Shown: piece by piece, positions 1-64,000 of the stretch | How the letters are laid out: each line of letters begins with the position of its first letter | How positions within the stretch are numbered: position 1 is the stretch's first letter | Assembly: GCA_029977705.1 (NCBI GenBank) | Contig: JAPOKJ010000014.1 | Location: 1-64,000, forward strand | DNA: 64,000 nt | DNA from: Burkholderiales bacterium | Lineage (GTDB): Bacteria; Pseudomonadota; Gammaproteobacteria; Burkholderiales; Burkholderiaceae_E | Direction of reading: 5' to 3' | Notes under the pieces: model-generated | What the model saw: only the letters and a program-made list of their open reading frames with translations | The model's database searches: none | Told to the model about the DNA's origin: nothing | Translations under genes and position numbers: made by a program

Positions 1-375
1 GCGCAGGCCAGCGATATCGAACAGGCGCAGGCGCGCGACAAGGCCTTGCGCTCTCCCCTGCTCCTGCTGGCCGTGGTCGATGCCACCAAGGGCGATGCCC
101 AGATCAGCCTGAACGAGCGCGTGCTCTCTGCCGGCTGCGCCCTGCAGAACATGATGCTGATGGCCACGGCGCTGGGCTTTGCCTCGTCCTTGACCACGGG
201 CAAGGCCTTGCACGATGCCGGGCTGCGGCAGCTGTTCGGCCTGGCCGCAGGCGAACAGGCCTTGTGCTTCCTGAGCATCGGCAGCGCCGCCAGCCGGCGC
301 CCCTACAAGCCCCGGCCCTCGCCGGCCGAGTACCTGAGCGTGCTGGATGCGGACGGGTTGCGCCCACATCCCTGA
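1..375 (+). CDS. Nitroreductase family protein, C-terminal part
   Basis: The reading frame is open from base 1, so the start lies upstream of the window; about 124 residues remain before the TGA. The remnant has the C-terminal half of an FMN-dependent nitroreductase: an E-R-V-L-S-A-G-C-A-L-Q-N-M-M helix, the A-L-G-F-A-S-S-L-T-T-G segment that in this fold contacts FMN, and a final I-G followed by an R-R-P-Y-K-P tail. The family reduces nitro compounds or quinones with NAD(P)H in the cytoplasm. The natural substrate cannot be told from this fragment. It converges with the acyl-CoA synthetase that ends 43 bp downstream. Confidence 0.85.
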   Translation, partial: AQASDIEQAQARDKALRSPLLLLAVVDATKGDAQISLNERVLSAGCALQNMMLMATALGFASSLTTGKALHDAGLRQLFGLAAGEQALCFLSIGSAASRRPYKPRPSPAEYLSVLDADGLRPHP

Positions 376-418
376 AGCCCTGGCAGCCTGGCGCGAGGCC
401 CTGCGGCCCCAGGCGCCC

Positions 419-2107
<1,689 letters not shown>

Positions 2108-2223
2108 GGTTGTCTCCTCTTGTATGCCGCAAGCTTATCCGAGCTTTCGCCGATTTGGGAATCGCTGCATGGACTTGCGCGGTCTTTCCGGCGGCCTGGT
2201 CACCCGTGCATGAGGACGCATCC

Positions 2224-3372
2224 ATGCTGATCGCAGGTGGCGGCATTGCCGGACTGGCCGCGGCCCTGGCACTGGCGCGGCAGGGCCGGTCCAGCGTGGT
2301 CCTGGAGCAGGCCGCCAGCTTCCGCGAGATCGGCGCGGGCGTTCAGCTCGGGCCCAATGCCCTGCGCCGGCTGACGGCCCTGGGGCTGCGCGATCAGGTC
2401 GAGGCCGTGGTGAGCTGGCCGCAGCAGGTACTGATGCGCGATGCCCTGAGCGGCAAGGTACTGAACCGGCTGCCGCTCGATGCCGACTTTCGTCAGCGTT
2501 ACCGCGAGGGCTATGCCACCATCCACCGCGCCGACCTGCTCAGCCTGCTGCTGCAGGCCTGCCGCGAACGGCCGCTGCAGATCGATCTGCGCAACAACCT
2601 GCGCGTCGAGACGATCAGCGAGGCGGGCGACCGGGTGCGGGTGACCGACCAGCACGGCAGGCCGCATGAAGGCGAGGCCCTGATCGGTGCCGACGGCCTG
2701 TGGTCGCGGGTGCGCGCCCATGTCATCGATGACCAGGCGCCGCGCTTTTCAGGCGATGTCGCGCTGCGGGCCCTGATCGCCAACGACATGCAGGCCCGGG
2801 AGGTCACACTGTGGATGGGGCCGCACCTGCATGTGGTGGCCTACCCGGTGCGTCGCGGGGCCTTCCTGAACCTGGTGGCCATCAGCCAATACCCGTCGGG
2901 AGGCGGGTTGCGCGGCTGGGAGACCCCCGCGCCGCAACAGACGCTGGAGCGCTTCCAGGGGCAACATTCCGAATTGTCGGCACTGCTGCAGCAGGTGCCC
3001 GGCTGGACCGCCTGGCCCCTGCTCGATCGCGATCCGGTGCGGCACTGGTCGCGCGGCCGGGTGGGCCTGATCGGCGATGCCGCGCACCCGAGCCTGCAAT
3101 ACCTTGCCCAGGGCGCCTGCCTGGCACTTGAGGATGCGGTGGCGCTGGCGCAATTGCTGGCCGATCCGCTAGGGGCGGGCACCCCGCAGGCCGCCTTCAC
3201 CCGGCTCGCCGAGCAGCGCCATGCCAGGGCCGCGCGCATGGTTCGCACCACACGTCGCCTGGCCCGCGTTTATCACGCCAGCGGGCCGCTGCGCTGGGGG
3301 CGCAACCTCACGCTCGGCCTGATGCCCACCCGCCTCACGCGCGAGATGATGGCCTGGATCTACGACCACTGA
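2224..3372 (+). CDS. FAD-dependent aromatic hydroxylase (salicylate/3-hydroxybenzoate hydroxylase type)
   Basis: A 382-residue group A flavoprotein monooxygenase. The N-terminus is the dinucleotide-binding G-G-G-I-A-G-L motif (residues 5-11), followed by the mid-protein I-G-A-D-G motif (around residue 155) that binds FAD and NAD(P)H, and the G-D-A-A-H-P FAD ribose motif near residue 284. This order is typical of salicylate and 3-hydroxybenzoate hydroxylases, which add one oxygen to a phenolic ring. I chose the ATG at 2224 because GAGGA lies 7 bp upstream; a GTG at 2206 is possible. Cytoplasmic. It faces a Bug-type receptor gene and is divergent from an acyl-CoA synthetase, consistent with aromatic-acid catabolism, but the substrate is inferred only at family level. 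Confidence 0.87.
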   Translation: MLIAGGGIAGLAAALALARQGRSSVVLEQAASFREIGAGVQLGPNALRRLTALGLRDQVEAVVSWPQQVLMRDALSGKVLNRLPLDADFRQRYREGYATIHRADLLSLLLQACRERPLQIDLRNNLRVETISEAGDRVRVTDQHGRPHEGEALIGADGLWSRVRAHVIDDQAPRFSGDVALRALIANDMQAREVTLWMGPHLHVVAYPVRRGAFLNLVAISQYPSGGGLRGWETPAPQQTLERFQGQHSELSALLQQVPGWTAWPLLDRDPVRHWSRGRVGLIGDAAHPSLQYLAQGACLALEDAVALAQLLADPLGAGTPQAAFTRLAEQRHARAARMVRTTRRLARVYHASGPLRWGRNLTLGLMPTRLTREMMAWIYDH

Positions 3373-3402
3373 GCCGAACAGGTCCGGCCACCAGCCGCGG
3401 GC

Positions 3403-4419
3403 CTACTCGGGCTGGATACCAGCGTCGCGGATCGCCTTGAGCCAGAGCGGCTCCTCGCGACGCACCTGGGCCAGGGATTCCTCCGGGGAGGTGACCGTCA
3501 GGTTGTAGCCCAGTCCCGCCATCTTCTGGACCAGGTCCGGACTGGCCGCCGCCCGCTTGAGGGCGGCATTGAGCTTTTGCACGATCTCGGCCGGGATGCC
3601 GGCCGGACCGATGAAGCCGTTCCAGCCTTCGAGCTGGAACAAGGCGTCGGAGGCCCCCTGCTCGACGAAGGTGGCCGTGTCGGGATAACCGGGGTAGCGC
3701 CGCGAGCCGGTGACGGCAATCAGCCGCAGGTCGCCGCGCTTGATGAAGGCGCGGCCACCGATGAGGCTGCCCATGCCGACCTGGATCTGGTTGCCGACCA
3801 GGTCCTGCATGATCGGTGCCTCACCCTTGTAATGCACGGGTGCGATCCGGGTCTTGTGCTGGCGGTTGAAGGCCTCGCAGTACAGGTGCGAGGAACTGCC
3901 CGGCCCCCAGGTGCCCCAGGTGCAGGGGTTGCTGGCGGCATAGGCGGCCAGCTCCTTCAGGTTGCTGACCGGCAGCGCCTTGGGCACCACACAGATCGTC
4001 CAGCCCGATCCGCCGCCGCCCAGATGGGTGAAGTCCTTGTGCGGATCGTAGGGCAGCTTCTTGTACATGGCCTGGTTCTGGACGATGACACCACCCAGCG
4101 CGAACATGAGGGCGTGGCCGTCCGGTGTGGCGCGCGCCGTCTGCTCGCCCGCCAGCATGCCACCGGCGCCGGGCCGGTTGTCGACCAGCACCTGCTGGCC
4201 CAGCAGGGGTGCCATCTTCTCGGCCAGGCTGCGGGCGATGATGTCGGTGAAGCCGCCCGGCGGACCCTGGACCACGATGCGCACCGGCCGGCTCGGAAAG
4301 GTCGCCGCGGCCTGCGCACGGAGGCTTGGTGCGGCGACGGCAAGCCCCAGGCCAAGGGCCAGGCGCAGGGGCCGGCGCCGTGGCAAGCCGGTGCCTTGGG
4401 AATGGCGATCCTTCATCAT
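3403..4419 (-). CDS. Bug/TctC-family solute-binding receptor
   Basis: A 338-residue periplasmic receptor of the tripartite tricarboxylate transporter (TTT) superfamily. It begins with a basic R-R-R-P-L-R-L segment and a hydrophobic core ending in R-A-Q-A, a normal Sec signal peptide. The mature part opens with F-P-S-R-P-V-R-I-V-V and P-P-G-G-F-T-D, then V-D-N-R-P-G-A-G-G, the hallmarks of Bug proteins that bind carboxylates. No membrane partners (TctA/TctB) are nearby, which is usual for the many orphan Bug proteins of Burkholderiales. The ATG is preceded by GAGGAG. The ligand is unknown. It converges with the flavin monooxygenase, 30 bp away. Confidence 0.93.
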   Translation of the reverse strand: MMKDRHSQGTGLPRRRPLRLALGLGLAVAAPSLRAQAAATFPSRPVRIVVQGPPGGFTDIIARSLAEKMAPLLGQQVLVDNRPGAGGMLAGEQTARATPDGHALMFALGGVIVQNQAMYKKLPYDPHKDFTHLGGGGSGWTICVVPKALPVSNLKELAAYAASNPCTWGTWGPGSSSHLYCEAFNRQHKTRIAPVHYKGEAPIMQDLVGNQIQVGMGSLIGGRAFIKRGDLRLIAVTGSRRYPGYPDTATFVEQGASDALFQLEGWNGFIGPAGIPAEIVQKLNAALKRAAASPDLVQKMAGLGYNLTVTSPEESLAQVRREEPLWLKAIRDAGIQPE

Positions 4420-4499
4420 CAGTCTCCTCGTCTTGTTGCCAGGGACGATACACCGAAGCCGGCGCGCCGGCGGCGCCGCAGCGCAACTGCCGGATCGGA

Positions 4500-7400
4500 T
4501 CAGGGCTGCGCCAGGCCCGCCTTCGACGCCTTGCCTGCGCGGCGCCGGAACAGGCGTGCCAGCAGTCCGTGCAGGTCATCGACGATGGTGTAGACCGCGG
4601 GCACCACCAGCAGGGACAGGAAGGTCGAGGTGATCAGGCCACCGATCACCGCCACCGCCATCGGGGAGCGAAAACTCGGGTCGACGCCAATGCCCAGCGC
4701 GATCGGCAGCATGCCAGCCCCCATCGCAATGGTGGTCATGATGATCGGCCGTGCGCGCTTGCGGCAGGCATCGACCATCGCCTCAAAGCGGCTCATGCCA
4801 TGCTCGCGACGCGCCATGATCGCGTACTCGACCAGCAGGATGGAGTTTTTGGTGGCAATGCCCATCAGCATGATCAGCCCGATCAGCGAAGGCATCGAGA
4901 AGGCCTTGCCGGCCACCAGCAGCGCCGCGAAAGCACCGCCAAGCGACAGGGGCAGGGCCGCCAGGATCGAGAAGGGCTGGACGAAGTCCTTGAACAGCAG
5001 CACCAGCACCGCGTAGATGCAGAACACCCCGGTGAGCATCGCCAGGCCAAAGCTTTCGAACAGCTCGTTCATGCCCTCGACGTCACCCAGCTCGGCGCGC
5101 TTGACGCCGGGCGGCAGGCTGGTCATGGTCGGCAGCTTGTCGACCTTGGCCAGCACCTCGCCCAGCTCCTGGCCATTGAGCTCGATCTCCATCTGCACAT
5201 TGCGGCTGCGGTCATAGCGATCGATCTGGGCCGGCCCGGTGTCGATGCCCAGCGAGGCGACACTGCCCAGCATCACATTGCCCGTGCCGCCATTGAGGCC
5301 GGGCCTGCCCGGCACCGCCAGTCTCTCGAGCAGGGCCAGGTCCTCGCGCGCCGATCTGGGCAGGCGCACCACGATCGGCACCTGACGCTGCGCCAGGTTC
5401 ATCTTGGCCAGGCCCTGGTCATAGTCGCCGGTGGTGGCGATGCGCAAGGTGTCGGCGATCGAGACCATGGTCACGCCCAGGTCGGCCGCCTTCGAGGCGT
5501 CGGGATGGATGATCAGCTCGGGCCGCTGCAGGCTGGCGCTGGAGATCACGTTGCCGATGCCCGGGATGCCGCGCATTTCGCGCTCCAGTTGCTGCGCCGT
5601 CTTGATCAGCAGGGCGCCGTCATCGCTGGCCAGCGCAATGACCAGCTTCTCGCCGGCACCGCCGAATCCGACCGTGCTGCGGGCGCCGGGCAGCGCCGCC
5701 AAAGCATCGCGCAGGCGGGCTTCGATGTCCTGCTTCTTGTAGGTGCGCTGGTCACGATGGGTCAGCTTCAATTGCATCGACGCCTTGCGCGCCTCGGGGG
5801 CACCACTGGGCGCGAAGGGATCGGCGCCGGCCGAACCGCCCCCGATGGTGGTGTAGACGAGCTTGACATCCTTGTCGGCACTGACGATGCGGCGCGCCGC
5901 CTCGGCCGTGGCCAGGGTCTGCTCGAAGGTCGAACCAGGCGGCAATTCGAGCGTGACCTGGGTCTGCGCAAAATCATCCGGCGGGATGAAGCCCTTGGGC
6001 AGCAGCGGGATCAGCTGCAGGGATCCGACGAAAAAGAAAATCGCCAGCACCGCCGTGATCCAGCGATGGTTCAGGCACCAGCGCACCATCGCCAGATAGG
6101 CACGCATCAGCCGGCCTTCCCCCTTGGGGTGCGGCTGGGGCCGCAACAGGTAGGCGGCCATCATCGGCGTGAGCAGGCGCGCCACCACCAGGCTCATGAA
6201 GACGGCGATCGCCGCCGTCCAGCCGAACTGCTTGAAGAACTTGCCGGCGATGCCGGACATGAAGGCGGTGGGCAGGAAGACGGCGACCAGGGTGAAGGTG
6301 GTGGCGATCACCGCCAGGCCGATCTCCTCGACCGCCTCCATGGCGGCCACCTGCGGCGTCTTGCCATCGCCCAGGTGACGCACGATGTTCTCGATCTCGA
6401 CGATCGCATCATCGACCAGGATGCCCACCACCAGGGCCAGCGACAGCAAGGTCACCACATTCAGGGTGAAATCCAGGTAATGCATGCCGATGAAGGTCGG
6501 GATCACCGACAGCGGCAGGGCCACTGCCGACACGAAGGTGGCGCGCCAGTCGCGCAGGAACAGCCAGACCACGATCACGGCCAGCAGTGCCCCTTCGAAC
6601 AGCAGGTACATCGACCCGGTAAAGCCCTCGCGCACCGGCTCGACGAAGTTGAAGGACTCGACGAAGTCCACGCCCGGGTGTGCGTCCTTGAGCTGGGCCA
6701 GGGCCTTCATCACCCCGGCATTGACTTCCAGTTCCGAGGCGCCTCGGCTGCGGATCACCTCGAAGCCGACCACCGGCTTGCCGTCCAGGTAGGCGCCGGA
6801 GCGGCGCTCCGCGACCGTGTCCTGCACCGTGGCCAGCTTGTCCAGGCGCAGCTTGCGGCCGTCGTTGAGCGGGATCTCCATCTGCGCCAGTTCAGCCGCT
6901 GAGCCGACCGCATTGATGGTGCGCAGGCTTTGCTCGCTGCCGCCGACATCGACGCGGCCACCCGAGGCCTCGCCCTGCACGCGCCGAAGCTGGCGCGAGA
7001 TCTCGGCCACCGTGACATTGAGTGCGGCCAGCCGGGCCGGATCGAGTTCGACGCGCACCTCGCGGGTCACGCCGCCGACACGGGCAACGCGGCCCACGCC
7101 CTTGACCGCCAGCACGCCCTTGCTGATCTCGTTGTCGACCAGCCAGGACAGGGCCTCCTCGTCCATGCGCGGATTGGTCACCGAGAAGCTGAGGATCGGC
7201 GAGCCCGCCATGTCGATCTTGGAGATGATCGGATCGCGCAAGTCGGCCGGCAGGTCGGAGCGGATGCGGCTGACGGCATCACGCACATCATTGGTCGCAT
7301 CGGACACCGATTTTTCGAGCTTGAACTCGGCGGTGACAAACACCACCCCGTCCTGGATGCGGGTGTAGATATGCTTGATCAGCGACAGCGAGGCGATCGA

Positions 7401-7622
7401 ATTCTCAATCTTTCGCGCCACCTCGCTCTCGAGCTGGGCTGGCGCCGCACCCGGCAGGCTGGCGGTGACGGTCACGGTGGGCAGGTCGATGTCCGGAAAG
7501 TTCTGGATCTTCATCGCCTTGAAACTCATCCAGCCCATGCCAGTGAGCAGCACGAAGAGCAGGATCGAGGGAATCGGACTGCGGATGGACCAGGTCGAGA
7601 AATTGAAGGAACCCATGTTCAT
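4500..7622 (-). CDS. RND multidrug efflux pump, inner-membrane subunit
   Basis: A 1040-residue AcrB/MexB-type hydrophobe/amphiphile efflux transporter. The N-terminal transmembrane helix is followed by a periplasmic loop starting N-F-P-D-I-D-L-P-T-V, then a 5-6 helix block with the proton-relay pair in G-I-L-V-D-D-A-I-V-E, a second large periplasmic loop, and the second helix block with the conserved lysine in M-G-I-A-T-K-N-S-I-L. Both relay elements are intact, so it should be active. It exports substrates across the envelope with the adaptor and channel encoded just upstream; the gap to the adaptor stop is 11 bp. The start M-N-M-G-S is the first Met in the gap. Substrate range cannot be read from the sequence. 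Confidence 0.95.
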   Translation of the reverse strand: MNMGSFNFSTWSIRSPIPSILLFVLLTGMGWMSFKAMKIQNFPDIDLPTVTVTASLPGAAPAQLESEVARKIENSIASLSLIKHIYTRIQDGVVFVTAEFKLEKSVSDATNDVRDAVSRIRSDLPADLRDPIISKIDMAGSPILSFSVTNPRMDEEALSWLVDNEISKGVLAVKGVGRVARVGGVTREVRVELDPARLAALNVTVAEISRQLRRVQGEASGGRVDVGGSEQSLRTINAVGSAAELAQMEIPLNDGRKLRLDKLATVQDTVAERRSGAYLDGKPVVGFEVIRSRGASELEVNAGVMKALAQLKDAHPGVDFVESFNFVEPVREGFTGSMYLLFEGALLAVIVVWLFLRDWRATFVSAVALPLSVIPTFIGMHYLDFTLNVVTLLSLALVVGILVDDAIVEIENIVRHLGDGKTPQVAAMEAVEEIGLAVIATTFTLVAVFLPTAFMSGIAGKFFKQFGWTAAIAVFMSLVVARLLTPMMAAYLLRPQPHPKGEGRLMRAYLAMVRWCLNHRWITAVLAIFFFVGSLQLIPLLPKGFIPPDDFAQTQVTLELPPGSTFEQTLATAEAARRIVSADKDVKLVYTTIGGGSAGADPFAPSGAPEARKASMQLKLTHRDQRTYKKQDIEARLRDALAALPGARSTVGFGGAGEKLVIALASDDGALLIKTAQQLEREMRGIPGIGNVISSASLQRPELIIHPDASKAADLGVTMVSIADTLRIATTGDYDQGLAKMNLAQRQVPIVVRLPRSAREDLALLERLAVPGRPGLNGGTGNVMLGSVASLGIDTGPAQIDRYDRSRNVQMEIELNGQELGEVLAKVDKLPTMTSLPPGVKRAELGDVEGMNELFESFGLAMLTGVFCIYAVLVLLFKDFVQPFSILAALPLSLGGAFAALLVAGKAFSMPSLIGLIMLMGIATKNSILLVEYAIMARREHGMSRFEAMVDACRKRARPIIMTTIAMGAGMLPIALGIGVDPSFRSPMAVAVIGGLITSTFLSLLVVPAVYTIVDDLHGLLARLFRRRAGKASKAGLAQP

Positions 7623-7633
7623 GCCCTCGCCGC

Positions 7634-8974
7634 TCAGGGCTTGGCGGGGGTGTCGACCACCCTCACCAGATCGCCGTCATTGAGGAACCCGACCCCGGAT
7701 CTGACAAAGCCGGCCTCGGGTGCCAGGCCCTTGCTGATCTCGATGCGATCGCCGCTGCGCTGGCCGGTCTCGACCTTGACGAGCCGGACCCGATCGGCCC
7801 CTTCGAGCAGGTACAGGTAGCTGAAGCCGTCACGACGCAACAGCGCGCTCTGCGGCACGGTCAGTGCCTGACCCTGACCCAGATCGAAGGCGCCCTTGAC
7901 CAGCATGCCGGCCTTCAGGCTGCTGCCTGAGGGGACATCGACATAGACCAGGGCATTGCGCGTCTGGGCATCGACCACCGGTGCGAGCATGCGCACCTTG
8001 CCCCTGACGGCACTGCCATCGGGCGCCTCCAGCGCCACCGCCTGGCCGATACGGATACGCGGCAATTCGGCGCCTGTGACCTCGCCACGCCATTCCAGCC
8101 GCCCTTGACGGATCATCCGGAACAGTTCCTGACCGGGCTGGACCACTGCGCCCAGGGTCGCCGTGCGCGCCGAAATGACGCCGGCATCAGAGGCCAGGAT
8201 GCGGGTATTGGCCAGCCGCAGTTCCTCGGACTGCAGTCGGGCACGGGCGGCCTCCAGACGCGCCTGCGCGGTCTTTTCGGCGGTCACGAACTGGGCGATC
8301 TGCTGGGCGCTGATGGCACCGGTCTGGTCCAGCTGGCGGGCGCGCTCGGCATTGGCGCGGGCATCGGCCAGCGTGGCCTCGGCCTCGGCAATCTGCGCCT
8401 TCAGGTTCATCATGTCGATCTGCACCGCAGTGGGCGAGAGCGTGGCCAGCACCTGACCCTTGCGTACTGTATCGCCGACATTGACGTTGACTGCGGTCAG
8501 CTTCAGGCCACCCACCTCGGCCCCGATGCTGGCCTCCTGCCAGGGGGCCATCACACCGTTGGCCGACAGGCTGCGGCCCAGGGTCATCGCACGGGGCCGC
8601 TCGATGCTCACGGTCAGCGCCGGCTTGGGGCCCTTGGCCGCCGCATCGCGCGCCGCCAGCGGCGCGCCCGCCGGGGCCGCGCCGGACTTTGCCGCCTCGG
8701 GACCGGACTTTGCCGCCTCAGAACCGGCCTTGTGCTCGCCGCCGGTGCCCTTGTCACCACAGGCGGCAAGGGCCAGGGCCAGACCGAGCGCGACCGGCCA
8801 GGCCCGCAGGCTGCGCGCAAGGCTGGCGACGGGGACAGAGACAGGACCGGAGCGGGCCTGGAAAAGAGCGGAGGATTCGACGTTCATCACAGTTGCCTTG
8901 GGCAGCTTCGGGAAAAGGGGCCGGCCGGTGCGCCGGGCGGTACGCTTGGTCGGTGCGGGGAGGGACGGGTTCAT
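7634..8974 (-). CDS. RND efflux periplasmic adaptor (membrane fusion lipoprotein)
   Basis: A 446-residue AcrA/MexA-like subunit that bridges the RND pump and the outer-membrane channel. Its ATG at 8974 overlaps the stop of the channel gene as ATGA, which decided the start; an internal Met at 8887 could also serve and would give a more standard signal peptide. The hydrophobic stretch ends in the lipobox L-A-L-A-A-C (C72 from the first Met), so the mature protein should be a lipoprotein. After an Ala/Gly/Lys-rich linker come the beta-barrel/lipoyl part (A-S-I-G-A-E-V-G-G), a coiled-coil hairpin (about residues 180-250, rich in A-R-A/E-A-R heptads) and the membrane-proximal domain. Confidence 0.93.
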   Translation of the reverse strand: MNPSLPAPTKRTARRTGRPLFPKLPKATVMNVESSALFQARSGPVSVPVASLARSLRAWPVALGLALALAACGDKGTGGEHKAGSEAAKSGPEAAKSGAAPAGAPLAARDAAAKGPKPALTVSIERPRAMTLGRSLSANGVMAPWQEASIGAEVGGLKLTAVNVNVGDTVRKGQVLATLSPTAVQIDMMNLKAQIAEAEATLADARANAERARQLDQTGAISAQQIAQFVTAEKTAQARLEAARARLQSEELRLANTRILASDAGVISARTATLGAVVQPGQELFRMIRQGRLEWRGEVTGAELPRIRIGQAVALEAPDGSAVRGKVRMLAPVVDAQTRNALVYVDVPSGSSLKAGMLVKGAFDLGQGQALTVPQSALLRRDGFSYLYLLEGADRVRLVKVETGQRSGDRIEISKGLAPEAGFVRSGVGFLNDGDLVRVVDTPAKP

Positions 8975-10497
8975 GAGGCCTTGTCCTCCCATCCGCCGCC
9001 GAGGGCCTTGTACAGGGCGATCCACTGCGCGGCACGCTCGCGGCGCAACTGGATCAGGTTGAGCTGGGCCGCGATCGTCTGGCGATGCGCCTCCTGCAAC
9101 TCGATCAGGTTGCCCACGCCGACCTGGTAACGGCTTTGCGCCGCTGCAAAGAAGGCGGCGAAGTCGCGGCTGGCGCCTTCGGCTTCGCGATAGCGCTGAT
9201 CGGCGGCGTTCAGGCGCAGCAAGGCCTCTTCGACCTCACGCACCGCCTGGCGCGCCTTCTGGCGATACAGGGCACTGACTTCCTGGTAGCGTGCACGGGC
9301 AGCCTCGGCACCGGCCTTGCGGCGTCCGGCATCGAAGATCGGCAGGCTCAGCGCCGGGCCGAAGCCCCAGGCCAGACCCGAGGCCGTCTCCATGCCATTG
9401 ACCCCGTTGTAGCGCAGGACGCTCCAGCCGATGTTGCCGCTCAGGGTCAGGCGCGGCAGCCGGTTGGCCTCGGCCACCCCGGCATCGGCCGCCAGGGCCG
9501 CCAGTTCGTGCTCGAGCGAGGCCAGGTCGGGGCGCTGGGCCAGCGCCTGGGCCGGTACCCGGGTCAGCACGAAAGCGGGCACATCGGTCGCTGTCCTGGC
9601 CGCCGCGGGCGCCAGCAGGTCCAGCACCTGTGCATCGCTTTGCTCGGTCAGCATCGCCAGCCCCTTGACCAGCAGGGCACACTCGGTGCGCTGGGCCAGG
9701 ACCTGATTGCGCTGGTTGGCCAGGCTGGCACGCAGCAAGGCGGCATCGGCGGGGGCAGCAAAGCCGGCCTTGACCTTGAGCCCGGTGAGCTGGACCGTAC
9801 TGGCCAGGGCCTGAACGTCCTCGTCCAGTCGCGCCACCTGTTCGAGGCAGGTGCGCCAGCCCAGGTAGGTGTTGGCGACCTCCGCAGAAAGACTCACGCG
9901 GGCCTCGTGCCAGTCGATGCCCCGGGCCCGAAAGCGCTGTACCGCCGCATCCTTGCCTCGCGCCACGATGCCAAACAGGTCGACCTCCCAACTGGCATCC
10001 AGGCTGCTGCCGAGCGAGGTATTGGGTGCACCGAAGGGCGGCACGCCAAGCGCCGAGCGGCGCAGACGGTTGTTCATATCCACCGAAGGCGCTTCGGCGG
10101 CACCGGCCGCCGCCAGGCTGGCCCGAGCCTGCTCGATGCGCGCCACGGCCTGGGCCAGGCCCGGGTGACGTTCCTGGGCCAGGGCCTGCAGGCGGGTCAG
10201 CACCGGATCGTTCCAGCGCTGCCACCACTGCTGCATCTGCACCGCCTGGCCGTCATGCGGCAGGGGCGCCTGCCAGGCCGGCTCGAGCGCCTGCGCGACC
10301 GCCGCAGTGGCCTGGCGACTGTCCGGCACGGCCGGCAGGGCGCAGGCAGCGAGCAGCGCCAGCATCGACAGCGCCGAGGCCAGCCGCACAGGCTGCAGCA
10401 ATGGCCGCAACGTTGGCCGCAAAGATGACCGCAGCAAGGATCGCGCGCAGGACCGCAGCGGAGGCAAGGCAAGGTGGGACGGGGGAGCCATTTTCAT
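8971..10497 (-). CDS. RND efflux outer-membrane channel (NodT/OprM family lipoprotein)
   Basis: A 508-residue TolC-like outer-membrane factor. The signal sequence is long and Arg/Leu-rich and ends in the lipobox L-A-L-L-A-A-C (C52), typical of the NodT/OprM lipoprotein branch. The body shows two repeats of the OEP domain with long helices, including A-S-W-E-V-D-L-F-G in the first half and P-I-F-D-A-G-R-R in the second, which are diagnostic. The start at 10497 gives an ATGA overlap with the stop of the upstream tetR gene, and the gene itself overlaps the adaptor by ATGA. So tetR, channel, adaptor and pump are almost certainly one transcript. Confidence 0.94.
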   Translation of the reverse strand: MKMAPPSHLALPPLRSCARSLLRSSLRPTLRPLLQPVRLASALSMLALLAACALPAVPDSRQATAAVAQALEPAWQAPLPHDGQAVQMQQWWQRWNDPVLTRLQALAQERHPGLAQAVARIEQARASLAAAGAAEAPSVDMNNRLRRSALGVPPFGAPNTSLGSSLDASWEVDLFGIVARGKDAAVQRFRARGIDWHEARVSLSAEVANTYLGWRTCLEQVARLDEDVQALASTVQLTGLKVKAGFAAPADAALLRASLANQRNQVLAQRTECALLVKGLAMLTEQSDAQVLDLLAPAAARTATDVPAFVLTRVPAQALAQRPDLASLEHELAALAADAGVAEANRLPRLTLSGNIGWSVLRYNGVNGMETASGLAWGFGPALSLPIFDAGRRKAGAEAARARYQEVSALYRQKARQAVREVEEALLRLNAADQRYREAEGASRDFAAFFAAAQSRYQVGVGNLIELQEAHRQTIAAQLNLIQLRRERAAQWIALYKALGGGWEDKAS

Positions 10498-11204
10498 GAT
10501 TTTCGGTTCGCCGGACGGCGCAGGTTTTTTTCGGCCTGCACCACGGCACAGGCGGAACGCACCAGGGTTTCGATCCATTCATCGAGGGCTTGCGGCCCCG
10601 TCATCAGGTCGGGCGCCAGCGCCTGGACATACGCGCTGTGGGTGCAAAAGTCGGTGCCCAGCCCGAACAGGATGAAGGTCAGCCGTTGCATGGCCATGTC
10701 GGGCCTGGCGCCGCGCGCATGGGCGGCCGGATCGATCTCGCGCTGGACCCGCGCCAGCACCGCCTTGTGCATCGGCCCGGCGGTGTTGCGCAGGAAACTC
10801 TCCAGCTCGCCGCTGGGCTCGACCAGTTCACGCTGATGCATCTTCATGACCGCTCGGGCCCGCTGGCCATCGCGGGCCAGGGGCTCGAGAAAGCCGCGAT
10901 ACAAGCCCCGCACGAAGGCCTCGAAGGCAGGCTCGGCCTGATCCAGTTGCGCATGCATCGCCAGCATCTGCTGCACCGGCGCATTGAAAGCCTCGCGGTA
11001 CAGGCCGGCCTTGTCGCCAAAGTGATACGAGATGGCCGCCACATTGGTTTGCGCCTGATCGGCGATCTCGCGCACCGACACCGCCTTGAAGCCCTTCTCA
11101 CCGAACAGCAGGATCGCTGCCTCGAGCAGGCGCGCACGGGTGGCCTGCCCGCGCGATTCGCGCGGGTCGGAGGGACACAGGTGGCCGACAAGCTTGCTGA
11201 GCAT
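10494..11204 (-). CDS. TetR/AcrR-family regulator of the efflux operon (CerR/DUF1956-like)
   Basis: A 236-residue regulator. The helix-turn-helix lies at about residues 42-68 (S-V-R-E-I-A-D-Q-A ... A-A-I-S-Y-H-F-G-D-K), the TetR signature. The C-terminal ligand domain resembles the CerR/YbiH (DUF1956) group, whose members also control membrane-export genes; that placement is from memory of the family, not a search. It is the first gene of the efflux operon, so autoregulation is expected: binding to the two TCAAAC-N4-GTTTGA palindromes just upstream would repress tetR and the pump until a ligand releases it. The same operators lie in the gap to the divergent Liv operon and could also affect it. 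Confidence 0.9.
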   Translation of the reverse strand: MLSKLVGHLCPSDPRESRGQATRARLLEAAILLFGEKGFKAVSVREIADQAQTNVAAISYHFGDKAGLYREAFNAPVQQMLAMHAQLDQAEPAFEAFVRGLYRGFLEPLARDGQRARAVMKMHQRELVEPSGELESFLRNTAGPMHKAVLARVQREIDPAAHARGARPDMAMQRLTFILFGLGTDFCTHSAYVQALAPDLMTGPQALDEWIETLVRSACAVVQAEKNLRRPANRKS

Positions 11205-11209
11205 ACAAA

Positions 11210-11227
11210 TTCAAACACTTGTTTGAA
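11210..11227. promoter_or_regulatory. TetR operator 1 (palindrome)
   Basis: A perfect 18-bp palindrome, TTCAAAC-ACTT-GTTTGAA, five bases upstream of the tetR start codon. Its position and the typical TetR-site architecture make it the likely operator for the adjacent TetR-family regulator. Its centre is 33 bp from that of a second, nearly identical palindrome. Confidence 0.8.
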
Positions 11228-11243
11228 AGAGGGGCGAACAATA

Positions 11244-11259
11244 TCAAACAGTTGTTTGA
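11244..11259. promoter_or_regulatory. TetR operator 2 (palindrome)
   Basis: TCAAAC-AGTT-GTTTGA, sharing both half-sites with operator 1. The centre-to-centre distance of 33 bp is about three helical turns, so two dimers would sit on the same DNA face. It lies 82 bp before the start of the divergent Liv binding-protein gene. Confidence 0.78.
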
Positions 11260-11341
11260 ATCGCAAGGGGCACGGTCGTGACAAAATCCGCTGCGCCCGC
11301 GGATCGCCTATCATCGGGCCCATTACATGAGGAGAGACGCC

Positions 11342-12676
11342 ATGACCCCGTTCCATCGCCAGGACACCCAAGCCCGCCCGCGCCTGCTGCGCAGCGCCCT
11401 TGCCGCTGCCATTGCCGCACTGACCACGCTGGTGGCCGCGCCCGCCAGCGCCCAGCAGCAGACCTTCAAGGTCGGCATCGTCAGTTTCCTGTCCGGCCAG
11501 GCGGCCGAGAGCTTCGGGGTACCGGCGGTCAACGGCGCCAAGGTGCTGGTCGATGCCTTCAACAAGGGTGCAGCACCCGCCCCCTACAACAAGCCCGGCT
11601 TCGGCGGCATGAAGATCGAGGCGGTCTATGTCGACGAGAATGGCGGCGCCACCAAGCAGGTGCAGGAGCTGCGCAACCTGTACGACCGCGACAAGGTCGA
11701 CGCGGTGATCGGCTATGTGGGCTCGGGTGACTGCCTGGCCGTGGCCCCGGTCGCCGAGGAAATGAAAAAATTCCTGATCCTCTATGACTGCGGCACACCG
11801 CGCATCTTCGAGGACGGCAAGTACAACTACGTGTTCCGCACCGCCGCCCATGCCACCATGGACAACGTGTCGCTGGTGCGCTACCTGAAGTCGCGCAACA
11901 TCAAGATCGACAAGTTCAACACCATCCACCAGGACTATGCCTGGGGGCAGGACAGCAAGAAGGACTTCATCCTGAGCATGGAGCAGTTCTACAAGGGCTC
12001 CAAGCATGAGGCCGACATGCTGCCCAAGTTCGGCGCCGGCCAGTACGGCACCGAAATCTCGGCGCTGCTGGCCAAGCCGGTCGACGTCGTCAACTCCAGC
12101 CTGTGGGGCGGCGACCTGCAGGCCTTCGTGCTGCAGGCGGGCGCCCGCGGCCTGTTCACCAAGCAGCTGCCGGTGTTCTCGGCCGCCGACCATGTGCTGC
12201 CCAGCCTGGGCGAGAAATTCCCCGAGGGCGCGATCATCGGCGCACGCGGCGCCTACGGCCTGATGTCGCCGCCCTCGCCGCTCAATGACTGGTGGTTCGA
12301 CCTTTACTCCAAGGCCTATGGCGTCTATCCGGTGCAGGCCCCGTACCGGATGGTGCAGGCCATGCTCGGCCTGAAGGCCACGGTCGAGAAGGCGATGGCT
12401 GCCAACGGTGGCAAGAAGCCCACGCCCGAGCAACTGGCCTCGGCCCTGCGCGGCCTGAGCTGGGCCTCGCCGGCCGGCACGATCAAGATGACCCTGGGCG
12501 GTGGCCATCAGGCCATCCAGGACACCGCGATCGGACGCACCCACTGGGACGCCGCCAAGAAGATGGTCGTCATCCGTGACATCCAGCGCTTTGCTGCCGA
12601 ATGCGTCAACCCGCCGGCCAACATGAAGAGCGAGGACTGGATCAAGGCAGGCTTTCCTGGCGCCAAGTGCCAGTAA
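11342..12676 (+). CDS. Liv-type ABC transporter substrate-binding protein
   Basis: A 444-residue periplasmic binding protein of the branched-chain amino acid/amide type (peripla_BP_6). The signal peptide runs to about A37 (A-P-A-S-A before Q-Q-Q-T-F). The mature part starts F-K-V-G-I-V-S-F-L-S-G and has the L-Y-D-R-D-K-V-D-A-V-I-G-Y-V-G-S-G segment of this family. I chose the ATG at 11342 because AGGAGA is 7 bp upstream; an in-frame ATG at 11327 has no such site. It heads a five-gene operon with both permeases and both ATPases. Family members bind amino acids, amides or aromatic/aliphatic acids; the ligand here is unknown. Confidence 0.93.
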   Translation: MTPFHRQDTQARPRLLRSALAAAIAALTTLVAAPASAQQQTFKVGIVSFLSGQAAESFGVPAVNGAKVLVDAFNKGAAPAPYNKPGFGGMKIEAVYVDENGGATKQVQELRNLYDRDKVDAVIGYVGSGDCLAVAPVAEEMKKFLILYDCGTPRIFEDGKYNYVFRTAAHATMDNVSLVRYLKSRNIKIDKFNTIHQDYAWGQDSKKDFILSMEQFYKGSKHEADMLPKFGAGQYGTEISALLAKPVDVVNSSLWGGDLQAFVLQAGARGLFTKQLPVFSAADHVLPSLGEKFPEGAIIGARGAYGLMSPPSPLNDWWFDLYSKAYGVYPVQAPYRMVQAMLGLKATVEKAMAANGGKKPTPEQLASALRGLSWASPAGTIKMTLGGGHQAIQDTAIGRTHWDAAKKMVVIRDIQRFAAECVNPPANMKSEDWIKAGFPGAKCQ

Positions 12677-12753
12677 ACCGGCGGCATTGACCCTGACCCG
12701 CGCATGTCACCCAAGCCCTTGCACACCGATCCCCACCGCCGCGAGGCCTTGCC

Positions 12754-13644
12754 GTGCTGCTGACCATCCTGTTTGACGGCATCACCTATGCCTCCTGGCT
12801 GTTCATCGTCGCGCTCGGGCTGACCCTGGTGTTCGGGGTGCTCAAGATCCTGAACATCGCCCACGGCAGCTTCTATGCCGTGGGGGCCTATGCCGGCGCC
12901 AGCCTGGCGGCCTGGGTTGCCACGCTGAAGATGGGACCGATGTGGGGCGTGGTGGCCCTGGTGGCGGCGGCCATCGGCGTGGCCGCGGTGCTGGCGCCAC
13001 TGACCGAGCGTGGCCTGCTGCGCATGTTCTATGGCCGTGACGAAGTCTTGCTGGTCCTGATCACCTATGCGCTGTTCCTGATGCTCGAGGACATCACCAA
13101 GCTGATCTGGGGCGTCAATCCCTACTACGCCTCCGAGACCTACCAGGCCTTCGGCAACCTGCAGCTGGGCTCGCTCAGCTATGTGGGCTACGACGTGATG
13201 CTGGTGGGCATGGCCATCGTCTGTGGCGGCCTTTCGTGGTGGGTACTCAACCGCACCCGCAAGGGCAAGATCGTGACCGCCGTCATCCACAGTCCCGAGG
13301 TGGCGGCCAGCATGGGCGTCAACGTTTCACGCATCTACACCTGGGCCTTCCTGGCCGGCGTGTTCCTGGCCGCGCTGGGCGGAGCCCTGACCGCACCGAT
13401 GATCTCGGTGCAACCCGGCCTGAGCGTCGGCGTGATCATCGTCAGCTTCGCGGTGGTGATCATCGGCGGGCTGGGCAGCATCGAAGGGGCCGCCATCGGC
13501 GCCCTGGTGGTGGGACTGGCGCGTGCCGCCTCGGTGCACCTGTGGCCCCCCGCCGAGTTGTTCAGCATCTATGTGGTGATGGCCGTCATCCTGATGTTCC
13601 GGCCCGAGGGCCTGTTCCAGCGCGTGCAGGCACGCAAGATCTGA
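12754..13644 (+). CDS. Liv-type ABC permease (LivH family)
   Basis: A 296-residue inner-membrane permease starting with GTG (GAGG 7 bp upstream). It shows the LivH pattern: G-L-T-L-V-F-G-V-L-K-I-L-N-I-A-H-G in the first helices and G-G-L-G-S-I-E-G-A-A-I-G near the C-terminus, with about eight hydrophobic segments. It should pair with the LivM-type permease encoded 73 bp downstream to form the translocation channel. Confidence 0.93.
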   Translation: MLLTILFDGITYASWLFIVALGLTLVFGVLKILNIAHGSFYAVGAYAGASLAAWVATLKMGPMWGVVALVAAAIGVAAVLAPLTERGLLRMFYGRDEVLLVLITYALFLMLEDITKLIWGVNPYYASETYQAFGNLQLGSLSYVGYDVMLVGMAIVCGGLSWWVLNRTRKGKIVTAVIHSPEVAASMGVNVSRIYTWAFLAGVFLAALGGALTAPMISVQPGLSVGVIIVSFAVVIIGGLGSIEGAAIGALVVGLARAASVHLWPPAELFSIYVVMAVILMFRPEGLFQRVQARKI

Positions 13645-13717
13645 TGGACCGCCTCATGAATGCCCATTGCCCCGGCCATGCGCCTGCAGCGCAGCGTTTC
13701 CTGCTGGCGAGGCCCGC

Positions 13718-14689
13718 ATGAGCCCCGCTTCCCGACGCGTGCTGCTGGCCGCTGCCGCCAGCATCCTGGCGCTGCTCGCCCTTGGTGCTGTCGCCCCCAA
13801 ATGGCTGGTATCCCTGGGGACCATGGCCATGGCCAATGGCCTGGTGTCACTGGGCATCCTCATCATGATGCGCTGTGGCGTCGTCCCCTTCGGCCAGGGC
13901 CTGGTGTTTGCCGCCGGCGGCTATGCAGCCGCGATCATCTTCAACAAGCTGGGCTTTACCGACATGCTCGGCCTGGCCCTGCTGGGCGGCGTGGCCGCCT
14001 TCCTGCTGGCCGCGCCCTTCGCCCCGCTGCTGGCCCGTTATCGCGGCATCTTCTTCGCCATGCTCACCCTGGCCCTGTCGATGGTGTTCTACGGCATCCT
14101 GGTCAAGACCGAGGTGCTGGGCGGCTCGGACGGCTTCAATGTCACCCGCGCCAGCCTGTTCGGCATGAAGGCGGCCGATGAATGGGTGCAGGTGCTGCTC
14201 TGGTCGGTCACCGCAACGCTGGCCTGCCTCATGGCGGCGCTGGTGCGCCTGTACTGCAATTCAACCCGCGGCCTGCTGTCGATGGCGGTGCGCGAAAACG
14301 AATTGCGCGTGGAATACCTGGGCACCTCGGTACCCAACCTGGTGAGCTGGAACTACCTGCTGGCCGGCTTCCTGGGCGGCATGGGCGGGGCCCTGAGCGT
14401 GCTGGCCCTGGGCCACATCGATCCCCAGTTCAGCTACTGGACCACCTCGGGCGAATTCGTATTCGTGGCCATCCTGGCCGGCCATCACAGCGTGGTGGCG
14501 ATCCTGGCGTCGTCCTTCATCCTGGAGCTGGTGCGCTCGTTCTCCAGCGCCTACTTCCCCAACACCTGGCAGCTGGCGCTGGGCATCTTCCTGCTGCTGG
14601 TGATCCGCTTCCTGCCCGATGGCCTGGGCTCGCTGCAGGCGCGCCTGACCGGCCGCCGCGAAGGCTCCTCTGCCGGAGTGTCGCGATGA
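13718..14689 (+). CDS. Liv-type ABC permease (LivM family)
   Basis: A 323-residue inner-membrane permease with about nine hydrophobic segments and the LivM-type stretches Y-R-G-I-F-F-A-M-L-T-L-A and G-S-D-G-F-N-V. The ATG at 13718 has a purine-rich GGCGAGG site upstream; an upstream in-frame ATG (13667) would add 17 polar residues with no homology I recognise. The stop overlaps the next start as ATGA, so translation with the ATPase gene is coupled. Confidence 0.92.
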   Translation: MSPASRRVLLAAAASILALLALGAVAPKWLVSLGTMAMANGLVSLGILIMMRCGVVPFGQGLVFAAGGYAAAIIFNKLGFTDMLGLALLGGVAAFLLAAPFAPLLARYRGIFFAMLTLALSMVFYGILVKTEVLGGSDGFNVTRASLFGMKAADEWVQVLLWSVTATLACLMAALVRLYCNSTRGLLSMAVRENELRVEYLGTSVPNLVSWNYLLAGFLGGMGGALSVLALGHIDPQFSYWTTSGEFVFVAILAGHHSVVAILASSFILELVRSFSSAYFPNTWQLALGIFLLLVIRFLPDGLGSLQARLTGRREGSSAGVSR

Positions 14690-15495
14690 GTGCCCAGCCC
14701 AAGGCTTCGCAGGCGGGCCAGCCGGTGCTGTCGGCACAGGCCCTGGCACGCAAGTTCGGCGCCGTGGTGGCCGCCGAAGATGTCAGCATCGATCTTCGGG
14801 CCGGCGAACGTCTGTGCCTGATCGGCAGCAATGGCGCAGGCAAGACCACCTTCGTGAACATGATCACCGGCTATCTCAAGCCCGAGACCGGCCGGATCCT
14901 GCTCGGCGGCGAAGACATCACGGGGCTGTCGCCTCGCCAGATCAACCGCAAGGGCGTGGCCCGCTCGTTCCAGATCCCCCAGCTGTGCCTGCACATGACG
15001 GTGCTCGAGAACATGCTGACCGCCCTGCACTGCAACCGGGGCCATGCGCACTTCCTGCGCAGTGCGCGCGACAGTGCCTCGATCGACCAGTGCCAGGGCC
15101 TGTTGCGCAAGTTCGGCCTCGAGACCCATCAGGACCGTGCCGTGCTGGAGCTGCCCGGCGGCATCCGCAAGCTGCTCGACATCGCGATGGCGCTGACCGG
15201 CCAGCCGCGCCTGCTGCTGCTCGATGAGCCCACCAGCGGCGTCAGCGCCGACGAGAAGTTCGCCACCATGGACACAGTGATGCAGGCGGTGGCCGACCAC
15301 GGCGAGCAGCATCCGGTGGCGGTGCTGTTCATCGAGCACGACATGGACATCGTGCAGCGCTATGCCAGCCGCGTGGCGGCCTTCTACAGCGGCCGGGTAC
15401 TGGCCGATGGCAGTGCCGAAAAGGTGCTGGGCGATCCCGAGGTGCAGCGCCATGTCACCGGCCATGCCCCGGTGCATGCAGGGAGCAAGGCATGA
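14686..15495 (+). CDS. Liv-type ABC ATP-binding protein (LivG family)
   Basis: A 269-residue cytoplasmic ATPase subunit. Walker A is G-S-N-G-A-G-K-T at residues 47-54 and Walker B is L-L-L-L-D-E-P-T-S-G. The signature motif reads L-P-G-G-I rather than L-S-G-G-Q, a variant of LivG-type proteins; the switch His is in F-I-E-H-D-M-D. ATGA overlaps on both sides couple it to the LivM and LivF genes. It energises import together with LivF. Confidence 0.93.
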   Translation: MSAQPKASQAGQPVLSAQALARKFGAVVAAEDVSIDLRAGERLCLIGSNGAGKTTFVNMITGYLKPETGRILLGGEDITGLSPRQINRKGVARSFQIPQLCLHMTVLENMLTALHCNRGHAHFLRSARDSASIDQCQGLLRKFGLETHQDRAVLELPGGIRKLLDIAMALTGQPRLLLLDEPTSGVSADEKFATMDTVMQAVADHGEQHPVAVLFIEHDMDIVQRYASRVAAFYSGRVLADGSAEKVLGDPEVQRHVTGHAPVHAGSKA

Positions 15496-16130
15496 TCCGC
15501 CTCGAATCGGCCCGCGTCGAGATCCAGAATGTCGAGGTGCTGCGCCAGTTCAGCCTTGAACTGAAGCCCGGCACCATGGTCGGCCTGATCGGCCGCAACG
15601 GCGCCGGCAAGACCTCGGTGATGCGTACCATCATGGGCCACCTCAAGCTGCTCGGGGGGCAACTGCGCTTTGGCGACACCGACCTGGCCGCCCTGGCACC
15701 GCACCAGCGTGCCGCCCTGGGCATCGGCTACATGCCCGAGGACCGCGGTCTCGTGCCCGAGCTGACCGTCGAGGAAAACATCTGCCTGCCACTGTGGGTC
15801 TCGCCCTCGCTGCCGCTGCAGGAACGCCTGGCCTTCGTGTACGGCGTCCTGCCCGAGCTGGTAGCGATGAAGTCACGCAAGGCGATGCTGCTCTCCGGTG
15901 GCCAGCAGAAGCTGGTCGCCATGGCCCGTGCGCTGAGCGTGGGCACCAAGGTCCTGCTGCTCGACGAACCCTTCGAAGGCGTGGCGCCGGCACTGTCGCA
16001 ACGGCTGTCCGAGGTGGTGGGCGGCCTGCGCGGCAGCGGCCTGTCAGTGCTGATCAGCCAGTCCGACCTGAACCACTCGCAAAGCCTGCTCGATGCCGAA
16101 GTCGTGATCGAGCGCGGCGGCAACCTCTGA
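15492..16130 (+). CDS. Liv-type ABC ATP-binding protein (LivF family)
   Basis: A 212-residue ATPase subunit, short for the family (usually about 235). Walker A is G-R-N-G-A-G-K-T, the signature L-S-G-G-Q is canonical and Walker B is V-L-L-L-D-E-P-F-E-G. The C-terminus ends soon after the switch region, where other LivF proteins have about 20 more residues. The start overlaps the LivG stop as ATGA. A long inverted-repeat element follows the gene and separates it from the convergent SDR. Confidence 0.92.
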   Translation: MIRLESARVEIQNVEVLRQFSLELKPGTMVGLIGRNGAGKTSVMRTIMGHLKLLGGQLRFGDTDLAALAPHQRAALGIGYMPEDRGLVPELTVEENICLPLWVSPSLPLQERLAFVYGVLPELVAMKSRKAMLLSGGQQKLVAMARALSVGTKVLLLDEPFEGVAPALSQRLSEVVGGLRGSGLSVLISQSDLNHSQSLLDAEVVIERGGNL

Positions 16131-16182
16131 GCCGCACATTCCCGCGGCAGCCCGGCAGAGCCCTCCCGAAGCAAGCTGCTGC

Positions 16183-16254
16183 CAGGCAAGGTTCGAAAAA
16201 CCTTTCGTGCCCGCGGGCCTTTGCGGGCGCGAGAGGTGTTGCGGACCTTCCCTA
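16183..16254. repeat. Long palindromic element between convergent genes, copy 1
   Basis: Two 32-bp arms (16183-16214 and 16223-16254) flank an 8-bp loop and are complementary at 25 of 32 positions; several of the changes are C-to-T that keep G-U pairs in RNA. The right arm, read on the minus strand, starts exactly with the TAG stop of the SDR gene and continues GGGAAGGTCCGC. It matches the left arm of the copy at 41289 at 31 of 32 positions. It lies between two convergent genes, so a bidirectional transcription terminator is the likely role. Confidence 0.8.
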
Positions 16255-17037
16255 CAGGTCCAGCTGCGGCGCATCAAACCAGTTGGTCAGGGACAGGCCG
16301 CCATCGATCACGATGGCCGCGCCGGTGACATAGCCCGAAATGCGGTTGGAGAGCACGGCCAGCGCCAGGGGTGCCAGGTCCTGGGCCTGGCCGAGCCGCC
16401 CCAGGGGCACATGACGCGACAGCGCCGGATCGGCAACAAAGCCGCCGGCCAGGATGGCGCCGGGAACCAGGGCATTGACGCGGATCTGGTAGGGGCCAAG
16501 CGTCTTGGCGAATTCCTTGACCATCATGGCCATCGCCGCCTTCGAGGTGGAATAGTGCGGCAGGTTGCGCGGCGTGCCGGCATGCAGCGAGGTCAGGTAC
16601 ATCAGGCTGCCGGGCCGCTTGGCCGCGATCAGCGCGCGCGACAGTTCGCGCCCCAGGTGAAAGCCGGCATCGACATTGACCGCGCGCATGCGCAGCCAGG
16701 TCTCGTCGCTGACCGCCATGGCATGGTCGGCCTCGCGCCGCGGAGGCGAGGCGCTGTGCACGAAATGGGTGATCGTGCCCAAGGCAGCCCCTGCCTCGCG
16801 CAGCAGCCGGTCACATTCGCTGCGTTCGGCCAGGTCCCCGACCCAGGCGGTACAAAGGCCTGGCGCCCCCGAGGCAGCGATCGCCGCCTGGACGGTCTCG
16901 GCCTTGATGTCGGCAAATACGGTGCGCACACCCTCAGCCACCAGGGCCTGGGCAATGGCGCGGCCAATGCCGTTGCCGGCACCGGTGACAAGGGCAGCCT
17001 CGCTGGCGCCATCAAAGGCCTGGGAGAAAAAGGACAT
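16252..17037 (-). CDS. SDR-family oxidoreductase
   Basis: A 261-residue classical short-chain dehydrogenase. The NAD(P)-binding motif T-G-A-G-N-G-I-G is at residues 18-25; D-I-K after the second strand (V-F-A-D-I-K) suggests NAD preference. The catalytic Y-x-x-x-K is in H-Y-S-T-S-K-A-A-M, preceded by the L-T-S-L-H serine strand. The start at 17037 gives the standard family length; an upstream Met at 17058 is possible. Its TAG stop is part of the palindromic element shared with 41.3 kb. Substrate unknown; it stands alone, divergent from an MBL-fold gene. Confidence 0.9.
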   Translation of the reverse strand: MSFFSQAFDGASEAALVTGAGNGIGRAIAQALVAEGVRTVFADIKAETVQAAIAASGAPGLCTAWVGDLAERSECDRLLREAGAALGTITHFVHSASPPRREADHAMAVSDETWLRMRAVNVDAGFHLGRELSRALIAAKRPGSLMYLTSLHAGTPRNLPHYSTSKAAMAMMVKEFAKTLGPYQIRVNALVPGAILAGGFVADPALSRHVPLGRLGQAQDLAPLALAVLSNRISGYVTGAAIVIDGGLSLTNWFDAPQLDL

Positions 17038-17242
17038 GGGAGGGTTTCCTGAATCCATGGGTTGACGGACGATGCCACCCACCCCGGCGGACAGGGACAG
17101 CGGCGCGACATTCAGGGTAAACCACGAGGCCGGGATTCGCATCCCAGGGGCCCATCACGGCCCCTGCACGCCTACACTCGACGCCTGCCCTCGCCCCCGT
17201 TGTGCGACCGCCCATCCCCACATCACCTCCCAGGAGATCGCC

Positions 17243-18079
17243 ATGCTGAACAGACCCCTCAAAATCGCTGCCGGGCTGGGCCTGTCGGCCCTCCTCGGCC
17301 TGGGCGCACTGTCGCTGCAGGCCCAACCCGCCGGCAAGACCGAACTGCTGTGGCTCGGCCAGGCCAGCTTCAAGATCAAATCGCCCGGCGGCAAGACCAT
17401 CGTCGTCGATCCCTGGCTGAGCGGGGGTCCCAAGACCCCGGCGCCCTACAAGACCGACCTGGGCGCCCTGGGCAAGGTCGATGTGCTGCTGGTCACCCAT
17501 GCCCACGTCGATCACATCGGCGATGCACCGGCCATTGCCAAGCTGAACAACACCAAGCTGTATGGGCCGGCCGACATGGTCACGCCCCTGATCACGCTCG
17601 GCCTGATCCCGGCCGAGCTGGGCCACCGTTTCAACAAGACCGGCAGCGTGACGCCGGTCACGGGCATCAAGGTCACTGCCGTGGCGGCTGAGCATTCCTC
17701 GCTGCTGGTGTGGAAGAACCCCGCCACCGACAAGCTCGAATCGCATCCGGCCGGCGAAGCCGTGGGCTACATCATCCAGCTGGAGAACGGCTTCAAGATC
17801 TGGCACATGGGTGACACCGGCCTGTTCAGCGACATGAAATTCATCGCCGAGTACTACAAGCCCGACCTGGTGCTGATCCCGATCGGCGGCAATTTCACCA
17901 TGGCGCCCGAAGATGCCGCCTACGCGATCCGCAACTGGATCAAGCCCAAGGCGGTGATGCCGATGCATTACAACTCCAACCCGCTCACTCCCGGCACGCT
18001 GGCCGAGTTCCGCGCTGCAATGCAAGGCAGTGACATCCGCATCGTCGGCCTCAGCGAAGGCCAGAGCATCGAGTTCTGA
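17243..18079 (+). CDS. Exported metal-dependent hydrolase, MBL fold (UPF0173-like)
   Basis: A 278-residue metallo-beta-lactamase-fold protein with an N-terminal Sec signal (A-G-L-G-L-S-A-L-L-G-L ... S-L-Q-A-Q). The metal motif T-H-A-H-V-D-H-I-G-D is intact, followed by a later E-H-S-S and G-D-T-G-L-F-S-D, as in UlaG/UPF0173 proteins. P-M-H-Y-N-S supplies a late His ligand. Most UPF0173 proteins lack a signal peptide, so the predicted periplasmic location is a variation. The ATG has CAGGAG 6 bp upstream. A strong terminator follows 60 bp after the stop. Substrate unknown. Confidence 0.88.
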   Translation: MLNRPLKIAAGLGLSALLGLGALSLQAQPAGKTELLWLGQASFKIKSPGGKTIVVDPWLSGGPKTPAPYKTDLGALGKVDVLLVTHAHVDHIGDAPAIAKLNNTKLYGPADMVTPLITLGLIPAELGHRFNKTGSVTPVTGIKVTAVAAEHSSLLVWKNPATDKLESHPAGEAVGYIIQLENGFKIWHMGDTGLFSDMKFIAEYYKPDLVLIPIGGNFTMAPEDAAYAIRNWIKPKAVMPMHYNSNPLTPGTLAEFRAAMQGSDIRIVGLSEGQSIEF

Positions 18080-18138
18080 TCACCCGCTGAGAACGGTACG
18101 CCGGCCACCATCAGGCCGCAGGCACGAACGGACAAGCG

Positions 18139-18180
18139 ACGGGCCCGGCCCCTTTCGGGGGTGCGGGCCCGTTTCTTTTC
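18139..18180. terminator. Rho-independent terminator between convergent genes
   Basis: Inverted repeat ACGGGCCC (18139-18146) and GGGCCCGT (18165-18172), with GGCCCC/GGGG extending the stem, followed by TTTCTTTT on the plus strand. It should end transcription of the MBL-fold gene before it runs into the convergent glycine-zipper gene. Confidence 0.85.
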
Positions 18181-18195
18181 CAGCTTGCCGCCGCT

Positions 18196-18690
18196 TCAGT
18201 AGCGGTAGCCGTGGTCATGATGGTGATGATGATGATGATGATGACCCCAGCCGTAGGGACGAACCGGTACCACCACCTGGGGAGCGACATAAACCGGCGC
18301 CGGGCGGTAGCCGCCATAGGCCTGCGGATACACCGGCGGGGCCGGGTAATGGGCCTGGGGCGCGGGGTAATAGGCCGGCGGCGCAGGATAGACCACCGGA
18401 GCGGCCGGGTAGTAGGCCGGCGGGCGCACCAGCGGGGCCGGTGCCACCACGACGCCCGGGCGATGGTACTGGGTGGCCGCAGCCGTGCCGACCACGGCAC
18501 CGATCGCAGCCCCCACGATGGCGCCATCACGGCCACCGATCTGGCCGCCGATCATCGAACCGGCACCGGCACCGATGACCGCGCCGAACACGGCATCGCC
18601 CCCTGCATGTGCACTTTGCATCAGTCCCAGGCTGGCCACGGCCGCCACGGCACCGAGTTTCACCGACTTGATCCAGTTGCTGCTGCCCAT
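18196..18690 (-). CDS. Glycine-zipper envelope protein with polyhistidine C-terminus
   Basis: A 164-residue protein with three parts. First, a signal peptide ends at S-A-H-A. Second, a glycine-zipper segment (about residues 33-65) has repeated G-A-x-x-G-x-x-x-G spacing typical of outer-membrane lipoprotein-like 2TM domains, though no lipobox Cys is present. Third, a Pro/Tyr/Ala-rich tail of P-A-P-P-A-Y-Y-P-type repeats ends in nine consecutive His, then D-H-G-Y-R-Y. I chose the second Met (18690) because GGAGAAG sits just upstream of it, inside the codons of the first Met (18702). It should be in the periplasm or outer membrane; function is unknown, with metal binding suggested only by the His tract. 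Confidence 0.82.
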   Translation of the reverse strand: MGSSNWIKSVKLGAVAAVASLGLMQSAHAGGDAVFGAVIGAGAGSMIGGQIGGRDGAIVGAAIGAVVGTAAATQYHRPGVVVAPAPLVRPPAYYPAAPVVYPAPPAYYPAPQAHYPAPPVYPQAYGGYRPAPVYVAPQVVVPVRPYGWGHHHHHHHHHDHGYRY

Positions 18691-18782
18691 GATCTTCTCC
18701 ATTGTGTTGTGGGTATGGCTATTGACGCATGAGCGCGCCGGATTGCAGACCCTGGAGCTGAAAGATTTGTAAGCAGTTGTAA

Positions 18783-19394
18783 TCAGGGGGCCGGAGGGCC
18801 CGGCTCATCAAACTCGACCGATGCGCCGTCGGGCAGCGGATACTGGTCGACATTCAGGCACATCGACACCAGCGTGTAGTAGCTCATCGCCCCCATCGCA
18901 TCGACGATGCCCTGCTCGCCGAAGCGGGCCTTCATCGCCGCATGGGTGGCATCATCGACACGGCCTTGGTCCAGCAGTTGCTGGCAGAAGGCGTGCAGGC
19001 TGCGAATGTCTTTGTCCTGTTCGTTGCCGGACAGGCCGCCGGTTGGCAGGGCGGTACGGGTTGCCACCGCCAGGATCACCGATTCGGGAAGACCGGCTTC
19101 AAGCGCGATGCGCCGATGCGCCCACCAGACGAAGCGGCAGCGCCAGAAGCGCGCCGCCATCAGGATGGCCAGCTCGTTGAGCGCCAGCGGCAACGATGAA
19201 TGAAAACGGGTGTGGGCCCCGAAGCGCTGGGCCAGGTCGCCCAGCTCGGGGCTGCGCAACAACACGTTGTAGGGCCCTTGCATCGAGCCGCGTTGGCCGG
19301 CGAGCACCTGTTCGGTCATCTGGCGCTGGGCCGGGCTCATCTGCTCCCAGGTCAGTGGCGCAAAGCGGTGGCCACGCAGGCCCAGATCCTTCAT
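18783..19394 (-). CDS. Carboxymuconolactone decarboxylase-like protein
   Basis: A 203-residue AhpD/CMD-like protein. The helical core has R-S-P-E-L-G-D-L-A-Q-R-F-G, then L-A-L-N-E-L-A-I-L-M-A-A-R-F-W-R-C-R-F-V and W-W-A-H-R-R-I-A, where the usual C-x-x-C of AhpD is missing, so peroxidase activity is not expected. The family includes gamma-carboxymuconolactone decarboxylases and many uncharacterised relatives. It follows the TauD-type dioxygenase gene by 34 bp on the same strand, so the two probably act on the same compound. Start by ATG at 19394; no strong Shine-Dalgarno seen. Confidence 0.85.
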   Translation of the reverse strand: MKDLGLRGHRFAPLTWEQMSPAQRQMTEQVLAGQRGSMQGPYNVLLRSPELGDLAQRFGAHTRFHSSLPLALNELAILMAARFWRCRFVWWAHRRIALEAGLPESVILAVATRTALPTGGLSGNEQDKDIRSLHAFCQQLLDQGRVDDATHAAMKARFGEQGIVDAMGAMSYYTLVSMCLNVDQYPLPDGASVEFDEPGPPAP

Positions 19395-19428
19395 GGCGCA
19401 CCGCCGGCCAGTGTTGAAGCGCCCCGCA

Positions 19429-20253
19429 TCAGAACGGCTTGTCGCCGGCCAGCGTGATCCGCTGCAGCACGCGGCGATACCCGTGATAATCGTTGATCGG
19501 GTTGTGCTGGGCGCAGCGGTTGTCCCAGAAGGCGATCGAACCCACGGCCCACTGGAAACGGCAGGTGAACTCGACGCGTACCTGATGGGCGAACAGGTAC
19601 TGGAGCAGGCCTGCACTTTCCTCATCCTTCATGCCCTCGATGCCGGCGGTGTGGGCAACATTGACGAACAAGGCCTTGCGGCCGGTCTCGGGATGGGTGC
19701 GCACCAGCGGATGTGCGTTCACGTAGGACTGCGGCGCGTCGGCCTTGCCGTCGCTGCGCAGCCGGTCCTCACGGGTCTTGGACACATCGGCCTTGGCCGA
19801 GGTGCTGATGCCCTTGAGGCCCTCGAGCAGGCGTTTCATCGTGTCGGACAGGCTGTCATAGGCCAGGTACTGGTTGGCAAACAAGGTGTCGCCGCCATAG
19901 GGCGGCACCTCACGCGCCAGCAGCATCGAGCCCATCGGCGGAATCGGCAGGTAGGGGGTGTCCGAGTGCCAGATGCCGCCGAAGTTCACGGTTTCATGTT
20001 CGAGCTTCTTGACCTCGATGATCTCGGGAAAGCCCTCGATGCCCTTGACGAAGGGATACTCCACGGGCTGGCCCATGCTGCGCGCAAAGGCCATGAATTG
20101 CGCCGGGGTAAGCGTCTGGTCGCGAAAGAAGATCACCAGGTGCTCGAGGAACACGGCGCGGATCTCGGCGGCCAAATCGGGTGACACCCCCTTGGACAGG
20201 TCCACGCCGCCGATTTCGGCGCCCAGGGCACCGGCCAGTTTCTTGACCTTCAT
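19429..20253 (-). CDS. TauD/TfdA-family Fe(II)/2-oxoglutarate dioxygenase
   Basis: A 274-residue dioxygenase. The iron motif H-x-D is H96-S-D98 in G-G-I-W-H-S-D-T-P-Y; the distal His is in C-A-Q-H-N-P-I-N-D-Y and the 2-oxoglutarate Arg is in G-Y-R-R-V-L-Q-R near the C-terminus. The N-terminus L-A-G-A-L-G-A-E-I-G-G-V-D-L is the usual TauD/TfdA opening. Such enzymes oxidise taurine, alkylsulfates, phenoxyacetates or similar acids. Upstream on the same strand is a Bug receptor (125 bp gap), so uptake and oxidation of a carboxylate is plausible. Start ATG preceded by AAGGAG. Confidence 0.92.
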   Translation of the reverse strand: MKVKKLAGALGAEIGGVDLSKGVSPDLAAEIRAVFLEHLVIFFRDQTLTPAQFMAFARSMGQPVEYPFVKGIEGFPEIIEVKKLEHETVNFGGIWHSDTPYLPIPPMGSMLLAREVPPYGGDTLFANQYLAYDSLSDTMKRLLEGLKGISTSAKADVSKTREDRLRSDGKADAPQSYVNAHPLVRTHPETGRKALFVNVAHTAGIEGMKDEESAGLLQYLFAHQVRVEFTCRFQWAVGSIAFWDNRCAQHNPINDYHGYRRVLQRITLAGDKPF

Positions 20254-20377
20254 GTGCTGCTCCTTGCGGCTCGTGCCGGGCCGCAGCGGCCATGCCCCTG
20301 GCCGCCAGCGCTTGTTCGACGCCCGCTCGATACCCCACCGCCACTCGAGCGCCACGCCATCGCCACGCCATCACCTC

Positions 20378-21394
20378 TCAATCGGCGGTGGCACCGGAGG
20401 CCTTGACCACCTCGGCCCATTTCGCGATGTCAGACTTGAGCATCGCCGCCAGGTCCTGGGGACTGGACTCGAAGGCTTCCGCGCCGAGGCCGGCAAATTT
20501 CTCGAGGATGGCCGGCTCGGCCAGTATCGCCTTGATGTCGCCATTGATCTGGCGCACCACGGCAGGCGGCATGCCCTTGGGGCCGAACAGGCCGAACCAG
20601 GGATTGATGACGAAGCCGGGGTAGCCAGACTCGGCAATGGTGGGCAGGTCCCTGAAGGCGGCCGCACGCCTGGAGCCGGTCACCGCCAGGGCCCGCACAC
20701 TGCCGGTACGGATGTGCTGGGCCACCGACGGCAGGCTGGTGAACACCAACTGGATCTGGCCCGAGATCAGGTCGGTCAGGGCCGGCGCCGCCCCCTTGTA
20801 GGGGATGTGCTGCATGCGGTTGGCTGCACCGGGGTTGTAGGCATTGAACATCTCGCCGAGCAGGTGATTGACCGAGCCATTGCCCGCCGAGCCGAACGAC
20901 ACCGGGTTCCTGGCCGCCCAGGCTGCCAGCTCCTTCATGTTGGCCACCGGCACCTTGGGATTGACGATGGCCACGAAAGGCACGTTGGCCAGGGTGGCCA
21001 CCGCTGTGAAATCAGCTTCAGGATCGAAGGGCAGCTTCTTGTAGATGCTCGGATTGATCGCATGCGAGCCGACATAGGACATCAGCAAGGTGTAGCCATC
21101 ACCAGCCGACTTGGCCACCGCATCCATGCCGATGTTGCCGCCCGCGCCGGCACGGTTCTCGACCACCACCGGCTGGCCCCATTTTTCGGACAGCCGCGCC
21201 GCCACGATGCGTGCCAGGGCATCCGAGGCTCCACCGGGGGTCTGCGGCACGATGATGCGCACCGCGCGCACCGGATATCCGGTCTGGGCCTGTGCCGCTG
21301 TACCGGGCAGCCCGCAGCACAGCGCCAGGCACAGCGCCGCCATACCTGTGACACGGCGGCGGGAGAAAGACGATGCGGAGGATGCAAGCGACAT
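20378..21394 (-). CDS. Bug/TctC-family solute-binding receptor
   Basis: A 338-residue orphan TTT receptor. Sec signal with R-R-R-V-T-G-M followed by an Ala/Leu/Cys core and A-Q-A-Q-T. Mature protein opens Y-P-V-R-A-V-R-I-I-V and P-G-G-A-S-D, with V-E-N-R-A-G-A-G-G-N-I-G, all Bug family markers. No TctA/TctB membrane genes nearby. It lies upstream of the dioxygenase/CMD pair on the same strand and may supply their substrate; that link rests on position only. Confidence 0.92.
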   Translation of the reverse strand: MSLASSASSFSRRRVTGMAALCLALCCGLPGTAAQAQTGYPVRAVRIIVPQTPGGASDALARIVAARLSEKWGQPVVVENRAGAGGNIGMDAVAKSAGDGYTLLMSYVGSHAINPSIYKKLPFDPEADFTAVATLANVPFVAIVNPKVPVANMKELAAWAARNPVSFGSAGNGSVNHLLGEMFNAYNPGAANRMQHIPYKGAAPALTDLISGQIQLVFTSLPSVAQHIRTGSVRALAVTGSRRAAAFRDLPTIAESGYPGFVINPWFGLFGPKGMPPAVVRQINGDIKAILAEPAILEKFAGLGAEAFESSPQDLAAMLKSDIAKWAEVVKASGATAD

Positions 21395-21478
21395 GGGGCC
21401 GGCCTATCGATCAGGGTGACGCGATTCTATGCCTGTGCCGGCGGGGCGCCGGACAGGGGTTCCATCAGGTGGGGCTGC

Positions 21479-22060
21479 TCAGCGCTTCTGGAAGCTGAGG
21501 GTCACCTCGCCCAGGCGGATGCCGAACTTGCTCATCACCGCCCTGTTCAGCATGACCCGGCCATCCATCAGGTACATCCAGTCATCGAATTGCACATGGT
21601 AGGTCTTGCCATCGACCGGCAGGGCCATCGTGTACTGCCAGTTCAGGGCATTGCCACTGACCACGCCCTGGGCGGTGCCGACCACATCGGCGGCCGTGCC
21701 GGCATAGCGGCCAGGGGCGATCCGCTTCAGGGTCCAGACGCGCTTTTCACGGCTGCCGTCCGAGTAGGTGAAGTCTTCATCGAGGGTGCCGGTATCTCCC
21801 TGCCATTGACAGCGCATCACCACGGTGAAGCGTTTGATGACCTTGCCGGAGCGGTCCTGGAACATGCCCCAGGCATCGAGCGTGCCGTTGAAATAATCCT
21901 CCAGGACCAGCGCCGGCTTTTCCGAGCGGTAGTCCTCGGGTTGCACCGTGGTGCAGGCCTGCACGGCCAGCAGGCCGGCCAACGCGACGAGCCCGGCAAG
22001 GCGACGGCAGGCGCGCAGGAAGAACCGGGGCCAGGGCAGGGAGCGAATGTTCATGGGCAT
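21479..22060 (-). CDS. DUF3833-family lipoprotein
   Basis: A 193-residue protein with an N-terminal hydrophobic segment ending in L-L-A-V-Q-A-C (C36), a passable lipobox, so probably a lipoprotein. The rest is a lipocalin-like beta-rich domain that I recognise as DUF3833: L-E-D-Y-F-N-G-x-x-D-A-W-G near the start, F-T-Y-S-D-G-x-x-x-x-R-V-W in the middle and W-x-Y-x-M-x-L-P-V-D-G-K near the end. Function of the family is not known. The start may be Met at 22060 or 22054. It is divergent from the esterase gene and 84 bp upstream of the Bug gene on the same strand. Confidence 0.87.
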   Translation of the reverse strand: MPMNIRSLPWPRFFLRACRRLAGLVALAGLLAVQACTTVQPEDYRSEKPALVLEDYFNGTLDAWGMFQDRSGKVIKRFTVVMRCQWQGDTGTLDEDFTYSDGSREKRVWTLKRIAPGRYAGTAADVVGTAQGVVSGNALNWQYTMALPVDGKTYHVQFDDWMYLMDGRVMLNRAVMSKFGIRLGEVTLSFQKR

Positions 22061-22206
22061 GCTTTCTGTGGGTGAGACGTCATCATTCCATGAATCGGCT
22101 GGAACCGACCCTGCCGATGCCTGGGGTATTCTCGACGGCGCCCGGCAGCCATGGAACTGCTTTCACGTCGCCACGCCCGGCCCCGAACTTACAAGGACAC
22201 CACGCC

Positions 22207-23148
22207 ATGCTGCATCCCCAGGCACGCGCCATGCTCAAGCTGATCGAAGACAACAAGATGCCGCCCACTCACACCCTGGCACCGGAGGCGGCGCGCAAGA
22301 TGTACCTGGAGCGCCGCTTCTTCAGCCAGCCGGCCGCGCCCGAGATGGGTGAAGTGCGAAACCTGCAGGCCGATGGTCCGCAGGGGCCGATCGCCCTGCG
22401 CCTGTACCGCCCGGCCGGCAGCCGGGCCGGCGAGGTCCTGCCGGCGCTGGTCTACTACCACGGCGGCGGCTGGGTGATCGGTGACCTGGACACCCACGAT
22501 GTGCTGTGCCGCCAGCTGTGCAACGCGGCCGGCGTCAGCGTGATCGCGGTCGACTATCGCCTGGCCCCGGAACATCGCTTTCCGGCCGCCTTCGATGACA
22601 GCCTGGCCGCCACCCAGTGGATCCGTGCCCATGCGGCCGAGCTCGCAATCGATGCCGATCGCCTGGCGGTCGGCGGCGACAGCGCCGGTGGCAATCTGGC
22701 GGCGGCCGTATGCATCGCTGCACGCGATGCCGGCACATTGCCGATCCGCTTCCAGTTGCTGATCTATCCGGCCACCGACCAGGTGCCCGACTACGCCTCG
22801 CGCACCAGCAACGGCCAGGGCTACCTGCTCACTGCCGACACGATGAAGTATTTCCACGACCACTACATCGTGGACAAGGCCGATGACCTGGATTGGCGCG
22901 CCTCGCCCCTGCGCGCCGCGTCACTGAGGAACTTGCCGCCGGCGCTGGTGCTCACCGCCGGCTTCGATCCACTGCTCGACGAGGGACAGGCCTATGCCGA
23001 TGCCCTGAGCGCAGCCGGCAACCGGGCCAGCTATGTGTGCTTTTCGCGCCAGATCCATGGCTTCATCACCATGGGGCGGGTGCTCGAGGAGGCCAACAGC
23101 GCGGTGGCGCTGTGTGCCGCCGAGCTGCGCCGGGAGCTGGGCGCCTGA
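22207..23148 (+). CDS. Alpha/beta hydrolase, hormone-sensitive-lipase family esterase
   Basis: A 313-residue esterase. The oxyanion motif H-G-G-G-W is at residues 85-89, the nucleophile motif G-D-S-A-G-G at 157-162 (S159), and the triad is completed by D254 (G-F-D-P-L) and H284 (Q-I-H-G-F). This is the complete HSL/family IV set, so it should hydrolyse short acyl esters. No signal peptide; cytoplasmic. The ATG at 22207 has AAGGA 9 bp upstream. It converges with the enoyl-CoA hydratase gene across a 21-bp gap containing a hairpin. Confidence 0.93.
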   Translation: MLHPQARAMLKLIEDNKMPPTHTLAPEAARKMYLERRFFSQPAAPEMGEVRNLQADGPQGPIALRLYRPAGSRAGEVLPALVYYHGGGWVIGDLDTHDVLCRQLCNAAGVSVIAVDYRLAPEHRFPAAFDDSLAATQWIRAHAAELAIDADRLAVGGDSAGGNLAAAVCIAARDAGTLPIRFQLLIYPATDQVPDYASRTSNGQGYLLTADTMKYFHDHYIVDKADDLDWRASPLRAASLRNLPPALVLTAGFDPLLDEGQAYADALSAAGNRASYVCFSRQIHGFITMGRVLEEANSAVALCAAELRRELGA

Positions 23149-23158
23149 TCGAGGACGG

Positions 23159-23180
23159 GCGGGCGCGCTTCAGCGCCCGC
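23159..23180. terminator. GC-rich hairpin at convergent gene ends
   Basis: Perfect 8-bp inverted repeat GCGGGCGC (23159-23166) and GCGCCCGC (23173-23180) with a 6-bp loop that contains the start of the enoyl-CoA hydratase stop codon. No T-run follows, so it may slow polymerase or protect 3' ends rather than act as a classical terminator. Confidence 0.5.
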
Positions 23181-23985
23181 GAAACACCGCCGTCCGCTTT
23201 TCCAGGAAGGCGGCCACGCCTTCGCGGGCGTCCTCGCTGACGAATACCCGCCGCACCTGTTCATCCTCGACGCGCAGGCCGGCATCGCCGAGCTGTTCGC
23301 CGGCCGCATCCACACACTGGCGGATCGCATCGATCGCCAGCGGGCTGAAGCGGGTGACCGAACGCGCCATCGCCAGCGCCGCCTCGCAGCTCTGACGCTG
23401 CGCGCTGCCGGGCTCGGGCGTGATCACGCGATGGACCAGACCCATGGCCAGCGCCTGCTGCGCATCGACGGGTTCGCCCACCAGCATCATCTCGAGCGCG
23501 CGCGCCCGTCCCACCAGGGCGGGCAGGAATTGGGTCCCCCCGTACGCCGGCAGCACGCCCAGCTTGATCTCGGGCAAGGACAACCGCGCATGGGCCGCGG
23601 CCACCCGAAAGGTGCAGGCCATCGCCAGTTCCAGCCCGCCCCCATAGGCCAGGCCATTGATGGCCGCCACGCTGATCAGCCGGGAACGCCACAACCGCAC
23701 CAGCAGTTGCCGGGCCATCAGCGTCTTGGCTTCACTCTGGGCCGCATCGAGGGTGGACAGCTCGGCCAGGTCGGTGCCGGCACAAAAGGCCTTCTCCCCC
23801 TCGCCGACGATGATCAGCAGCGGCTTGCCCTCGGCTTCGAGCTGGTCGATGGCCGCGCCCAGGCCGTCCAGCACCGGCCGGGTCAGCGCATTGAGCCGCT
23901 GCGGCCGGCAGATGGTGAAGACCAGCCCATCGTCGAGGGCTTGCAGGTGATAGTCGGGGCCGGGCGGAGTGTGTGGGGTGCTCAT
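23170..23985 (-). CDS. Enoyl-CoA hydratase/isomerase family protein
   Basis: A 271-residue crotonase-fold protein. It has the N-terminal R-P-Q-R-L-N-A-L-T strand, the oxyanion segment A-F-C-A-G-T-D-L-A-E-L and the second oxyanion loop in N-G-L-A-Y-G-G-G-L-E-L-A-M-A-C. The E of the second loop region (S-L-P-E-I-K-L-G) matches the catalytic Glu of hydratases. Cytoplasmic; acts on a CoA thioester whose nature is unknown. Start at 23985 gives the usual length; an upstream Met at 23994 is possible. Confidence 0.91.
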   Translation of the reverse strand: MSTPHTPPGPDYHLQALDDGLVFTICRPQRLNALTRPVLDGLGAAIDQLEAEGKPLLIIVGEGEKAFCAGTDLAELSTLDAAQSEAKTLMARQLLVRLWRSRLISVAAINGLAYGGGLELAMACTFRVAAAHARLSLPEIKLGVLPAYGGTQFLPALVGRARALEMMLVGEPVDAQQALAMGLVHRVITPEPGSAQRQSCEAALAMARSVTRFSPLAIDAIRQCVDAAGEQLGDAGLRVEDEQVRRVFVSEDAREGVAAFLEKRTAVFRGR

Positions 23986-24069
23986 GGCCCCCATCATAGG
24001 CAAAAAGCAGGTCGGCAAGAAGGCAGCCCGTGCGATGATTCAGGCCGTCCGTTTCACCCGCATCGCCTC

Positions 24070-24960
24070 ATGACGTCCCCCACTGCCCCGGGCACCGTGA
24101 ATTTCAAGGGTCTGCCCTGCATCCTGCTGCAACGCCCCGCCGGAAATCGCGCCCTGATTGCCCTGCACGGGGCCCAGGTCCTGTCCTGGGTGAGCGCCGA
24201 TGGCCGCGAGCACCTGTACCTGAGTCCGCGGGCACAGCTGGACGGCCAGGGCGCCATCCGTGGCGGCATTCCGCTGTGCTTTCCCCAGTTCAACCAGCGC
24301 GTCATCGAAGGCCGCAAGCTGCCCAAGCATGGCTTTGCGCGCCTGCTGCCCTGGCAAGTGGTGGAGCAGGCGCCTGGCCCGGCCGGGCACGACCAGGCGG
24401 TGCTGCGGCTGACCCCGGCGCAACTGACCCCCGCCCTGCGCCAGGCCTGGCCCTTCGACTTCGAGGCGCGCGTCTCGGTGACGCTGACGGCGCGGCAACT
24501 GGACGTTGCATTCGAGCTGGTCAACACCGGCGACCAGCCCCTGCCCTTCGCGCTCGCCCTGCACACCTACCTGCGGGTCGGGGACATCGGGCAGACCCGG
24601 CTCGAGGGCCTGCAAGGGGCCGGTTACTGGGATGCCGTGGCGCATCCGCAGAACCCCGCACATATCGAACAGGAACGTCAGCCCGGCCTGACGATCGAGG
24701 GTGAGTTCGACCGGGTGTATCGCAGCGCCGCAGCCACCACCCTGCGCCAGCCCGATCATGCCCTGGCCCTGTCGCAGGGCGCCGAACTGACCGAAACCGT
24801 GGTCTGGAATCCTGGCGCAGCCTTGTGCGCGGGCCTGGCCGACATGCCGGCCGACGGCTATCGTCACATGCTGTGTGTCGAGGCCGCCCGCATCGATGCA
24901 CCGGTGTGGCTGGCCCCGGGCGCATGCTGGCAGGCCGGACAGACCCTGCAAACCCTTTGA
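24070..24960 (+). CDS. D-hexose-6-phosphate mutarotase (YeaD-like)
   Basis: A 296-residue aldose-epimerase-fold protein of the glucose-6-phosphate 1-epimerase branch. Markers: G-A-Q-V-L-S-W near the N-terminus, R-G-G-I-P-L-C-F-P-Q-F in the middle with the catalytic-region K-H-G-F-A-R, and A-L-A-L-H-T-Y that supplies a second active-site His; W-N-P-G near the end. It interconverts alpha and beta anomers of hexose-6-phosphate in the cytoplasm. The start ATG has no clear Shine-Dalgarno. An aminotransferase gene follows 21 bp later. Confidence 0.9.
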   Translation: MTSPTAPGTVNFKGLPCILLQRPAGNRALIALHGAQVLSWVSADGREHLYLSPRAQLDGQGAIRGGIPLCFPQFNQRVIEGRKLPKHGFARLLPWQVVEQAPGPAGHDQAVLRLTPAQLTPALRQAWPFDFEARVSVTLTARQLDVAFELVNTGDQPLPFALALHTYLRVGDIGQTRLEGLQGAGYWDAVAHPQNPAHIEQERQPGLTIEGEFDRVYRSAAATTLRQPDHALALSQGAELTETVVWNPGAALCAGLADMPADGYRHMLCVEAARIDAPVWLAPGACWQAGQTLQTL

Positions 24961-24981
24961 CCCACCGACGCCCCCACCGCC

Positions 24982-26112
24982 ATGTCCCCCCGCTATACCC
25001 GCATCGTTGCACCCCTGCCCTCCACCGTTCCCTTTGTCGGCCCAGAAGCACAGGAGCGCCTGCGCGGCCGCCCGTTCAAGGCGCGCATCGGCGCCAATGA
25101 AAATGTCTTCGGCCCCTCGCCGCTGGCAATCGCCGCCATGCGCGAGGCGGCGACCCAGGCCTGGATGTACGGTGATCCCGAAAACCATGAACTCAAGGGG
25201 GCCCTGGCCGCGCGCCTGGGCGTCAAGCCCGCCAACATCGTGATCGGCGAGGGCATCGATTCGCTGTTCGGCTACACGGTGCGCCTGTTCGTCGAACCGG
25301 GCGATGCGGTGGTGACGTCGCTGGGTGCCTATCCCACCTTCAACTTCCATGTCCACGGCTTTGGCGGGCGTCTGGTGACCGTGCCCTATGTGAACGATCG
25401 CGAGGATCCGCAATCCCTGCTCGATGCAGCGCAGGGCAAGGGGCTGGCCGACAGCGCCGGCCTGCCGCCCAAGCTGATCTACTTTGCCAACCCCGACAAC
25501 CCGATGGGCTCGTGGTGGCCGGCGGCCGATGTGCAGGCCCTGATCGACCATCTGCCGGCCGGCACGGTCCTGGTGCTCGATGAGGCCTACAGTGAATTCG
25601 CACCACCCGGCAGCCTGCCGGCGCTCGATGTCGACAACCCGGCGGTGATCCGCTTCCGCACCTTCTCGAAGGCCTGGGGCATGGCCGGTGCCCGCATCGG
25701 CTATGCGATTGCCGAAGAGGGCGTGGCGCGCAGCTTCGACAAGATCCGCAACCATTTCTCGGTCAACCGCATCGCCCAGGCCGGCGCGCTGGCCAGCCTG
25801 CAGGACCCCCACCATCTCGAGGACACCGTGCAGCGCGTTCGGGCCTCGCTCGAGCGCATCGCCGACATCGCACGGCAAAACGGTCTCGAGCCCCTGCCTT
25901 CGGCCACCAATTTCCTGACCGTGGACTGCGGCCGCGACGGCGTCTTTGCCAAGCGGGTGCTCGATGGCCTGATCGAGCGGGACGTCTTCGTTCGCATGCC
26001 CGGGGTCGCCCCGCTCAACCGGGCCATCCGCATCTCGGCGGGTACCGCGGCCGACCTGGCCGTGCTGGAAGCGCAACTGCCCCTGGCCCTGGCGGCGGCA
26101 CGGAACCCTTGA
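24982..26112 (+). CDS. PLP-dependent aminotransferase, histidinol-phosphate aminotransferase-like
   Basis: A 376-residue fold-type I (class I/II) aminotransferase. N-E-N (A-N-E-N-V-F-G-P-S-P) near residue 40 and Y-G-D-P-E-N are typical of the HisC group; N-P-D-N-P-M-G is the N-P-x-N-P substrate loop; V-L-D-E-A-Y precedes the PLP lysine K230 in T-F-S-K-A-W-G-M-A-G-A-R-I-G-Y. It lacks neighbouring his genes, so it may be a paralogue used for another amino acid rather than the biosynthetic HisC. Cytoplasmic. Start by ATG at 24982. Confidence 0.9.
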   Translation: MSPRYTRIVAPLPSTVPFVGPEAQERLRGRPFKARIGANENVFGPSPLAIAAMREAATQAWMYGDPENHELKGALAARLGVKPANIVIGEGIDSLFGYTVRLFVEPGDAVVTSLGAYPTFNFHVHGFGGRLVTVPYVNDREDPQSLLDAAQGKGLADSAGLPPKLIYFANPDNPMGSWWPAADVQALIDHLPAGTVLVLDEAYSEFAPPGSLPALDVDNPAVIRFRTFSKAWGMAGARIGYAIAEEGVARSFDKIRNHFSVNRIAQAGALASLQDPHHLEDTVQRVRASLERIADIARQNGLEPLPSATNFLTVDCGRDGVFAKRVLDGLIERDVFVRMPGVAPLNRAIRISAGTAADLAVLEAQLPLALAAARNP

Positions 26113-26235
26113 GCGCAATCCCGCTGGCGGGGTTGGCTGGCAGGGGCAGGACGCCGCTCTTGCTAGACTCGACCCCTGCCGCTGCACCCGGCCCTCGCCG
26201 CCACAGCCTTCGACCCACCCAACCTTGCGAACATC

Positions 26236-27000
26236 ATGAGTCTCCCGCATCAAGGCAAGATCGCCATCATCACCGGCGCCGCCACCGGCATCGGCTTTGC
26301 ATCGACCAAGGCGCTGACCGGCGCCGGTTTCACCGTGGTCATGGCGGGACGCCGTGCCGACGCCCTCAAGCAGGCACAGGACAAGCTGGGCGACCTGGCG
26401 GCGCGCACCCTGGCCGTGCCCACTGACGTAGGCAACCCGGATTCGGTGAAGAACCTGTTCGCGCTCACCCGGCAGACCTACGGGCGCCTGGACGTGCTGT
26501 TCAACAACGCCGGGACCGGCGCACCGCCCCTGCCCCTGGAGGAGCTGAGCTACGAGCAGTGGATGACCGTGGTCAATGCCAACCTGACGGGCGTGTTCCT
26601 GTGCACCCAGCAGGCCTTCAAGATCATGAAGGAACAGAACCCGCAGGGCGGCCGCATCATCAACAACGGCTCGATCTCGGCCCACGCGCCGCGCCCCTTC
26701 TCCTCGCCCTACACCGCCACCAAACATGCCGTCACCGGCCTGACCAAGGCCAGTTCGCTCGACGGCCGCGCCTACAACATCGCGGTCGGCCAGATCGACA
26801 TCGGCAATGCCGGCACCGACATGACCGAGCGCATGAAAAAAGGCATCCTCCAGCCTGATGGCTCGACCCGCGTCGAACCGGTGATGGATGTCGATCATGT
26901 CGGCCAGGCCGTGCTGCAGATGGCCAGCCTGCCGCTCGAAAGCAACATCCTGACCATGACCATCATGGCCACCAAGATGCCCTTCGTGGCGCGCGGCTGA
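26236..27000 (+). CDS. SDR-family oxidoreductase
   Basis: A 254-residue short-chain dehydrogenase. T-G-A-A-T-G-I-G at residues 13-20 and A-G-R-R in the second strand suggest NADP use; N-N-A-G at mid-protein; catalytic S in N-G-S-I-S-A-H and Y-x-x-x-K in S-P-Y-T-A-T-K-H-A. The C-terminal part ([13 protein letters not shown]) is characteristic of a proteobacterial subgroup of unassigned substrate. The ATG at 26236 has no strong Shine-Dalgarno. Confidence 0.92.
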
Positions 27001-27031
27001 CCCCGGCCAGGCCGACCGGATCCCGTCCGCG

Positions 27032-27292
27032 ATGCAGGTGCCAGCCTCCCTGCGCGACAGCCTGCATGCTGTCCCGCTCGATGCCAACCGTCTGGCAGCC
27101 CTGTGGCGCGGCCAGACGCAATGGCTTGCGGCGCTGCCGCCGCGCTATCCGGCGGCCCTCGAGAACATCCTGCAGCGCCTCGAATCCGGGGCCTCGTTCA
27201 GCGAGGAAAGCTGCTCCTTCAGCCAGCGCGACCTGCTCGATGCGCTGGGCGTCTGGCTGGACCGGGTCGAACAATTACCCTCGGGCAGCTGA
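27032..27292 (+). CDS. Small hypothetical protein
   Basis: An 86-residue frame between the SDR and the acyltransferase on the same strand. I do not recognise a family. Composition looks coding: a helical, Leu-rich soluble protein with a W-L-A-A-L-P-P-R-Y-P motif and a C-terminal F-S-Q-R-D-L-L-D-A-L-G-V-W-L-D-R helix. It ends 6 bp before the next start, as in an operon. It has no membrane segment. I treat it as real with moderate confidence; a codon-bias test would decide. Confidence 0.6.
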   Translation: MQVPASLRDSLHAVPLDANRLAALWRGQTQWLAALPPRYPAALENILQRLESGASFSEESCSFSQRDLLDALGVWLDRVEQLPSGS

Positions 27293-27298
27293 TCACGG

Positions 27299-28510
27299 GT
27301 GCTGGCCAAGTCATTGAAGGCGACTGCTCACTCCCTGCCTGACACTGTCCTGGCGGCCTTCCCGTTTCTGGATCTGTGGCGAGTGCTGGCTGCGGCCTGC
27401 GTGCTGGCCCTGCATTTCCAGCAGCAGCAATTCTGGCCGCAGGACGTGCCTAGCTTCTATCGGCTGGCCCATCTGGGCGTCATCGTCTTTTTCGTGATCT
27501 CGGGCTACAGCGTTGCCAGCGCGGCGCATCGCGCAGGGCACCAGCCGCTCGAGTTCCTGGTGGCACGCTGGTCGCGCCTGTACAGCGTCGTGGTGCCGGC
27601 CCTGTTGCTGGCCCTGGTGCTCGATGAGATCGCGGGGATCGGCCGCAGCGACCTGTATCCCACCTGGCAATACCCGAAATGGTGGCTGCACCTGGGCTTT
27701 CACCTGCTCTTTCTGGGCGAGTCCTGGCACTTCACCCTTCGGCCTTTCTCGATCATTCCGTACTGGTCGCTGGCCTACGAGTTCTGGTACTACGCGCTGC
27801 TGGCCGCCTCGATGCTGCGCAGCGCGCACTGGCGCTGGCTGGCGCTGGGCGTGGTGCTGCTGATCATGGGCCCGCACCTCTGGGCCCTGCTGCCCTGCTG
27901 GCTGCTGGGCGTGGTGGTGTTTCGCGTGACACTCGCCTCAGCCATGAATGTGGCGACCGCTGCCGGGCCGGGCAGCCTGCCGCGCTGGCGGCGCGCCGCC
28001 CGTCCGCTGGCCTGCCTGGGCTTCATCCTCGCAGGCGCCGGCAGCCTGGCCAGCGGCATCGATGCCGGCCTGATCCACTGGTCGCGGCAGGTGGACGAGG
28101 CCCTGCAGGCCTTCAGCCACAAGACCCTGCGCCTGGACTATGCCCGCTGGTTCCTGGCCGACTACCTGATCGCGCTGCTGTTTGCCCTGGCCCTGCTGCT
28201 GGCCTGCCAGGGCGGGCCGCCGCGCAACAGCCGGCTCCACAGGGGGCTGGCCTGGCTGGCGCCGCATACCTTCGGCCTGTACCTGCTGCACTACACCCTG
28301 ATCCAGTTCTGCGCCGCCCTGATCGCACCGGCCCAGCGCAGTGGCTGGCGCTCGCCGGCGCTGGCCGCCCTCATCATCGCCACATGCCTGCTGCTGTCGG
28401 TGCTGTTCTCGCGCACCCGCCCGTTCTGGCAGCGCGGGCTGGACGGGGCCCTGTCCCGGGCGCTGTTCTGGCGCAGGGGCCGTCGCGCCGGTTCGCGGCC
28501 GACGGCTTGA
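27299..28510 (+). CDS. Acyltransferase-3 (OatA/OafA-type) membrane protein
   Basis: A 403-residue polytopic protein starting with GTG. It opens with F-L-D-L-W-R-V-L-A-A and a catalytic-region His in A-L-H-F, then L-G-V-I-V-F-F-V-I-S-G-Y, the signature of acyltransferase family 3, and F-S-I-I-P-Y-W-S-L-A-Y-E-F-W-Y-Y in the middle. About ten hydrophobic helices; a short Arg-rich cytoplasmic tail. These proteins O-acylate cell-surface sugars or exported molecules. There is no C-terminal SGNH domain. Its target is unknown since no glycan genes are adjacent. Confidence 0.9.
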   Translation: MLAKSLKATAHSLPDTVLAAFPFLDLWRVLAAACVLALHFQQQQFWPQDVPSFYRLAHLGVIVFFVISGYSVASAAHRAGHQPLEFLVARWSRLYSVVVPALLLALVLDEIAGIGRSDLYPTWQYPKWWLHLGFHLLFLGESWHFTLRPFSIIPYWSLAYEFWYYALLAASMLRSAHWRWLALGVVLLIMGPHLWALLPCWLLGVVVFRVTLASAMNVATAAGPGSLPRWRRAARPLACLGFILAGAGSLASGIDAGLIHWSRQVDEALQAFSHKTLRLDYARWFLADYLIALLFALALLLACQGGPPRNSRLHRGLAWLAPHTFGLYLLHYTLIQFCAALIAPAQRSGWRSPALAALIIATCLLLSVLFSRTRPFWQRGLDGALSRALFWRRGRRAGSRPTA

Positions 28511-28523
28511 GGGTAGCGCCGGC

Positions 28524-30188
28524 TCAGCCAGCCAGCGGCTTGTAGCGGATGCGCTTGGGCTTGGCGCCTTCCTCACCCAGGCGCTTTTTCTTGTCGGCCT
28601 CGTATTCCTGGTAGTTGCCGGCAAAGAAGGTGACCTGCGAGTTGCCCTCGAAGGCCATGATGTGGGTGGCGATCTTGTCCAGGAACCAGCGATCGTGCGA
28701 GATCACCAGCGCACAGCCGGCAAATTCCAGCAAGGCGTCTTCCAGTGCACGCAGGGTTTCCACATCGAGGTCGTTGGACGGCTCGTCCAGCAGCAGCACA
28801 TTGCCGCCCACCAGCAAGGTCTTGGCCAGGTGCAGTCGTCCGCGCTCGCCTCCCGAGAGGGAGCCGACCTGCTTTTGCTGGTCCGAGCCCTTGAAGTTGA
28901 AGCGGCCGATGTAGGCGCGCGAGGACACCTCGTGCCGCCCCACGGTGATGATGTCGGCACCGCCCGAAATTTCCTGCCACACCGAGTGATCCCCTTGCAG
29001 GGCATCACGGGACTGGTCGACGAAGGCCATCTTGACGGTCGCGCCGATCACCACCTCGCCCTTGTCGGGCTTTTCGATGCCGCGGATCATCTTGAACAGC
29101 GTCGACTTGCCAGCGCCGTTGGGACCGATGATGCCAACGATCGCCCCGGGCGGAATCTGGAAACTCAGGTCATCGATGAGCAGGCGGTCGCCAAAGCCCT
29201 TGCTGACATGCTTGAACTCGATCACCTGGTCGCCCAGGCGATCGGCCACCGGGATGAAGATCTCGGAGGTCTCGTTTCGCTTCTGATACTCGTAGGAGCT
29301 CAGCTCCTCGAAGCGCTGCAGGCGCGCCTTGCTCTTGGCCTGACGGCCCTTGGGGTTCTGGCGCACCCACTCCAGCTCCTTGGCCAGGGCCTTCTGGCGC
29401 GCCGACTCGGCCGACTCTTCCTGCTTCAGGCGCTCGCCTTTCTGCTCCAGCCAGGAAGAGTAATTGCCCTTCCAGGGAATGCCGGCCCCGCGGTCCAGCT
29501 CGAGGATCCATTCGGCGGCGTTGTCCAGGAAATAACGGTCGTGGGTAATCGCCACGACCGTGCCCGAGAACTTGGCCAGGAACTGCTCCAGCCATTCGAC
29601 GCTTTCGGCATCGAGGTGGTTGGTGGGTTCGTCAAGCAGCAGCATGTCGGGCTTGGACAGCAGCATGCGGCATAGCGCGACACGGCGCTTCTCGCCGCCG
29701 GAGAGGTGCGCGATCTGTGCCTCCCAGGGCGGCAGGCGCAGCGCATCGGCCGCGATCTCCATCTGGTGGCCGGTATCACTGCCGCCGGTGGCGATGATCG
29801 CCTCGTACTTGGCCTGCTCGGCCGCCAGGGCATCGAAGTCGGCATCCGGTTCGGCATAGGCCGCATAGATCTCGTCGAGCTTTTTCTGGGCCGACATCAC
29901 ATCGCCCAGGCCTTCCTCGACCGCTTCCTTGACGGTCTGGGTCGGATCGAGCTGGGGCTCCTGCGGCAGGTAGCCGATCTTGAGACCGGGCATGGGGGTG
30001 GCCTCGCCCTCGATCTCCTTGTCCAGACCCGCCATGATCTTGAGCAGGGTCGACTTGCCGGCACCATTGAGGCCGAGCACCCCGATCTTGGCGCCGGGAA
30101 AGAAGGACAGCGAGATGTCCTTGAGGATCTGACGCTTCGGCGGCACGATCTTGCCGACGCGGTTCATGGTGAAAACGTATTGGGCCAT
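28524..30188 (-). CDS. ettA: Energy-dependent translational throttle protein EttA (ABC-F)
   Basis: A 554-residue ABC-F protein, exactly the EttA length. Opening M-A-Q-Y-V-F-T-M is typical. Two ABC cassettes: first with [17 protein letters not shown] and D-E-P-T-N-H-L-D; second with [17 protein letters not shown] and D-E-P-S-N-D-L-D. The inter-domain linker (P-tRNA interaction motif region) is rich in Lys/Arg/Glu. It binds the ribosomal E site and gates the first peptide bond according to ATP/ADP. I start at 30188; the longer frame adds an unrelated Gly/Pro segment. It lies 84 bp downstream of nrdJ on the same strand. Confidence 0.95.
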
Positions 30189-30272
30189 GGCTCCTGGCGC
30201 GGCCGGGCCGCGCATGGTGAAGTTCGAGAGGACGCGATTATCGCCTGATCAGGCCGGGCCGGCCGCAAAGCC

Positions 30273-32693
30273 TCAGCCGCAGCTGCCCAGATGCCCGCAG
30301 GAGGTGCAATAGTCGCAGCCGTCCTTGCGGATCATCGCGTGGGCCCCGCACTCGGGGCACTTCTTGCCCGCCATGACGCCGGCCACCGGCGCGGCCGCGA
30401 CGGGCGCTGCCAGGGCAACCGGTTCTGGCGCGGACTTGGCGCGCTGGGCAATGATGTTCTGGATGGCATAGGCCACAGCCGCCACTTCCGAGTCGTGCCA
30501 CATCGGTACCTGGGTGCCGTCGGCCTTGGTGTAGGTCCCCAGGCGCACCGGGCCGCGATCCCAGGCCACCTTGCGCATGTCGGACAGGGCACGCTCGAGA
30601 AAGCCCCCGCGTGCCGCCAGCGACAACAGCCGCATGCTCGAGGTGATCCACTGCTGCGACTCGCCGCTCTGGCCCACCGGCATGAAAAACTCAATGGCGC
30701 GCTCGATCGGCGCCGCACCGGCAGCCACCGGCATCGGCAGGAACGAGACCAGCAGGTACAAGGTCTTCTGGCCTTCCTGGGTCCAGTAGTCGACCTTCTC
30801 GGCCACTGCCGACAAGGCCCCTTTGGGACGGCTCTCGATCACCGTCTTCATCGGGTCCTGCACCGGGACCGCGGCCGGCGCGGGCTTGCTCTCGGTGCTG
30901 GTGGACAGCACCGATCCCAGGATGCTGTTGGGCCGGTAGGTGGCCAGCCCCTTCAGGCGCGAGCGCCAGGCCGCCTGATACAAACCCTTGAAGTCATCAT
31001 AGGGATAATCGGCCGGCACATTGACCGTCTTGGAGATGGCGGTATCGACGAAGGGCTGCACCGCCTCCATCATCGCGATATGGTCGCCCGCCGACATCTC
31101 GAGGGCGGACACAAAATACGGTGGCAGTTGTTCGACATCGCCGCCCAGTTCGCGATACAGGCGCCAGGCATGGTCCTCGACCGCGTACTCGCTGGTGCTG
31201 CCATCGGCCTCACGCTTCTTGCGGCGATACGTCCAGGAGAAGGCCGGCTCGATGCCGTTGGAGGCATTGTCGGCAAAGGCCAGGCTGACCGTGCCGGTGG
31301 GCGCGATCGAGAGCAGGTGGCTGTTGCGGATGCCATGGCTGCGGATCTGCTCGCGCAGGGCGGCCGGCAGGCGGCTGGCAAAGGTCCCCGGCGCCAGGTA
31401 GCCCTGGGCATCGAACATCGGGAAGGCGCCCTTGAGGCGGGCCAGCTCGACCGAGGCCGCATAGGCGGCATCGCGCATGCGCTCGGCGATGCGGGCGGCC
31501 ATCTCGCGCCCTTCCGCCTGGTCATAGCGCAGGCACAGCATGCTCAGCGTATTGCCCAGTCCGGTAAAGCCCAGCCCGATGCGACGCTTGGCGGCGGCCT
31601 CGGCACGCTGCTGCTCGAGCGGCCAGACGGTGACATCGAGCACGTTGTCCAGCATCCGCACCTGGATCGCGACAGACTTTTCGAAGGCCTCGAAATCGAA
31701 CGAGGGCACGCCACCGAAGCCGAAGGCATGGCGCACGAAGCGCGGCAGCACGATCGGCCCGAGGTCGCAGCAGCCGTAAGGGGGCAGGGGTTGCTCGCCG
31801 CAGGGATTGGTGGCGCTGATCCGCTCGCAATAGTTGAGATTGTTGTCTCGGTTGATCTGGTCCAGGAACAGGATCCCGGGCTCGGCGAAGTCATAGGTGG
31901 AACGCATCACCGTGTCCCACAGCTCGCGCGCCTTCAGGCTGCGATATACCCATTGGCCATCGGCGCGCTGACGGGCGCCCTTGGCGATGATCTCCGGGCC
32001 CGGCCGGGCCGGGTGCACCAGGTCCCAATCGGCATCATGGGCCAGGGCCTGCATGAACACATCGCTCACGCCCAGCGAGACATTGAAGTTGTTCCAGCGG
32101 CCCGGCGTGCGCTTGGCGGTGATGAACTCCATCACATCCGGATGATCGATGCGCAGCACGCCCATCTGGGCGCCGCGCCGCGAACCGGCGCTCTCGACCG
32201 TCGAACAGGACTGATCGAAGACATTGATGTAGCTGCAAGGCCCGGAGGCCAGAGAGGCCGTGGCCTTGACCTCGGCGCCACGCGGCCGGATGCGGGAAAA
32301 ATCGTAACCCACGCCACCGCCACGACGCATCGTCTCGGCGGCTTCGCGCAGGGCTTCATAGATGCCCGGATTGCCCTCGTCATCCACCCCCTGGATGCAG
32401 TCACCGACCGGCTGCACGAAGCAGTTGATCAGGGTGGCCTGGATGCCGGTGCCCGCCGCGCTCATGATGCGGCCGGCGCCGATCGCGCCATCGTGCAGGT
32501 TCTGCAGGAACAAGGCCTCGATGCGTTCACGGTCGGCCTCGGCCTCGACCGAAGCCAGGCTGCGGGCGACCCGTCGATAGAGGTCCTCGACGGTGCTTTC
32601 ACCGTCCTTGAGGTACTTTTCCCGAAGGACATCGAGACTGATGGTCTGGGCAGCCATCACCACCAGATTCTTGTTGGCAGGTTCGCGTTGCAT
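30273..32693 (-). CDS. nrdJ: Adenosylcobalamin-dependent (class II) ribonucleotide reductase
   Basis: An 806-residue enzyme that reduces ribonucleotides to deoxyribonucleotides using a B12-derived radical, with or without oxygen. Visible: the substrate-loop region [25 protein letters not shown], the active-site N-P-C-G-E-Q (Asn, Cys, Glu) and P-T-G-T-V-S in the second half. The C-terminus is a Cys-rich zinc-ribbon-like tail (C-P-E-C-G ... C-D-Y-C-T-S-C-G ... S-C-G) that shuttles reducing power. No ATP-cone is seen at the N-terminus. The start is M-Q-R-E-P (32693) or Met at 32657; neither has a clear ribosome-binding site. Upstream lies a structured leader with a terminator, so attenuation is likely. 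Confidence 0.94.
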
Positions 32694-32776
32694 CTGTTTG
32701 AGCGTGAAGGGTTTTTTGATTTCCGGACGAAGGCGTCATGTTATCCCCGCAGACCAGAATTCAAAGGCCTGCGAAC

Positions 32777-32953
32777 AAAAAAAACGCCCGGACGGCAACC
32801 TGTGGCAAGGATGCAATCCTCCGGTCGGGGGAGCTTTAAAAATTGGAGTGTGCAAAGCCGCGCCGGTCTTGATTGGATCGAGACCGGACCTGCGCAAACA
32901 GGATCTGTCAGCTTGCGGCCGGGGCGCCCGGCAACCCAAAGCATACCGCAAGC
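32777..32953 (-). promoter_or_regulatory. Structured 5' leader of nrdJ with intrinsic terminator
   Basis: The 396 bp between nrdJ and the biotin-carrier gene contain no gene. Read on the minus strand, this part has three helices in a row. The first pairs 32946-32953 with 32911-32918 (CCGCAAGC on the plus strand against GCTTGCGG, 8 bp, enclosing a second CCGG-rich hairpin). The second pairs 32881-32887 with 32863-32869 (AGACCGG/CCGGTCT, 7 bp). The third is a stem from 32821-32829 to 32787-32795 enclosing an AGGAT-GCA-ATCCT hairpin and followed at once by eight U. The last has the form of a Rho-independent terminator, 84 bases before the nrdJ start. The arrangement suggests a riboswitch or attenuator. 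I cannot match it to the cobalamin riboswitch. Confidence 0.6.
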
Positions 32954-33006
32954 GGCCGGACGGTGTTCCGGGGGCTTGCCGGCGGCGACATGAAATGGAA
33001 CCTGGC

Positions 33007-33035
33007 TTGACCCGCATTGCCGGCCGGCCTATTGT
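33007..33035 (+). promoter_or_regulatory. Sigma-70-type promoter of the biotin-carrier operon
   Basis: TTGACC (33007-33012), exactly 17 bp spacer, TATTGT (33030-33035). The expected transcription start near 33042 leaves a leader of about 48 bases that contains the GntR-type palindrome and the AGGA ribosome-binding site. Confidence 0.7.
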
Positions 33036-33054
33036 CCGTCCCATCCGCAGGTTC

Positions 33055-33068
33055 AATTGTCAACAATT
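33055..33068. promoter_or_regulatory. GntR-type operator palindrome
   Basis: Perfect palindrome AATTGT-CA-ACAATT just downstream of the predicted transcription start and 21 bp before the biotin-carrier ATG. The TTGT-N2-ACAA core resembles FCD-type GntR sites, and the operon's second gene encodes such a regulator, so repression by blocking transcription is likely. Confidence 0.7.
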
Positions 33069-33089
33069 TACATGTCTACAGGATTTCCC

Positions 33090-33302
33090 ATGAAAGAAGT
33101 GCGCTCCGAAGTGGCCGGCAATGTGTGGAAGATCACCTCCGCCGTCGGCGACACCGTCTCCGAGGGAGACACCCTGATCATCGTCGAGTCGATGAAGATG
33201 GAGATCCCGGTCGAGGCCACGCGCAGCGGCGTCATCAAGGAGATCCGTGTGGCCGAGGGCGAGGCCATCGCCGAGGGCCTGGTCGTGGCCGTGATCGGCT
33301 GA
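33090..33302 (+). CDS. Free-standing biotin carboxyl carrier domain protein
   Basis: A 70-residue protein that consists only of a biotinyl/lipoyl-attachment domain. The biotinylation site is the Lys in V-E-S-M-K-M-E-I-P-V, flanked by the usual G-D-T-V-S-E-G-D-T-L and G-V-I-K-E-I-R-V-A-E-G-E hairpins. It should carry carboxyl groups to the carboxyltransferase encoded three genes downstream. I chose the ATG at 33090 because AGGA lies 6 bp upstream and the residues before it are not conserved. First gene of an operon behind a good promoter. Most carriers of this size are fused to or adjacent to biotin carboxylase; here there is none. Confidence 0.93.
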   Translation: MKEVRSEVAGNVWKITSAVGDTVSEGDTLIIVESMKMEIPVEATRSGVIKEIRVAEGEAIAEGLVVAVIG

Positions 33303-33327
33303 AACCGGTCCGGCCACAGGATCCGCC

Positions 33328-34101
33328 ATGAAACTGCTCGAGGGCGACGAAAGCCTGTACAGCCAGCATGAGGGTGCGGTGGCCTTCCGCCTGTTTGCGG
33401 ACCGCCGTGAACCCACCCTCACCGTGCCCGAGCAGATCGCCGCCAGCATCGGCGAGCGCATCCTCGATGCAAGGCTGGCCCCGGGCGAGCGCATTCTCGA
33501 GCAGGAACTGGCCGACGAATTCAAGGTCAGCCGTGGTCCGGTTCGCGATGCCCTGCGCATCCTCGAGCGCGAGCAGCTGGTCACGATCCTGGCGCGGCGC
33601 GGCGCCATCGTCACCGGGCTGAGCGCGCAGGAAGTGCGCGAACTCTTCGAGATCCGCGGCGGACTGCACGAACTGGTCGCGCGACGCACCATTGCCCAGC
33701 GCAATCCGGAACTGCTGGCGGTCTACCGGGCCGGTGTCGCCCGGCTCGAGAAGCTGGCCCAGCTGCGGGATGACGGCGGCCGCTACGCCGAAACCACTTA
33801 CCGGCTGGTGCTGATCGCAGCCCGGATGTGTGGCAACGATCGCCTGTATCGCATGCTGTGCGCACTGTCCCTGCAGACGCTGCGCTACTCCAAGCTCGGC
33901 CTGGCCTCGCGCGAACGGCGCCAGAAATCAGTGCTGCTGTGGCAGCAAAGCTGCCGCGCCCTGGAGCGCGGCGAAGCCGAGCGCTACCTGCAGCTCACCC
34001 GTCAGCGCATCGCCGCCTCGGGCGAGGAAGCCATGCGCCTGATCGAGGCCGACCCGGGGCGCTACTGCCCGCCCCTCAAACCCAAGGGAAAACACGGATG
34101 A
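33328..34101 (+). CDS. GntR-family regulator (FCD-type)
   Basis: A 257-residue regulator. The winged helix is at about residues 35-95: P-E-Q-I-A-A-S-I-G-E-R-I-L-D, then L-A-D-E-F-K-V-S-R-G-P-V-R-D-A-L-R and the wing L-A-R-R-G-A-I-V. The C-terminal all-helical part fits an FCD-like ligand domain (A-Q-E-V-R-E-L-F-E-I-R). It is the second gene of the operon, 25 bp after the biotin carrier, and its stop overlaps the CoA-transferase start as ATGA. Likely an autoregulated local repressor that responds to the imported acid or its CoA ester. Confidence 0.9.
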   Translation: MKLLEGDESLYSQHEGAVAFRLFADRREPTLTVPEQIAASIGERILDARLAPGERILEQELADEFKVSRGPVRDALRILEREQLVTILARRGAIVTGLSAQEVRELFEIRGGLHELVARRTIAQRNPELLAVYRAGVARLEKLAQLRDDGGRYAETTYRLVLIAARMCGNDRLYRMLCALSLQTLRYSKLGLASRERRQKSVLLWQQSCRALERGEAERYLQLTRQRIAASGEEAMRLIEADPGRYCPPLKPKGKHG

Positions 34102-35312
34102 GCGGACCCCTGCAAGGCCTCCTGGTGCTCGAGTTGTGCAGCACCATCGCCGGGCCGGCCTGCGCGCGCCTGCTGGGCGACTTCGGCGCCGATGTCATCA
34201 AGATCGAACCGCCCGAGGGCGATGGCGTGCGCCAGATGGGTCGCCATGTCGGCGACATCTCGCTGTACGCCGCGACCATCCTGCGCAACAAGCGTTCGGT
34301 CACCCTCGACCTGAAGACGCCTGAAGGACGCGAGCTGGCCTTTGCACTGGCCAGCAAGGCCGATGTGCTGGTCGAGAACAACCGGCCCGGCGTGCTCGAG
34401 CGGCTGGGGTTGGGCTACGACGCCTTGTCCAAGGTCAATCCTGGCCTGGTCATGACGCGCATCAGCGGCTATGGCCAGAGCGGTCCCTACGCGGCGCGCC
34501 CCGGCTACGGGGCGATCTGCGAGGCGGTCGGCGGCGTGCGCCACATGACCGGCCATCCCGATCGCCCGCCCGATCGCGTGGCGCTGGCCACCACCGACTA
34601 CCTGACCTCGGTCTACGCCGCCTTCGGCACCCTGGCCGCCTTGCGCGAGCGCGAGCGCAGCGGCCTGGGCCAGGTGGTGGATGTGGCCCTGTACGAGGCC
34701 GCCTTTTCACAGATGGAGGCCTATGTGCCGGCCTATGACAAGCTGGGCATCGTTCCCAGCCGCGAGGGGCCCAACCTGCCATCGATGGCGCCCAACAGCC
34801 TGTATCCCACCCGTGATGGGGCCTGGGTACTGATCGCCGCCAACAGCAACCCCACCTTCCTGCGCCTGCTGCAGGTGATGGGCCGCACCGATCTGCTGCA
34901 GGACGAGCGCTTTGCCAGCATCCGCAGCCGGGGCGTCAAGGAAAACATGCGGGCGCTGGACGAGATCATCGCGCAGTGGACGCGCCAGTTCGATGCCACC
35001 GAGCTCGAGGAAAGGGTGCGCCAGGCCGAGGTGCCGACCTCGCGCGTCAACACCCTGACCGAGATCTTCCAGGATCCGCACTTTGCGGCCCGCGACATGA
35101 TCCGCGACGTGCCCCATGCCCAGTTGGGCAGCACCCGGCAGATCGGCATCGTGCCGCGCCTGTCGCGCACACCCGGCAGCATCCGCCACAGCGGCCCCGA
35201 TCTGGGTGCCAACACCGACACCGTCCTGGCCGAGCAGGCCGGGCTCAGTCCCGAGCGCCTCGCGCAATTGCGCCACCAGGGCGTCCTGGGCAAACCCACT
35301 GGAACCCCATGA
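34098..35312 (+). CDS. CaiB/BaiF-family (class III) CoA-transferase
   Basis: A 404-residue CoA-transferase. It begins with L-Q-G-L-L-V-L-E-L-C-S-T-I-A-G-P, then L-G-D-F-G-A-D-V-I-K-I-E-P-P-E-G-D, L-D-L-K-T-P-E-G and R-I-S-G-Y-G-Q-S-G-P-Y, all standard for class III. The catalytic Asp is probably in A-T-T-D-Y-L-T-S. It moves CoA from an acyl-CoA donor to a free carboxylate. Between a GntR regulator and a carboxyltransferase and coupled to both by ATGA overlaps, it likely activates the acid on which the carboxyltransferase acts. The true start at 34098 is set by the overlap; an open frame extends further upstream. Confidence 0.94.
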   Translation: MSGPLQGLLVLELCSTIAGPACARLLGDFGADVIKIEPPEGDGVRQMGRHVGDISLYAATILRNKRSVTLDLKTPEGRELAFALASKADVLVENNRPGVLERLGLGYDALSKVNPGLVMTRISGYGQSGPYAARPGYGAICEAVGGVRHMTGHPDRPPDRVALATTDYLTSVYAAFGTLAALRERERSGLGQVVDVALYEAAFSQMEAYVPAYDKLGIVPSREGPNLPSMAPNSLYPTRDGAWVLIAANSNPTFLRLLQVMGRTDLLQDERFASIRSRGVKENMRALDEIIAQWTRQFDATELEERVRQAEVPTSRVNTLTEIFQDPHFAARDMIRDVPHAQLGSTRQIGIVPRLSRTPGSIRHSGPDLGANTDTVLAEQAGLSPERLAQLRHQGVLGKPTGTP

Positions 35313-36892
35313 ACGCCGCCCTTCCCCCCGAAGCCAGCCCCAACCCCGACGACGGCGAATGGGCCCTCGAGCTGGCCGAGTTGCGCCTGCGCCGCCAGCA
35401 GGCCGCCGCCATGGGCGGACCCGAGGCACTCGCCCGACACAAGGCCTCGGGTCGCATGAACGTGCGCGAGCGCATCGACGCGCTGCTCGATGAGGGCACG
35501 TTTCGCGAAGTCGGCCGCATCACCGGCAAGGGCCATTACGACCAGGACGGCCACTTCAAGTCGCTCGATCCGGTCAATGCCATCATCGGCACCGGGCGCA
35601 TCGACCAGCGCAAGGTGGTGATCTCGGCCGATGACTTCACGCTGCGCGCCGGCTCGTCCGAGTCGACCATCTCCGACAAGTGGGTCTATGCCGAGCGCAT
35701 GGCCGAGCAATTGCGCCTGCCCCTGATCCGCCTGGTCGACACCGCCGGCGGCAGCGTCAAGCTGCTCGAGAAAAATGGCCACGCCAAGATCCCGGGCTAT
35801 CCCAACTGGCCGGTGGTCTCGCTGATGCGCAGCGTGCCGGTGGTTGGCATTGCGCTGGGCGCCTGTGCCGGCCTGGGCGCGATGAAGGTGCTGGCCTCGC
35901 ATTTTTCAGTGATGGTGCGCGACCAGGCGCAGGTGTTTGCCGCCGGCCCGCCGGTGGTCAAGCAGGCCTATGGCATCACCATCGACAAGAACGACCTGGG
36001 CGGCTCGGATGTACATCGGCGCAATGCCCTGGTGCACAACGAGGCGGTGGACGAGCAGGACGCCTTTGCCCAGGCGCGGCGCTTCCTGTCCTACCTGCCG
36101 CGCAATGCCTGGCGCCTGCCCGAGCGGGGCGAGACGGGCGATGCCCCCGATCGCGCCGACGACTGGCTCAAGAACGCCATCCCGCGCGACCGGCGCAAGG
36201 TCTATGACCCGCGCAAGATCATCGCCAGCATCTTCGACCAGGGCTCGGTGTTCGAGATCGGCCGCTGGCAGGGCGGCGCCATCATCACGGCGCTGGCGCG
36301 CCTGAACGGCTGGCCGGTCGGTGTGCTGTGCAGCGACCCCAAGATTTCCGGTGGCGCCATGACCCTGAACGCCGCCTGGAAGATGGAGCGCCATGTGCAG
36401 CTGTGCCATCAATTCGGCCTGCCGGTGATCAACCTGGTGGACCAACCCGGCAATGCCACCGGTCCCGAGGCCGAGCTGGCCGGCACGCTGCTCGGTGCCC
36501 TGCGCGTGCTGATGACCATCGAGGAGGCCCGAGTGCCCTGGGTGTCGATCATCATGCGGCGCGCTTTCGGCCTGGCCGGCGGCCTGCATGCGCCCAAGCA
36601 CTTTCCGTCCCTGAACCTGCGCTTTGCCTGGCCCAGCGCCCGCTGGGGCTCCATTCCCGTGGAAGGCGGCGTTGCAGCCGCCTATCGCAAGGAAATTGCC
36701 GCCGCCGAATCGCCAGCCGACAAGCAGGCCGAACTGGAGGCCTATTACAACCGGCTGGGCTCGCCTTTCCGGACGGCCGAGCATTTCAGCGTGCTCGACA
36801 TCATCGATCCGCGCGAGACCCGCGCCCTGCTGTGCGACTGGATCGAGGATGCGCGCGAGTTGCTGGAAACCGACCGGGCGCAGCGCACATGA
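35309..36892 (+). CDS. Acyl-CoA carboxyltransferase subunit (PccB/MccB type)
   Basis: A 527-residue protein with both crotonase-like halves of a biotin-dependent carboxyltransferase. N-terminal: A-R-H-K-A-S-G-R-M-N-V-R-E-R-I-D-A-L-L-D-E-G-type opening and L-V-D-T-A-G-G-S; the centre has G-A-C-A-G-L-G-A and later G-G-S-D-V-H; the C-terminal half has N-L-V-D-Q-P-G and G-G-L-H-A-P-K-H. Acyl-CoA carboxylases of this family use it to carboxylate propionyl-, methylcrotonyl- or geranyl-CoA. The oxyanion glycines are present, so it should be active. Its start overlaps the CoA-transferase stop as ATGA, and its stop overlaps the Bug gene as ATGA. The missing partner is a biotin carboxylase. Confidence 0.93.
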   Translation: MNAALPPEASPNPDDGEWALELAELRLRRQQAAAMGGPEALARHKASGRMNVRERIDALLDEGTFREVGRITGKGHYDQDGHFKSLDPVNAIIGTGRIDQRKVVISADDFTLRAGSSESTISDKWVYAERMAEQLRLPLIRLVDTAGGSVKLLEKNGHAKIPGYPNWPVVSLMRSVPVVGIALGACAGLGAMKVLASHFSVMVRDQAQVFAAGPPVVKQAYGITIDKNDLGGSDVHRRNALVHNEAVDEQDAFAQARRFLSYLPRNAWRLPERGETGDAPDRADDWLKNAIPRDRRKVYDPRKIIASIFDQGSVFEIGRWQGGAIITALARLNGWPVGVLCSDPKISGGAMTLNAAWKMERHVQLCHQFGLPVINLVDQPGNATGPEAELAGTLLGALRVLMTIEEARVPWVSIIMRRAFGLAGGLHAPKHFPSLNLRFAWPSARWGSIPVEGGVAAAYRKEIAAAESPADKQAELEAYYNRLGSPFRTAEHFSVLDIIDPRETRALLCDWIEDARELLETDRAQRT

Positions 36893-37899
36893 ACCTCAGC
36901 CCGGTCCGCTCACTCATGACCCGCCGCCACTTGCTGGCCGCCGCCGCAGGCCTGGCGCTGGCCCCGGCCGCCCGGGCCCAGCCCGGCTGGAAGCCGAACC
37001 GCAACATCGAGTACATCGTGCCGGCCGGCCCGGGTGCGGCGCTCGACGGCGCGGCCCGCCAGATGAAGGAGATCCTCGAGCGCCGCCAGTGGATCGGCAG
37101 CAACCTGCTGGTCACCAACCGCCCGGGCGGCTCGGGCACGATCGCCATCAACACGCTGCTGCAACACAATGGTGACGGCCATTACCTGACCACCTACACC
37201 CATTCCATGCTCAACCATGCCCTGATCGGGGAGGCCAGCGTCAGCTGGCGCGACCTGACCCCGATCGCGGTGCTGTTCGAGGAGGCGATGGTGGTGGCGG
37301 TGCGTACCGAGGCCGAGATCGGCGATGCGCGCGATCTGGTCGCACGCCTGAAGAAAAATCCCGGCGCCTACCCGATCGGCGTGGCCACCTCGGTGGGCAA
37401 TCACATCCATGCCGCGATCGCCCTGCCCCTGAAGGCGGCCGGCGTGGACGTCAGCAAGCTGACCGTGGTGCCCTTCAAGTCCTCGGCCGAATCGATGACG
37501 GCCCTGCTGGGGGGACATATCGCGATCGTTTCGGCCTCGGCGCCGAATGTCGTCACCCCTCTGGGCGGGGGCCGCATCCGCGTGCTGGCGACCGCCGCCG
37601 CCCAACGCCTGGGCGGGCCCCTGGCGGCGATCCCGACCTGGCGCGAGCTCGGCGTGCCCGCCAGCTACACCTCGGTGCAAGGGGTGCTGGGCCCGAAGGG
37701 GCTGAGCCCCGAGCAGATCGGCTTTTGGGAGGGTGCCCTGCGGCAACTCAACGACAGCCCGGAGTGGCAGCAATTCCTGGTGCGCCAGCACTGGCGTGGC
37801 AACTTCATGGGCTCGGCGGAGATGGCGCGCTTTCTTGGTGCAGAGTCCCAGGCCGCGCGCGGACTGCTGGAAAGCCTGGGCCTGCTCAAGCCGCGCTGA
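36889..37899 (+). CDS. Bug/TctC-family solute-binding receptor
   Basis: A 336-residue periplasmic receptor, divergent from the other two in this window. Signal peptide: M-T-R-R-H-L-L-A-A-A-A-G-L-A-L-A ending R-A-Q-P. Mature opening I-E-Y-I-V-P-A-G-P-G-A-A-L-D and later N-R-P-G-G-S-G-T-I-A-I-N. The R-R-H-L-L stretch resembles a weak Tat motif. It is translationally coupled (ATGA) to the carboxyltransferase, so it probably captures the substrate of this pathway. No TctA/TctB membrane genes are in the operon. Confidence 0.9.
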   Translation: MNLSPVRSLMTRRHLLAAAAGLALAPAARAQPGWKPNRNIEYIVPAGPGAALDGAARQMKEILERRQWIGSNLLVTNRPGGSGTIAINTLLQHNGDGHYLTTYTHSMLNHALIGEASVSWRDLTPIAVLFEEAMVVAVRTEAEIGDARDLVARLKKNPGAYPIGVATSVGNHIHAAIALPLKAAGVDVSKLTVVPFKSSAESMTALLGGHIAIVSASAPNVVTPLGGGRIRVLATAAAQRLGGPLAAIPTWRELGVPASYTSVQGVLGPKGLSPEQIGFWEGALRQLNDSPEWQQFLVRQHWRGNFMGSAEMARFLGAESQAARGLLESLGLLKPR

Positions 37900-37941
37900 A
37901 GCCGCCGCGGCGGGCCCGATTCCGCTACACTTGCCGCCAAG

Positions 37942-37968
37942 GGCCGGGCTTTTCTCAAAAGCCAGGCC
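37942..37968. other. 27-bp hairpin before the sugar-type ABC operon
   Basis: GGCC-G-GGCTTTT / CTC / AAAAGCC-A-GGCC, an inverted repeat with 11 of 12 pairs and a 3-base loop, ending 27 bp before the TTG start. No T-run follows. It could end the upstream transcript, act as an operator, or be a leader hairpin. Confidence 0.5.
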
Positions 37969-37995
37969 TGTACAGCAATAATTGGAGAAGACATC

Positions 37996-39381
37996 TTGAG
38001 ACATTCCGTCAAGCGATCGCTGATCGCCGCGGCTGTGGCCGCCTGTTCCCTCGCCGGCTTCACCGCCCCTGCCAGTGCGCAGGAAAAGCTCGTCGTCTGG
38101 TTCACCAAGGGCTTCTATCCCGCCGAGGATGCCGCCCTGAACACGATGATCTACCGCTATGAGCAAAAGACCGGCGTCAAGGTCGAACTCTCGCTCTACG
38201 CGACCCAGGACATCATTCCCAAGACCGTCGCCGCGCTCGATTCCAAATCGCCGCCCGACGTGTCCTTCGGCGTGACCTATGACTTCCAGACCGCCGGCAA
38301 GTGGGCCAGCGAGGGCAAGCTGCAGAACCTGGACAGCATCGCCACCAAGATCAAGGACCGCATCACGGCCGACACCCTGGCCACCGCCAACCTGATCGGC
38401 CCGGACGGCAAGAAGGCGCATTACGCGCTGCCGGTGTACCGCCAAACCATCCACGTCAATTACTGGAAGGACATGCTGGCCGAGGCCGGCTTCAAGGACA
38501 GCGATATCCCCAAGGGCTGGAACGAGTACTGGAACTTCTGGTGCGACAAGGTCCAGCCGGCCTATCGCCAGAAGACCGGCAAGCGCATGTTTGCGATCGG
38601 CCATCCGATGGGCGTCGACTCCACCGACTCGTTCTACAGCTTCCACCAGTTCATGCTGGCCTACAACGTGAAGCTGGTCGATGACAGCGGCAAGGTGCTG
38701 GTCGACGACCCCAAGAACAAGGCTGGCCTGGCCAACTCGCTGCGCGACTACTCGGCGATCTACACCAAGGGCTGCACCCCGCCCTCCTCGACCAGCTGGA
38801 AGGATCCCGACAACAACGTCGCCTTCCACAACCGCACCACCATCATGACCCACAACGCGACCATCTCGGTGGCGGCCAAGTGGCTCGATGACGCCAACAA
38901 TGCCTCGCTCAAGCCCGAGGAGCGCGCCGCCGGCAAGAAGGCCTACGAGGAGCAGATCGCCACCACCCCGTGGCCGAACAAGCCCGACGGCAAGCCGATG
39001 AACTACCTGCAGGCGGTCAAGCTGGTGGTGGCCTTCAAGGGCGCCAAGAACGAGGCCCGGGCCCGCCACTTCCTCGAATTCATGATGGAAGACGCCAACC
39101 TGATCCCGTACACCGAAGGCTCGCTGGGCCGCTGGTATCCGGTCAGCAAGGCAGGCATGGACCGCGACTTCTGGAAGGCTGATCCGCATCGCCGTTCGGT
39201 GGATACCCAGTTCCGCGCCGGCACCTCGGTGTTCCCCTTCGTCTACAACTGGCGCTTCACCAGCCTGAACAACGAGAACGTCTGGGCCAAGGGTGTGAGC
39301 CGCATCGTCAACGACAAGTGGACGCCGGAGAAGGCAGCCGACGAGCTGGTGGCACGTATCAAGGAAGTGGCGGCCAAGTAA
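37996..39381 (+). CDS. Sugar-type ABC transporter solute-binding protein
   Basis: A 461-residue extracellular binding protein of family 1. Signal peptide S-V-K-R-S-L-I-A-A-A-V-A-A-C-S-L ending A-P-A-S-A-Q; mature opening E-K-L-V-V-W-F-T-K-G-F-Y-P, then the N-Y-W-K-D-M-L-A-E-A-G-F segment typical of sugar-binding proteins. The start is TTG; GGAGAAG 5 bp upstream decides it, and no ATG is placed to serve instead. It heads a three-gene operon with two permeases. Ligand unknown: a sugar, sugar acid or polyol. Confidence 0.91.
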   Translation: MRHSVKRSLIAAAVAACSLAGFTAPASAQEKLVVWFTKGFYPAEDAALNTMIYRYEQKTGVKVELSLYATQDIIPKTVAALDSKSPPDVSFGVTYDFQTAGKWASEGKLQNLDSIATKIKDRITADTLATANLIGPDGKKAHYALPVYRQTIHVNYWKDMLAEAGFKDSDIPKGWNEYWNFWCDKVQPAYRQKTGKRMFAIGHPMGVDSTDSFYSFHQFMLAYNVKLVDDSGKVLVDDPKNKAGLANSLRDYSAIYTKGCTPPSSTSWKDPDNNVAFHNRTTIMTHNATISVAAKWLDDANNASLKPEERAAGKKAYEEQIATTPWPNKPDGKPMNYLQAVKLVVAFKGAKNEARARHFLEFMMEDANLIPYTEGSLGRWYPVSKAGMDRDFWKADPHRRSVDTQFRAGTSVFPFVYNWRFTSLNNENVWAKGVSRIVNDKWTPEKAADELVARIKEVAAK

Positions 39382-39443
39382 GGCTGCTGCACGCCTGAGC
39401 TGAACGTGACCTTGACGCAAGCCATGCCACGGGTGCGCAGCGC

Positions 39444-40361
39444 ATGAGCGCCGCCACCCTGGAAGCGGCAAAGGCGCCGGCTGCCCCTGCGCAGCCCGGC
39501 GCCGCCAGCGCACGCAGCGGACCCTATCGGCCAGCCTCCTGGAACCGGGTGGGCTGGCTGATGGTCACGCCCTATCTGCTGGTGTTCGCGCTGTTCGTGG
39601 TCTATCCGGTCACCTACGGCTTCTTCCTGGCCCGCCACCCCGAGAGCTACGTCAAGCTGTGGGCCGACCCGATCTTCGCGAACGCGGTCATCAACTCGGT
39701 GCTGTTCCTGCTGGTGGTGGTGAACCTCAAGTTCATCATCGCGCTTTTCCTGTCCGGCTTCTTCACCCACGAAAAGCGCTGGATCCGATGGGTCTCGCTG
39801 CTCTTCATCCTGCCCTGGGCCGTGCCCTCGATCCCCACCATCCTGTCCTTCCGCTTCATGCTCAATCCGGAGTGGGGGATCATCAATTCGATCATCTTCA
39901 AGCTCACCGGTGCGGACGGCCCGAACTGGCTGAATGACCGCTGGATCGCCTTCTCGATGGCCGGCCTGGTCCACATCTGGAAGTCGCTGCCCTTCTGGAC
40001 CCTGATCCTGTTGACCGGTCGCCTGGCCATCTCCAAGGACCTGTATGAGGCCGCATCGGTCGACGGCGCCACGCGCTGGCAGCAGTTCGTGCATATCACC
40101 TGGCCCTCGATCGCCAGCCTGTACCTGACCTGCACCATCCTGTCCATGATCTGGACCCTGGGAGACTTCAACTCCGTCTACCTGCTCACCGGCGGCGGCC
40201 CCTCTGACCTGACCCATGTGCTGGCCACGCTGGGCATCCGCTACCTGCGCCTGGACCAGGTCGACATGGCGATGGCCACCATCGTCGTGGCCATGCCCCT
40301 GATCCTGCCGCTGGTCTACTTCATGATGAAGCGCCTGTCCAAGGCACCGGACGAAACCTGA
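39444..40361 (+). CDS. Sugar-type ABC permease (MalF/UgpA-like)
   Basis: A 305-residue inner-membrane permease with about six helices. The binding-protein-dependent transport signature (E-A-A-S-V-D-G-A-T-R-W-Q-Q-F) is intact. The N-terminal 30 residues are an Ala/Pro-rich cytoplasmic extension. The start at 39444 has no strong Shine-Dalgarno. It should form the channel with the next gene product. Confidence 0.92.
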   Translation: MSAATLEAAKAPAAPAQPGAASARSGPYRPASWNRVGWLMVTPYLLVFALFVVYPVTYGFFLARHPESYVKLWADPIFANAVINSVLFLLVVVNLKFIIALFLSGFFTHEKRWIRWVSLLFILPWAVPSIPTILSFRFMLNPEWGIINSIIFKLTGADGPNWLNDRWIAFSMAGLVHIWKSLPFWTLILLTGRLAISKDLYEAASVDGATRWQQFVHITWPSIASLYLTCTILSMIWTLGDFNSVYLLTGGGPSDLTHVLATLGIRYLRLDQVDMAMATIVVAMPLILPLVYFMMKRLSKAPDET

Positions 40362-40421
40362 ACCCATGAACCCGACCATGCACCAGGCAAGAATCCAGCC
40401 GCTGCCGTGCCAGGACCGCTC

Positions 40422-41291
40422 ATGAGCAGCGCAGCTTCTGCAAAGCCTTTCAACTGGCGCGGGCTGCGCGAAGAGGCCGGGCTGTGGCTGATCGCGATTC
40501 CGGTGCTGCTGTGGACGCTGATCCCGATCTACCACATGCTGCTGTTCGCAATCTCCAAGAAGGACAGCGCCTTTGCCGGCAAGCTGTGGCCCGATGAGCC
40601 GACGCTGCGCAACTTCGGCCTGGTGTTCCGCGAACAGCACCACTACCTGAACCACTTCTGGAGCCAGCTGGGCAGCTCGGTGCTGATCGCCTTCATGACC
40701 GGCCTGCTCACCCTGGCCATTGCCACCGGCACGGCCTTTGCCATCAGCCGCCTGAAGCTTCGTGGCGGGCGCTGGATCATGAACTTTGCCCTGTTCACCT
40801 ATTTCATTCCGGCCGCCTTCCTGGCCGTGCCGATGTACAAGGCGATGGGCATGTACGGGCTGCTCAACAGCCGCGCCGCGATGATCCTGGCCATGGTCAC
40901 CCTGGCCTCGCCCTATGCCATCTGGGTGCTCAAGCAGGCCTCGGACCGCCTGCCAGCGGAACTCGACGAAGCGGCCATCATGGACGGGGCCAGTGCCTGG
41001 CAACTGTTCCGCCTGGTCTACCTGCCGCTGATGGTGCCCAGCCTGGTGGCAATCGGCACCTATGCCGTGCTGCTGGCCTGGAACGAGTACCTGTACGCCT
41101 TCCTGCTCATGTCCAACGAGAAGGAAGTGACCCTGTCGGTGGCGCTGGGCCTGTTCATGGCGGCCGACGACTCGCCCTGGGAACTGCTGATGACCACCGG
41201 CTTCCTGTATGCGCTGCCGCCCGCGGCGATCTACTACGCCTTCAAGAAGTACATGGTCTCGGGCCTGACGGCGGGCGCCGTCAAGAGCTAG
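40422..41291 (+). CDS. Sugar-type ABC permease (MalG/UgpE-like)
   Basis: A 289-residue permease with six helices and the E-A-A-I-M-D-G-A-S-A-W-Q-L-F coupling motif. I chose ATG at 40422, preceded by AGGA. Its TAG stop is the first three bases of the left arm of the palindromic element at 41289. No ATP-binding subunit follows; a shared MalK/MsmK-type ATPase must be encoded elsewhere if the importer works. Confidence 0.92.
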   Translation: MSSAASAKPFNWRGLREEAGLWLIAIPVLLWTLIPIYHMLLFAISKKDSAFAGKLWPDEPTLRNFGLVFREQHHYLNHFWSQLGSSVLIAFMTGLLTLAIATGTAFAISRLKLRGGRWIMNFALFTYFIPAAFLAVPMYKAMGMYGLLNSRAAMILAMVTLASPYAIWVLKQASDRLPAELDEAAIMDGASAWQLFRLVYLPLMVPSLVAIGTYAVLLAWNEYLYAFLLMSNEKEVTLSVALGLFMAADDSPWELLMTTGFLYALPPAAIYYAFKKYMVSGLTAGAVKS

Positions 41292-41346
41292 GGAAGGTCC
41301 GCAAAACCTCTCGCGCCCGCGGCGGAGTCTTTGCGGACCTTCCCTA
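41289..41346. repeat. Long palindromic element between convergent genes, copy 2
   Basis: Perfect 17-bp arms TAGGGAAGGTCCGCAAA (41289-41305) and TTTGCGGACCTTCCCTA (41330-41346) around a 24-bp loop. The TAG stop of the permease gene (plus) and the TAG stop of the VOC gene (minus) are the outer ends of the two arms. Bases 41289-41320 match the element at 16223-16254 in inverted orientation at 31 of 32 positions. Likely a bidirectional terminator and a repeat family. Confidence 0.85.
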
Positions 41347-42216
41347 GACCCGGATCGCCGCCGCTCCCCAAAGGTTGAAGGCCTTGTAGTCGAAGCGCCA
41401 GTGCCCGGGCGCACGGCCGAAGGGGACCGACTCGAGTTCGGCCGAGATCTCCACCATGCGGCCATCCGGATCGTTCACGAAGATGAACAGGTTGTTGCCC
41501 ACCCCGTGGCGGCCTGCCCCCCAGAAGATCTTGGTGCCGAAGCGGGCAAAGTGATCGCCCCAGTCGCGAATCCCGTTCCAGTCCGGGGCCTCGAAGCTGA
41601 AATGATCCAGACCCGGCCGGCCGTTGGCAAACAAGGCCAGCAGGTGGTGCTCATCGGTGGTGCGCAGGAAGACCGAGCGCAGCTTGCGATCGTCCCCGGT
41701 GACATAGTCCGACAGGGCGAAGCCAAGCTGGTTCTGATAGAAGGCGCTGAGCTCGCCGATCCTGGCGGAGCCCAGCCCGAAGTGCTGCAGTCGTGCCGGC
41801 AGGATGCCCGCCCTCGGCGCGACCGCCCGGTGCCGCTGGCCGCGGCCAAACACCAGCCGGTTGCCTTCCGGATCATCCAGGGCCAGGGCCTCGAGAAATA
41901 CCGGATGCCAGTCCAGGCGGCGGGCCCCCATGCGCTCGAGCAGGGCGCAGGCCGCGCGCCAGCGCCGGGCAAACACCTCGATGCCGATCTCGCCGAGCGC
42001 CGCCGTGTTCGACGGCGAGAGCAGCACCTGGCGGCCCGGCCCGCGCAGCAACACGGCACGCTCGGCCTCGAAGCGCTGCTCGACCACCGGGAAGTGGGCC
42101 GGTACCTGGTCCGGATCCATCGGCAGCACCTCGCCCAGGCCGACCTGTTGCTGATAGAAGGCCTGCATGGCCGCCATCTGAGGCGTCAGCAGGTGGATGT
42201 AGGACAGAGTGCTCAT
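41344..42216 (-). CDS. VOC-superfamily protein (extradiol dioxygenase/glyoxalase-like)
   Basis: A 290-residue two-module VOC protein. The C-terminal module carries likely metal ligands: H in R-L-Q-H-F-G-L-G, H in G-L-D-H-F-S-F-E and E in M-V-E-I-S-A-E, the order found in extradiol ring-cleavage dioxygenases. The N-terminal module (Y-I-H-L-L-T-P) has lost such a set. Start at 42216 (M-S-T-L-S-Y-I-H); the upstream frame is not conserved-looking. A role in catechol cleavage is possible but unproven. It is divergent from the molybdenum hydroxylase genes. Confidence 0.85.
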   Translation of the reverse strand: MSTLSYIHLLTPQMAAMQAFYQQQVGLGEVLPMDPDQVPAHFPVVEQRFEAERAVLLRGPGRQVLLSPSNTAALGEIGIEVFARRWRAACALLERMGARRLDWHPVFLEALALDDPEGNRLVFGRGQRHRAVAPRAGILPARLQHFGLGSARIGELSAFYQNQLGFALSDYVTGDDRKLRSVFLRTTDEHHLLALFANGRPGLDHFSFEAPDWNGIRDWGDHFARFGTKIFWGAGRHGVGNNLFIFVNDPDGRMVEISAELESVPFGRAPGHWRFDYKAFNLWGAAAIRV

Positions 42217-42472
42217 CAAGAAATCCCCGCGATACCCGCGCGCCCAGCACGCGTCAGGCCCGTATTGAACCACGCCCCCGTCATGTCACCGGGCCCCGAA
42301 TGCCTGCCCGCTCCAGGGCGTCGCGACGATTTCGGTGCCCGCGCCCAACTGCCGGGCAAACCCGACTTTCGCGTAGGGTCACAAGGTGCTATTGTTGCGA
42401 GTCCCGAATAGCTCGGGCGCCGACCCTGCAATGCCAGGCGGGTCGACGTGACATCCAACAAGAGGAGACTTC

Positions 42473-42934
42473 ATGGCCACGAATTTCACGCTGAACGGGC
42501 GTCCCGTTTCAGCCAACTCTGACGCGGACACGCCCCTGCTGTGGGTGATTCGCGACGAACTGGGCCTGACCGGCACCAAGTTCGGCTGCGGCGCGGCCCT
42601 GTGCGGCGCCTGTACCGTTCATGTCAACGGCCAGCCCGGCCGCGCCTGCGTCACGCCGGTCTCGGCCATCGCCGGCCAGTCGATCGCCACGATCGAGTCC
42701 CTGGGCAGCACCAACACGCATCCGCTGCAAAAAGCATGGATCAAGCATGACGTGCCCCAGTGCGGTTACTGCCAGTCCGGCCAGCTGATGGCGGCCAGCG
42801 CCCTGCTCGCCAAGAACAAGAACCCGTCCGACAAGGACATCGAAGAAGCCATGAGCGGCAACCTGTGCCGTTGTGGGACCTACGGTCGTATCGCAGCCGC
42901 CATCAAGGATGCTGCGGCCGAGATGCGTGGTTAA
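42473..42934 (+). CDS. Molybdenum hydroxylase small subunit, [2Fe-2S] protein (IorA-like)
   Basis: A 153-residue subunit with two [2Fe-2S] clusters. Plant-type cluster ligands C39, C44, C47 and C59 ([12 protein letters not shown]); second cluster C97, C100, C132 and C134 (C-G-Y-C-Q-S-G and C-R-C-G). It passes electrons from the molybdenum site of the partner encoded 13 bp downstream. It has no signal peptide, so it must be exported with the Tat-dependent large subunit. The ATG has GAGGAG upstream. Substrates of the family include isoquinoline and aldehydes. Confidence 0.94.
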
Positions 42935-42947
42935 GGAGAAAAGCACC

Positions 42948-45077
42948 ATGACCATGAATCGTCGCGAATTCGTCAAGACCAGCTCCGTCGCCACCGGCGG
43001 CCTGATGCTGGGCGTCAGCCTGCAGATGGGTCCCAAGGTGGCCCAGGCGGCAGGTACCGTGTACACCCCGAATGCCTGGGTGCACATCTCCGATGACAAC
43101 ATCATCACCCTGATCTCGGCCCGCTCAGAGATGGGCCAGGGCGTGTACACCTCGATGCCGATGCTGATCGCCGAGGAACTGAACGTGCCGCTGTCCAGCG
43201 TGCGCGTCGCCATCGCCCCCCCGGGTGCGGCCTACGTCAACGCCATGCTGGGCGCCCAGATCACCGGCGGCTCGACCTCGGTGCGCGAGGGCTGGGAAAA
43301 GCTGCGCGTCGGCGGTGCCCAGGTGCGCGAGATGCTGCGTGAAGCCGCTGCCAAGAAGTGGAATGTGCCGATGGCCCAGGTCAAGGCCGAAGGCGGCATG
43401 CTGACCGGCCCGGCCGGCCAGAGCGCCACCTACGGTTCGCTGGCCGGTGATGCCGCCAAGCTGAAGGTGCCCGACAAGGTCGCCCTGCGCGATCCGAAAG
43501 ACTTCCGCATCGTCGGCAAGAAGGCCACCCGCCTCGACACCCCGATGAAGGTCAACGGCACCGCCCAGTTCGGCATCGACGTCAAGCTGCCCGGCATGGT
43601 GTATGCCTCGGTGCTGCAAAGCCCGGTCATCGGCGGCAAGCCCAAGTCCTTCGACGGCAGCAAGGCCAAGGCCATGCCCGGCGTGATCGACGTGGTCGGC
43701 CTGCCCGATGGCGTGGCGGTGGTCGCCGATACCTACTGGCGTGCCCGCAAGGCCCGCGACCAGGTTTCGGTGCAATGGGATGACGGCCCCGGCGGGTCGC
43801 TGTCCACCGCTGGCATGTGGCAGGGCCTGCGCGATGCTGCCCAGAACGGCAAGCTGTTCCACGTCAACAGCAGCGGCAATTACGAGTCCGCCGTAGGCGG
43901 TGCCGCCAAGGTCCTCACCTCGGACTACACCGTGCCCAATCTGGCGCACGCACCGCTCGAGCCGATGAACTTTACGGCCGACTTCAAGAACGGCAAGATC
44001 CGCCTGATCGGACCGACCCAGTTCCAGCAGGGCGTGGCCGGTGCCATCGCCGCCGTGCTCGGCATCAAGCCTGAGGACATCACCGTCGAGACCACCTTCC
44101 TGGGTGGCGGTTTCGGCCGTCGCCTGGAGCTGGACTTCGTGCTCCAGGCCGCCCTGACCTCGAAGGCCGTTGGCCGCCCGGTCAAGGTGCTGTGGACGCG
44201 CGAAGACGACATGACCCATGACTTCTACCGTCCGCTGGCGCTCAACCGCCTGCGTGCCGGCATGGACAGCAACGGCAAGGTGGTGGCCATGGCCCACCAG
44301 GTGACCTCGCAGTCGATCACCCAGCGTGCCTTCGGCCTGCCCAAGGACATCGCCGACCCGTTCATGCTCGAAGCTGCGGTGGCGCCTTACGAGATCGCCA
44401 ATACCAACCACAGCCTGGTCATGCATGACACCGGGCAGCGGGTGGGCTACTGGCGCTGCGTGAGCCACTACTTCAACTGCTTTGCCAACGAAGGCTTTGT
44501 GGATGAACTGGCCCAGGCCGCTGGCAAGGACCCGGTCGCGTTCCGTCTCGACATGCTGAAGGGCAAGCCGCGCTTTGCCAACGTCCTGCGCCAGGCAGCC
44601 GACCGTGCAGGCTGGGGCAAGCCCCTGGCCGCCGGCCGTGCCCAGGGCGTGGCCCTGATGGAAGGCTATGACACCTACATGGCCATGGTGGCCGAAGTGT
44701 CGCGTGGCAGCGATGGCGAGATCCGTGTCCACAAGGTGACCTCGGTCTCCGACATGGGCCGTGTGGTGAACCCCGATACGGTCGATGCCCAGATCATGTC
44801 CAGCATCATCTACGGTCTGAGTTCGGCGCTGTACAACGAGATCACCTTCGACAAGGGTCGCGTGCAACAGACCAACTTCGACAATTACCGTGTGATGCGC
44901 ATGAACGAAGCACCGGTGATCGACAGCGTGGTCGTGGCCAGCACCGAGAAGCCCGGCGGTATCGGCGAACCCGGTACGGCCGTGTCGGTGGCTGCGGTTG
45001 CCAATGCGGTGTCCCGACTGATCGGCAAGCGTGTCCGCACCCTGCCGATGACGCCTGAGAAACTGCGTCAGGCCTGA
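42948..45077 (+). CDS. Molybdenum hydroxylase large subunit, Tat-exported (IorB-like)
   Basis: A 709-residue molybdopterin-binding subunit. The N-terminus has the twin-arginine motif N-R-R-E-F-V-K (R5, R6) and a hydrophobic segment, so the folded holoenzyme should be moved to the periplasm. Domain hallmarks: G-G-G-F-G-R-R before the cofactor region, Y-W-R-C-V-S-H in the middle and the catalytic Glu in G-I-G-E-P-G-T near the C-terminus. AAGGAG sits 9 bp before the ATG at 42948. No XdhC-like maturation gene or cytochrome c is adjacent. A terminator follows about 90 bp later. Confidence 0.93.
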   Translation: MTMNRREFVKTSSVATGGLMLGVSLQMGPKVAQAAGTVYTPNAWVHISDDNIITLISARSEMGQGVYTSMPMLIAEELNVPLSSVRVAIAPPGAAYVNAMLGAQITGGSTSVREGWEKLRVGGAQVREMLREAAAKKWNVPMAQVKAEGGMLTGPAGQSATYGSLAGDAAKLKVPDKVALRDPKDFRIVGKKATRLDTPMKVNGTAQFGIDVKLPGMVYASVLQSPVIGGKPKSFDGSKAKAMPGVIDVVGLPDGVAVVADTYWRARKARDQVSVQWDDGPGGSLSTAGMWQGLRDAAQNGKLFHVNSSGNYESAVGGAAKVLTSDYTVPNLAHAPLEPMNFTADFKNGKIRLIGPTQFQQGVAGAIAAVLGIKPEDITVETTFLGGGFGRRLELDFVLQAALTSKAVGRPVKVLWTREDDMTHDFYRPLALNRLRAGMDSNGKVVAMAHQVTSQSITQRAFGLPKDIADPFMLEAAVAPYEIANTNHSLVMHDTGQRVGYWRCVSHYFNCFANEGFVDELAQAAGKDPVAFRLDMLKGKPRFANVLRQAADRAGWGKPLAAGRAQGVALMEGYDTYMAMVAEVSRGSDGEIRVHKVTSVSDMGRVVNPDTVDAQIMSSIIYGLSSALYNEITFDKGRVQQTNFDNYRVMRMNEAPVIDSVVVASTEKPGGIGEPGTAVSVAAVANAVSRLIGKRVRTLPMTPEKLRQA

Positions 45078-45164
45078 GGCTTGAAGGCAGCCGGCTGACG
45101 CCGGGCTGCCGATGGCTTGAAGCCAGCCCGCTTCTTGCGGGCAGTGCTTCGGTTCACGAGCTGC

Positions 45165-45203
45165 AAAACGGCTGACCCCAAAAGGGTCGGCCGTTTTTCT
45201 TTG
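45165..45203. terminator. Bidirectional Rho-independent terminator
   Basis: A 14-bp stem (AAAACGGC-T-GACCC at 45165-45178 against GGGTC-G-GCCGTTTT at 45184-45197, one T-G wobble) with a 5-base loop, followed by T-rich sequence on the plus strand; the A-run on the left would give U's on the minus strand. It separates the molybdenum hydroxylase operon from the convergent acetyltransferase operon. Confidence 0.88.
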
Positions 45204-45208
45204 GGGGC

Positions 45209-46459
45209 TCAGGGTGCCGGGGCGGGCAAGGCGGCCGATGATTCCAGTGCCGAGCGATCCTCCCGCTGCCAGCGACCGAACCAGCGGGCGTGGCGGATGA
45301 CCAGCCAGGCGCCGGCGCCGGAGCCCTCCATCGCCAGCAGGTCCGGGCCGAAATCCTCGGCCGCCGGGGCCTTGCCGGTCATCACGTCGAGCATCTTCAG
45401 GCCCACCGTGGGCCGCGGATGGAAGTCGCTTCGGTACCAGTGGCCCTGGACGGCCGGTCGCAGGATCCCTTCGAGCACGACCGCATTCGGATAGAAAAAG
45501 TCATGCAGGTGCAATTTGGCCCTGCAGCCCTGGCGCGCCTGCTGGAACAAGGCCAGGGTGGCCAGCTTGCGGGCCAGGATCTTGCGATGTCCCTTCTCGG
45601 TCCAGAAGCTGCTGGCGTGGTGCGGCGTGTAGTACGCATGGACCTGCAGCGGCCGCGTGCAGACCGCCTGCAAGGCCTGCCGCAGCCAGCCCAGGTTCTC
45701 CTGTTGCGCCGCGATGTCCTCGTCGCCGGCGGCCGCGTCGGGCAGTGCGGCATCGATCGCCAGGGCCTGACCCGTGGGCAGGATCTGTGCCTTCATCATG
45801 GCCAGGGATGCGGCATGGGGGGCATACTGGGCGCGATCATAGGCGCGCAGCAGGCTTTGCTTGGGGCGGCCCTCGCGCGCCTGTTCCATCATCTTGAGCG
45901 AGGACACATTGGAGGCAATCGCGGCGCCGGACAGGGTGGTCGCAAAGAAACGGTGCCAGTCCCTCAGGGGCGTCGGCTGGCCATCGGCGCGCACGCTCAG
46001 GATGTCCTCGTTGAAACCGTATTGCGTCGGCGGGCGCCGCTGATGGGTGGAAAAGGAATCCAGATTCAGCAGGACGGTATCGAGGGTGCCCAGCGCCAGC
46101 GCCGACTGCAGGAAGCGGAAATTCTCGTAGGGCTGGGCACCGGAGGCGGCAAAGTTGAAGAATTCCCGTCCGAAGTAGGTGGATACTTCCTCGTAATCAA
46201 AGGCATCACGGGCCCAGGAGGCGCCAAAGGCCGCCACCCGTGGACGCAGCCGGTCGAACAGGATCGGCTTGTAGGTACGCTCCCAGCCGACGTTGTTCTG
46301 CAGGATGCGCTGGTTCTGCGGCGAGGCAATCACATCGAGCAGGTGACGGTTGACGCCGGCCACGACGGCAAACAGCAGGGCCGTGGTCAGCCCGAAGACG
46401 CGCAGGTGGCGCCAGCCCAGTTGGCGTTGCGCGAGCGCTTGGGGAGCAGGCGACATCAC
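45209..46459 (-). CDS. Membrane-anchored SGNH-like protein, MBOAT partner
   Basis: A 416-residue protein with one N-terminal transmembrane helix (about residues 20-36) and a long extracytoplasmic part. G-A-S-W around S81, N-F-A-A-S-G-A-Q-P near residue 102-110 and S-D-F-H-P-R-P near the C-terminus resemble the Ser, Gly/Asn and Asp-His blocks of SGNH hydrolases such as DltD or AlgX/AlgJ; this is pattern reading, not a search result. It starts 4 bp after the MBOAT gene, so the pair probably transfers acyl groups to an exported polymer. No polymer biosynthesis genes are adjacent. Confidence 0.75.
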   Translation of the reverse strand: MMSPAPQALAQRQLGWRHLRVFGLTTALLFAVVAGVNRHLLDVIASPQNQRILQNNVGWERTYKPILFDRLRPRVAAFGASWARDAFDYEEVSTYFGREFFNFAASGAQPYENFRFLQSALALGTLDTVLLNLDSFSTHQRRPPTQYGFNEDILSVRADGQPTPLRDWHRFFATTLSGAAIASNVSSLKMMEQAREGRPKQSLLRAYDRAQYAPHAASLAMMKAQILPTGQALAIDAALPDAAAGDEDIAAQQENLGWLRQALQAVCTRPLQVHAYYTPHHASSFWTEKGHRKILARKLATLALFQQARQGCRAKLHLHDFFYPNAVVLEGILRPAVQGHWYRSDFHPRPTVGLKMLDVMTGKAPAAEDFGPDLLAMEGSGAGAWLVIRHARWFGRWQREDRSALESSAALPAPAP

Positions 46460-46463
46460 GGGC

Positions 46464-48074
46464 TCAGAACTGGAAGTAGATGAAGGGGCTCAGGTTCGAC
46501 AGGGCGAACCAGGCGATCGAAAAGCTCAGGGCCGCCAGCACGGCCCAGCCGGCATTGAGCTTGTAGGCCCAGCCCGGTGCACGGGCTGCGCTGGCCGAAT
46601 CCGGGCCGCCCACCGCGCCACCCACCTGGCCACCCACCTGGCCACCCACCTGGCCACCCACCGGGCCGCCGATGTAGCGCCCGGCATGCAGGTAGGCATC
46701 AAAGCGCTGGAAGATCTGCGCCGTGTTGGGCAGCAACCAGGCCAGCAAGAAGTACAGCCAGATGAAGGTGACCACGCCATAGGTGGTGGGCGTGAACGAG
46801 ACATGGGTCGTCAGCCCGAGCATCGCCTTGACGATGCCCAGCGCCGTGGCCAGGTCATTGGCCCGGAAGAACACCCAGATGAAGGTGACCAGCACCCAGG
46901 TGATGACCACGGCGATCAGGTGGCGCAGGCTGCGCGCCAGCCAGGAACGGCCACCCAGCCAGGCCGAGACATCGATCCCGGCCTTGGCCCAGGCATGGTT
47001 GACCACCAGCAAGGCCCCGTGGAGCATGCCCCAGACCACGAAGGTGATGTTTGCGCCATGCCACAGGCCGCCCAGGGTCATCGTCGCCATCAGCGCCAGC
47101 AGGGTGCGCCACCAGCCATGGCGGCTGCCGCCCAGACTGATGTACAGGTAATCGCGCAGGAAGCTGGACAGGCTGATATGCCAGCGACGCCAGAACTCGC
47201 GGATGCTGGCCGCCTTGTAGGGCGAAAAAAAGTTGATCGGCAGGCGAAAGCCGAACAGGAAGGCCAGGCCGATCGCCATGTCCGAGTAGCCCGAGAAATC
47301 GAAATAGATCTGGAAGCTGTACGAGGTGGCCCCGACCCAGGCATCGAGCAGGCCCAGGGGCAGGCCCTGCGCCGCGGTGTTGAAGACATGGTCTGCATAC
47401 GGGGCGACCTGGTCGGCCAGGATGGTCTTCTTGAACAGGCCCGCCGAGAAGATCGCCAGGCCGATCGCCACATGCCAGGGATCCAGGCGCCAGGACCGGC
47501 CCTCGGGCCGCTGTGCACTGCGCCGCTCGCGCATCTGGGGCAGGAAATCGGCCTGGGTCACGATCGGGCCGGCGATCAACTGAGGGAAGAAGGCGATGAA
47601 GAACAGGAAGTCGGCAAAGGGCACCTGCCCGACCTTGCGGTGATAGGTATCGACCAGAAAGCTGATCTTCTGGAAGGTGATGAAGGAGATGCCAATGGGC
47701 AGCAGGATGTGCTGCAGGGGCAGCTTCAGCCCCAGCCCCCAGTTCAGGCTGGTGATGAAGAAGTCCAGGTACTTGTAATAGCCGATCAGGCCCAGGTTCA
47801 GGGCCACGCCCAGCGCCATCCAGCGCCAGGCCTTCGCGGCCGGTGCCGCAGGGTCAGCCGGAAGGTGATGGCGGATACGGCCGGCCAGCGCATAGTTGAC
47901 CAGCACCGAACCCATCAGCAGCAGCAGGTAGGCCGGGATCCAGAAGCCGTAGAACACCAGCGAGGCGGCGGTCAGGAAGTGCTTGGCCCAGGGCTCGCGC
48001 CAGCGCGCGATCAGCCCGTAGCCGGCCAGCACCAGCACCAGGAAGACCAGGAAGGCGTGCGAGGAAAAGACCAC
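46464..48074 (-). CDS. MBOAT-family O-acyltransferase (AlgI/DltB-like)
   Basis: A 536-residue polytopic membrane protein. The opening V-F-S-S-H-A-F-L-V-F, the Y-F-D-F-S-G-Y-S-D-M-A-I-G block and the catalytic His in L-G-G-L-W-H-G-A-N-I are the AlgI signatures. About eleven membrane helices. Near the C-terminus a five-unit Gly-Gly-x-Val repeat lies between two helices, a feature I do not know from other AlgI proteins. It moves acyl groups across the membrane for attachment by the partner encoded just downstream. Start ATG at 48074. Confidence 0.92.
   Translation of the reverse strand: MVFSSHAFLVFLVLVLAGYGLIARWREPWAKHFLTAASLVFYGFWIPAYLLLLMGSVLVNYALAGRIRHHLPADPAAPAAKAWRWMALGVALNLGLIGYYKYLDFFITSLNWGLGLKLPLQHILLPIGISFITFQKISFLVDTYHRKVGQVPFADFLFFIAFFPQLIAGPIVTQADFLPQMRERRSAQRPEGRSWRLDPWHVAIGLAIFSAGLFKKTILADQVAPYADHVFNTAAQGLPLGLLDAWVGATSYSFQIYFDFSGYSDMAIGLAFLFGFRLPINFFSPYKAASIREFWRRWHISLSSFLRDYLYISLGGSRHGWWRTLLALMATMTLGGLWHGANITFVVWGMLHGALLVVNHAWAKAGIDVSAWLGGRSWLARSLRHLIAVVITWVLVTFIWVFFRANDLATALGIVKAMLGLTTHVSFTPTTYGVVTFIWLYFLLAWLLPNTAQIFQRFDAYLHAGRYIGGPVGGQVGGQVGGQVGGAVGGPDSASAARAPGWAYKLNAGWAVLAALSFSIAWFALSNLSPFIYFQF
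46609..46668. repeat. 12-bp tandem repeat within the MBOAT gene
   Basis: Five 12-bp units of the CCCACCTGGCCA type: three exact copies (46621-46656) flanked by two variants (CCCACCGCGCCA and CCCACCGGGCCG). In the protein they encode G-G-P-V, three times G-G-Q-V, and G-G-A-V. The length is a multiple of three per unit, so copy number can change without a frameshift. Confidence 0.92.
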
Positions 48075-48145
48075 TCAGGCACTCCAGGTGGGGTGGGCGC
48101 ACCGCGTGACGGCAGGCAGCGGGCGCAGGGACGGGCCGCGCACGT

Positions 48146-48895
48146 TCAGCGCACCACCCACAGCATCAGCTTGCTTTCCTTGCGCAGGCCCACCTTCTTG
48201 TCGGGGGCCGGCAGCACGACGGTCTGGTCCGGCCACCAGTCGCCCATGTCCCAGTCATGCGACACGATGCGGGTGCCAGGCTTCAGGCGCTGCAGCGCGG
48301 GGCGCAGCTTGAGGTTGACATCGGGCAGCAGGTACAGGGTGATGACGCTGGCCTGGGTCAGGTCGGTATCGAACAGGTCCTGGATCGCAAACTCGACCAG
48401 ATGATCGACCTTGGCCGCCCGGGCATTGTCGCGGCTGCGCGCCACCAGTTGCGGATCGATCTCGACCCCCTTGCCACGGGCACCGTGGCGCAGGGCTGCG
48501 GTGATCGGGATACGGCCATCGCCCGAGCCCAGGTCGAGCAGGAAATCCTTGTCGGTGACCTGGGCCATCTCGAGGATCTTGAGCACGACATTGTCGGGCG
48601 TGGTGACAAAGGGCACGTCCAGATCCTGCACCACGGGCTGGAGCGGCGGCGGGCCGGGGACCCAGCCCTTGCAACCAGAGGCCGCCAGCAACGCCGCACC
48701 GGCCAGCGGGGCCTTGAGCCAGTGGCGACGGGACGGGCGCCGCGCCTGGGGGACGGCCGGGGGGGCTACCAGGGCAGTGTCCAGGGGAGTGGCCGAGGGG
48801 AAGGCCGCAGCGGTGCCGGCTTCGGCGTTCAACAGCGGGGAGCCGCTTGCAGCATCGCGGCCCGGGGCCGCACGCGAGGAAAACTTCAACACCAT
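48146..48895 (-). CDS. SAM-dependent methyltransferase with Tat-lipoprotein-like N-terminus
   Basis: A 249-residue protein. The catalytic half has L-D-L-G-S-G-D-G-R-I-P (SAM motif I), G-V-E-I-D-P (motif II) and T-L-Y-L-L-P-D-V-N as in class I methyltransferases. The N-terminal third is unusual: S-R-R-H-W-L-K at residues 55-61 matches the Tat consensus, followed by a hydrophobic run ending A-A-S-G-C (C75). The start may be the ATG at 48895, or the TTG at 48889, which has AGGAG at ideal spacing. It lies 9 bp after a PhyH-type dioxygenase gene. Substrate unknown. Confidence 0.8.
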   Translation of the reverse strand: MVLKFSSRAAPGRDAASGSPLLNAEAGTAAAFPSATPLDTALVAPPAVPQARRPSRRHWLKAPLAGAALLAASGCKGWVPGPPPLQPVVQDLDVPFVTTPDNVVLKILEMAQVTDKDFLLDLGSGDGRIPITAALRHGARGKGVEIDPQLVARSRDNARAAKVDHLVEFAIQDLFDTDLTQASVITLYLLPDVNLKLRPALQRLKPGTRIVSHDWDMGDWWPDQTVVLPAPDKKVGLRKESKLMLWVVR

Positions 48896-48904
48896 GCTCC
48901 TGGA

Positions 48905-49708
48905 TCAGCCGCGATGGCCGACCTTGAAATCGTTCTGTCCGCTGCGGTCCTGGCCACGCAGCAACCACAGCGGGCGCGTCGCCCAGTTGACGCCGACACC
49001 GGTCTTGCCCGCCGAGGGCGTCCAGTCGCGCACCAGTTGCGACGTGCCCGGCATGTAGCGCAGCGCGACACCGGTGCGGCGCTTGCCCGAGGTGTTGGCC
49101 GCTGCGCCATGGATCATGAACACATCATGCATCGACATCTGGCCCGGCTGCAGCTGCAGGTCGACGGCGTCCGACTCGTTGAAGCTGCCCTCGGCCATGC
49201 GCTGGTTCAGGGTCAAGTCCTCGCGGTCCTCATGCAGATGCGGGTGCAGGTGCTGGCCCTTGTGCGAGCCGGGGATCACACGCAGGCAGCCATTCTCGAT
49301 CACCGACTCTTCGAGCGCCACCCAGACGGTGCAGGTGGCCAGCGGCCGGATCGGCCAGTAGTGGCCGTCCTGATGCCAGGGGGTCTCGTAGCCGGTGCCG
49401 GCCGGCTTGCAAAAGACATGACAGCCCCACAGGATGATGTCCGGCCCGATCACCTGTTCCACGAGATCGAGAATTTCCGGGTCCTGTGCCAGGGCGAGAA
49501 AGTCCCGGCTGCCCTTGACGCCTTCATCGTTGCGCCCCTCGATGTGGGCGCTGACCAGTTTCTCGGGGCGCACCCCCGGGTTGTCGCGCAGCAACTGCTC
49601 GAGCGATTCGCGCAGCGCATCGGTGCGCGCCTGCGACAGGCGGAATGCGGGGACGACATAACCCTGATCCCGATACTGCTGGATCTCGGCGAAAGAGAGT
49701 GCTGCCAT
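48905..49708 (-). CDS. Phytanoyl-CoA dioxygenase (PhyH) family protein
   Basis: A 267-residue Fe(II)/2-oxoglutarate dioxygenase. The metal motif H-x-D is in P-W-H-Q-D-G-H-Y-W; the distal His is in M-H-D-V-F-M-I-H-G-A, and the Arg for 2-oxoglutarate is in S-G-K-R-R-T-G-V-A-L-R-Y. Such bacterial enzymes hydroxylate small metabolites. I chose Met at 49708 because AAGGA lies 8 bp upstream; Met at 49717 is possible. It is the first gene ahead of the exported methyltransferase and divergent from the M20 peptidase. Confidence 0.92.
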   Translation of the reverse strand: MAALSFAEIQQYRDQGYVVPAFRLSQARTDALRESLEQLLRDNPGVRPEKLVSAHIEGRNDEGVKGSRDFLALAQDPEILDLVEQVIGPDIILWGCHVFCKPAGTGYETPWHQDGHYWPIRPLATCTVWVALEESVIENGCLRVIPGSHKGQHLHPHLHEDREDLTLNQRMAEGSFNESDAVDLQLQPGQMSMHDVFMIHGAAANTSGKRRTGVALRYMPGTSQLVRDWTPSAGKTGVGVNWATRPLWLLRGQDRSGQNDFKVGHRG

Positions 49709-49847
49709 GACGGTCATCCTTAAAATGGGGGTTCCCGAAATCGGACGGATGCCGGCAATATAAGCTAATCTGCTCTTCGATCCGGTCGCGCATTCTCCCA
49801 TTGACCCTTTCACCGTACCCCACCCACTTTCTCTGAATAGGCCCGCC

Positions 49848-51368
49848 GTGAACCTGAGCGAACTGAACCACTTCATCCGACAGCAATGGGATCAGGACAT
49901 CCTGCCGCGCCTGGTCGAGTATGTGAAGATCCCGGCCAAGTCGCCGGCCTTCGATGCCAGCTGGGCCGAGCACGGCCATCTGGCCGCCGTGATCGCGCTG
50001 GCCCGGGACTGGGCCACCAGCCTGCCGGGCAAGCTGGGTGGCCAGCAGGTGCTCGGCGGCTTGACCCTCGAAGTGGTCCACATCGAGGGCAAGACGCCCT
50101 GCATCTTCTTCGACCTGCCGGCCACGCAAGGGCTGGGCAGCGCGCAGACCGTGATGTTCTATGGTCACCTGGACAAGCAGCCCGAGATGAGCGGCTGGCG
50201 CGAAGGCCTGGGCCCCTGGATTCCAGTGATCGAGGATGACAAGCTGTACGGCCGCGGCGGCGCCGATGACGGCTATGCCCTGTTCTCGGCCCTGACCGCC
50301 CTGGCGGCGGTCGACCTGCAAGGTGCGGCGCGGCCGCGCTGTGTCGGCCTGATCGAGACCTGCGAAGAGAGCGGCAGCTTCGACCTGCCCGCCTACCTGG
50401 ACCTGGTCAAGCCGCGGCTGGGCGATGTGCGCCTGGTGATCGGCCTGGACTCGGGCTGCGGCAACTACGACCAGCTCTGGGTGACCACCTCGCTGCGCGG
50501 CCTGGTCGGTGGCGTGCTCTCGGTCGAGATCCTCGATGAGGGCGTGCACTCGGGCATGGCCAGCGGCATCGTGCCCTCGTCATTCCGGATCGCCCGCAAG
50601 CTGCTCAACCGCATCGACGATGTCGACAGCGGCCGCGTGCTCTCCGAGGTGTTTCATGCCCCGATTCCGCAAGAGCGCCTGCAACAGGTGCGCGAGACCG
50701 GGGCGATCCTGGGCGATGCCACCTGGAAGGCCTTCCCCTGGGTGGGCTGCTCGCATGAACCCATCGGCCCGGGCGGCAAGGCCGGCCAGCCGATGCACGG
50801 CGAGAACACCGCCGCGCTGCATGCCATGCCCACCAGCACCGATCCGGTCGAAGTCCTGCTCAACCGCACCTGGCGACCCGCCTTGTCCGTCACTGGTGCG
50901 GCAGGCCTGCCGCAACCGGATGCGGCCGGCAACGTGCTGCGCCCGCGCACCGCCCTGAAACTGTCGATGCGCCTGCCGCCCACCGTCGATGGCGACAAGG
51001 CCAGTGCCCACCTGAAACAGTTGCTCGAAGAGAACCCGCCCTATCAGGCCCGTGTCAGCTTCAAGGCCGACTGGGCCGCCACCGGCTGGAATGCACCGGC
51101 CACCGCGCCCTGGCTGTCGCGCCTGCTGGCCGATGCCTCCCAAAAGCATTTCGGCAAGCCGGTCGCCTTCATGGGCGAAGGCGGCACGATTCCCTTCATG
51201 AACATGCTGGGCGAGAGCTTTCCGCAGGCCCAGTTCCTGATCACCGGGGTGCTCGGCCCCAAGTCCAATGCCCATGGCCCCAACGAGTTCCTGCACATTC
51301 CGTATGTGAAGAAGCTGACCGAGGCGGTGGCCAGTGTGGTGGCAGGGATGGCGACCGTGACCCGCTGA
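49848..51368 (+). CDS. M20-family metallopeptidase/deacylase
   Basis: A 506-residue enzyme with the dinuclear zinc ligands: H in Y-G-H-L-D-K-Q-P, D in G-R-G-G-A-D-D-G, the catalytic E pair in C-E-E-S-G-S and a late His in G-P-N-E-F-L-H. A lid/dimer domain lies in between. M20 enzymes hydrolyse dipeptides or N-acyl amino acids; the length and G-H-L-D-K-Q-P-E place it in the CNDP dipeptidase-like branch. Starts with GTG; cytoplasmic. Confidence 0.93.
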   Translation: MNLSELNHFIRQQWDQDILPRLVEYVKIPAKSPAFDASWAEHGHLAAVIALARDWATSLPGKLGGQQVLGGLTLEVVHIEGKTPCIFFDLPATQGLGSAQTVMFYGHLDKQPEMSGWREGLGPWIPVIEDDKLYGRGGADDGYALFSALTALAAVDLQGAARPRCVGLIETCEESGSFDLPAYLDLVKPRLGDVRLVIGLDSGCGNYDQLWVTTSLRGLVGGVLSVEILDEGVHSGMASGIVPSSFRIARKLLNRIDDVDSGRVLSEVFHAPIPQERLQQVRETGAILGDATWKAFPWVGCSHEPIGPGGKAGQPMHGENTAALHAMPTSTDPVEVLLNRTWRPALSVTGAAGLPQPDAAGNVLRPRTALKLSMRLPPTVDGDKASAHLKQLLEENPPYQARVSFKADWAATGWNAPATAPWLSRLLADASQKHFGKPVAFMGEGGTIPFMNMLGESFPQAQFLITGVLGPKSNAHGPNEFLHIPYVKKLTEAVASVVAGMATVTR

Positions 51369-51422
51369 TCCCTGAAGACGAGCTTCGGTCACGACCCCTC
51401 CAGCACCATTGAGGTTCCTGAC

Positions 51423-52241
51423 ATGAGCGACGACGCCTTCAACCCCGACTATGTGATCCACAGCGACGAGGAGCCGCGCCGGCTCGACCGGCAGGCGGCC
51501 ATCTACGGATCGCAGGACGATCTGCAGCACCTGCGTCCCGCCAGCGGCGAGCACCTGCTGGATGCCGGCTGCGGCTCGGGCAGCATCAGTCGCAGCATCG
51601 CCCGCCATCAGCCCGGGTGCAGTGTCACGGGGGTGGACCGCGAAGCCCGCTACATCGAATACGCCAACCGTCAGGCGCGCTCGGAGGGACTCGGCAATGC
51701 CCGCTTCGAGGTGGGCGATGTCACCCGTCTGCCCTTCGAGAACGGCCGCTTCGATGTCGTCTGGTCCAAGCACCTGCTGCAATGGGTCGCCCAGCGCGAG
51801 CAGGCCCTGGCCGAATTCAAGCGCGTCACCCGCAAGGGCGGCCGCATCGTGTGCTGCAACTTCGACCGCTTCTGTCTGTCCCAGTACCCTGTGGATGAGC
51901 GTACCCAGGGCGAGCTCGAGCAGTGGTTTGCCGCGGCCCACAAGGCCTTTGGCTTTGACAACGACCTGGGCCGGAAGCTGCCGCACCTGTTCAAGGCCCT
52001 CGGCCTGCAGGACATCAAGGTAAATTTCATTCCGGACCGCGCCTTTTCCGGCTTCGGGGGCGATCCTGAAAAACGCTGGAACTGGGAAATGCAGTTCAAC
52101 AGCGCCTTTCCGTTCAGCGTCCAGGTGTTCGGCGGTGAAAAGGCGGCGCGCGCATTCACCGACCGGGTGATCGACCGCCTCAACGATCCGGACGTCTACC
52201 TGTACTGCACGCTTTTCTATGTCGAGGGCACCGTCGCCTGA
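51423..52241 (+). CDS. SAM-dependent methyltransferase (class I)
   Basis: A 272-residue methyltransferase. SAM motif I is L-L-D-A-G-C-G-S-G-S-I-S-R; the next strand ends G-V-D-R-E; F-E-V-G-D-V-T-R-L-P-F-E is motif III-like and V-W-S-K-H-L-L-Q-W-V the post-motif. UbiE/small-molecule type. Start ATG at 51423 after GAGG. Follows the peptidase by 54 bp on the same strand. Substrate unknown. Confidence 0.9.
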   Translation: MSDDAFNPDYVIHSDEEPRRLDRQAAIYGSQDDLQHLRPASGEHLLDAGCGSGSISRSIARHQPGCSVTGVDREARYIEYANRQARSEGLGNARFEVGDVTRLPFENGRFDVVWSKHLLQWVAQREQALAEFKRVTRKGGRIVCCNFDRFCLSQYPVDERTQGELEQWFAAAHKAFGFDNDLGRKLPHLFKALGLQDIKVNFIPDRAFSGFGGDPEKRWNWEMQFNSAFPFSVQVFGGEKAARAFTDRVIDRLNDPDVYLYCTLFYVEGTVA

Positions 52242-52362
52242 CGGCGATCGCAAAGCCCGGTGACGGATCGGCCGCGGCAGGACCACCTGTCCAGGCGGCC
52301 GGCACGGCGACCCTGGTCCGGTACTGCTGCTAAACTCGCGGCCCGCTGCCCGAAGGTCCGCC

Positions 52363-53256
52363 GTGTTCAAGAATCTCGTTCTCTTTCGCCTCTCGCCCGA
52401 CTGGTCCACCACGATCAAGAAGGTCGAGCAGCAGCTCGAGCCGCTGCGCTTTCTCGAGTGTTCACCCTCGCAGGACAAGTCGATCGGCTGGGTCCCGCCG
52501 CGCGGCCATGAAGACGGCGCCCTGATCGAGTCGGTGGGCGGCCAGTGGATGCTGCGCCTGATGATCGAGACCAAGGCGGTACCCGGTGCCCTGGTGCGAC
52601 GCCTGGCCGACGAGCGCGCCGCCCAGATCCAGCAAAGCGAGGGCCGCACACCGGGGCGCAAGGAGATGAAGGACCTGCGCGACGAGACGCGCCTGTCGCT
52701 GCTGCCGCAAGCCTTCAGCAAGCGCAGCACCACCTGGGTCTGGATCGATCCCAAGGCACGCCTGCTGGTGCTCGATGCCGGCACCGATGCCCGCGCTGAC
52801 GAGGTCGTGATCCTGCTCAACAAGTGTTTCGATGCCCTGGGCATGCAGAGAATGCAGACCCAGGCCTCGCCGGCCGCCTGCATGTCCGCCTGGCTCACCG
52901 AAATGGAGGGGCCGGCAGGCTTTACCGTTGATCGCGATACCGAACTGAAGGCCCGCGATGACAGCCAGGCCGCCGTGCGCTACGCCAAGCACGCCCTGGA
53001 CATCGACGAGGTACGCGCCCATGTCGAAGGCGGCAAGGTGCCGACCCGGCTGGCCCTGACCTGGAACGAACGCATTTCCTTCGTGCTGACCGACAAGATG
53101 CAGATCAAGCGGCTCAAGTACCTGGAGGGTGTCTTCGATGCGGAAGATGCGGCCGATGCCGACGAGCAGTTCGACAGCGATGTGACCATCACCACCGCCG
53201 AGCTGGGCCGGATGATTCCGGACCTGCTCGATGCCCTGGGCGGCGAGCAGATCTGA
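52363..53256 (+). CDS. rdgC: Recombination-associated protein RdgC
   Basis: A 297-residue RdgC, close to the usual 300-305. It begins M-F-K-N-L-V-L-F-R-L and contains E-S-V-G-G-Q-W-M-L-R-L and R-L-A-L-T-W-N-E-R-I-S-F-V-L-T-D, landmarks of the family. RdgC is a ring-shaped DNA-binding protein that limits RecA loading, and it is largely restricted to beta- and gammaproteobacteria. The start is GTG at 52363. It stands alone, with 121 and 139 bp free on its sides. Confidence 0.95.
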   Translation: MFKNLVLFRLSPDWSTTIKKVEQQLEPLRFLECSPSQDKSIGWVPPRGHEDGALIESVGGQWMLRLMIETKAVPGALVRRLADERAAQIQQSEGRTPGRKEMKDLRDETRLSLLPQAFSKRSTTWVWIDPKARLLVLDAGTDARADEVVILLNKCFDALGMQRMQTQASPAACMSAWLTEMEGPAGFTVDRDTELKARDDSQAAVRYAKHALDIDEVRAHVEGGKVPTRLALTWNERISFVLTDKMQIKRLKYLEGVFDAEDAADADEQFDSDVTITTAELGRMIPDLLDALGGEQI

Positions 53257-53395
53257 TTCCTGGCCAGGCCAGGCGGCCGCCGCAGCGCGCCCAGCCGGGC
53301 CGCGTGCCGAAGGGTCCCACCGCTGCGTCTGTTCGCTGCATCGCGTCACCCCAAGTGTGGGAACATCGGTGCTTGCCTGAACCCAAGGATGCCTG

Positions 53396-54418
53396 ATGCT
53401 GTTTCCGACCACACTGGTGGGCAGTTTCCCCCAGCCTGACTGGTTGATCAACCGCGAGAAGCTGGCGGGCCAGTTTCCGCCGCGGGTGCGGGCCCGCGAA
53501 TTGTGGCGGGTGGCCCCCGAATTCCTCGAGCAGGCCTGGGACGACGCCACCTTGCTGGCCATCCGCGCCCAGGAGGACGCCGGCCTCGACATCATCAGCG
53601 ACGGCGAGATCCGCCGCGAGAGCTACTCGAACCGGTTTGCGACCGCGCTCGATGGCGTCGACCTGGACAACCCCGGCACGGTCATCAACCGCAACGGGCT
53701 GCCGGTGCCGGTGCCGCGCATCGTTGGACCGATCCGGCGCCTGCGGCCGGTCGAGGTTGAAGACCTGAAATTCCTGCGCGCCCACACCGACCGGCGCGTC
53801 AAGATCACCGTGCCCGGCCCCTTCACGATGAGCGAGCAGGCGCAGGACGACCACTACCATGACGGCGAGGCGGTCGCCATGGCCTATGCGCGGGCGGTGC
53901 GCGAGGAAATCGCCGACCTGTTCGCGGCCGGCGCCGACATCGTGCAGATCGACGAGCCCTGGATGCAGTCGCGGCCCGACAAGGCCCGCCAGTACGGCCT
54001 GAAGGCGCTCAATGCGGCGCTCGAGGGCATCGAAGGCGAGACCGCGGTGCACATCTGCTTCGGCTATGCCGCGGTCATGAATGCCAAGCCCAGCGGCTAC
54101 TCCTTCCTGTCCGAGCTGCGCGGCTGCCGCTGCCGCCAGGTGTCGATGGAAACCGCCCAGCCGAATCTGGACTGCTCGGTGCTGGGCACCCTGGGCGACA
54201 AGCGCCTGATGGTCGGCTGCATCGACCTGTCCGACGAGACGGTCGAAAGCGTCGACACCGTGGTGGCGCGCATCGAGAAGGCCCTGGCCCATGTGCGCCC
54301 CGAGCAGGTCATCCTGGCGCCGGACTGTGGCATGAAATATCTGCCGCGCGCCTCGGCCGATGGCAAGATGAGGGCCATGGTGGCCGCGGCTGCAAGGCTG
54401 CGCGAACGCTATCGCTGA
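53396..54418 (+). CDS. MetE-like cobalamin-independent methyltransferase
   Basis: A 340-residue protein equal to the catalytic C-terminal half of MetE. It starts F-P-T-T-L-V-G-S-F-P-Q-P. All four zinc ligands of the MetE family seem present: H and C in H-I-C-F-G-Y, E in S-M-E-T-A-Q-P-N and C in A-P-D-C-G-M-K-Y. D-E-P in Q-I-D-E-P-W is the catalytic region. Without the N-terminal folate half it may use another methyl donor, or demethylate or methylate a thiol in catabolism. Next gene on the strand: an intradiol dioxygenase. Confidence 0.9.
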   Translation: MLFPTTLVGSFPQPDWLINREKLAGQFPPRVRARELWRVAPEFLEQAWDDATLLAIRAQEDAGLDIISDGEIRRESYSNRFATALDGVDLDNPGTVINRNGLPVPVPRIVGPIRRLRPVEVEDLKFLRAHTDRRVKITVPGPFTMSEQAQDDHYHDGEAVAMAYARAVREEIADLFAAGADIVQIDEPWMQSRPDKARQYGLKALNAALEGIEGETAVHICFGYAAVMNAKPSGYSFLSELRGCRCRQVSMETAQPNLDCSVLGTLGDKRLMVGCIDLSDETVESVDTVVARIEKALAHVRPEQVILAPDCGMKYLPRASADGKMRAMVAAAARLRERYR

Positions 54419-54492
54419 TCGCACGGGCCCACGCAAGCCAGATCCCCCGAATTCTTCCCAGAACCCCAGCACCCCAGCCTCCGGAGAACCCC

Positions 54493-55383
54493 ATGATTGA
54501 ATACGACGCCGTCGACATCGCCCAGGGCGTCATCGACCGCATGAGCGACTGCAAGGATGCGCGCTTCAAGCAGATCATGACCAGCCTGATCAAGCACCTG
54601 CACGCCTTCGCGCGCGAGGTCGACCTGACCCCCGAGGAGTGGATGACCGGCATCCAGTTCCTGACGGCCACCGGCCAGATGTGCGACGAGAAGCGCCAGG
54701 AGTTCATCCTGCTGTCCGACACGCTGGGCCTGTCAATGCTGGTGGTGGCCCTGGACCAGGCCCGGGCCGCGGCGCGCCTGAAGGATTCGCCCGGCGCCAG
54801 CATGCCCACCGAGGCCACCGTGCAGGGCCCCTTCTTCTGGGAGGGCGCCCCCAAGCTGCCGCTCGGCGCCGACCTGGCCGAGGGCAAGGACACCGTGCCC
54901 ACCCTGTACTCGGGCAAGGTCACCGACACCTATGGCAAGCCGATCGCCGGTTGCGTGCTCGACGTCTGGTCAGGCGATGACCATGGCCTGTACGACCTGC
55001 AAAAGGGCGAGAATGCGCCGATGGACCTGCGCGCCCAGTTCCGTACCGACCAGGACGGCCGCTACCACTACTGGTCGCTCAAGCCCTCGCTGTACCCGGT
55101 GCCGGTCGACGGGCCGGTGGGCAAGATGCTCACCCGCATGGGACGCCACCCTTTCCGCCCCGGTCACATGCACACCATGCTGCGGGCCCCCGGGCATCAC
55201 ACCCTGGTCACCCATATCTTTGTCGGTGACAGCCAGTACCTGGATTCGGACGCCGTGTTCGGCGTGCGCAACAGCCTGATCGTCGAGTTCAAGCAAAAGC
55301 CTGCGGGCACCGCGCCCGATGGCCGGGTCATGACCGGCCCCTGGGCCCATGCCGAATACGATTTCCGGCTGGCCCCTGTCTGA
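54493..55383 (+). CDS. Intradiol ring-cleavage dioxygenase (catechol/hydroxyquinol 1,2-dioxygenase type)
   Basis: A 296-residue non-haem Fe(III) dioxygenase. After a helical N-terminal dimerisation domain, the iron ligands appear in order: Tyr in H-G-L-Y-D-L-Q, Tyr in P-S-L-Y-P-V-P, and two His in R-P-G-H-M-H-T-M. The length and V-Q-G-P-F-F-W motif fit hydroxyquinol or catechol 1,2-dioxygenases, which open the ring between the hydroxyl groups. Cytoplasmic. It precedes a Liv-type importer by 34 bp on the same strand, suggesting that the importer brings in an aromatic acid. Start ATG after CCGGAGAA. Confidence 0.92.
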   Translation: MIEYDAVDIAQGVIDRMSDCKDARFKQIMTSLIKHLHAFAREVDLTPEEWMTGIQFLTATGQMCDEKRQEFILLSDTLGLSMLVVALDQARAAARLKDSPGASMPTEATVQGPFFWEGAPKLPLGADLAEGKDTVPTLYSGKVTDTYGKPIAGCVLDVWSGDDHGLYDLQKGENAPMDLRAQFRTDQDGRYHYWSLKPSLYPVPVDGPVGKMLTRMGRHPFRPGHMHTMLRAPGHHTLVTHIFVGDSQYLDSDAVFGVRNSLIVEFKQKPAGTAPDGRVMTGPWAHAEYDFRLAPV

Positions 55384-55417
55384 TTCCCCTGCCACAAGAA
55401 CAACGCGAGGAGACCCC

Positions 55418-56620
55418 ATGAACCCATCCAAACGCCATATCGCCCGCGCCGGTGCCGCCCTCAGCCTGTCCGCCCTGCTGCCCGCCGCTGCGCGTGCACA
55501 AACCGGCCCGATCCGGATCGGTGGCACGCTGGCACTGACCGGTCCGCTGGCCGCCACCGGCCTGACCCACAAGCTGGTGGGCGAGATCTATGTCGAGCAG
55601 CTCAATGCCCGCGGCGGCCTGCTCGGGCGCAAGGTCGAGTGGGTGCTCAAGGATGACCAGTCCAAGCCGGAGCTGGCCCGCACGCTGTACGAGCAGTTGA
55701 TCACCGCCGACAAGGTGGACCTGCTGATGGGGCCGTATGCCACCGGTGCCATCCTGTCGGCGATGGGCGTGGCCCAGCGCTACAACAAGGTGCTGGTGCA
55801 TCACACCTTCGGCATCCCCTCGCTGGCCAAGTACGAGATGGCTTTCCCGGCCTGGTCGCTGGGCTCGGACCCGGGCAACACGGTCCCGACCACGGTCTTC
55901 GATGCCTTCGCGTCCCTGTCCAGGCCGCCCAGGACCATCGCCATCGTCACCAGCAAGTTCCCCTCGATCCATTTCATGTCGCTCGGTGCCCGCGAGGTGG
56001 CGAAAAAGCGTGGCCTGCAGGAAGTCCTGTTCCTGGAGTGGGAATTCGGCAACCGCGACTTCGGCCCGATCGCTGCCCGCATCAAGGACGCCAAGCCCGA
56101 CCTGGTCTGGATGGGCGACATCGGACTGGAGGGCAACATGCTGCTCGACGCGATGAAGAAGATCGACTACACCCCGCCGCTGCACTTCCACACCTATCCG
56201 GCACCCGGCCCGATGACCAAGTCGGCCGATGCAAAGCATGCGGTCTCGCTGACGATCTTCGAGGAGCATGCCCCGTTCACCGATGGCACCACCGCCCGCA
56301 ACTTCGTCAAGATCTTCAACGAGCGCGCCGCCAAGGCCAACCTGCCCGACACCACGGTCGAGGTGCAGGCCGCCGCCTCGTACTCGGCCTGGCAGATCCT
56401 GGAGGCCGGCGTCGTCGGGGCCAAGAGCCTTGACGACAAGGCGATCGCCGCCTTCCTGAAGGCCAACAAGGTCGACACCATCCATGGCCAGCTGCGCTTC
56501 AACGGACTGGGCAACTATGGTGACGACCTGATGAAGGTCAAGCAGGTGCAAAACGGCAAATGGGTCGTGGTGTGGCCGCAGAAATTCGCGCCCCCGGGCA
56601 CGCGACTGCAGGCGCAGTGA
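55418..56620 (+). CDS. Liv-type ABC transporter substrate-binding protein
   Basis: A 400-residue periplasmic receptor. Signal peptide M-N-P-S-K-R-H-I-A-R-A-G-A-A-L-S-L ending A-R-A-Q; mature opening I-R-I-G-G-T-L-A-L-T-G-P-L-A and L-N-A-R-G-G-L-L-G-R-K-V, typical of peripla_BP_6. ATG at 55418 preceded by GCGAGGAGA. It is the first gene of the second Liv system here, just after a ring-cleavage dioxygenase. Confidence 0.94.
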   Translation: MNPSKRHIARAGAALSLSALLPAAARAQTGPIRIGGTLALTGPLAATGLTHKLVGEIYVEQLNARGGLLGRKVEWVLKDDQSKPELARTLYEQLITADKVDLLMGPYATGAILSAMGVAQRYNKVLVHHTFGIPSLAKYEMAFPAWSLGSDPGNTVPTTVFDAFASLSRPPRTIAIVTSKFPSIHFMSLGAREVAKKRGLQEVLFLEWEFGNRDFGPIAARIKDAKPDLVWMGDIGLEGNMLLDAMKKIDYTPPLHFHTYPAPGPMTKSADAKHAVSLTIFEEHAPFTDGTTARNFVKIFNERAAKANLPDTTVEVQAAASYSAWQILEAGVVGAKSLDDKAIAAFLKANKVDTIHGQLRFNGLGNYGDDLMKVKQVQNGKWVVVWPQKFAPPGTRLQAQ

Positions 56621-56659
56621 TCCTGCCGCCCGAATGATCGCGAACCACGCCCGCCGCCC

Positions 56660-57523
56660 ATGACGATGCCCAGCCTGAACCTGCTGCTGCAATCGGTGCT
56701 CTCGGGCATCTTCATGGGCAGCCTGTATGGCCTGATCGGCCTGGGGCTGGGCCTGACCTGGGGACTGCTGCGCCAGATCAACCTGGCGCATTTCGGCTTC
56801 GTATTCCTGTCGGCCTATTGCAGTTATCACATGGCCAGCGTGTGGAAGATCGACCCGCTGCTCACCCTGCTGATCCTGCCGCCCCTGTTCTTCGGCCTGG
56901 GCGTGATGATGCAGTGGCTGCTGGCGCGCTTTGCGATCACGCCCTTCAATTCGCTGCTGGTCACCTTCGGCGTCACGGTGATGATCGAGAGCCTGGTCCA
57001 GGGCCTTTGGACCGCCGACTTCCGGCGCCTGGAAAGCCACTACAACGACCAGAAGTTCGTCATCGCCGGCCTGTACTTTCCGGTGCCCGAACTGATCACG
57101 CTGGGCATCGCCCTGGTGCTGTGCTTCGGGGTGTGGGCGGTCATGCGCCATACCGACTGGGGCAAGGCCTTGCGGGCCATGGCCCAGGACGCCGGCATGG
57201 CCACCGCCTTCGGCATCAACCAGCGCCGCCTGTCCTTGCTGCTCGCCGGCCTGTGCGCCACGCTGGCGGCGGTGGCCGGCGTGTGCCTGGCCCTGATCTT
57301 CACCCTCACGCCCTCACAGATCTTTGCCTGGGTGGGGGTGGTGTTTGCCGCCGTGATGCTGGGCGGCCTGGGCTCGGCGCTCGGTCCGCTGGCAGCCGGC
57401 ATCCTGATCGGTGTCAGCGAAGCGGTCACCATGGCGGTGGCGGCGCCGGCCTGGGCACCGATCGTGTCCTTTTCCCTGCTGATCGTGATGCTGCTGGTCC
57501 GCCCCGACCGGCGCATCGCCTGA
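56660..57523 (+). CDS. Liv-type ABC permease (LivH family)
   Basis: A 287-residue inner-membrane permease with the LivH pattern G-L-I-G-L-G-L-G-L-T-W-G-L-L-R-Q-I-N-L-A-H near the N-terminus and G-G-L-G-S-A-L-G-P near the C-terminus. About eight helices. Partner of the fused LivM-LivG protein that follows after 25 bp. Confidence 0.93.
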   Translation: MTMPSLNLLLQSVLSGIFMGSLYGLIGLGLGLTWGLLRQINLAHFGFVFLSAYCSYHMASVWKIDPLLTLLILPPLFFGLGVMMQWLLARFAITPFNSLLVTFGVTVMIESLVQGLWTADFRRLESHYNDQKFVIAGLYFPVPELITLGIALVLCFGVWAVMRHTDWGKALRAMAQDAGMATAFGINQRRLSLLLAGLCATLAAVAGVCLALIFTLTPSQIFAWVGVVFAAVMLGGLGSALGPLAAGILIGVSEAVTMAVAAPAWAPIVSFSLLIVMLLVRPDRRIA

Positions 57524-57548
57524 TCCAAGGTCCACCGGACAGGCCCGC

Positions 57549-59381
57549 ATGCAAAAGAACCTGTGGGGCATCCTGGCCGCCGGCGCCGCCCTTGCTGCCG
57601 TGCCCTGGTTCGGCCTTCCGGCCTTCTATCAGTCGCTGCTCTACCTGATCTGTCACTGGTGCATCCTGGCCCTGTCCTGGAACATCCTGTCCGGCTATTC
57701 GGGCTATTTCTCCTTCGGCCACGGCGCCTTTTTCGGCGTCGGCGTGTATGCCGCGGCCGGGCTGTCAGCCCACCTGAACTGGCCCTTCCTGGCGACGCTG
57801 CCCGCGGCGATGCTGATCGCGGGCCTGCTCGGGGTGCTGCTCGGGGCGGTGGTATTCCGGGTCCGATCGGTGCGCGGCGAACTGTTTGCCCTGCTCACCC
57901 TGGCGGTCACCTTCGTGATTGCCACCATCGTGCTCAACACCCGCATCGACGGCGGACCCGGCATCTCGCTGGCCGGGGTGGCGATTCCGAAGCTGGGGCC
58001 CGATGCCGCCTCCTCGATCTACCTGATGGCCCTGGCCGGTGCGGTACTGACCGCCCTGGTGGCCTGCAAGGTCCACGGGGCCAAGCTCGGTCAGGGCCTG
58101 TTCGCGATTCATGACGACGAGGACGTGGCCGAGGTGATGGGGGTGCCCACGCTGCGCTACAAGCTGGTCGCGCTGGCCCTGTCATGCAGCTTTGCCGGCC
58201 TGGCCGGCGCCATCCACGCACTCTTCATCAACTATGTGACGGTGGGCGAGACCTTCAACATCACCGTGCCGCTGACCGTGGTCCTGATGAGCGTGCTCGG
58301 CGGTTCGCGCTTCTGGGCCGGGCCGATCGTCGGGGCCGTGTTCATCACGCTGTTGCTGTATGCCTTCACGGCCGGCAATTCGGCGGTGCTGGGGCGGGCG
58401 GCCTTCGGTGCGGTGCTGGTGATCGTAATCCTGTTCATGCCCGAGGGGGTGCTGGCCATGTGGCAGCGCTGGCGCGGCAAGGCGGGCGCCGCCGCAACCC
58501 GCACCGGCCAGGCGCCCACCGAGGCGCATGAAGCTGGGCATGGGGCCGGGCACGAGGCCAGGCACGAGGCGGCGCTCGTCGAGGGCGCCGAGGTCCGGAC
58601 CAGCCGCCCGGCCACCCGCCCCGTCATCGACCGCAGCAAGCCCCTGCTGCAGGCCCGCGACCTGGCCAAGTCCTTCACCGGCGTGCGCGCGCTCGATGGC
58701 GTGACGCTGTCGGTCTACCCCGGCGAGATCCTCGGCCTGCTGGGCCCCAATGGGTCCGGCAAGTCGACCTTCATCAATGTGGTCAGCGGTCATTTTCCTG
58801 CCACCTCGGGTTCGGTTCTCTTCGAGGGCCGTGAACTGACGCAACTGCCGCCCCACCGCGTGGCCCATGCCGGCATCGCCCGCACCTACCAGATTCCCCG
58901 GCCCTTTGCCCACATGACGGTGCTGCAAAATGTCGCGCTCGTGGCGATGTTCGGATTGCGCGCACCGGGCCAGGCCCAGGCCACCGAAGACGCCTGGCGC
59001 TGGCTGCACTTCACCGGCCTGGCCGACAAGGCGCACGAGCTGCCCGAGGCGCTCAACCTGCACCAGCGCAAGTTTCTTGAACTGGCCCGTGCCCTGGCCG
59101 CACGCCCGAAGCTGGTGCTGCTCGATGAAGTGCTCTCGGGCCTGACGCCGAGCGAGATCAATGAGGCCATTGCCCTGATCCGGCGCATCCGCGACCAGGG
59201 CACCACCATCGTCTTCGTCGAGCATGTGATGCATGCGGTGATGGCCCTGGTCGATCGCATCGTGGTGCTGCATCATGGCCAACTGCTGGCCGAGGGCGAG
59301 CCGCGCAGCGTGATGGCCGACCCGGCGGTGGTCAAGGCCTACCTGGGCGGCCAGCTGATCGACGGGAGTGAGCATGCTTGA
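57549..59381 (+). CDS. Fused Liv-type permease and ATPase (LivM-LivG)
   Basis: A 610-residue fusion. Residues 1-315 are a LivM-type permease (S-G-Y-S-G-Y-F-S-F-G-H-G-A-F-F-G). Residues about 318-360 form a His/Glu/Ala-rich linker with H-E-A-G-H-G-A-G-H-E-A-R-H. The rest is a LivG-type ATPase: Walker A G-P-N-G-S-G-K-S-T, signature region L-N-L-H-Q-R-K (not L-S-G-G-Q), Walker B V-L-L-D-E-V-L-S-G (not D-E-P) and switch His in V-E-H-V. The stop codon overlaps the LivF gene by 8 bp. The fusion fixes the two subunits 1:1. Confidence 0.93.
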   Translation: MQKNLWGILAAGAALAAVPWFGLPAFYQSLLYLICHWCILALSWNILSGYSGYFSFGHGAFFGVGVYAAAGLSAHLNWPFLATLPAAMLIAGLLGVLLGAVVFRVRSVRGELFALLTLAVTFVIATIVLNTRIDGGPGISLAGVAIPKLGPDAASSIYLMALAGAVLTALVACKVHGAKLGQGLFAIHDDEDVAEVMGVPTLRYKLVALALSCSFAGLAGAIHALFINYVTVGETFNITVPLTVVLMSVLGGSRFWAGPIVGAVFITLLLYAFTAGNSAVLGRAAFGAVLVIVILFMPEGVLAMWQRWRGKAGAAATRTGQAPTEAHEAGHGAGHEARHEAALVEGAEVRTSRPATRPVIDRSKPLLQARDLAKSFTGVRALDGVTLSVYPGEILGLLGPNGSGKSTFINVVSGHFPATSGSVLFEGRELTQLPPHRVAHAGIARTYQIPRPFAHMTVLQNVALVAMFGLRAPGQAQATEDAWRWLHFTGLADKAHELPEALNLHQRKFLELARALAARPKLVLLDEVLSGLTPSEINEAIALIRRIRDQGTTIVFVEHVMHAVMALVDRIVVLHHGQLLAEGEPRSVMADPAVVKAYLGGQLIDGSEHA

Positions 59382-60081
59382 GGTCCGCAACCTGCAGGTA
59401 CGCTACGGCGCCGCGCCGGCCCTGTGGGGCCTGGATCTCGATGTCGGGGATGGCGAGCTGGTCTGCGTGGTCGGCCCCAACGGCGCGGGCAAGTCGACAC
59501 TCATCAATGCCATTGCCGGCCTGCACAAGGCCCATGCCGGCCATCTGCGCTTCCAGGGACAGGACATCTTTGACCTGCCCAGCCACCGTTTCTGCGAAGC
59601 CGGCATCGCCCTGGTGCCGGAAGGCCGGCGCCTGTTCGTGCAGATGTCGGTGCTCGAGAACCTCGAACTGGGCAGCTTCATCGGCACGGCACGGGCCCGA
59701 CGCGCCGCCAGCCTCGAGGAGGTCTTGAGCCGTTTCCCGGCCCTCAAGCCCAAGCTGCAGCAGCCGGCAGGGTCGCTCTCCGGCGGCCAGCAGCAGATGG
59801 TCGCGATCGGCCGCGCACTGATGGCCCGGCCGCGCCTGCTGCTGCTCGATGAGCCCTCACTGGGGCTGGCACCGCTGATCGTCGAGGAGATGTTCCGCGT
59901 CATCCGCGACATCCATGCCCAGGGCACCGCGGTGCTGCTGGTGGAACAGAATGTCAGTGTCGCCCTGCAACTGGCCGAGCGCGCTTACGTGCTCGAGGAA
60001 GGCCGCATCGTTGCACAGGGCGCGGCCGATGAATTGCTCGGTCGGCCCGAGATCCGCAAGGCCTACCTGGGCTTGGGCTGA
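59374..60081 (+). CDS. Liv-type ABC ATP-binding protein (LivF family)
   Basis: A 235-residue ATPase, standard LivF length. Walker [10 protein letters not shown], canonical signature L-S-G-G-Q-Q-Q and Walker B L-L-L-L-D-E-P-S-L-G-L. It should be the catalytically complete partner of the fused ATPase. I chose ATG at 59374 with GGGAG 5 bp upstream, overlapping the previous gene by 8 bp; GTG at 59368 is possible. Confidence 0.93.
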   Translation: MLEVRNLQVRYGAAPALWGLDLDVGDGELVCVVGPNGAGKSTLINAIAGLHKAHAGHLRFQGQDIFDLPSHRFCEAGIALVPEGRRLFVQMSVLENLELGSFIGTARARRAASLEEVLSRFPALKPKLQQPAGSLSGGQQQMVAIGRALMARPRLLLLDEPSLGLAPLIVEEMFRVIRDIHAQGTAVLLVEQNVSVALQLAERAYVLEEGRIVAQGAADELLGRPEIRKAYLGLG

Positions 60082-60091
60082 GTGTGCAAGC

Positions 60092-60949
60092 CTACTTGAA
60101 CACCACCGTCTTGTGGCCGTTGAGCAGGATGCGGTGTTCGGCGTGCCACTTGACGGCACGGGCGAGCACCAGGCATTCGGTATCACCGCCCAGCGAGGTC
60201 AGCGTGTCGGTGTTCATGGTGTGGTCGACACGGGCCACGTCCTGCTCGATGATCGGGCCCTCATCGAGGGCAGCGGTCACGTAGTGCGCGGTGGCACCGA
60301 TCAGCTTGACGCCGCGGTCATGCGCCTGCTGGTAGGGCTTGGCGCCCTTGAAGCTGGGCAGGAAGGAGTGGTGGATGTTGATCGCCTTGCCCTCGAGCTG
60401 GCGGCACAGGTCATCGGAGAGCACCTGCATGTAGCGGGCCAGCACCAGCAGTTCCGCCCCTTCGGCGCGGAAGATCTCCAACAGGCGGCTTTCGGCCTGC
60501 GGCTTGGTCGCCGCGGTCACCGGTACATGGTGGAAGGGAATGTTGTAGGAGGCGGCGAGCTGATAGAAATCGCGATGGTTGGAGACGATCGCGCGGATGT
60601 CCAGGTTCAGCAAGCCCGAGCTGTTGCGAAACAGCAGGTGATTCAGGCATTGGCCATGCTTGCTCACCATCAGCACAGTGGGCGTCGGGCGGGCCGCATC
60701 GAACCACTGCGCCTTCATGGCAAAGCGGGCACGTACCGGCTCGAAGGCCTGGGCCATGGCATCGAGGGCCACCGCCGTACCCCCGGGCATGTCGAACTGC
60801 ACCCGCATGAAGAACAGGCCGGTGGTCTTGTCGTCGAACTGGGCGGCCTCGACGATGTTGCCGCCCTGCTCCATCAGGAAACCGGTAACGGCATGGACGA
60901 TGCCGCGCTGGTCGGGGCAGGACAGCAGAAGGATGTAGGAAGCACTCAT
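60092..60949 (-). CDS. purU: Formyltetrahydrofolate deformylase
   Basis: A 285-residue PurU. An N-terminal ACT domain (residues 1-80; S-C-P-D-Q-R-G-I-V-H-A-V) is followed by the formyltransferase-type catalytic domain with V-S-N-H-R-D, the N-I-H-H-S-F-L-P-S-F-K-G loop and D-E-G-P-I-I-E-Q. It hydrolyses 10-formyl-THF to formate and THF, balancing one-carbon pools. Its start overlaps the stop of the upstream isomerase-like gene as ATGA. Confidence 0.96.
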   Translation of the reverse strand: MSASYILLLSCPDQRGIVHAVTGFLMEQGGNIVEAAQFDDKTTGLFFMRVQFDMPGGTAVALDAMAQAFEPVRARFAMKAQWFDAARPTPTVLMVSKHGQCLNHLLFRNSSGLLNLDIRAIVSNHRDFYQLAASYNIPFHHVPVTAATKPQAESRLLEIFRAEGAELLVLARYMQVLSDDLCRQLEGKAINIHHSFLPSFKGAKPYQQAHDRGVKLIGATAHYVTAALDEGPIIEQDVARVDHTMNTDTLTSLGGDTECLVLARAVKWHAEHRILLNGHKTVVFK

Positions 60950-61611
60950 GGGCTTGATTTTCTCACGACCCCCGCCCCTACGTTGCTGGCTCCCTGCCAG
61001 GCGGCCGACTGGAAGAACGAATGGCCCGCCAGCCAGGCCTGCAGCATCGGGGTGGCATCGAAGCCCCAGAAGATCGGACTGACCGCCTCGGGGGCACCGT
61101 CCTGCGCCGGAGTCGTGACGAGGGCACTGGGCACGCCGAACAGGCCACGCGCCAGGGCCTCATCGGTATTGCGCCGGATGATGTCCTTGACCGCCGGGGC
61201 CTCGAGCGCCTCGGGACTGACGCCGTATTCAGCCAGCAGCGCGGCCCACGGTCCGGGCTCGTCCGGCAGGTGGCCTTCCTCCCAGACCCAGGCATAGAGG
61301 CGATGGATCACCGGCCGGGTGCTGCCCAGCAACGCACACAGGCGCAGCAGCGGCAGCGGGTTGAAGGGATGGCGCGGCGGCCAGGTCAGCTTGAGCCCCT
61401 CCTGGTGGGCCAGCCAGGCGATCTGCTGGTAGGTCCAGGTGCGCTTGGTCTCCATCTCGGCCGGACCCTTCTGGCCCCAGTGCCTGAGCAGGCCGGCAAA
61501 CAGGATCGGCTTGCAGTGCAGCTCGGCCTGCCCGGCAAAGTGCTCCAGGCGCGTGCTCTGCAGCCAGGCATAGGGGGAAATGAAATCGAAGTACCAGTCG
61601 AGGCGGCGCAT
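60946..61611 (-). CDS. 2-Hydroxychromene-2-carboxylate isomerase family protein
   Basis: A 221-residue DsbA-fold, GST-kappa-like protein. F-D-F-I-S-P-Y-A-W has Ser where thioredoxins have the active-site Cys, which is the isomerase signature. Further A-G-L-L-R-H-W-G-Q and G-L-F-G-V-P-S-A. In naphthalene degradation the family uses glutathione to isomerise the chromene carboxylate. Start ATG at 61611 with AGGAG. Coupled by ATGA to purU, though the reason for that pairing is not clear. Confidence 0.9.
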   Translation of the reverse strand: MRRLDWYFDFISPYAWLQSTRLEHFAGQAELHCKPILFAGLLRHWGQKGPAEMETKRTWTYQQIAWLAHQEGLKLTWPPRHPFNPLPLLRLCALLGSTRPVIHRLYAWVWEEGHLPDEPGPWAALLAEYGVSPEALEAPAVKDIIRRNTDEALARGLFGVPSALVTTPAQDGAPEAVSPIFWGFDATPMLQAWLAGHSFFQSAAWQGASNVGAGVVRKSSP

Positions 61612-61827
61612 GGGGGCTCCTGGGGGGCAGACGGCGCCGCTCGCGCGGCCGGGCGGGTAATGCCGCCAGGCCCGCCAGCAAGGGCGAGGGTCAATCCGGC
61701 GGACAGTGTAGCGGCGCCCCCGACAGGTCGCACCCGTGGCATGCTTGGGAACGGGTGTTTCGGGGGGCTGCGCAAGCCTGCCGTGTGCCCGGCATCGCAA
61801 GCGCCCCTCTGCCCACCAGGAGTTTCC

Positions 61828-62589
61828 ATGCCTGACCTTCATGCACTGTGCTGCGGCCGGCTGCGCTTTGACCGCAGCGTGTTCTTTCCGGGAGAAGCGC
61901 CCGGCGCGCTGGCCACCGTGCCGGTACCGGCCTGGCTGGTACGTCATCCCAAGGGCATCCTGCTGTTCGACACCGGCATCGAGTGCGCCGCTGCCGCCGA
62001 TCCGGTCGGCGTGCTTGGCAAGGGCATCAGCAGCACCTTTGCCATGGCTGGCGCGGCCCACGAGAACCCTGTCGACCAGCTGGCCCTGCTCGGCCTGCGG
62101 CCCGAGGACATCACCCACGTGGTCAATTCGCACCTGCACTTTGACCATTGCGGCTGCAATGCCCTGTTCACCCGGGCGCGCTTTCTGGTGCAGCGCGCCG
62201 AGATGGTGGCGGCACGCGCCGCCCCGCGCGTCTATCCGGCACGCGCCTGGGACCATGCACTGGACTATCAGCTGATCGAGGGCGAACACGATGTGTTTGG
62301 CGACGGCACGGTGCTGTTGCTGCCCACGCCCGGCCACACCCCGGGGCATCAGTCGATGCGGGTGCAGGTGGCGCGCGATGCCTGCTTCATCGCGACCGCC
62401 GATGCCTGCTACTCGGAAGAACACCTGCAGCGCGACCTGCTGCCCGGCGCGGTCTGGCAGGCGGACACGATGCGCGAGTCGATGCAGCGGCTGCGCCGGT
62501 GGGGCGAGCAGGCGGGCACCACCTTGCTGTTCGGGCACGACGCCGCGCAGTTTGCGCGGCTGGGGCCGGCGCACAAGCCGCTGCTTTGA
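61828..62589 (+). CDS. MBL-fold metallohydrolase (AHL-lactonase-like)
   Basis: A 253-residue metallo-beta-lactamase-fold hydrolase. The metal motif is S-H-L-H-F-D-H-C-G, followed by G-H-T-P-G-H-Q-S and later T-A-D-A-C-Y and F-G-H-D, giving a full dinuclear site in the order found in N-acyl homoserine lactonases. L-L-F-D-T-G-I-E precedes it. No signal peptide. CAGGAG is 6 bp before the ATG. Lactonase action is only one possibility. Confidence 0.87.
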   Translation: MPDLHALCCGRLRFDRSVFFPGEAPGALATVPVPAWLVRHPKGILLFDTGIECAAAADPVGVLGKGISSTFAMAGAAHENPVDQLALLGLRPEDITHVVNSHLHFDHCGCNALFTRARFLVQRAEMVAARAAPRVYPARAWDHALDYQLIEGEHDVFGDGTVLLLPTPGHTPGHQSMRVQVARDACFIATADACYSEEHLQRDLLPGAVWQADTMRESMQRLRRWGEQAGTTLLFGHDAAQFARLGPAHKPLL

Positions 62590-62608
62590 GGCCCGGGGCC
62601 TGAAAGCG

Positions 62609-62640
62609 AGGGATTGCGAGGCGCAGAAGGACGTTCCCTA
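62609..62640. repeat. Possible diverged arm of the palindromic element
   Basis: The last 12 bases, GGACGTTCCCTA, differ at one position from the end of the elements at 16.2 and 41.3 kb, and again the minus-strand gene's TAG stop is the end of the arm. It lies between convergent genes. The rest matches poorly, so this is weaker. Confidence 0.4.
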
Positions 62641-63693
62641 GCGACCGGCCAGCGCCGCCAGCAGGGCGGAAAGAGCCGCACTGTCCGGCTCTAAGGCTCC
62701 CTTCAGGCCGATCAGCACCAGGGCATCCGGTCCGACCAGCCTGGCCTCGCCGATGACTGCACTCAGGGGCTCCACCGCGCAGCGCTGCCCGACCTGCTGC
62801 AGCAGCAGGCGCTCCTGTGGCGCCTGCTGATCGCGCAGGAACCCCTTGGCACGCACCAGGGCAGGCTCGGCCCGGGCCATGGCCTGCAAGGCCTGGCGCA
62901 CGGCCATCAGGTCCACCGGGGCCTCGAGTTCGATCGACAGGCGATCGAAGAGCGCGTCACCGGTGGCACCGGAGGGTCCCGGCAGACTGGCCTGCGTGGA
63001 AACCAGCCCCTGCTGCAGGCGCTGCGGTACCGGCCGCCAGCGGCCATCACCGTCGGGCCGCAGCAGGCCCGCCCCGCCATGGGCAGGCGAGGGGTGACGG
63101 TCCGTCTCGCCCAGCAACCAGTCGCAGTCATAGGCCTGCCGTGACAGGGCCAGGACCGGCTTGCCCGGCACAAGCGCCTGCATCTGTGCCCCATCGATCG
63201 CAGCGGGCGCATCGGTCTTGGTCAACAGCAACCAGTCGGCCTGCTGCAATTGCTCGCGCACGGTCTCGCCGACATGGCGGTCGGCCAGTCGCTGCAGGAT
63301 GTCCGCTGCGTCGGCCAGCACCAGGATCGAGGCGATGCGGAACTGCTGGGTCAGGGTGATCGACTGCGCCAGCGGGCGGGGCAGTGCGACGCCACTGGTC
63401 TCGACCAGCAGGTGGTCGAAAGGCCGGGCACCGGGCGCCTCGCCCAGCGCGGCGATCTGGAACAAGGCCTCCATGAAATCACTGCCGATGCTGCAGCAGA
63501 CGCAGCCGCCGGCCAGGTTCATCACCGTGTCGCCCTGCGACTCGATCAGCGCCGCATCGATGTTGATGTCGCCGAAATCGTTGACCAGGATCGCGATGCG
63601 CCGTTCGCCGCGCGTGCGCAGGCAGGCATTGATGAGCGTGGTCTTGCCGGCGCCCAGGTAGCCGCCGATCACGGTGACCGGGATCGCGGGCAT
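62638..63693 (-). CDS. CobW/COG0523-family GTPase
   Basis: A 351-residue P-loop GTPase. Walker A G-G-Y-L-G-A-G-K-T-T; switch region N-D-F-G-D-I-N-I-D; the metal-binding C-x-C-C is in G-G-C-V-C-C-S; T-K-T-D supplies base recognition. A C-terminal CobW_C domain follows, with a Gly/Pro-rich insert between. The family delivers zinc or cobalt to target enzymes. The amidohydrolase gene ends 11 bp upstream on the same strand. A GTG at 63699 is an alternative start. Confidence 0.92.
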   Translation of the reverse strand: MPAIPVTVIGGYLGAGKTTLINACLRTRGERRIAILVNDFGDINIDAALIESQGDTVMNLAGGCVCCSIGSDFMEALFQIAALGEAPGARPFDHLLVETSGVALPRPLAQSITLTQQFRIASILVLADAADILQRLADRHVGETVREQLQQADWLLLTKTDAPAAIDGAQMQALVPGKPVLALSRQAYDCDWLLGETDRHPSPAHGGAGLLRPDGDGRWRPVPQRLQQGLVSTQASLPGPSGATGDALFDRLSIELEAPVDLMAVRQALQAMARAEPALVRAKGFLRDQQAPQERLLLQQVGQRCAVEPLSAVIGEARLVGPDALVLIGLKGALEPDSAALSALLAALAGR

Positions 63694-63704
63694 TTGCACC
63701 GGTG

Positions 63705-64000
63705 TCAGTCCGCCTGGAACACGCGCCCGGCCTGTACCGTGCCCCAGACCGGAATGTCCTTCAGCGCATCGGGTGCGACCTCGAAGGGATCCTGCCCGAG
63801 CACCGCAAAGTCGGCCTGCTTGCCGCACTCGATCGAACCGATCTCGTGATCCAGCTTGAGGGTGTAGGCCGGCCCCAGCGTGATGGCATGCAGGGCCTGG
63901 GCCACCGATATCTTTTCGGCATCGCCCTGGGTGCGGCCGGATGCGGTCTTGCGATTGACCGCGCACCAGGCGGTGAACAGCGGCCCCAGTGGTGTCACCG
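63705..64000 (-). CDS. Amidohydrolase family protein, C-terminal part
   Basis: The last 98 residues of an amidohydrolase; the start lies beyond the window. The end of the TIM-barrel and the beginning of the terminal sheet are recognisable: A-L-H-A-I-T-L-G-P-A-Y, G-S-I-E-C-G-K-Q-A-D-F-A-V-L-G-Q-D-P and V-W-G-T-V-Q-A-G-R-V. This pattern is that of the amidohydrolase-3 (YtcJ-like) group. The metal ligands are upstream and not visible. It is followed at 11 bp by the CobW gene. Confidence 0.85.
   Translation of the reverse strand, partial: VTPLGPLFTAWCAVNRKTASGRTQGDAEKISVAQALHAITLGPAYTLKLDHEIGSIECGKQADFAVLGQDPFEVAPDALKDIPVWGTVQAGRVFQAD

Follow-up and report, generated by a model that had tools for sequence, protein, structure and literature searches.

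We consider it fairly probable that five genes of a Burkholderiales bacterium form a self-regulated operon for the uptake, CoA activation and carboxylation of one carboxylic acid, and that its biotin carboxylase (BC) step is supplied in trans by AccC. Within the window (the whole stretch of DNA analysed, 64 kb), all five genes that the first-pass annotation had placed at 33090-37899 are borne out by profile matches and reading frames. The regulator, CoA-transferase, carboxyltransferase and receptor are linked by ATGA overlaps at 34098, 35309 and 36889, as had been described, and the carrier stop lies 25 bp ahead of the regulator start. The five genes are probably a single catabolic operon that regulates itself.

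33007..33035, + strand: weak sigma-70-like promoter match (9/12; 1 found vs 0.4 expected in shuffles)
33055..33068, no strand: perfect inverted repeat AATTGTCAACAATT (arms 6, spacer 2), proposed GntR/FCD operator
33090..33302, + strand: free biotin carrier, 70 aa (Biotin_lipoyl, 62.7 bits; cut-off 22.1)
33328..34101, + strand: FCD-domain protein of the GntR family, probable local regulator (GntR 61.4, FCD 46.5 bits)
34098..35312, + strand: class III (CaiB/BaiF, formyl-CoA transferase type) CoA-transferase (PF02515, 415.7 bits)
35309..36892, + strand: full-length carboxyltransferase, N and C halves, subfamily CT1 (PF01039, 262 bits)
36889..37899, + strand: TctC/Bug-type periplasmic solute receptor (PF03401, 95.6 bits)

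Predicted operator and regulon

The inverted repeat AATTGTCAACAATT upstream of the carrier gene is new here and ends 21 nt ahead of the carrier start codon. The sigma-70-like match is near chance level. A regulator homologue directly follows the carrier gene in many relatives, and the motif TTGTNNACAA was found upstream of carrier or regulator in all inspected loci bearing the regulator (22/22), 20 of which also have the stricter form ATTGTYRACAAT. A palindrome of this kind, kept upstream of the operon, is what would be expected of a GntR/FCD-regulated operon, and we treat it as a predicted site. Because the 4.3-Mb host genome has a single copy of the core ATTGTYRACAAT (backwards control, 0), a regulon of one operon is suggested; the GntR/FCD protein would bind the repeat at 33055-33068 and, given this single site, may control this operon alone. 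The same single site led us to discard the idea of a hidden BC or extra pathway genes under the same operator in the host assembly. A search of 19 relatives returned operator sites in 18, including 15 sites outside carboxyltransferase loci that group into 13 regions, and a similarity search of these 13 regions found no BC, carrier or carboxyltransferase.

The carboxyltransferase subfamily and its carrier

The PF01039 alignment spans profile positions 2-472 of 493 and thus covers both carboxyltransferase halves. The protein scored 241 bits against its nearest solved chain and 276.8 bits with the model for methylmalonyl-CoA decarboxylase subunit alpha (TIGR01117), below the curated cut-off of 998.8. 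It belongs to a subfamily, here called CT1, with the typical motifs C[AV]G[LQ]GA and RR[AC]FG[MLV][AG]G, which is widespread in Burkholderiales and extends to Bacillaceae. Gly425 aligns, in the PCC chain 6ybp, to Asp407, which is replaced by Ile in 6ybq; across 50 rows, the Gly425 position is Gly in 28, Ala in 19, Ser in 2 and Gln in 1. Acyl-CoA carboxylases of the PCC/MmdA type (e. g., 1x0u, 6ybp) share the carboxyltransferase family with both halves and likewise use a biotin carrier with an MKM lysine; in contrast to these, the carrier here is free rather than fused, and no BC was found nearby. We found no described function or substrate for CT1, which on an annotated Variovorax plasmid is named just 'carboxyl transferase domain-containing protein', and no description of the module was recognised among the literature matches listed, a coverage that leaves most subscription journals outside.

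In the carrier, the motif VESMKMEIP surrounds Lys36 (codon 33195-33197), the putative biotinylation site, and ESMKMEIP is kept in 11/11 operon carriers aligned. Identity to the host AccB is only 32%, which speaks against AccC as the partner of this carrier. The closest solved chain, the biotin/lipoyl attachment protein 1z6h, is likewise a free carrier of about 70 residues; it is a B. subtilis protein whose operon, unlike the present one, presumably includes a dedicated BC.

Source of the carboxybiotin

The first-pass annotation had pointed to a missing BC and left two options, namely a shared AccC or operation as a transcarboxylase or decarboxylase. Its first observation holds: tblastn with six BC queries (acceptance at E <= 1e-15 and at least 150 residues) gave 0 matches in the 64 kb, and a PF02785 search of the whole genome gave none on the operon's contig (C133). 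Genome-wide, this search returned six BCs, that is, five besides AccC and none of these free of a carrier. AccC lies on another contig (C137), directly adjoining accB; four further BCs share one reading frame with a carrier domain, each of these fusions being clustered with a carboxyltransferase of its own (with one gene between in two cases), and the sixth is a pyruvate carboxylase scoring above its NCBIfam cut-off. AccC is thus the sole BC gene found without a fused carrier, which by elimination argues for an AccC partnership, although the assembly is fragmented (143 contigs, 96% complete), so that a BC could sit in a gap. Given the four fusions, the carrier could also be charged by a fused alpha subunit that belongs to another carboxylase, or such a subunit could pair directly with the carboxyltransferase. 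We regard this as distinctly improbable, since each fusion brings its own carrier domain and clusters with its own carboxyltransferase, which would make a free carrier of 70 aa superfluous.

Under the favoured reading, the TctC receptor would capture the acid and the class III CoA-transferase would transfer CoA to it, perhaps, as its nearest families hint, from succinyl-CoA. Acetyl-CoA carboxylase would lend its housekeeping AccC, which would carry out the ATP-dependent carboxylation of the carrier biotin in trans, and the carboxyltransferase, as inferred from its family, would carboxylate the acyl-CoA with carboxybiotin on the dedicated 70-residue carrier. The product would be something that ordinary cell metabolism already uses, as should be the case if the regulon is one operon. 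A precedent for sharing comes from mycobacteria, where, as PMC4347857 describes, the BC subunit AccA3 works with AccD4 and AccD5 and, by a non-reciprocal pull-down, AccD6. One BC subunit thus serves several carboxyltransferases, as proposed here. AccA3, however, combines BC and carrier domain in one polypeptide (our carrier search matched the alpha3 chain 30hu at residues 534-597), whereas the present operon encodes its carrier separately and sharing would be limited to the BC.

Conserved linkage to a BC in relatives had been named as evidence against the proposal, and on this point the picture is mixed. Among the 34 well-flanked rows (window included), the 8-kb neighbourhood contains a carrier in 29, a BC in 14, and a carrier without BC in 16. 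Hydrogenophaga sp. 2FB (L028) has the identical five-gene order followed by a BC (carrier-GntR-CoA-transferase-CT-TctC-BC); the other loci with a BC within 8 kb are L027, L030, L032, L033, L054, L063, and L050 as well as L055, L057, L058, L059, L056, and L064, and on the annotated Variovorax plasmid the module is likewise accompanied by a BC. On the tree, BC linkage requires 10 changes, 9 of them forced by well-supported branches, in a count that scores the second Zeimonas carboxyltransferase (L117) as BC, leaves 15 rows with short flanks or ambiguity unscored and omits the long-branch row L062. The BC label clusters weakly (shuffles as low in 42/500 for BC and 12/500 for no BC), so that exchange of whole operons, and not loss alone, may be at work.

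The comparison with L028, with the same order plus BC, could also mean that the operon in the window is a non-functional, decaying remnant of a complete carboxylase after BC loss. This we consider highly improbable: all five reading frames are open and four are ATGA-coupled, the biotin motif and the family motifs are retained, the operator-like repeat is perfect, and a carrier without BC recurs in the 16 rows noted above.

A further alternative is a decarboxylase or transcarboxylase, in which a dicarboxylate taken up through TctC would be converted to its CoA ester; the carboxyltransferase would transfer CO2 from this ester to the carrier, with discharge of the carboxybiotin to AccC (in reverse), another carboxyltransferase or water. 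TctC receptors often bind dicarboxylates, and the local lack of a BC fits such a scheme. So do three loci (L111, L112, L118) in which CT1 has a second paralogue, CT2, and a carrier in its vicinity but no BC; in L111 and L112, ATTGTYRACAAT stands just upstream of CT2, and the carrier operon has the looser TTGTNNACAA. Yet a pure transcarboxylase needs no BC, which 14 of the 34 rows nevertheless have. A transcarboxylase of the Propionibacterium type (12S/5S/1.3S) would call for a second carboxyltransferase subunit, of the 5S type, in the operon, and a Pfam scan covering the operon and the gene that follows it found none. A biotin-independent decarboxylase would make the carrier needless, and a sodium-pumping biotin decarboxylase is not supported, as the membrane subunit OAD_beta (PF03977) gave 0 matches in the 96% complete host genome. 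We judge operation as a decarboxylase or transcarboxylase unlikely. Of the two options originally left, the sharing of AccC is favoured by AccC as the only unfused BC, by the relatives with a BC and by the missing OAD_beta.

Genomes with a BC-less locus (n=19) bear on the proposed sharing of AccC as well. AccC stands alone in ten of them (the host, G000, and nine others), where AccC adjoins accB and the frame of every other BC also encodes a carrier domain. Four have extra free-standing BCs (G068, G076, G078, G082), and the remaining five (G024, G025, G064, G083, G088) were assigned to neither class. Those module-linked BCs of relatives that are best matched by the host AccC score 370-472 bits, and for the remaining ones a fused alpha subunit is the better match, with up to 652 bits; accB-linked AccCs, by comparison, mostly reach 700-890 bits. 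By these scores, the module-linked BCs are not AccC duplicates, and AccC may accordingly be a poor substitute.

Candidate substrates and meaning of the proposed subunit sharing

Gene content and context agree with the proposal of an uncharacterised module for carboxylic acid catabolism; the substrate was not found. For the CoA-transferase, the best NCBIfam model was succinate--glutarate CoA-transferase (NF052585), at 247.3 bits below the cut-off of 750. The activating gene beside the carboxyltransferase varies among loci: most rows have a class III CoA-transferase, L030 an ATP-grasp_2 (SucC-like) gene by Pfam, L049, L050, and L052 an AMP-binding gene (by Pfam for L049, by similarity for L050 and L052), and a Diaphorobacter plasmid, a side-group member, a two-subunit CoA-transferase. 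Deducing the substrate from gene neighbours was given up, since with such different activating genes no single substrate is legible.

In some relatives, the operon contains an exporter-type gene (PF03601), which is absent from the window, and in Zeimonas a sulfite-oxidase-like pair together with a BC. These genes hint at an organosulfur acid as a possible substrate in several relatives. To our knowledge, no described pathway couples biotin-dependent carboxylation to organosulfur acids. The 3-sulfinopropionate and thiodipropionate systems, as described in PMC8102459, PMC6370202, and PMC5373536, combine a class III CoA-transferase with TctC receptors, as in the window, and include a putative sulfate exporter, for which some relatives have a counterpart in their PF03601 exporter-type gene. 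In word searches, the main text of PMC6370202 contains neither 'biotin' nor 'carboxyltransferase', and those of PMC5373536 and PMC8102459 neither 'biotin' nor 'carboxylase'. CT1 might then mark an undescribed route of acid catabolism with a one-operon regulon, in which the CoA-transferase and a free-carrier carboxyltransferase charged by AccC yield a central metabolite, the acid being an organosulfur compound in several relatives; taken as a whole, this extended version is rather doubtful.

If AccC is indeed shared, the operon would be a defined case of a catabolic carboxylase relying on an essential enzyme of fatty acid synthesis, in a family (CT1) in which the linkage to a dedicated BC has changed about ten times. 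Subunit sharing becomes testable with native loci of which one has a BC and the other lacks it, such as L028 and the window, and the operator motif would provide a direct handle on the inducer.

The operon and its candidate biotin carboxylase

The operon consists of five forward-strand genes, with the regulator gene lying 25 bp downstream of the carrier gene and three ATGA junctions linking the genes from the regulator to the TctC receptor. The preceding gene (30273-32693) lies on the opposite strand.

Genes of the operon in the window
33090-33302, +, biotin carrier
33328-34101, +, GntR/FCD regulator
34098-35312, +, class III CoA-transferase
35309-36892, +, carboxyltransferase
36889-37899, +, TctC receptor

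Starting 96 bp 3' of the operon, three more forward-strand genes follow, the first of which (the only one with a library identification) encodes an SBP_bac_8 solute-binding protein. By sequence the other two resemble ABC permeases, and no ATPase gene was noticed amid this group (37996-41291).

The first-pass annotation had described a carrier and carboxyltransferase operon devoid of a biotin carboxylase (BC) gene, and correctly so: the five genes are in place and the 64-kb window yielded no BC. It had proposed that either the housekeeping AccC is shared or the system runs as a transcarboxylase or decarboxylase. Six BC genes were found in the host genome, a 96% complete assembly of 4.3 Mb in 143 contigs. 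One of them is free-standing on contig C137, directly adjoins accB and is AccC. Four carry their own carrier domain, fused in one reading frame, and each of these clusters with a carboxyltransferase (adjacent on C60 and C92, one gene apart on C64 and C118); the sixth is a pyruvate carboxylase that exceeds its curated cut-off. Since these other five are four fusions and pyruvate carboxylase, AccC is the sole BC gene found without a tie to a carrier. By elimination, a shared AccC is thus the best supported of the proposed options, the transcarboxylase and decarboxylase modes being less supported, and the operon is best read as encoding a variant of an established enzyme type, AccC being its predicted partner.

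Two further host carboxyltransferases have no detected local BC, so the use of AccC by several carboxyltransferases may be general in this organism. One is a 46% identical paralogue on contig C25 (L067:6083-9252) that precedes, by about 10 bp, a galactarate dehydratase gene scoring above its NCBIfam cut-off, with neither a BC nor a carrier detected nearby. The other is apparently a single carrier-carboxyltransferase fusion gene, split between the ends of contigs C58 (L070:3-515) and C1 (L068:3-1745), whose protein parts are near-identical in their overlap while the DNA ends lack an exact overlap; no BC was detected beside it. BCs were also counted in 25 other genomes, and 19 genomes including the host have a locus without a found BC, an absence that is provisional in what are mostly drafts. 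In ten of the 19 (host, G057, G080, G081, G084, G085, G086, G087, G092, G093), all BCs but one have an in-frame carrier domain and the exception adjoins accB. Four (G068, G076, G078, G082) encode additional free-standing BCs, most of which adjoin another carrier or carboxyltransferase; one extra free BC (L135) stands alone within the 7 kb fetched. The remaining five (G024, G025, G064, G083, G088) are unclassified owing to contig ends, incompleteness or ambiguous frames.

Judging from the protein families, the acid would be taken up via the TctC receptor, receive CoA from the class III CoA-transferase and then be carboxylated. This would presumably be an ATP-driven carboxylation, because the module frequently comes with a BC gene and the host genome gave no OAD_beta match. 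Succinate-glutarate and mesaconate enzymes are the nearest to the CoA-transferase, which scores far under their cut-offs, so that succinyl-CoA as CoA donor is a guess.

The carboxyltransferase subfamily and its linkage to biotin carboxylase

A pattern-seeded scan of genome contigs yielded 40 loci. Among 74 genomes searched from the host's family, its own counted, 29 had a match at E <= 1e-100; these include a side group (43-49% identical) to which the C25 paralogue belongs. Subfamily CT1, defined by the motif that occupies residues 186-191 in the window's carboxyltransferase, comprises 51 rows with the window and 50 once one duplicate is removed. Gly184, Gly188, Gly190, Ala191, Arg418, Gly421 and Gly424 are invariant in all 50, which for 188, 190 and 191 follows from the definition. 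Asp407 of PCC chain 6ybp (Ile in 6ybq) corresponds to Gly425 of the window protein, a position occupied in CT1 by Gly (28), Ala (19), Ser (2) or Gln (1); the acyl pocket may therefore differ from those of propionyl-CoA and acetyl-CoA carboxylases.

Within 8 kb of the CT1 gene, a carrier occurs in 39 of 50 rows and a BC in 16. Among the 34 well-flanked rows (no less than 6 kb ahead of the gene and 5 kb behind it; window counted), some of which are near copies or come from one genome, the same distance takes in a carrier in 29, a BC in 14 and a carrier without a BC in 16. For example, Hydrogenophaga sp. 2FB (L028, 74% identical) has the window's gene order followed by a BC protein (589 residues, BC domains present, carrier domain not detected), and in Zeimonas arvi (L027, 75%) a BC lies 1.9 kb off on the opposite strand; none was found within the fetched stretches of Bordetella genomosp. 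2 (L029) or Rubrivivax albus (L049). On a quick IQ-TREE phylogeny of 54 rows (support by SH-aLRT only), 34 rows, a set different from the well-flanked one, were scored for BC (16 with, 18 without). Ten changes are needed, nine of them forced by well-supported branches; two sets of 500 label shuffles averaged 13.4 and 12.7 changes and were as low as observed in 12 and 42 cases, so the label is only weakly clustered. The window's own five-row set (support 98) is mixed, with a BC in two rows and none in three.

On Cupriavidus sp. P-10 plasmid pMTS3 (L078:7395-19906), a related cluster of TctC, CoA-transferase, carrier, 46% identical carboxyltransferase and BC is followed by two GntR genes and then bioA, bioF, bioD and bioB. 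At L030:7864-9965, an ATP-grasp_2 (SucC-like) gene adjoins the carboxyltransferase in the usual place of the CoA-transferase, and the next gene looks SucD-like on sequence.

A sulfur lead in the subfamily

In one 14-row clade, a gene of PF03601 (putative sulfate/sulfite exporter) lies directly 3' of the carboxyltransferase in eight loci (L034, L038 and L051 by Pfam; L035, L036, L039, L040 and L042 by their resemblance to the Zeimonas protein). At this position L043 shows a short match and L041, L045 and L048 lack the gene; L044 and L047 stop at the carboxyltransferase. The second Zeimonas operon (L027:13443-19973, - strand) encodes, in order, GntR, carboxyltransferase, TctC, CoA-transferase, a MaoC/FAS1_DH-like protein, PF03601, a molybdopterin oxidoreductase with a Mo-co dimerisation domain (sulfite-oxidase-like), cytochrome c and BC. 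This combination makes organosulfur acids a lead. Catabolism of 3-sulfinopropionate and thiodipropionate likewise involves class III CoA-transferases, TctC receptors and a putative sulfate exporter, but is described, in the relevant passages of these papers, without a biotin enzyme (PMC8102459, PMC6370202, PMC5373536). As no PF03601 gene lies near the window's operon and the host's one match sits on another contig, the lead is a pointer for CT1, with no claim on the window.

A putative operator, a second carboxyltransferase and the reach of the regulon

The carrier gene is preceded, at a distance of 21 nt, by a perfect inverted repeat, AATTGTCAACAATT (33055-33068). It is the window's sole match, exact or at up to two mismatches; at the latter stringency 0.33 matches are expected by chance, and at least one occurred in 30 of 100 shuffles. 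Twenty-two loci were chosen by hand for inspection from those that have both a GntR homologue and DNA upstream. In all 22, TTGTNNACAA occurs in the 250 bp preceding the carrier or regulator gene (overlapping the called start in L041), and in 20 the stricter ATTGTYRACAAT occurs there. Six GntR-hit loci were omitted, three at contig ends (L035, L044, L048) and three with weaker hits (L114, L117 and L052; 127, 124 and 44 bits), of which L114 and L052 contain TTGTNNACAA and L117 does not.

A second paralogue, CT2, occurs eight times in seven CT1 loci.

CT2 genes
L111, 6935-8467
L112, 3055-4635
L117, 9155-10699
L118, 11885-13420
L076, 6581-8119
L076, 19089-20609
L056, 6255-7787
L064, 7215-8747

In L111 and L112, from two members of the host's family (G024, G025), ATTGTYRACAAT lies just upstream of CT2 (at L111:6868, about 55 nt before the called start, and L112:3036, about 8 nt), and the facing carrier-regulator-CoA-transferase-CT1 operon bears the looser TTGTNNACAA. 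With operator matches upstream of both, CT2 and the CT1 operon are probably co-regulated there. Together with the lack of a BC in both fetched stretches, this arrangement is the best support for a possible two-carboxyltransferase system in which CT1 and CT2 would carry out transcarboxylation; the window's operon, however, has no CT2, and a shared AccC remains the preferred reading for it.

Across whole genomes, ATTGTYRACAAT occurs once in the host (backwards control 0) and is present in 18 of 19 relatives (control 0 in all 19). It is missing from the Zeimonas genome, in which the closer carboxyltransferase operon has no adjoining called GntR homologue and the second has a weak one (L117). Fifteen sites in relatives lie outside carboxyltransferase loci, in regions without a reported BC, carrier or carboxyltransferase. 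Five of them (L149:4116, L152:1774, L153:7588, L154:5225, L157:5280) adjoin genes that match GntR weakly (40-59 bits); related GntR-type regulators may thus share ATTGTYRACAAT as operator core. The regulon is accordingly read as local, with one operon in the host under a putative operator. If it is indeed confined to this operon, using the acid would take nothing beyond these genes and the cell's housekeeping functions.
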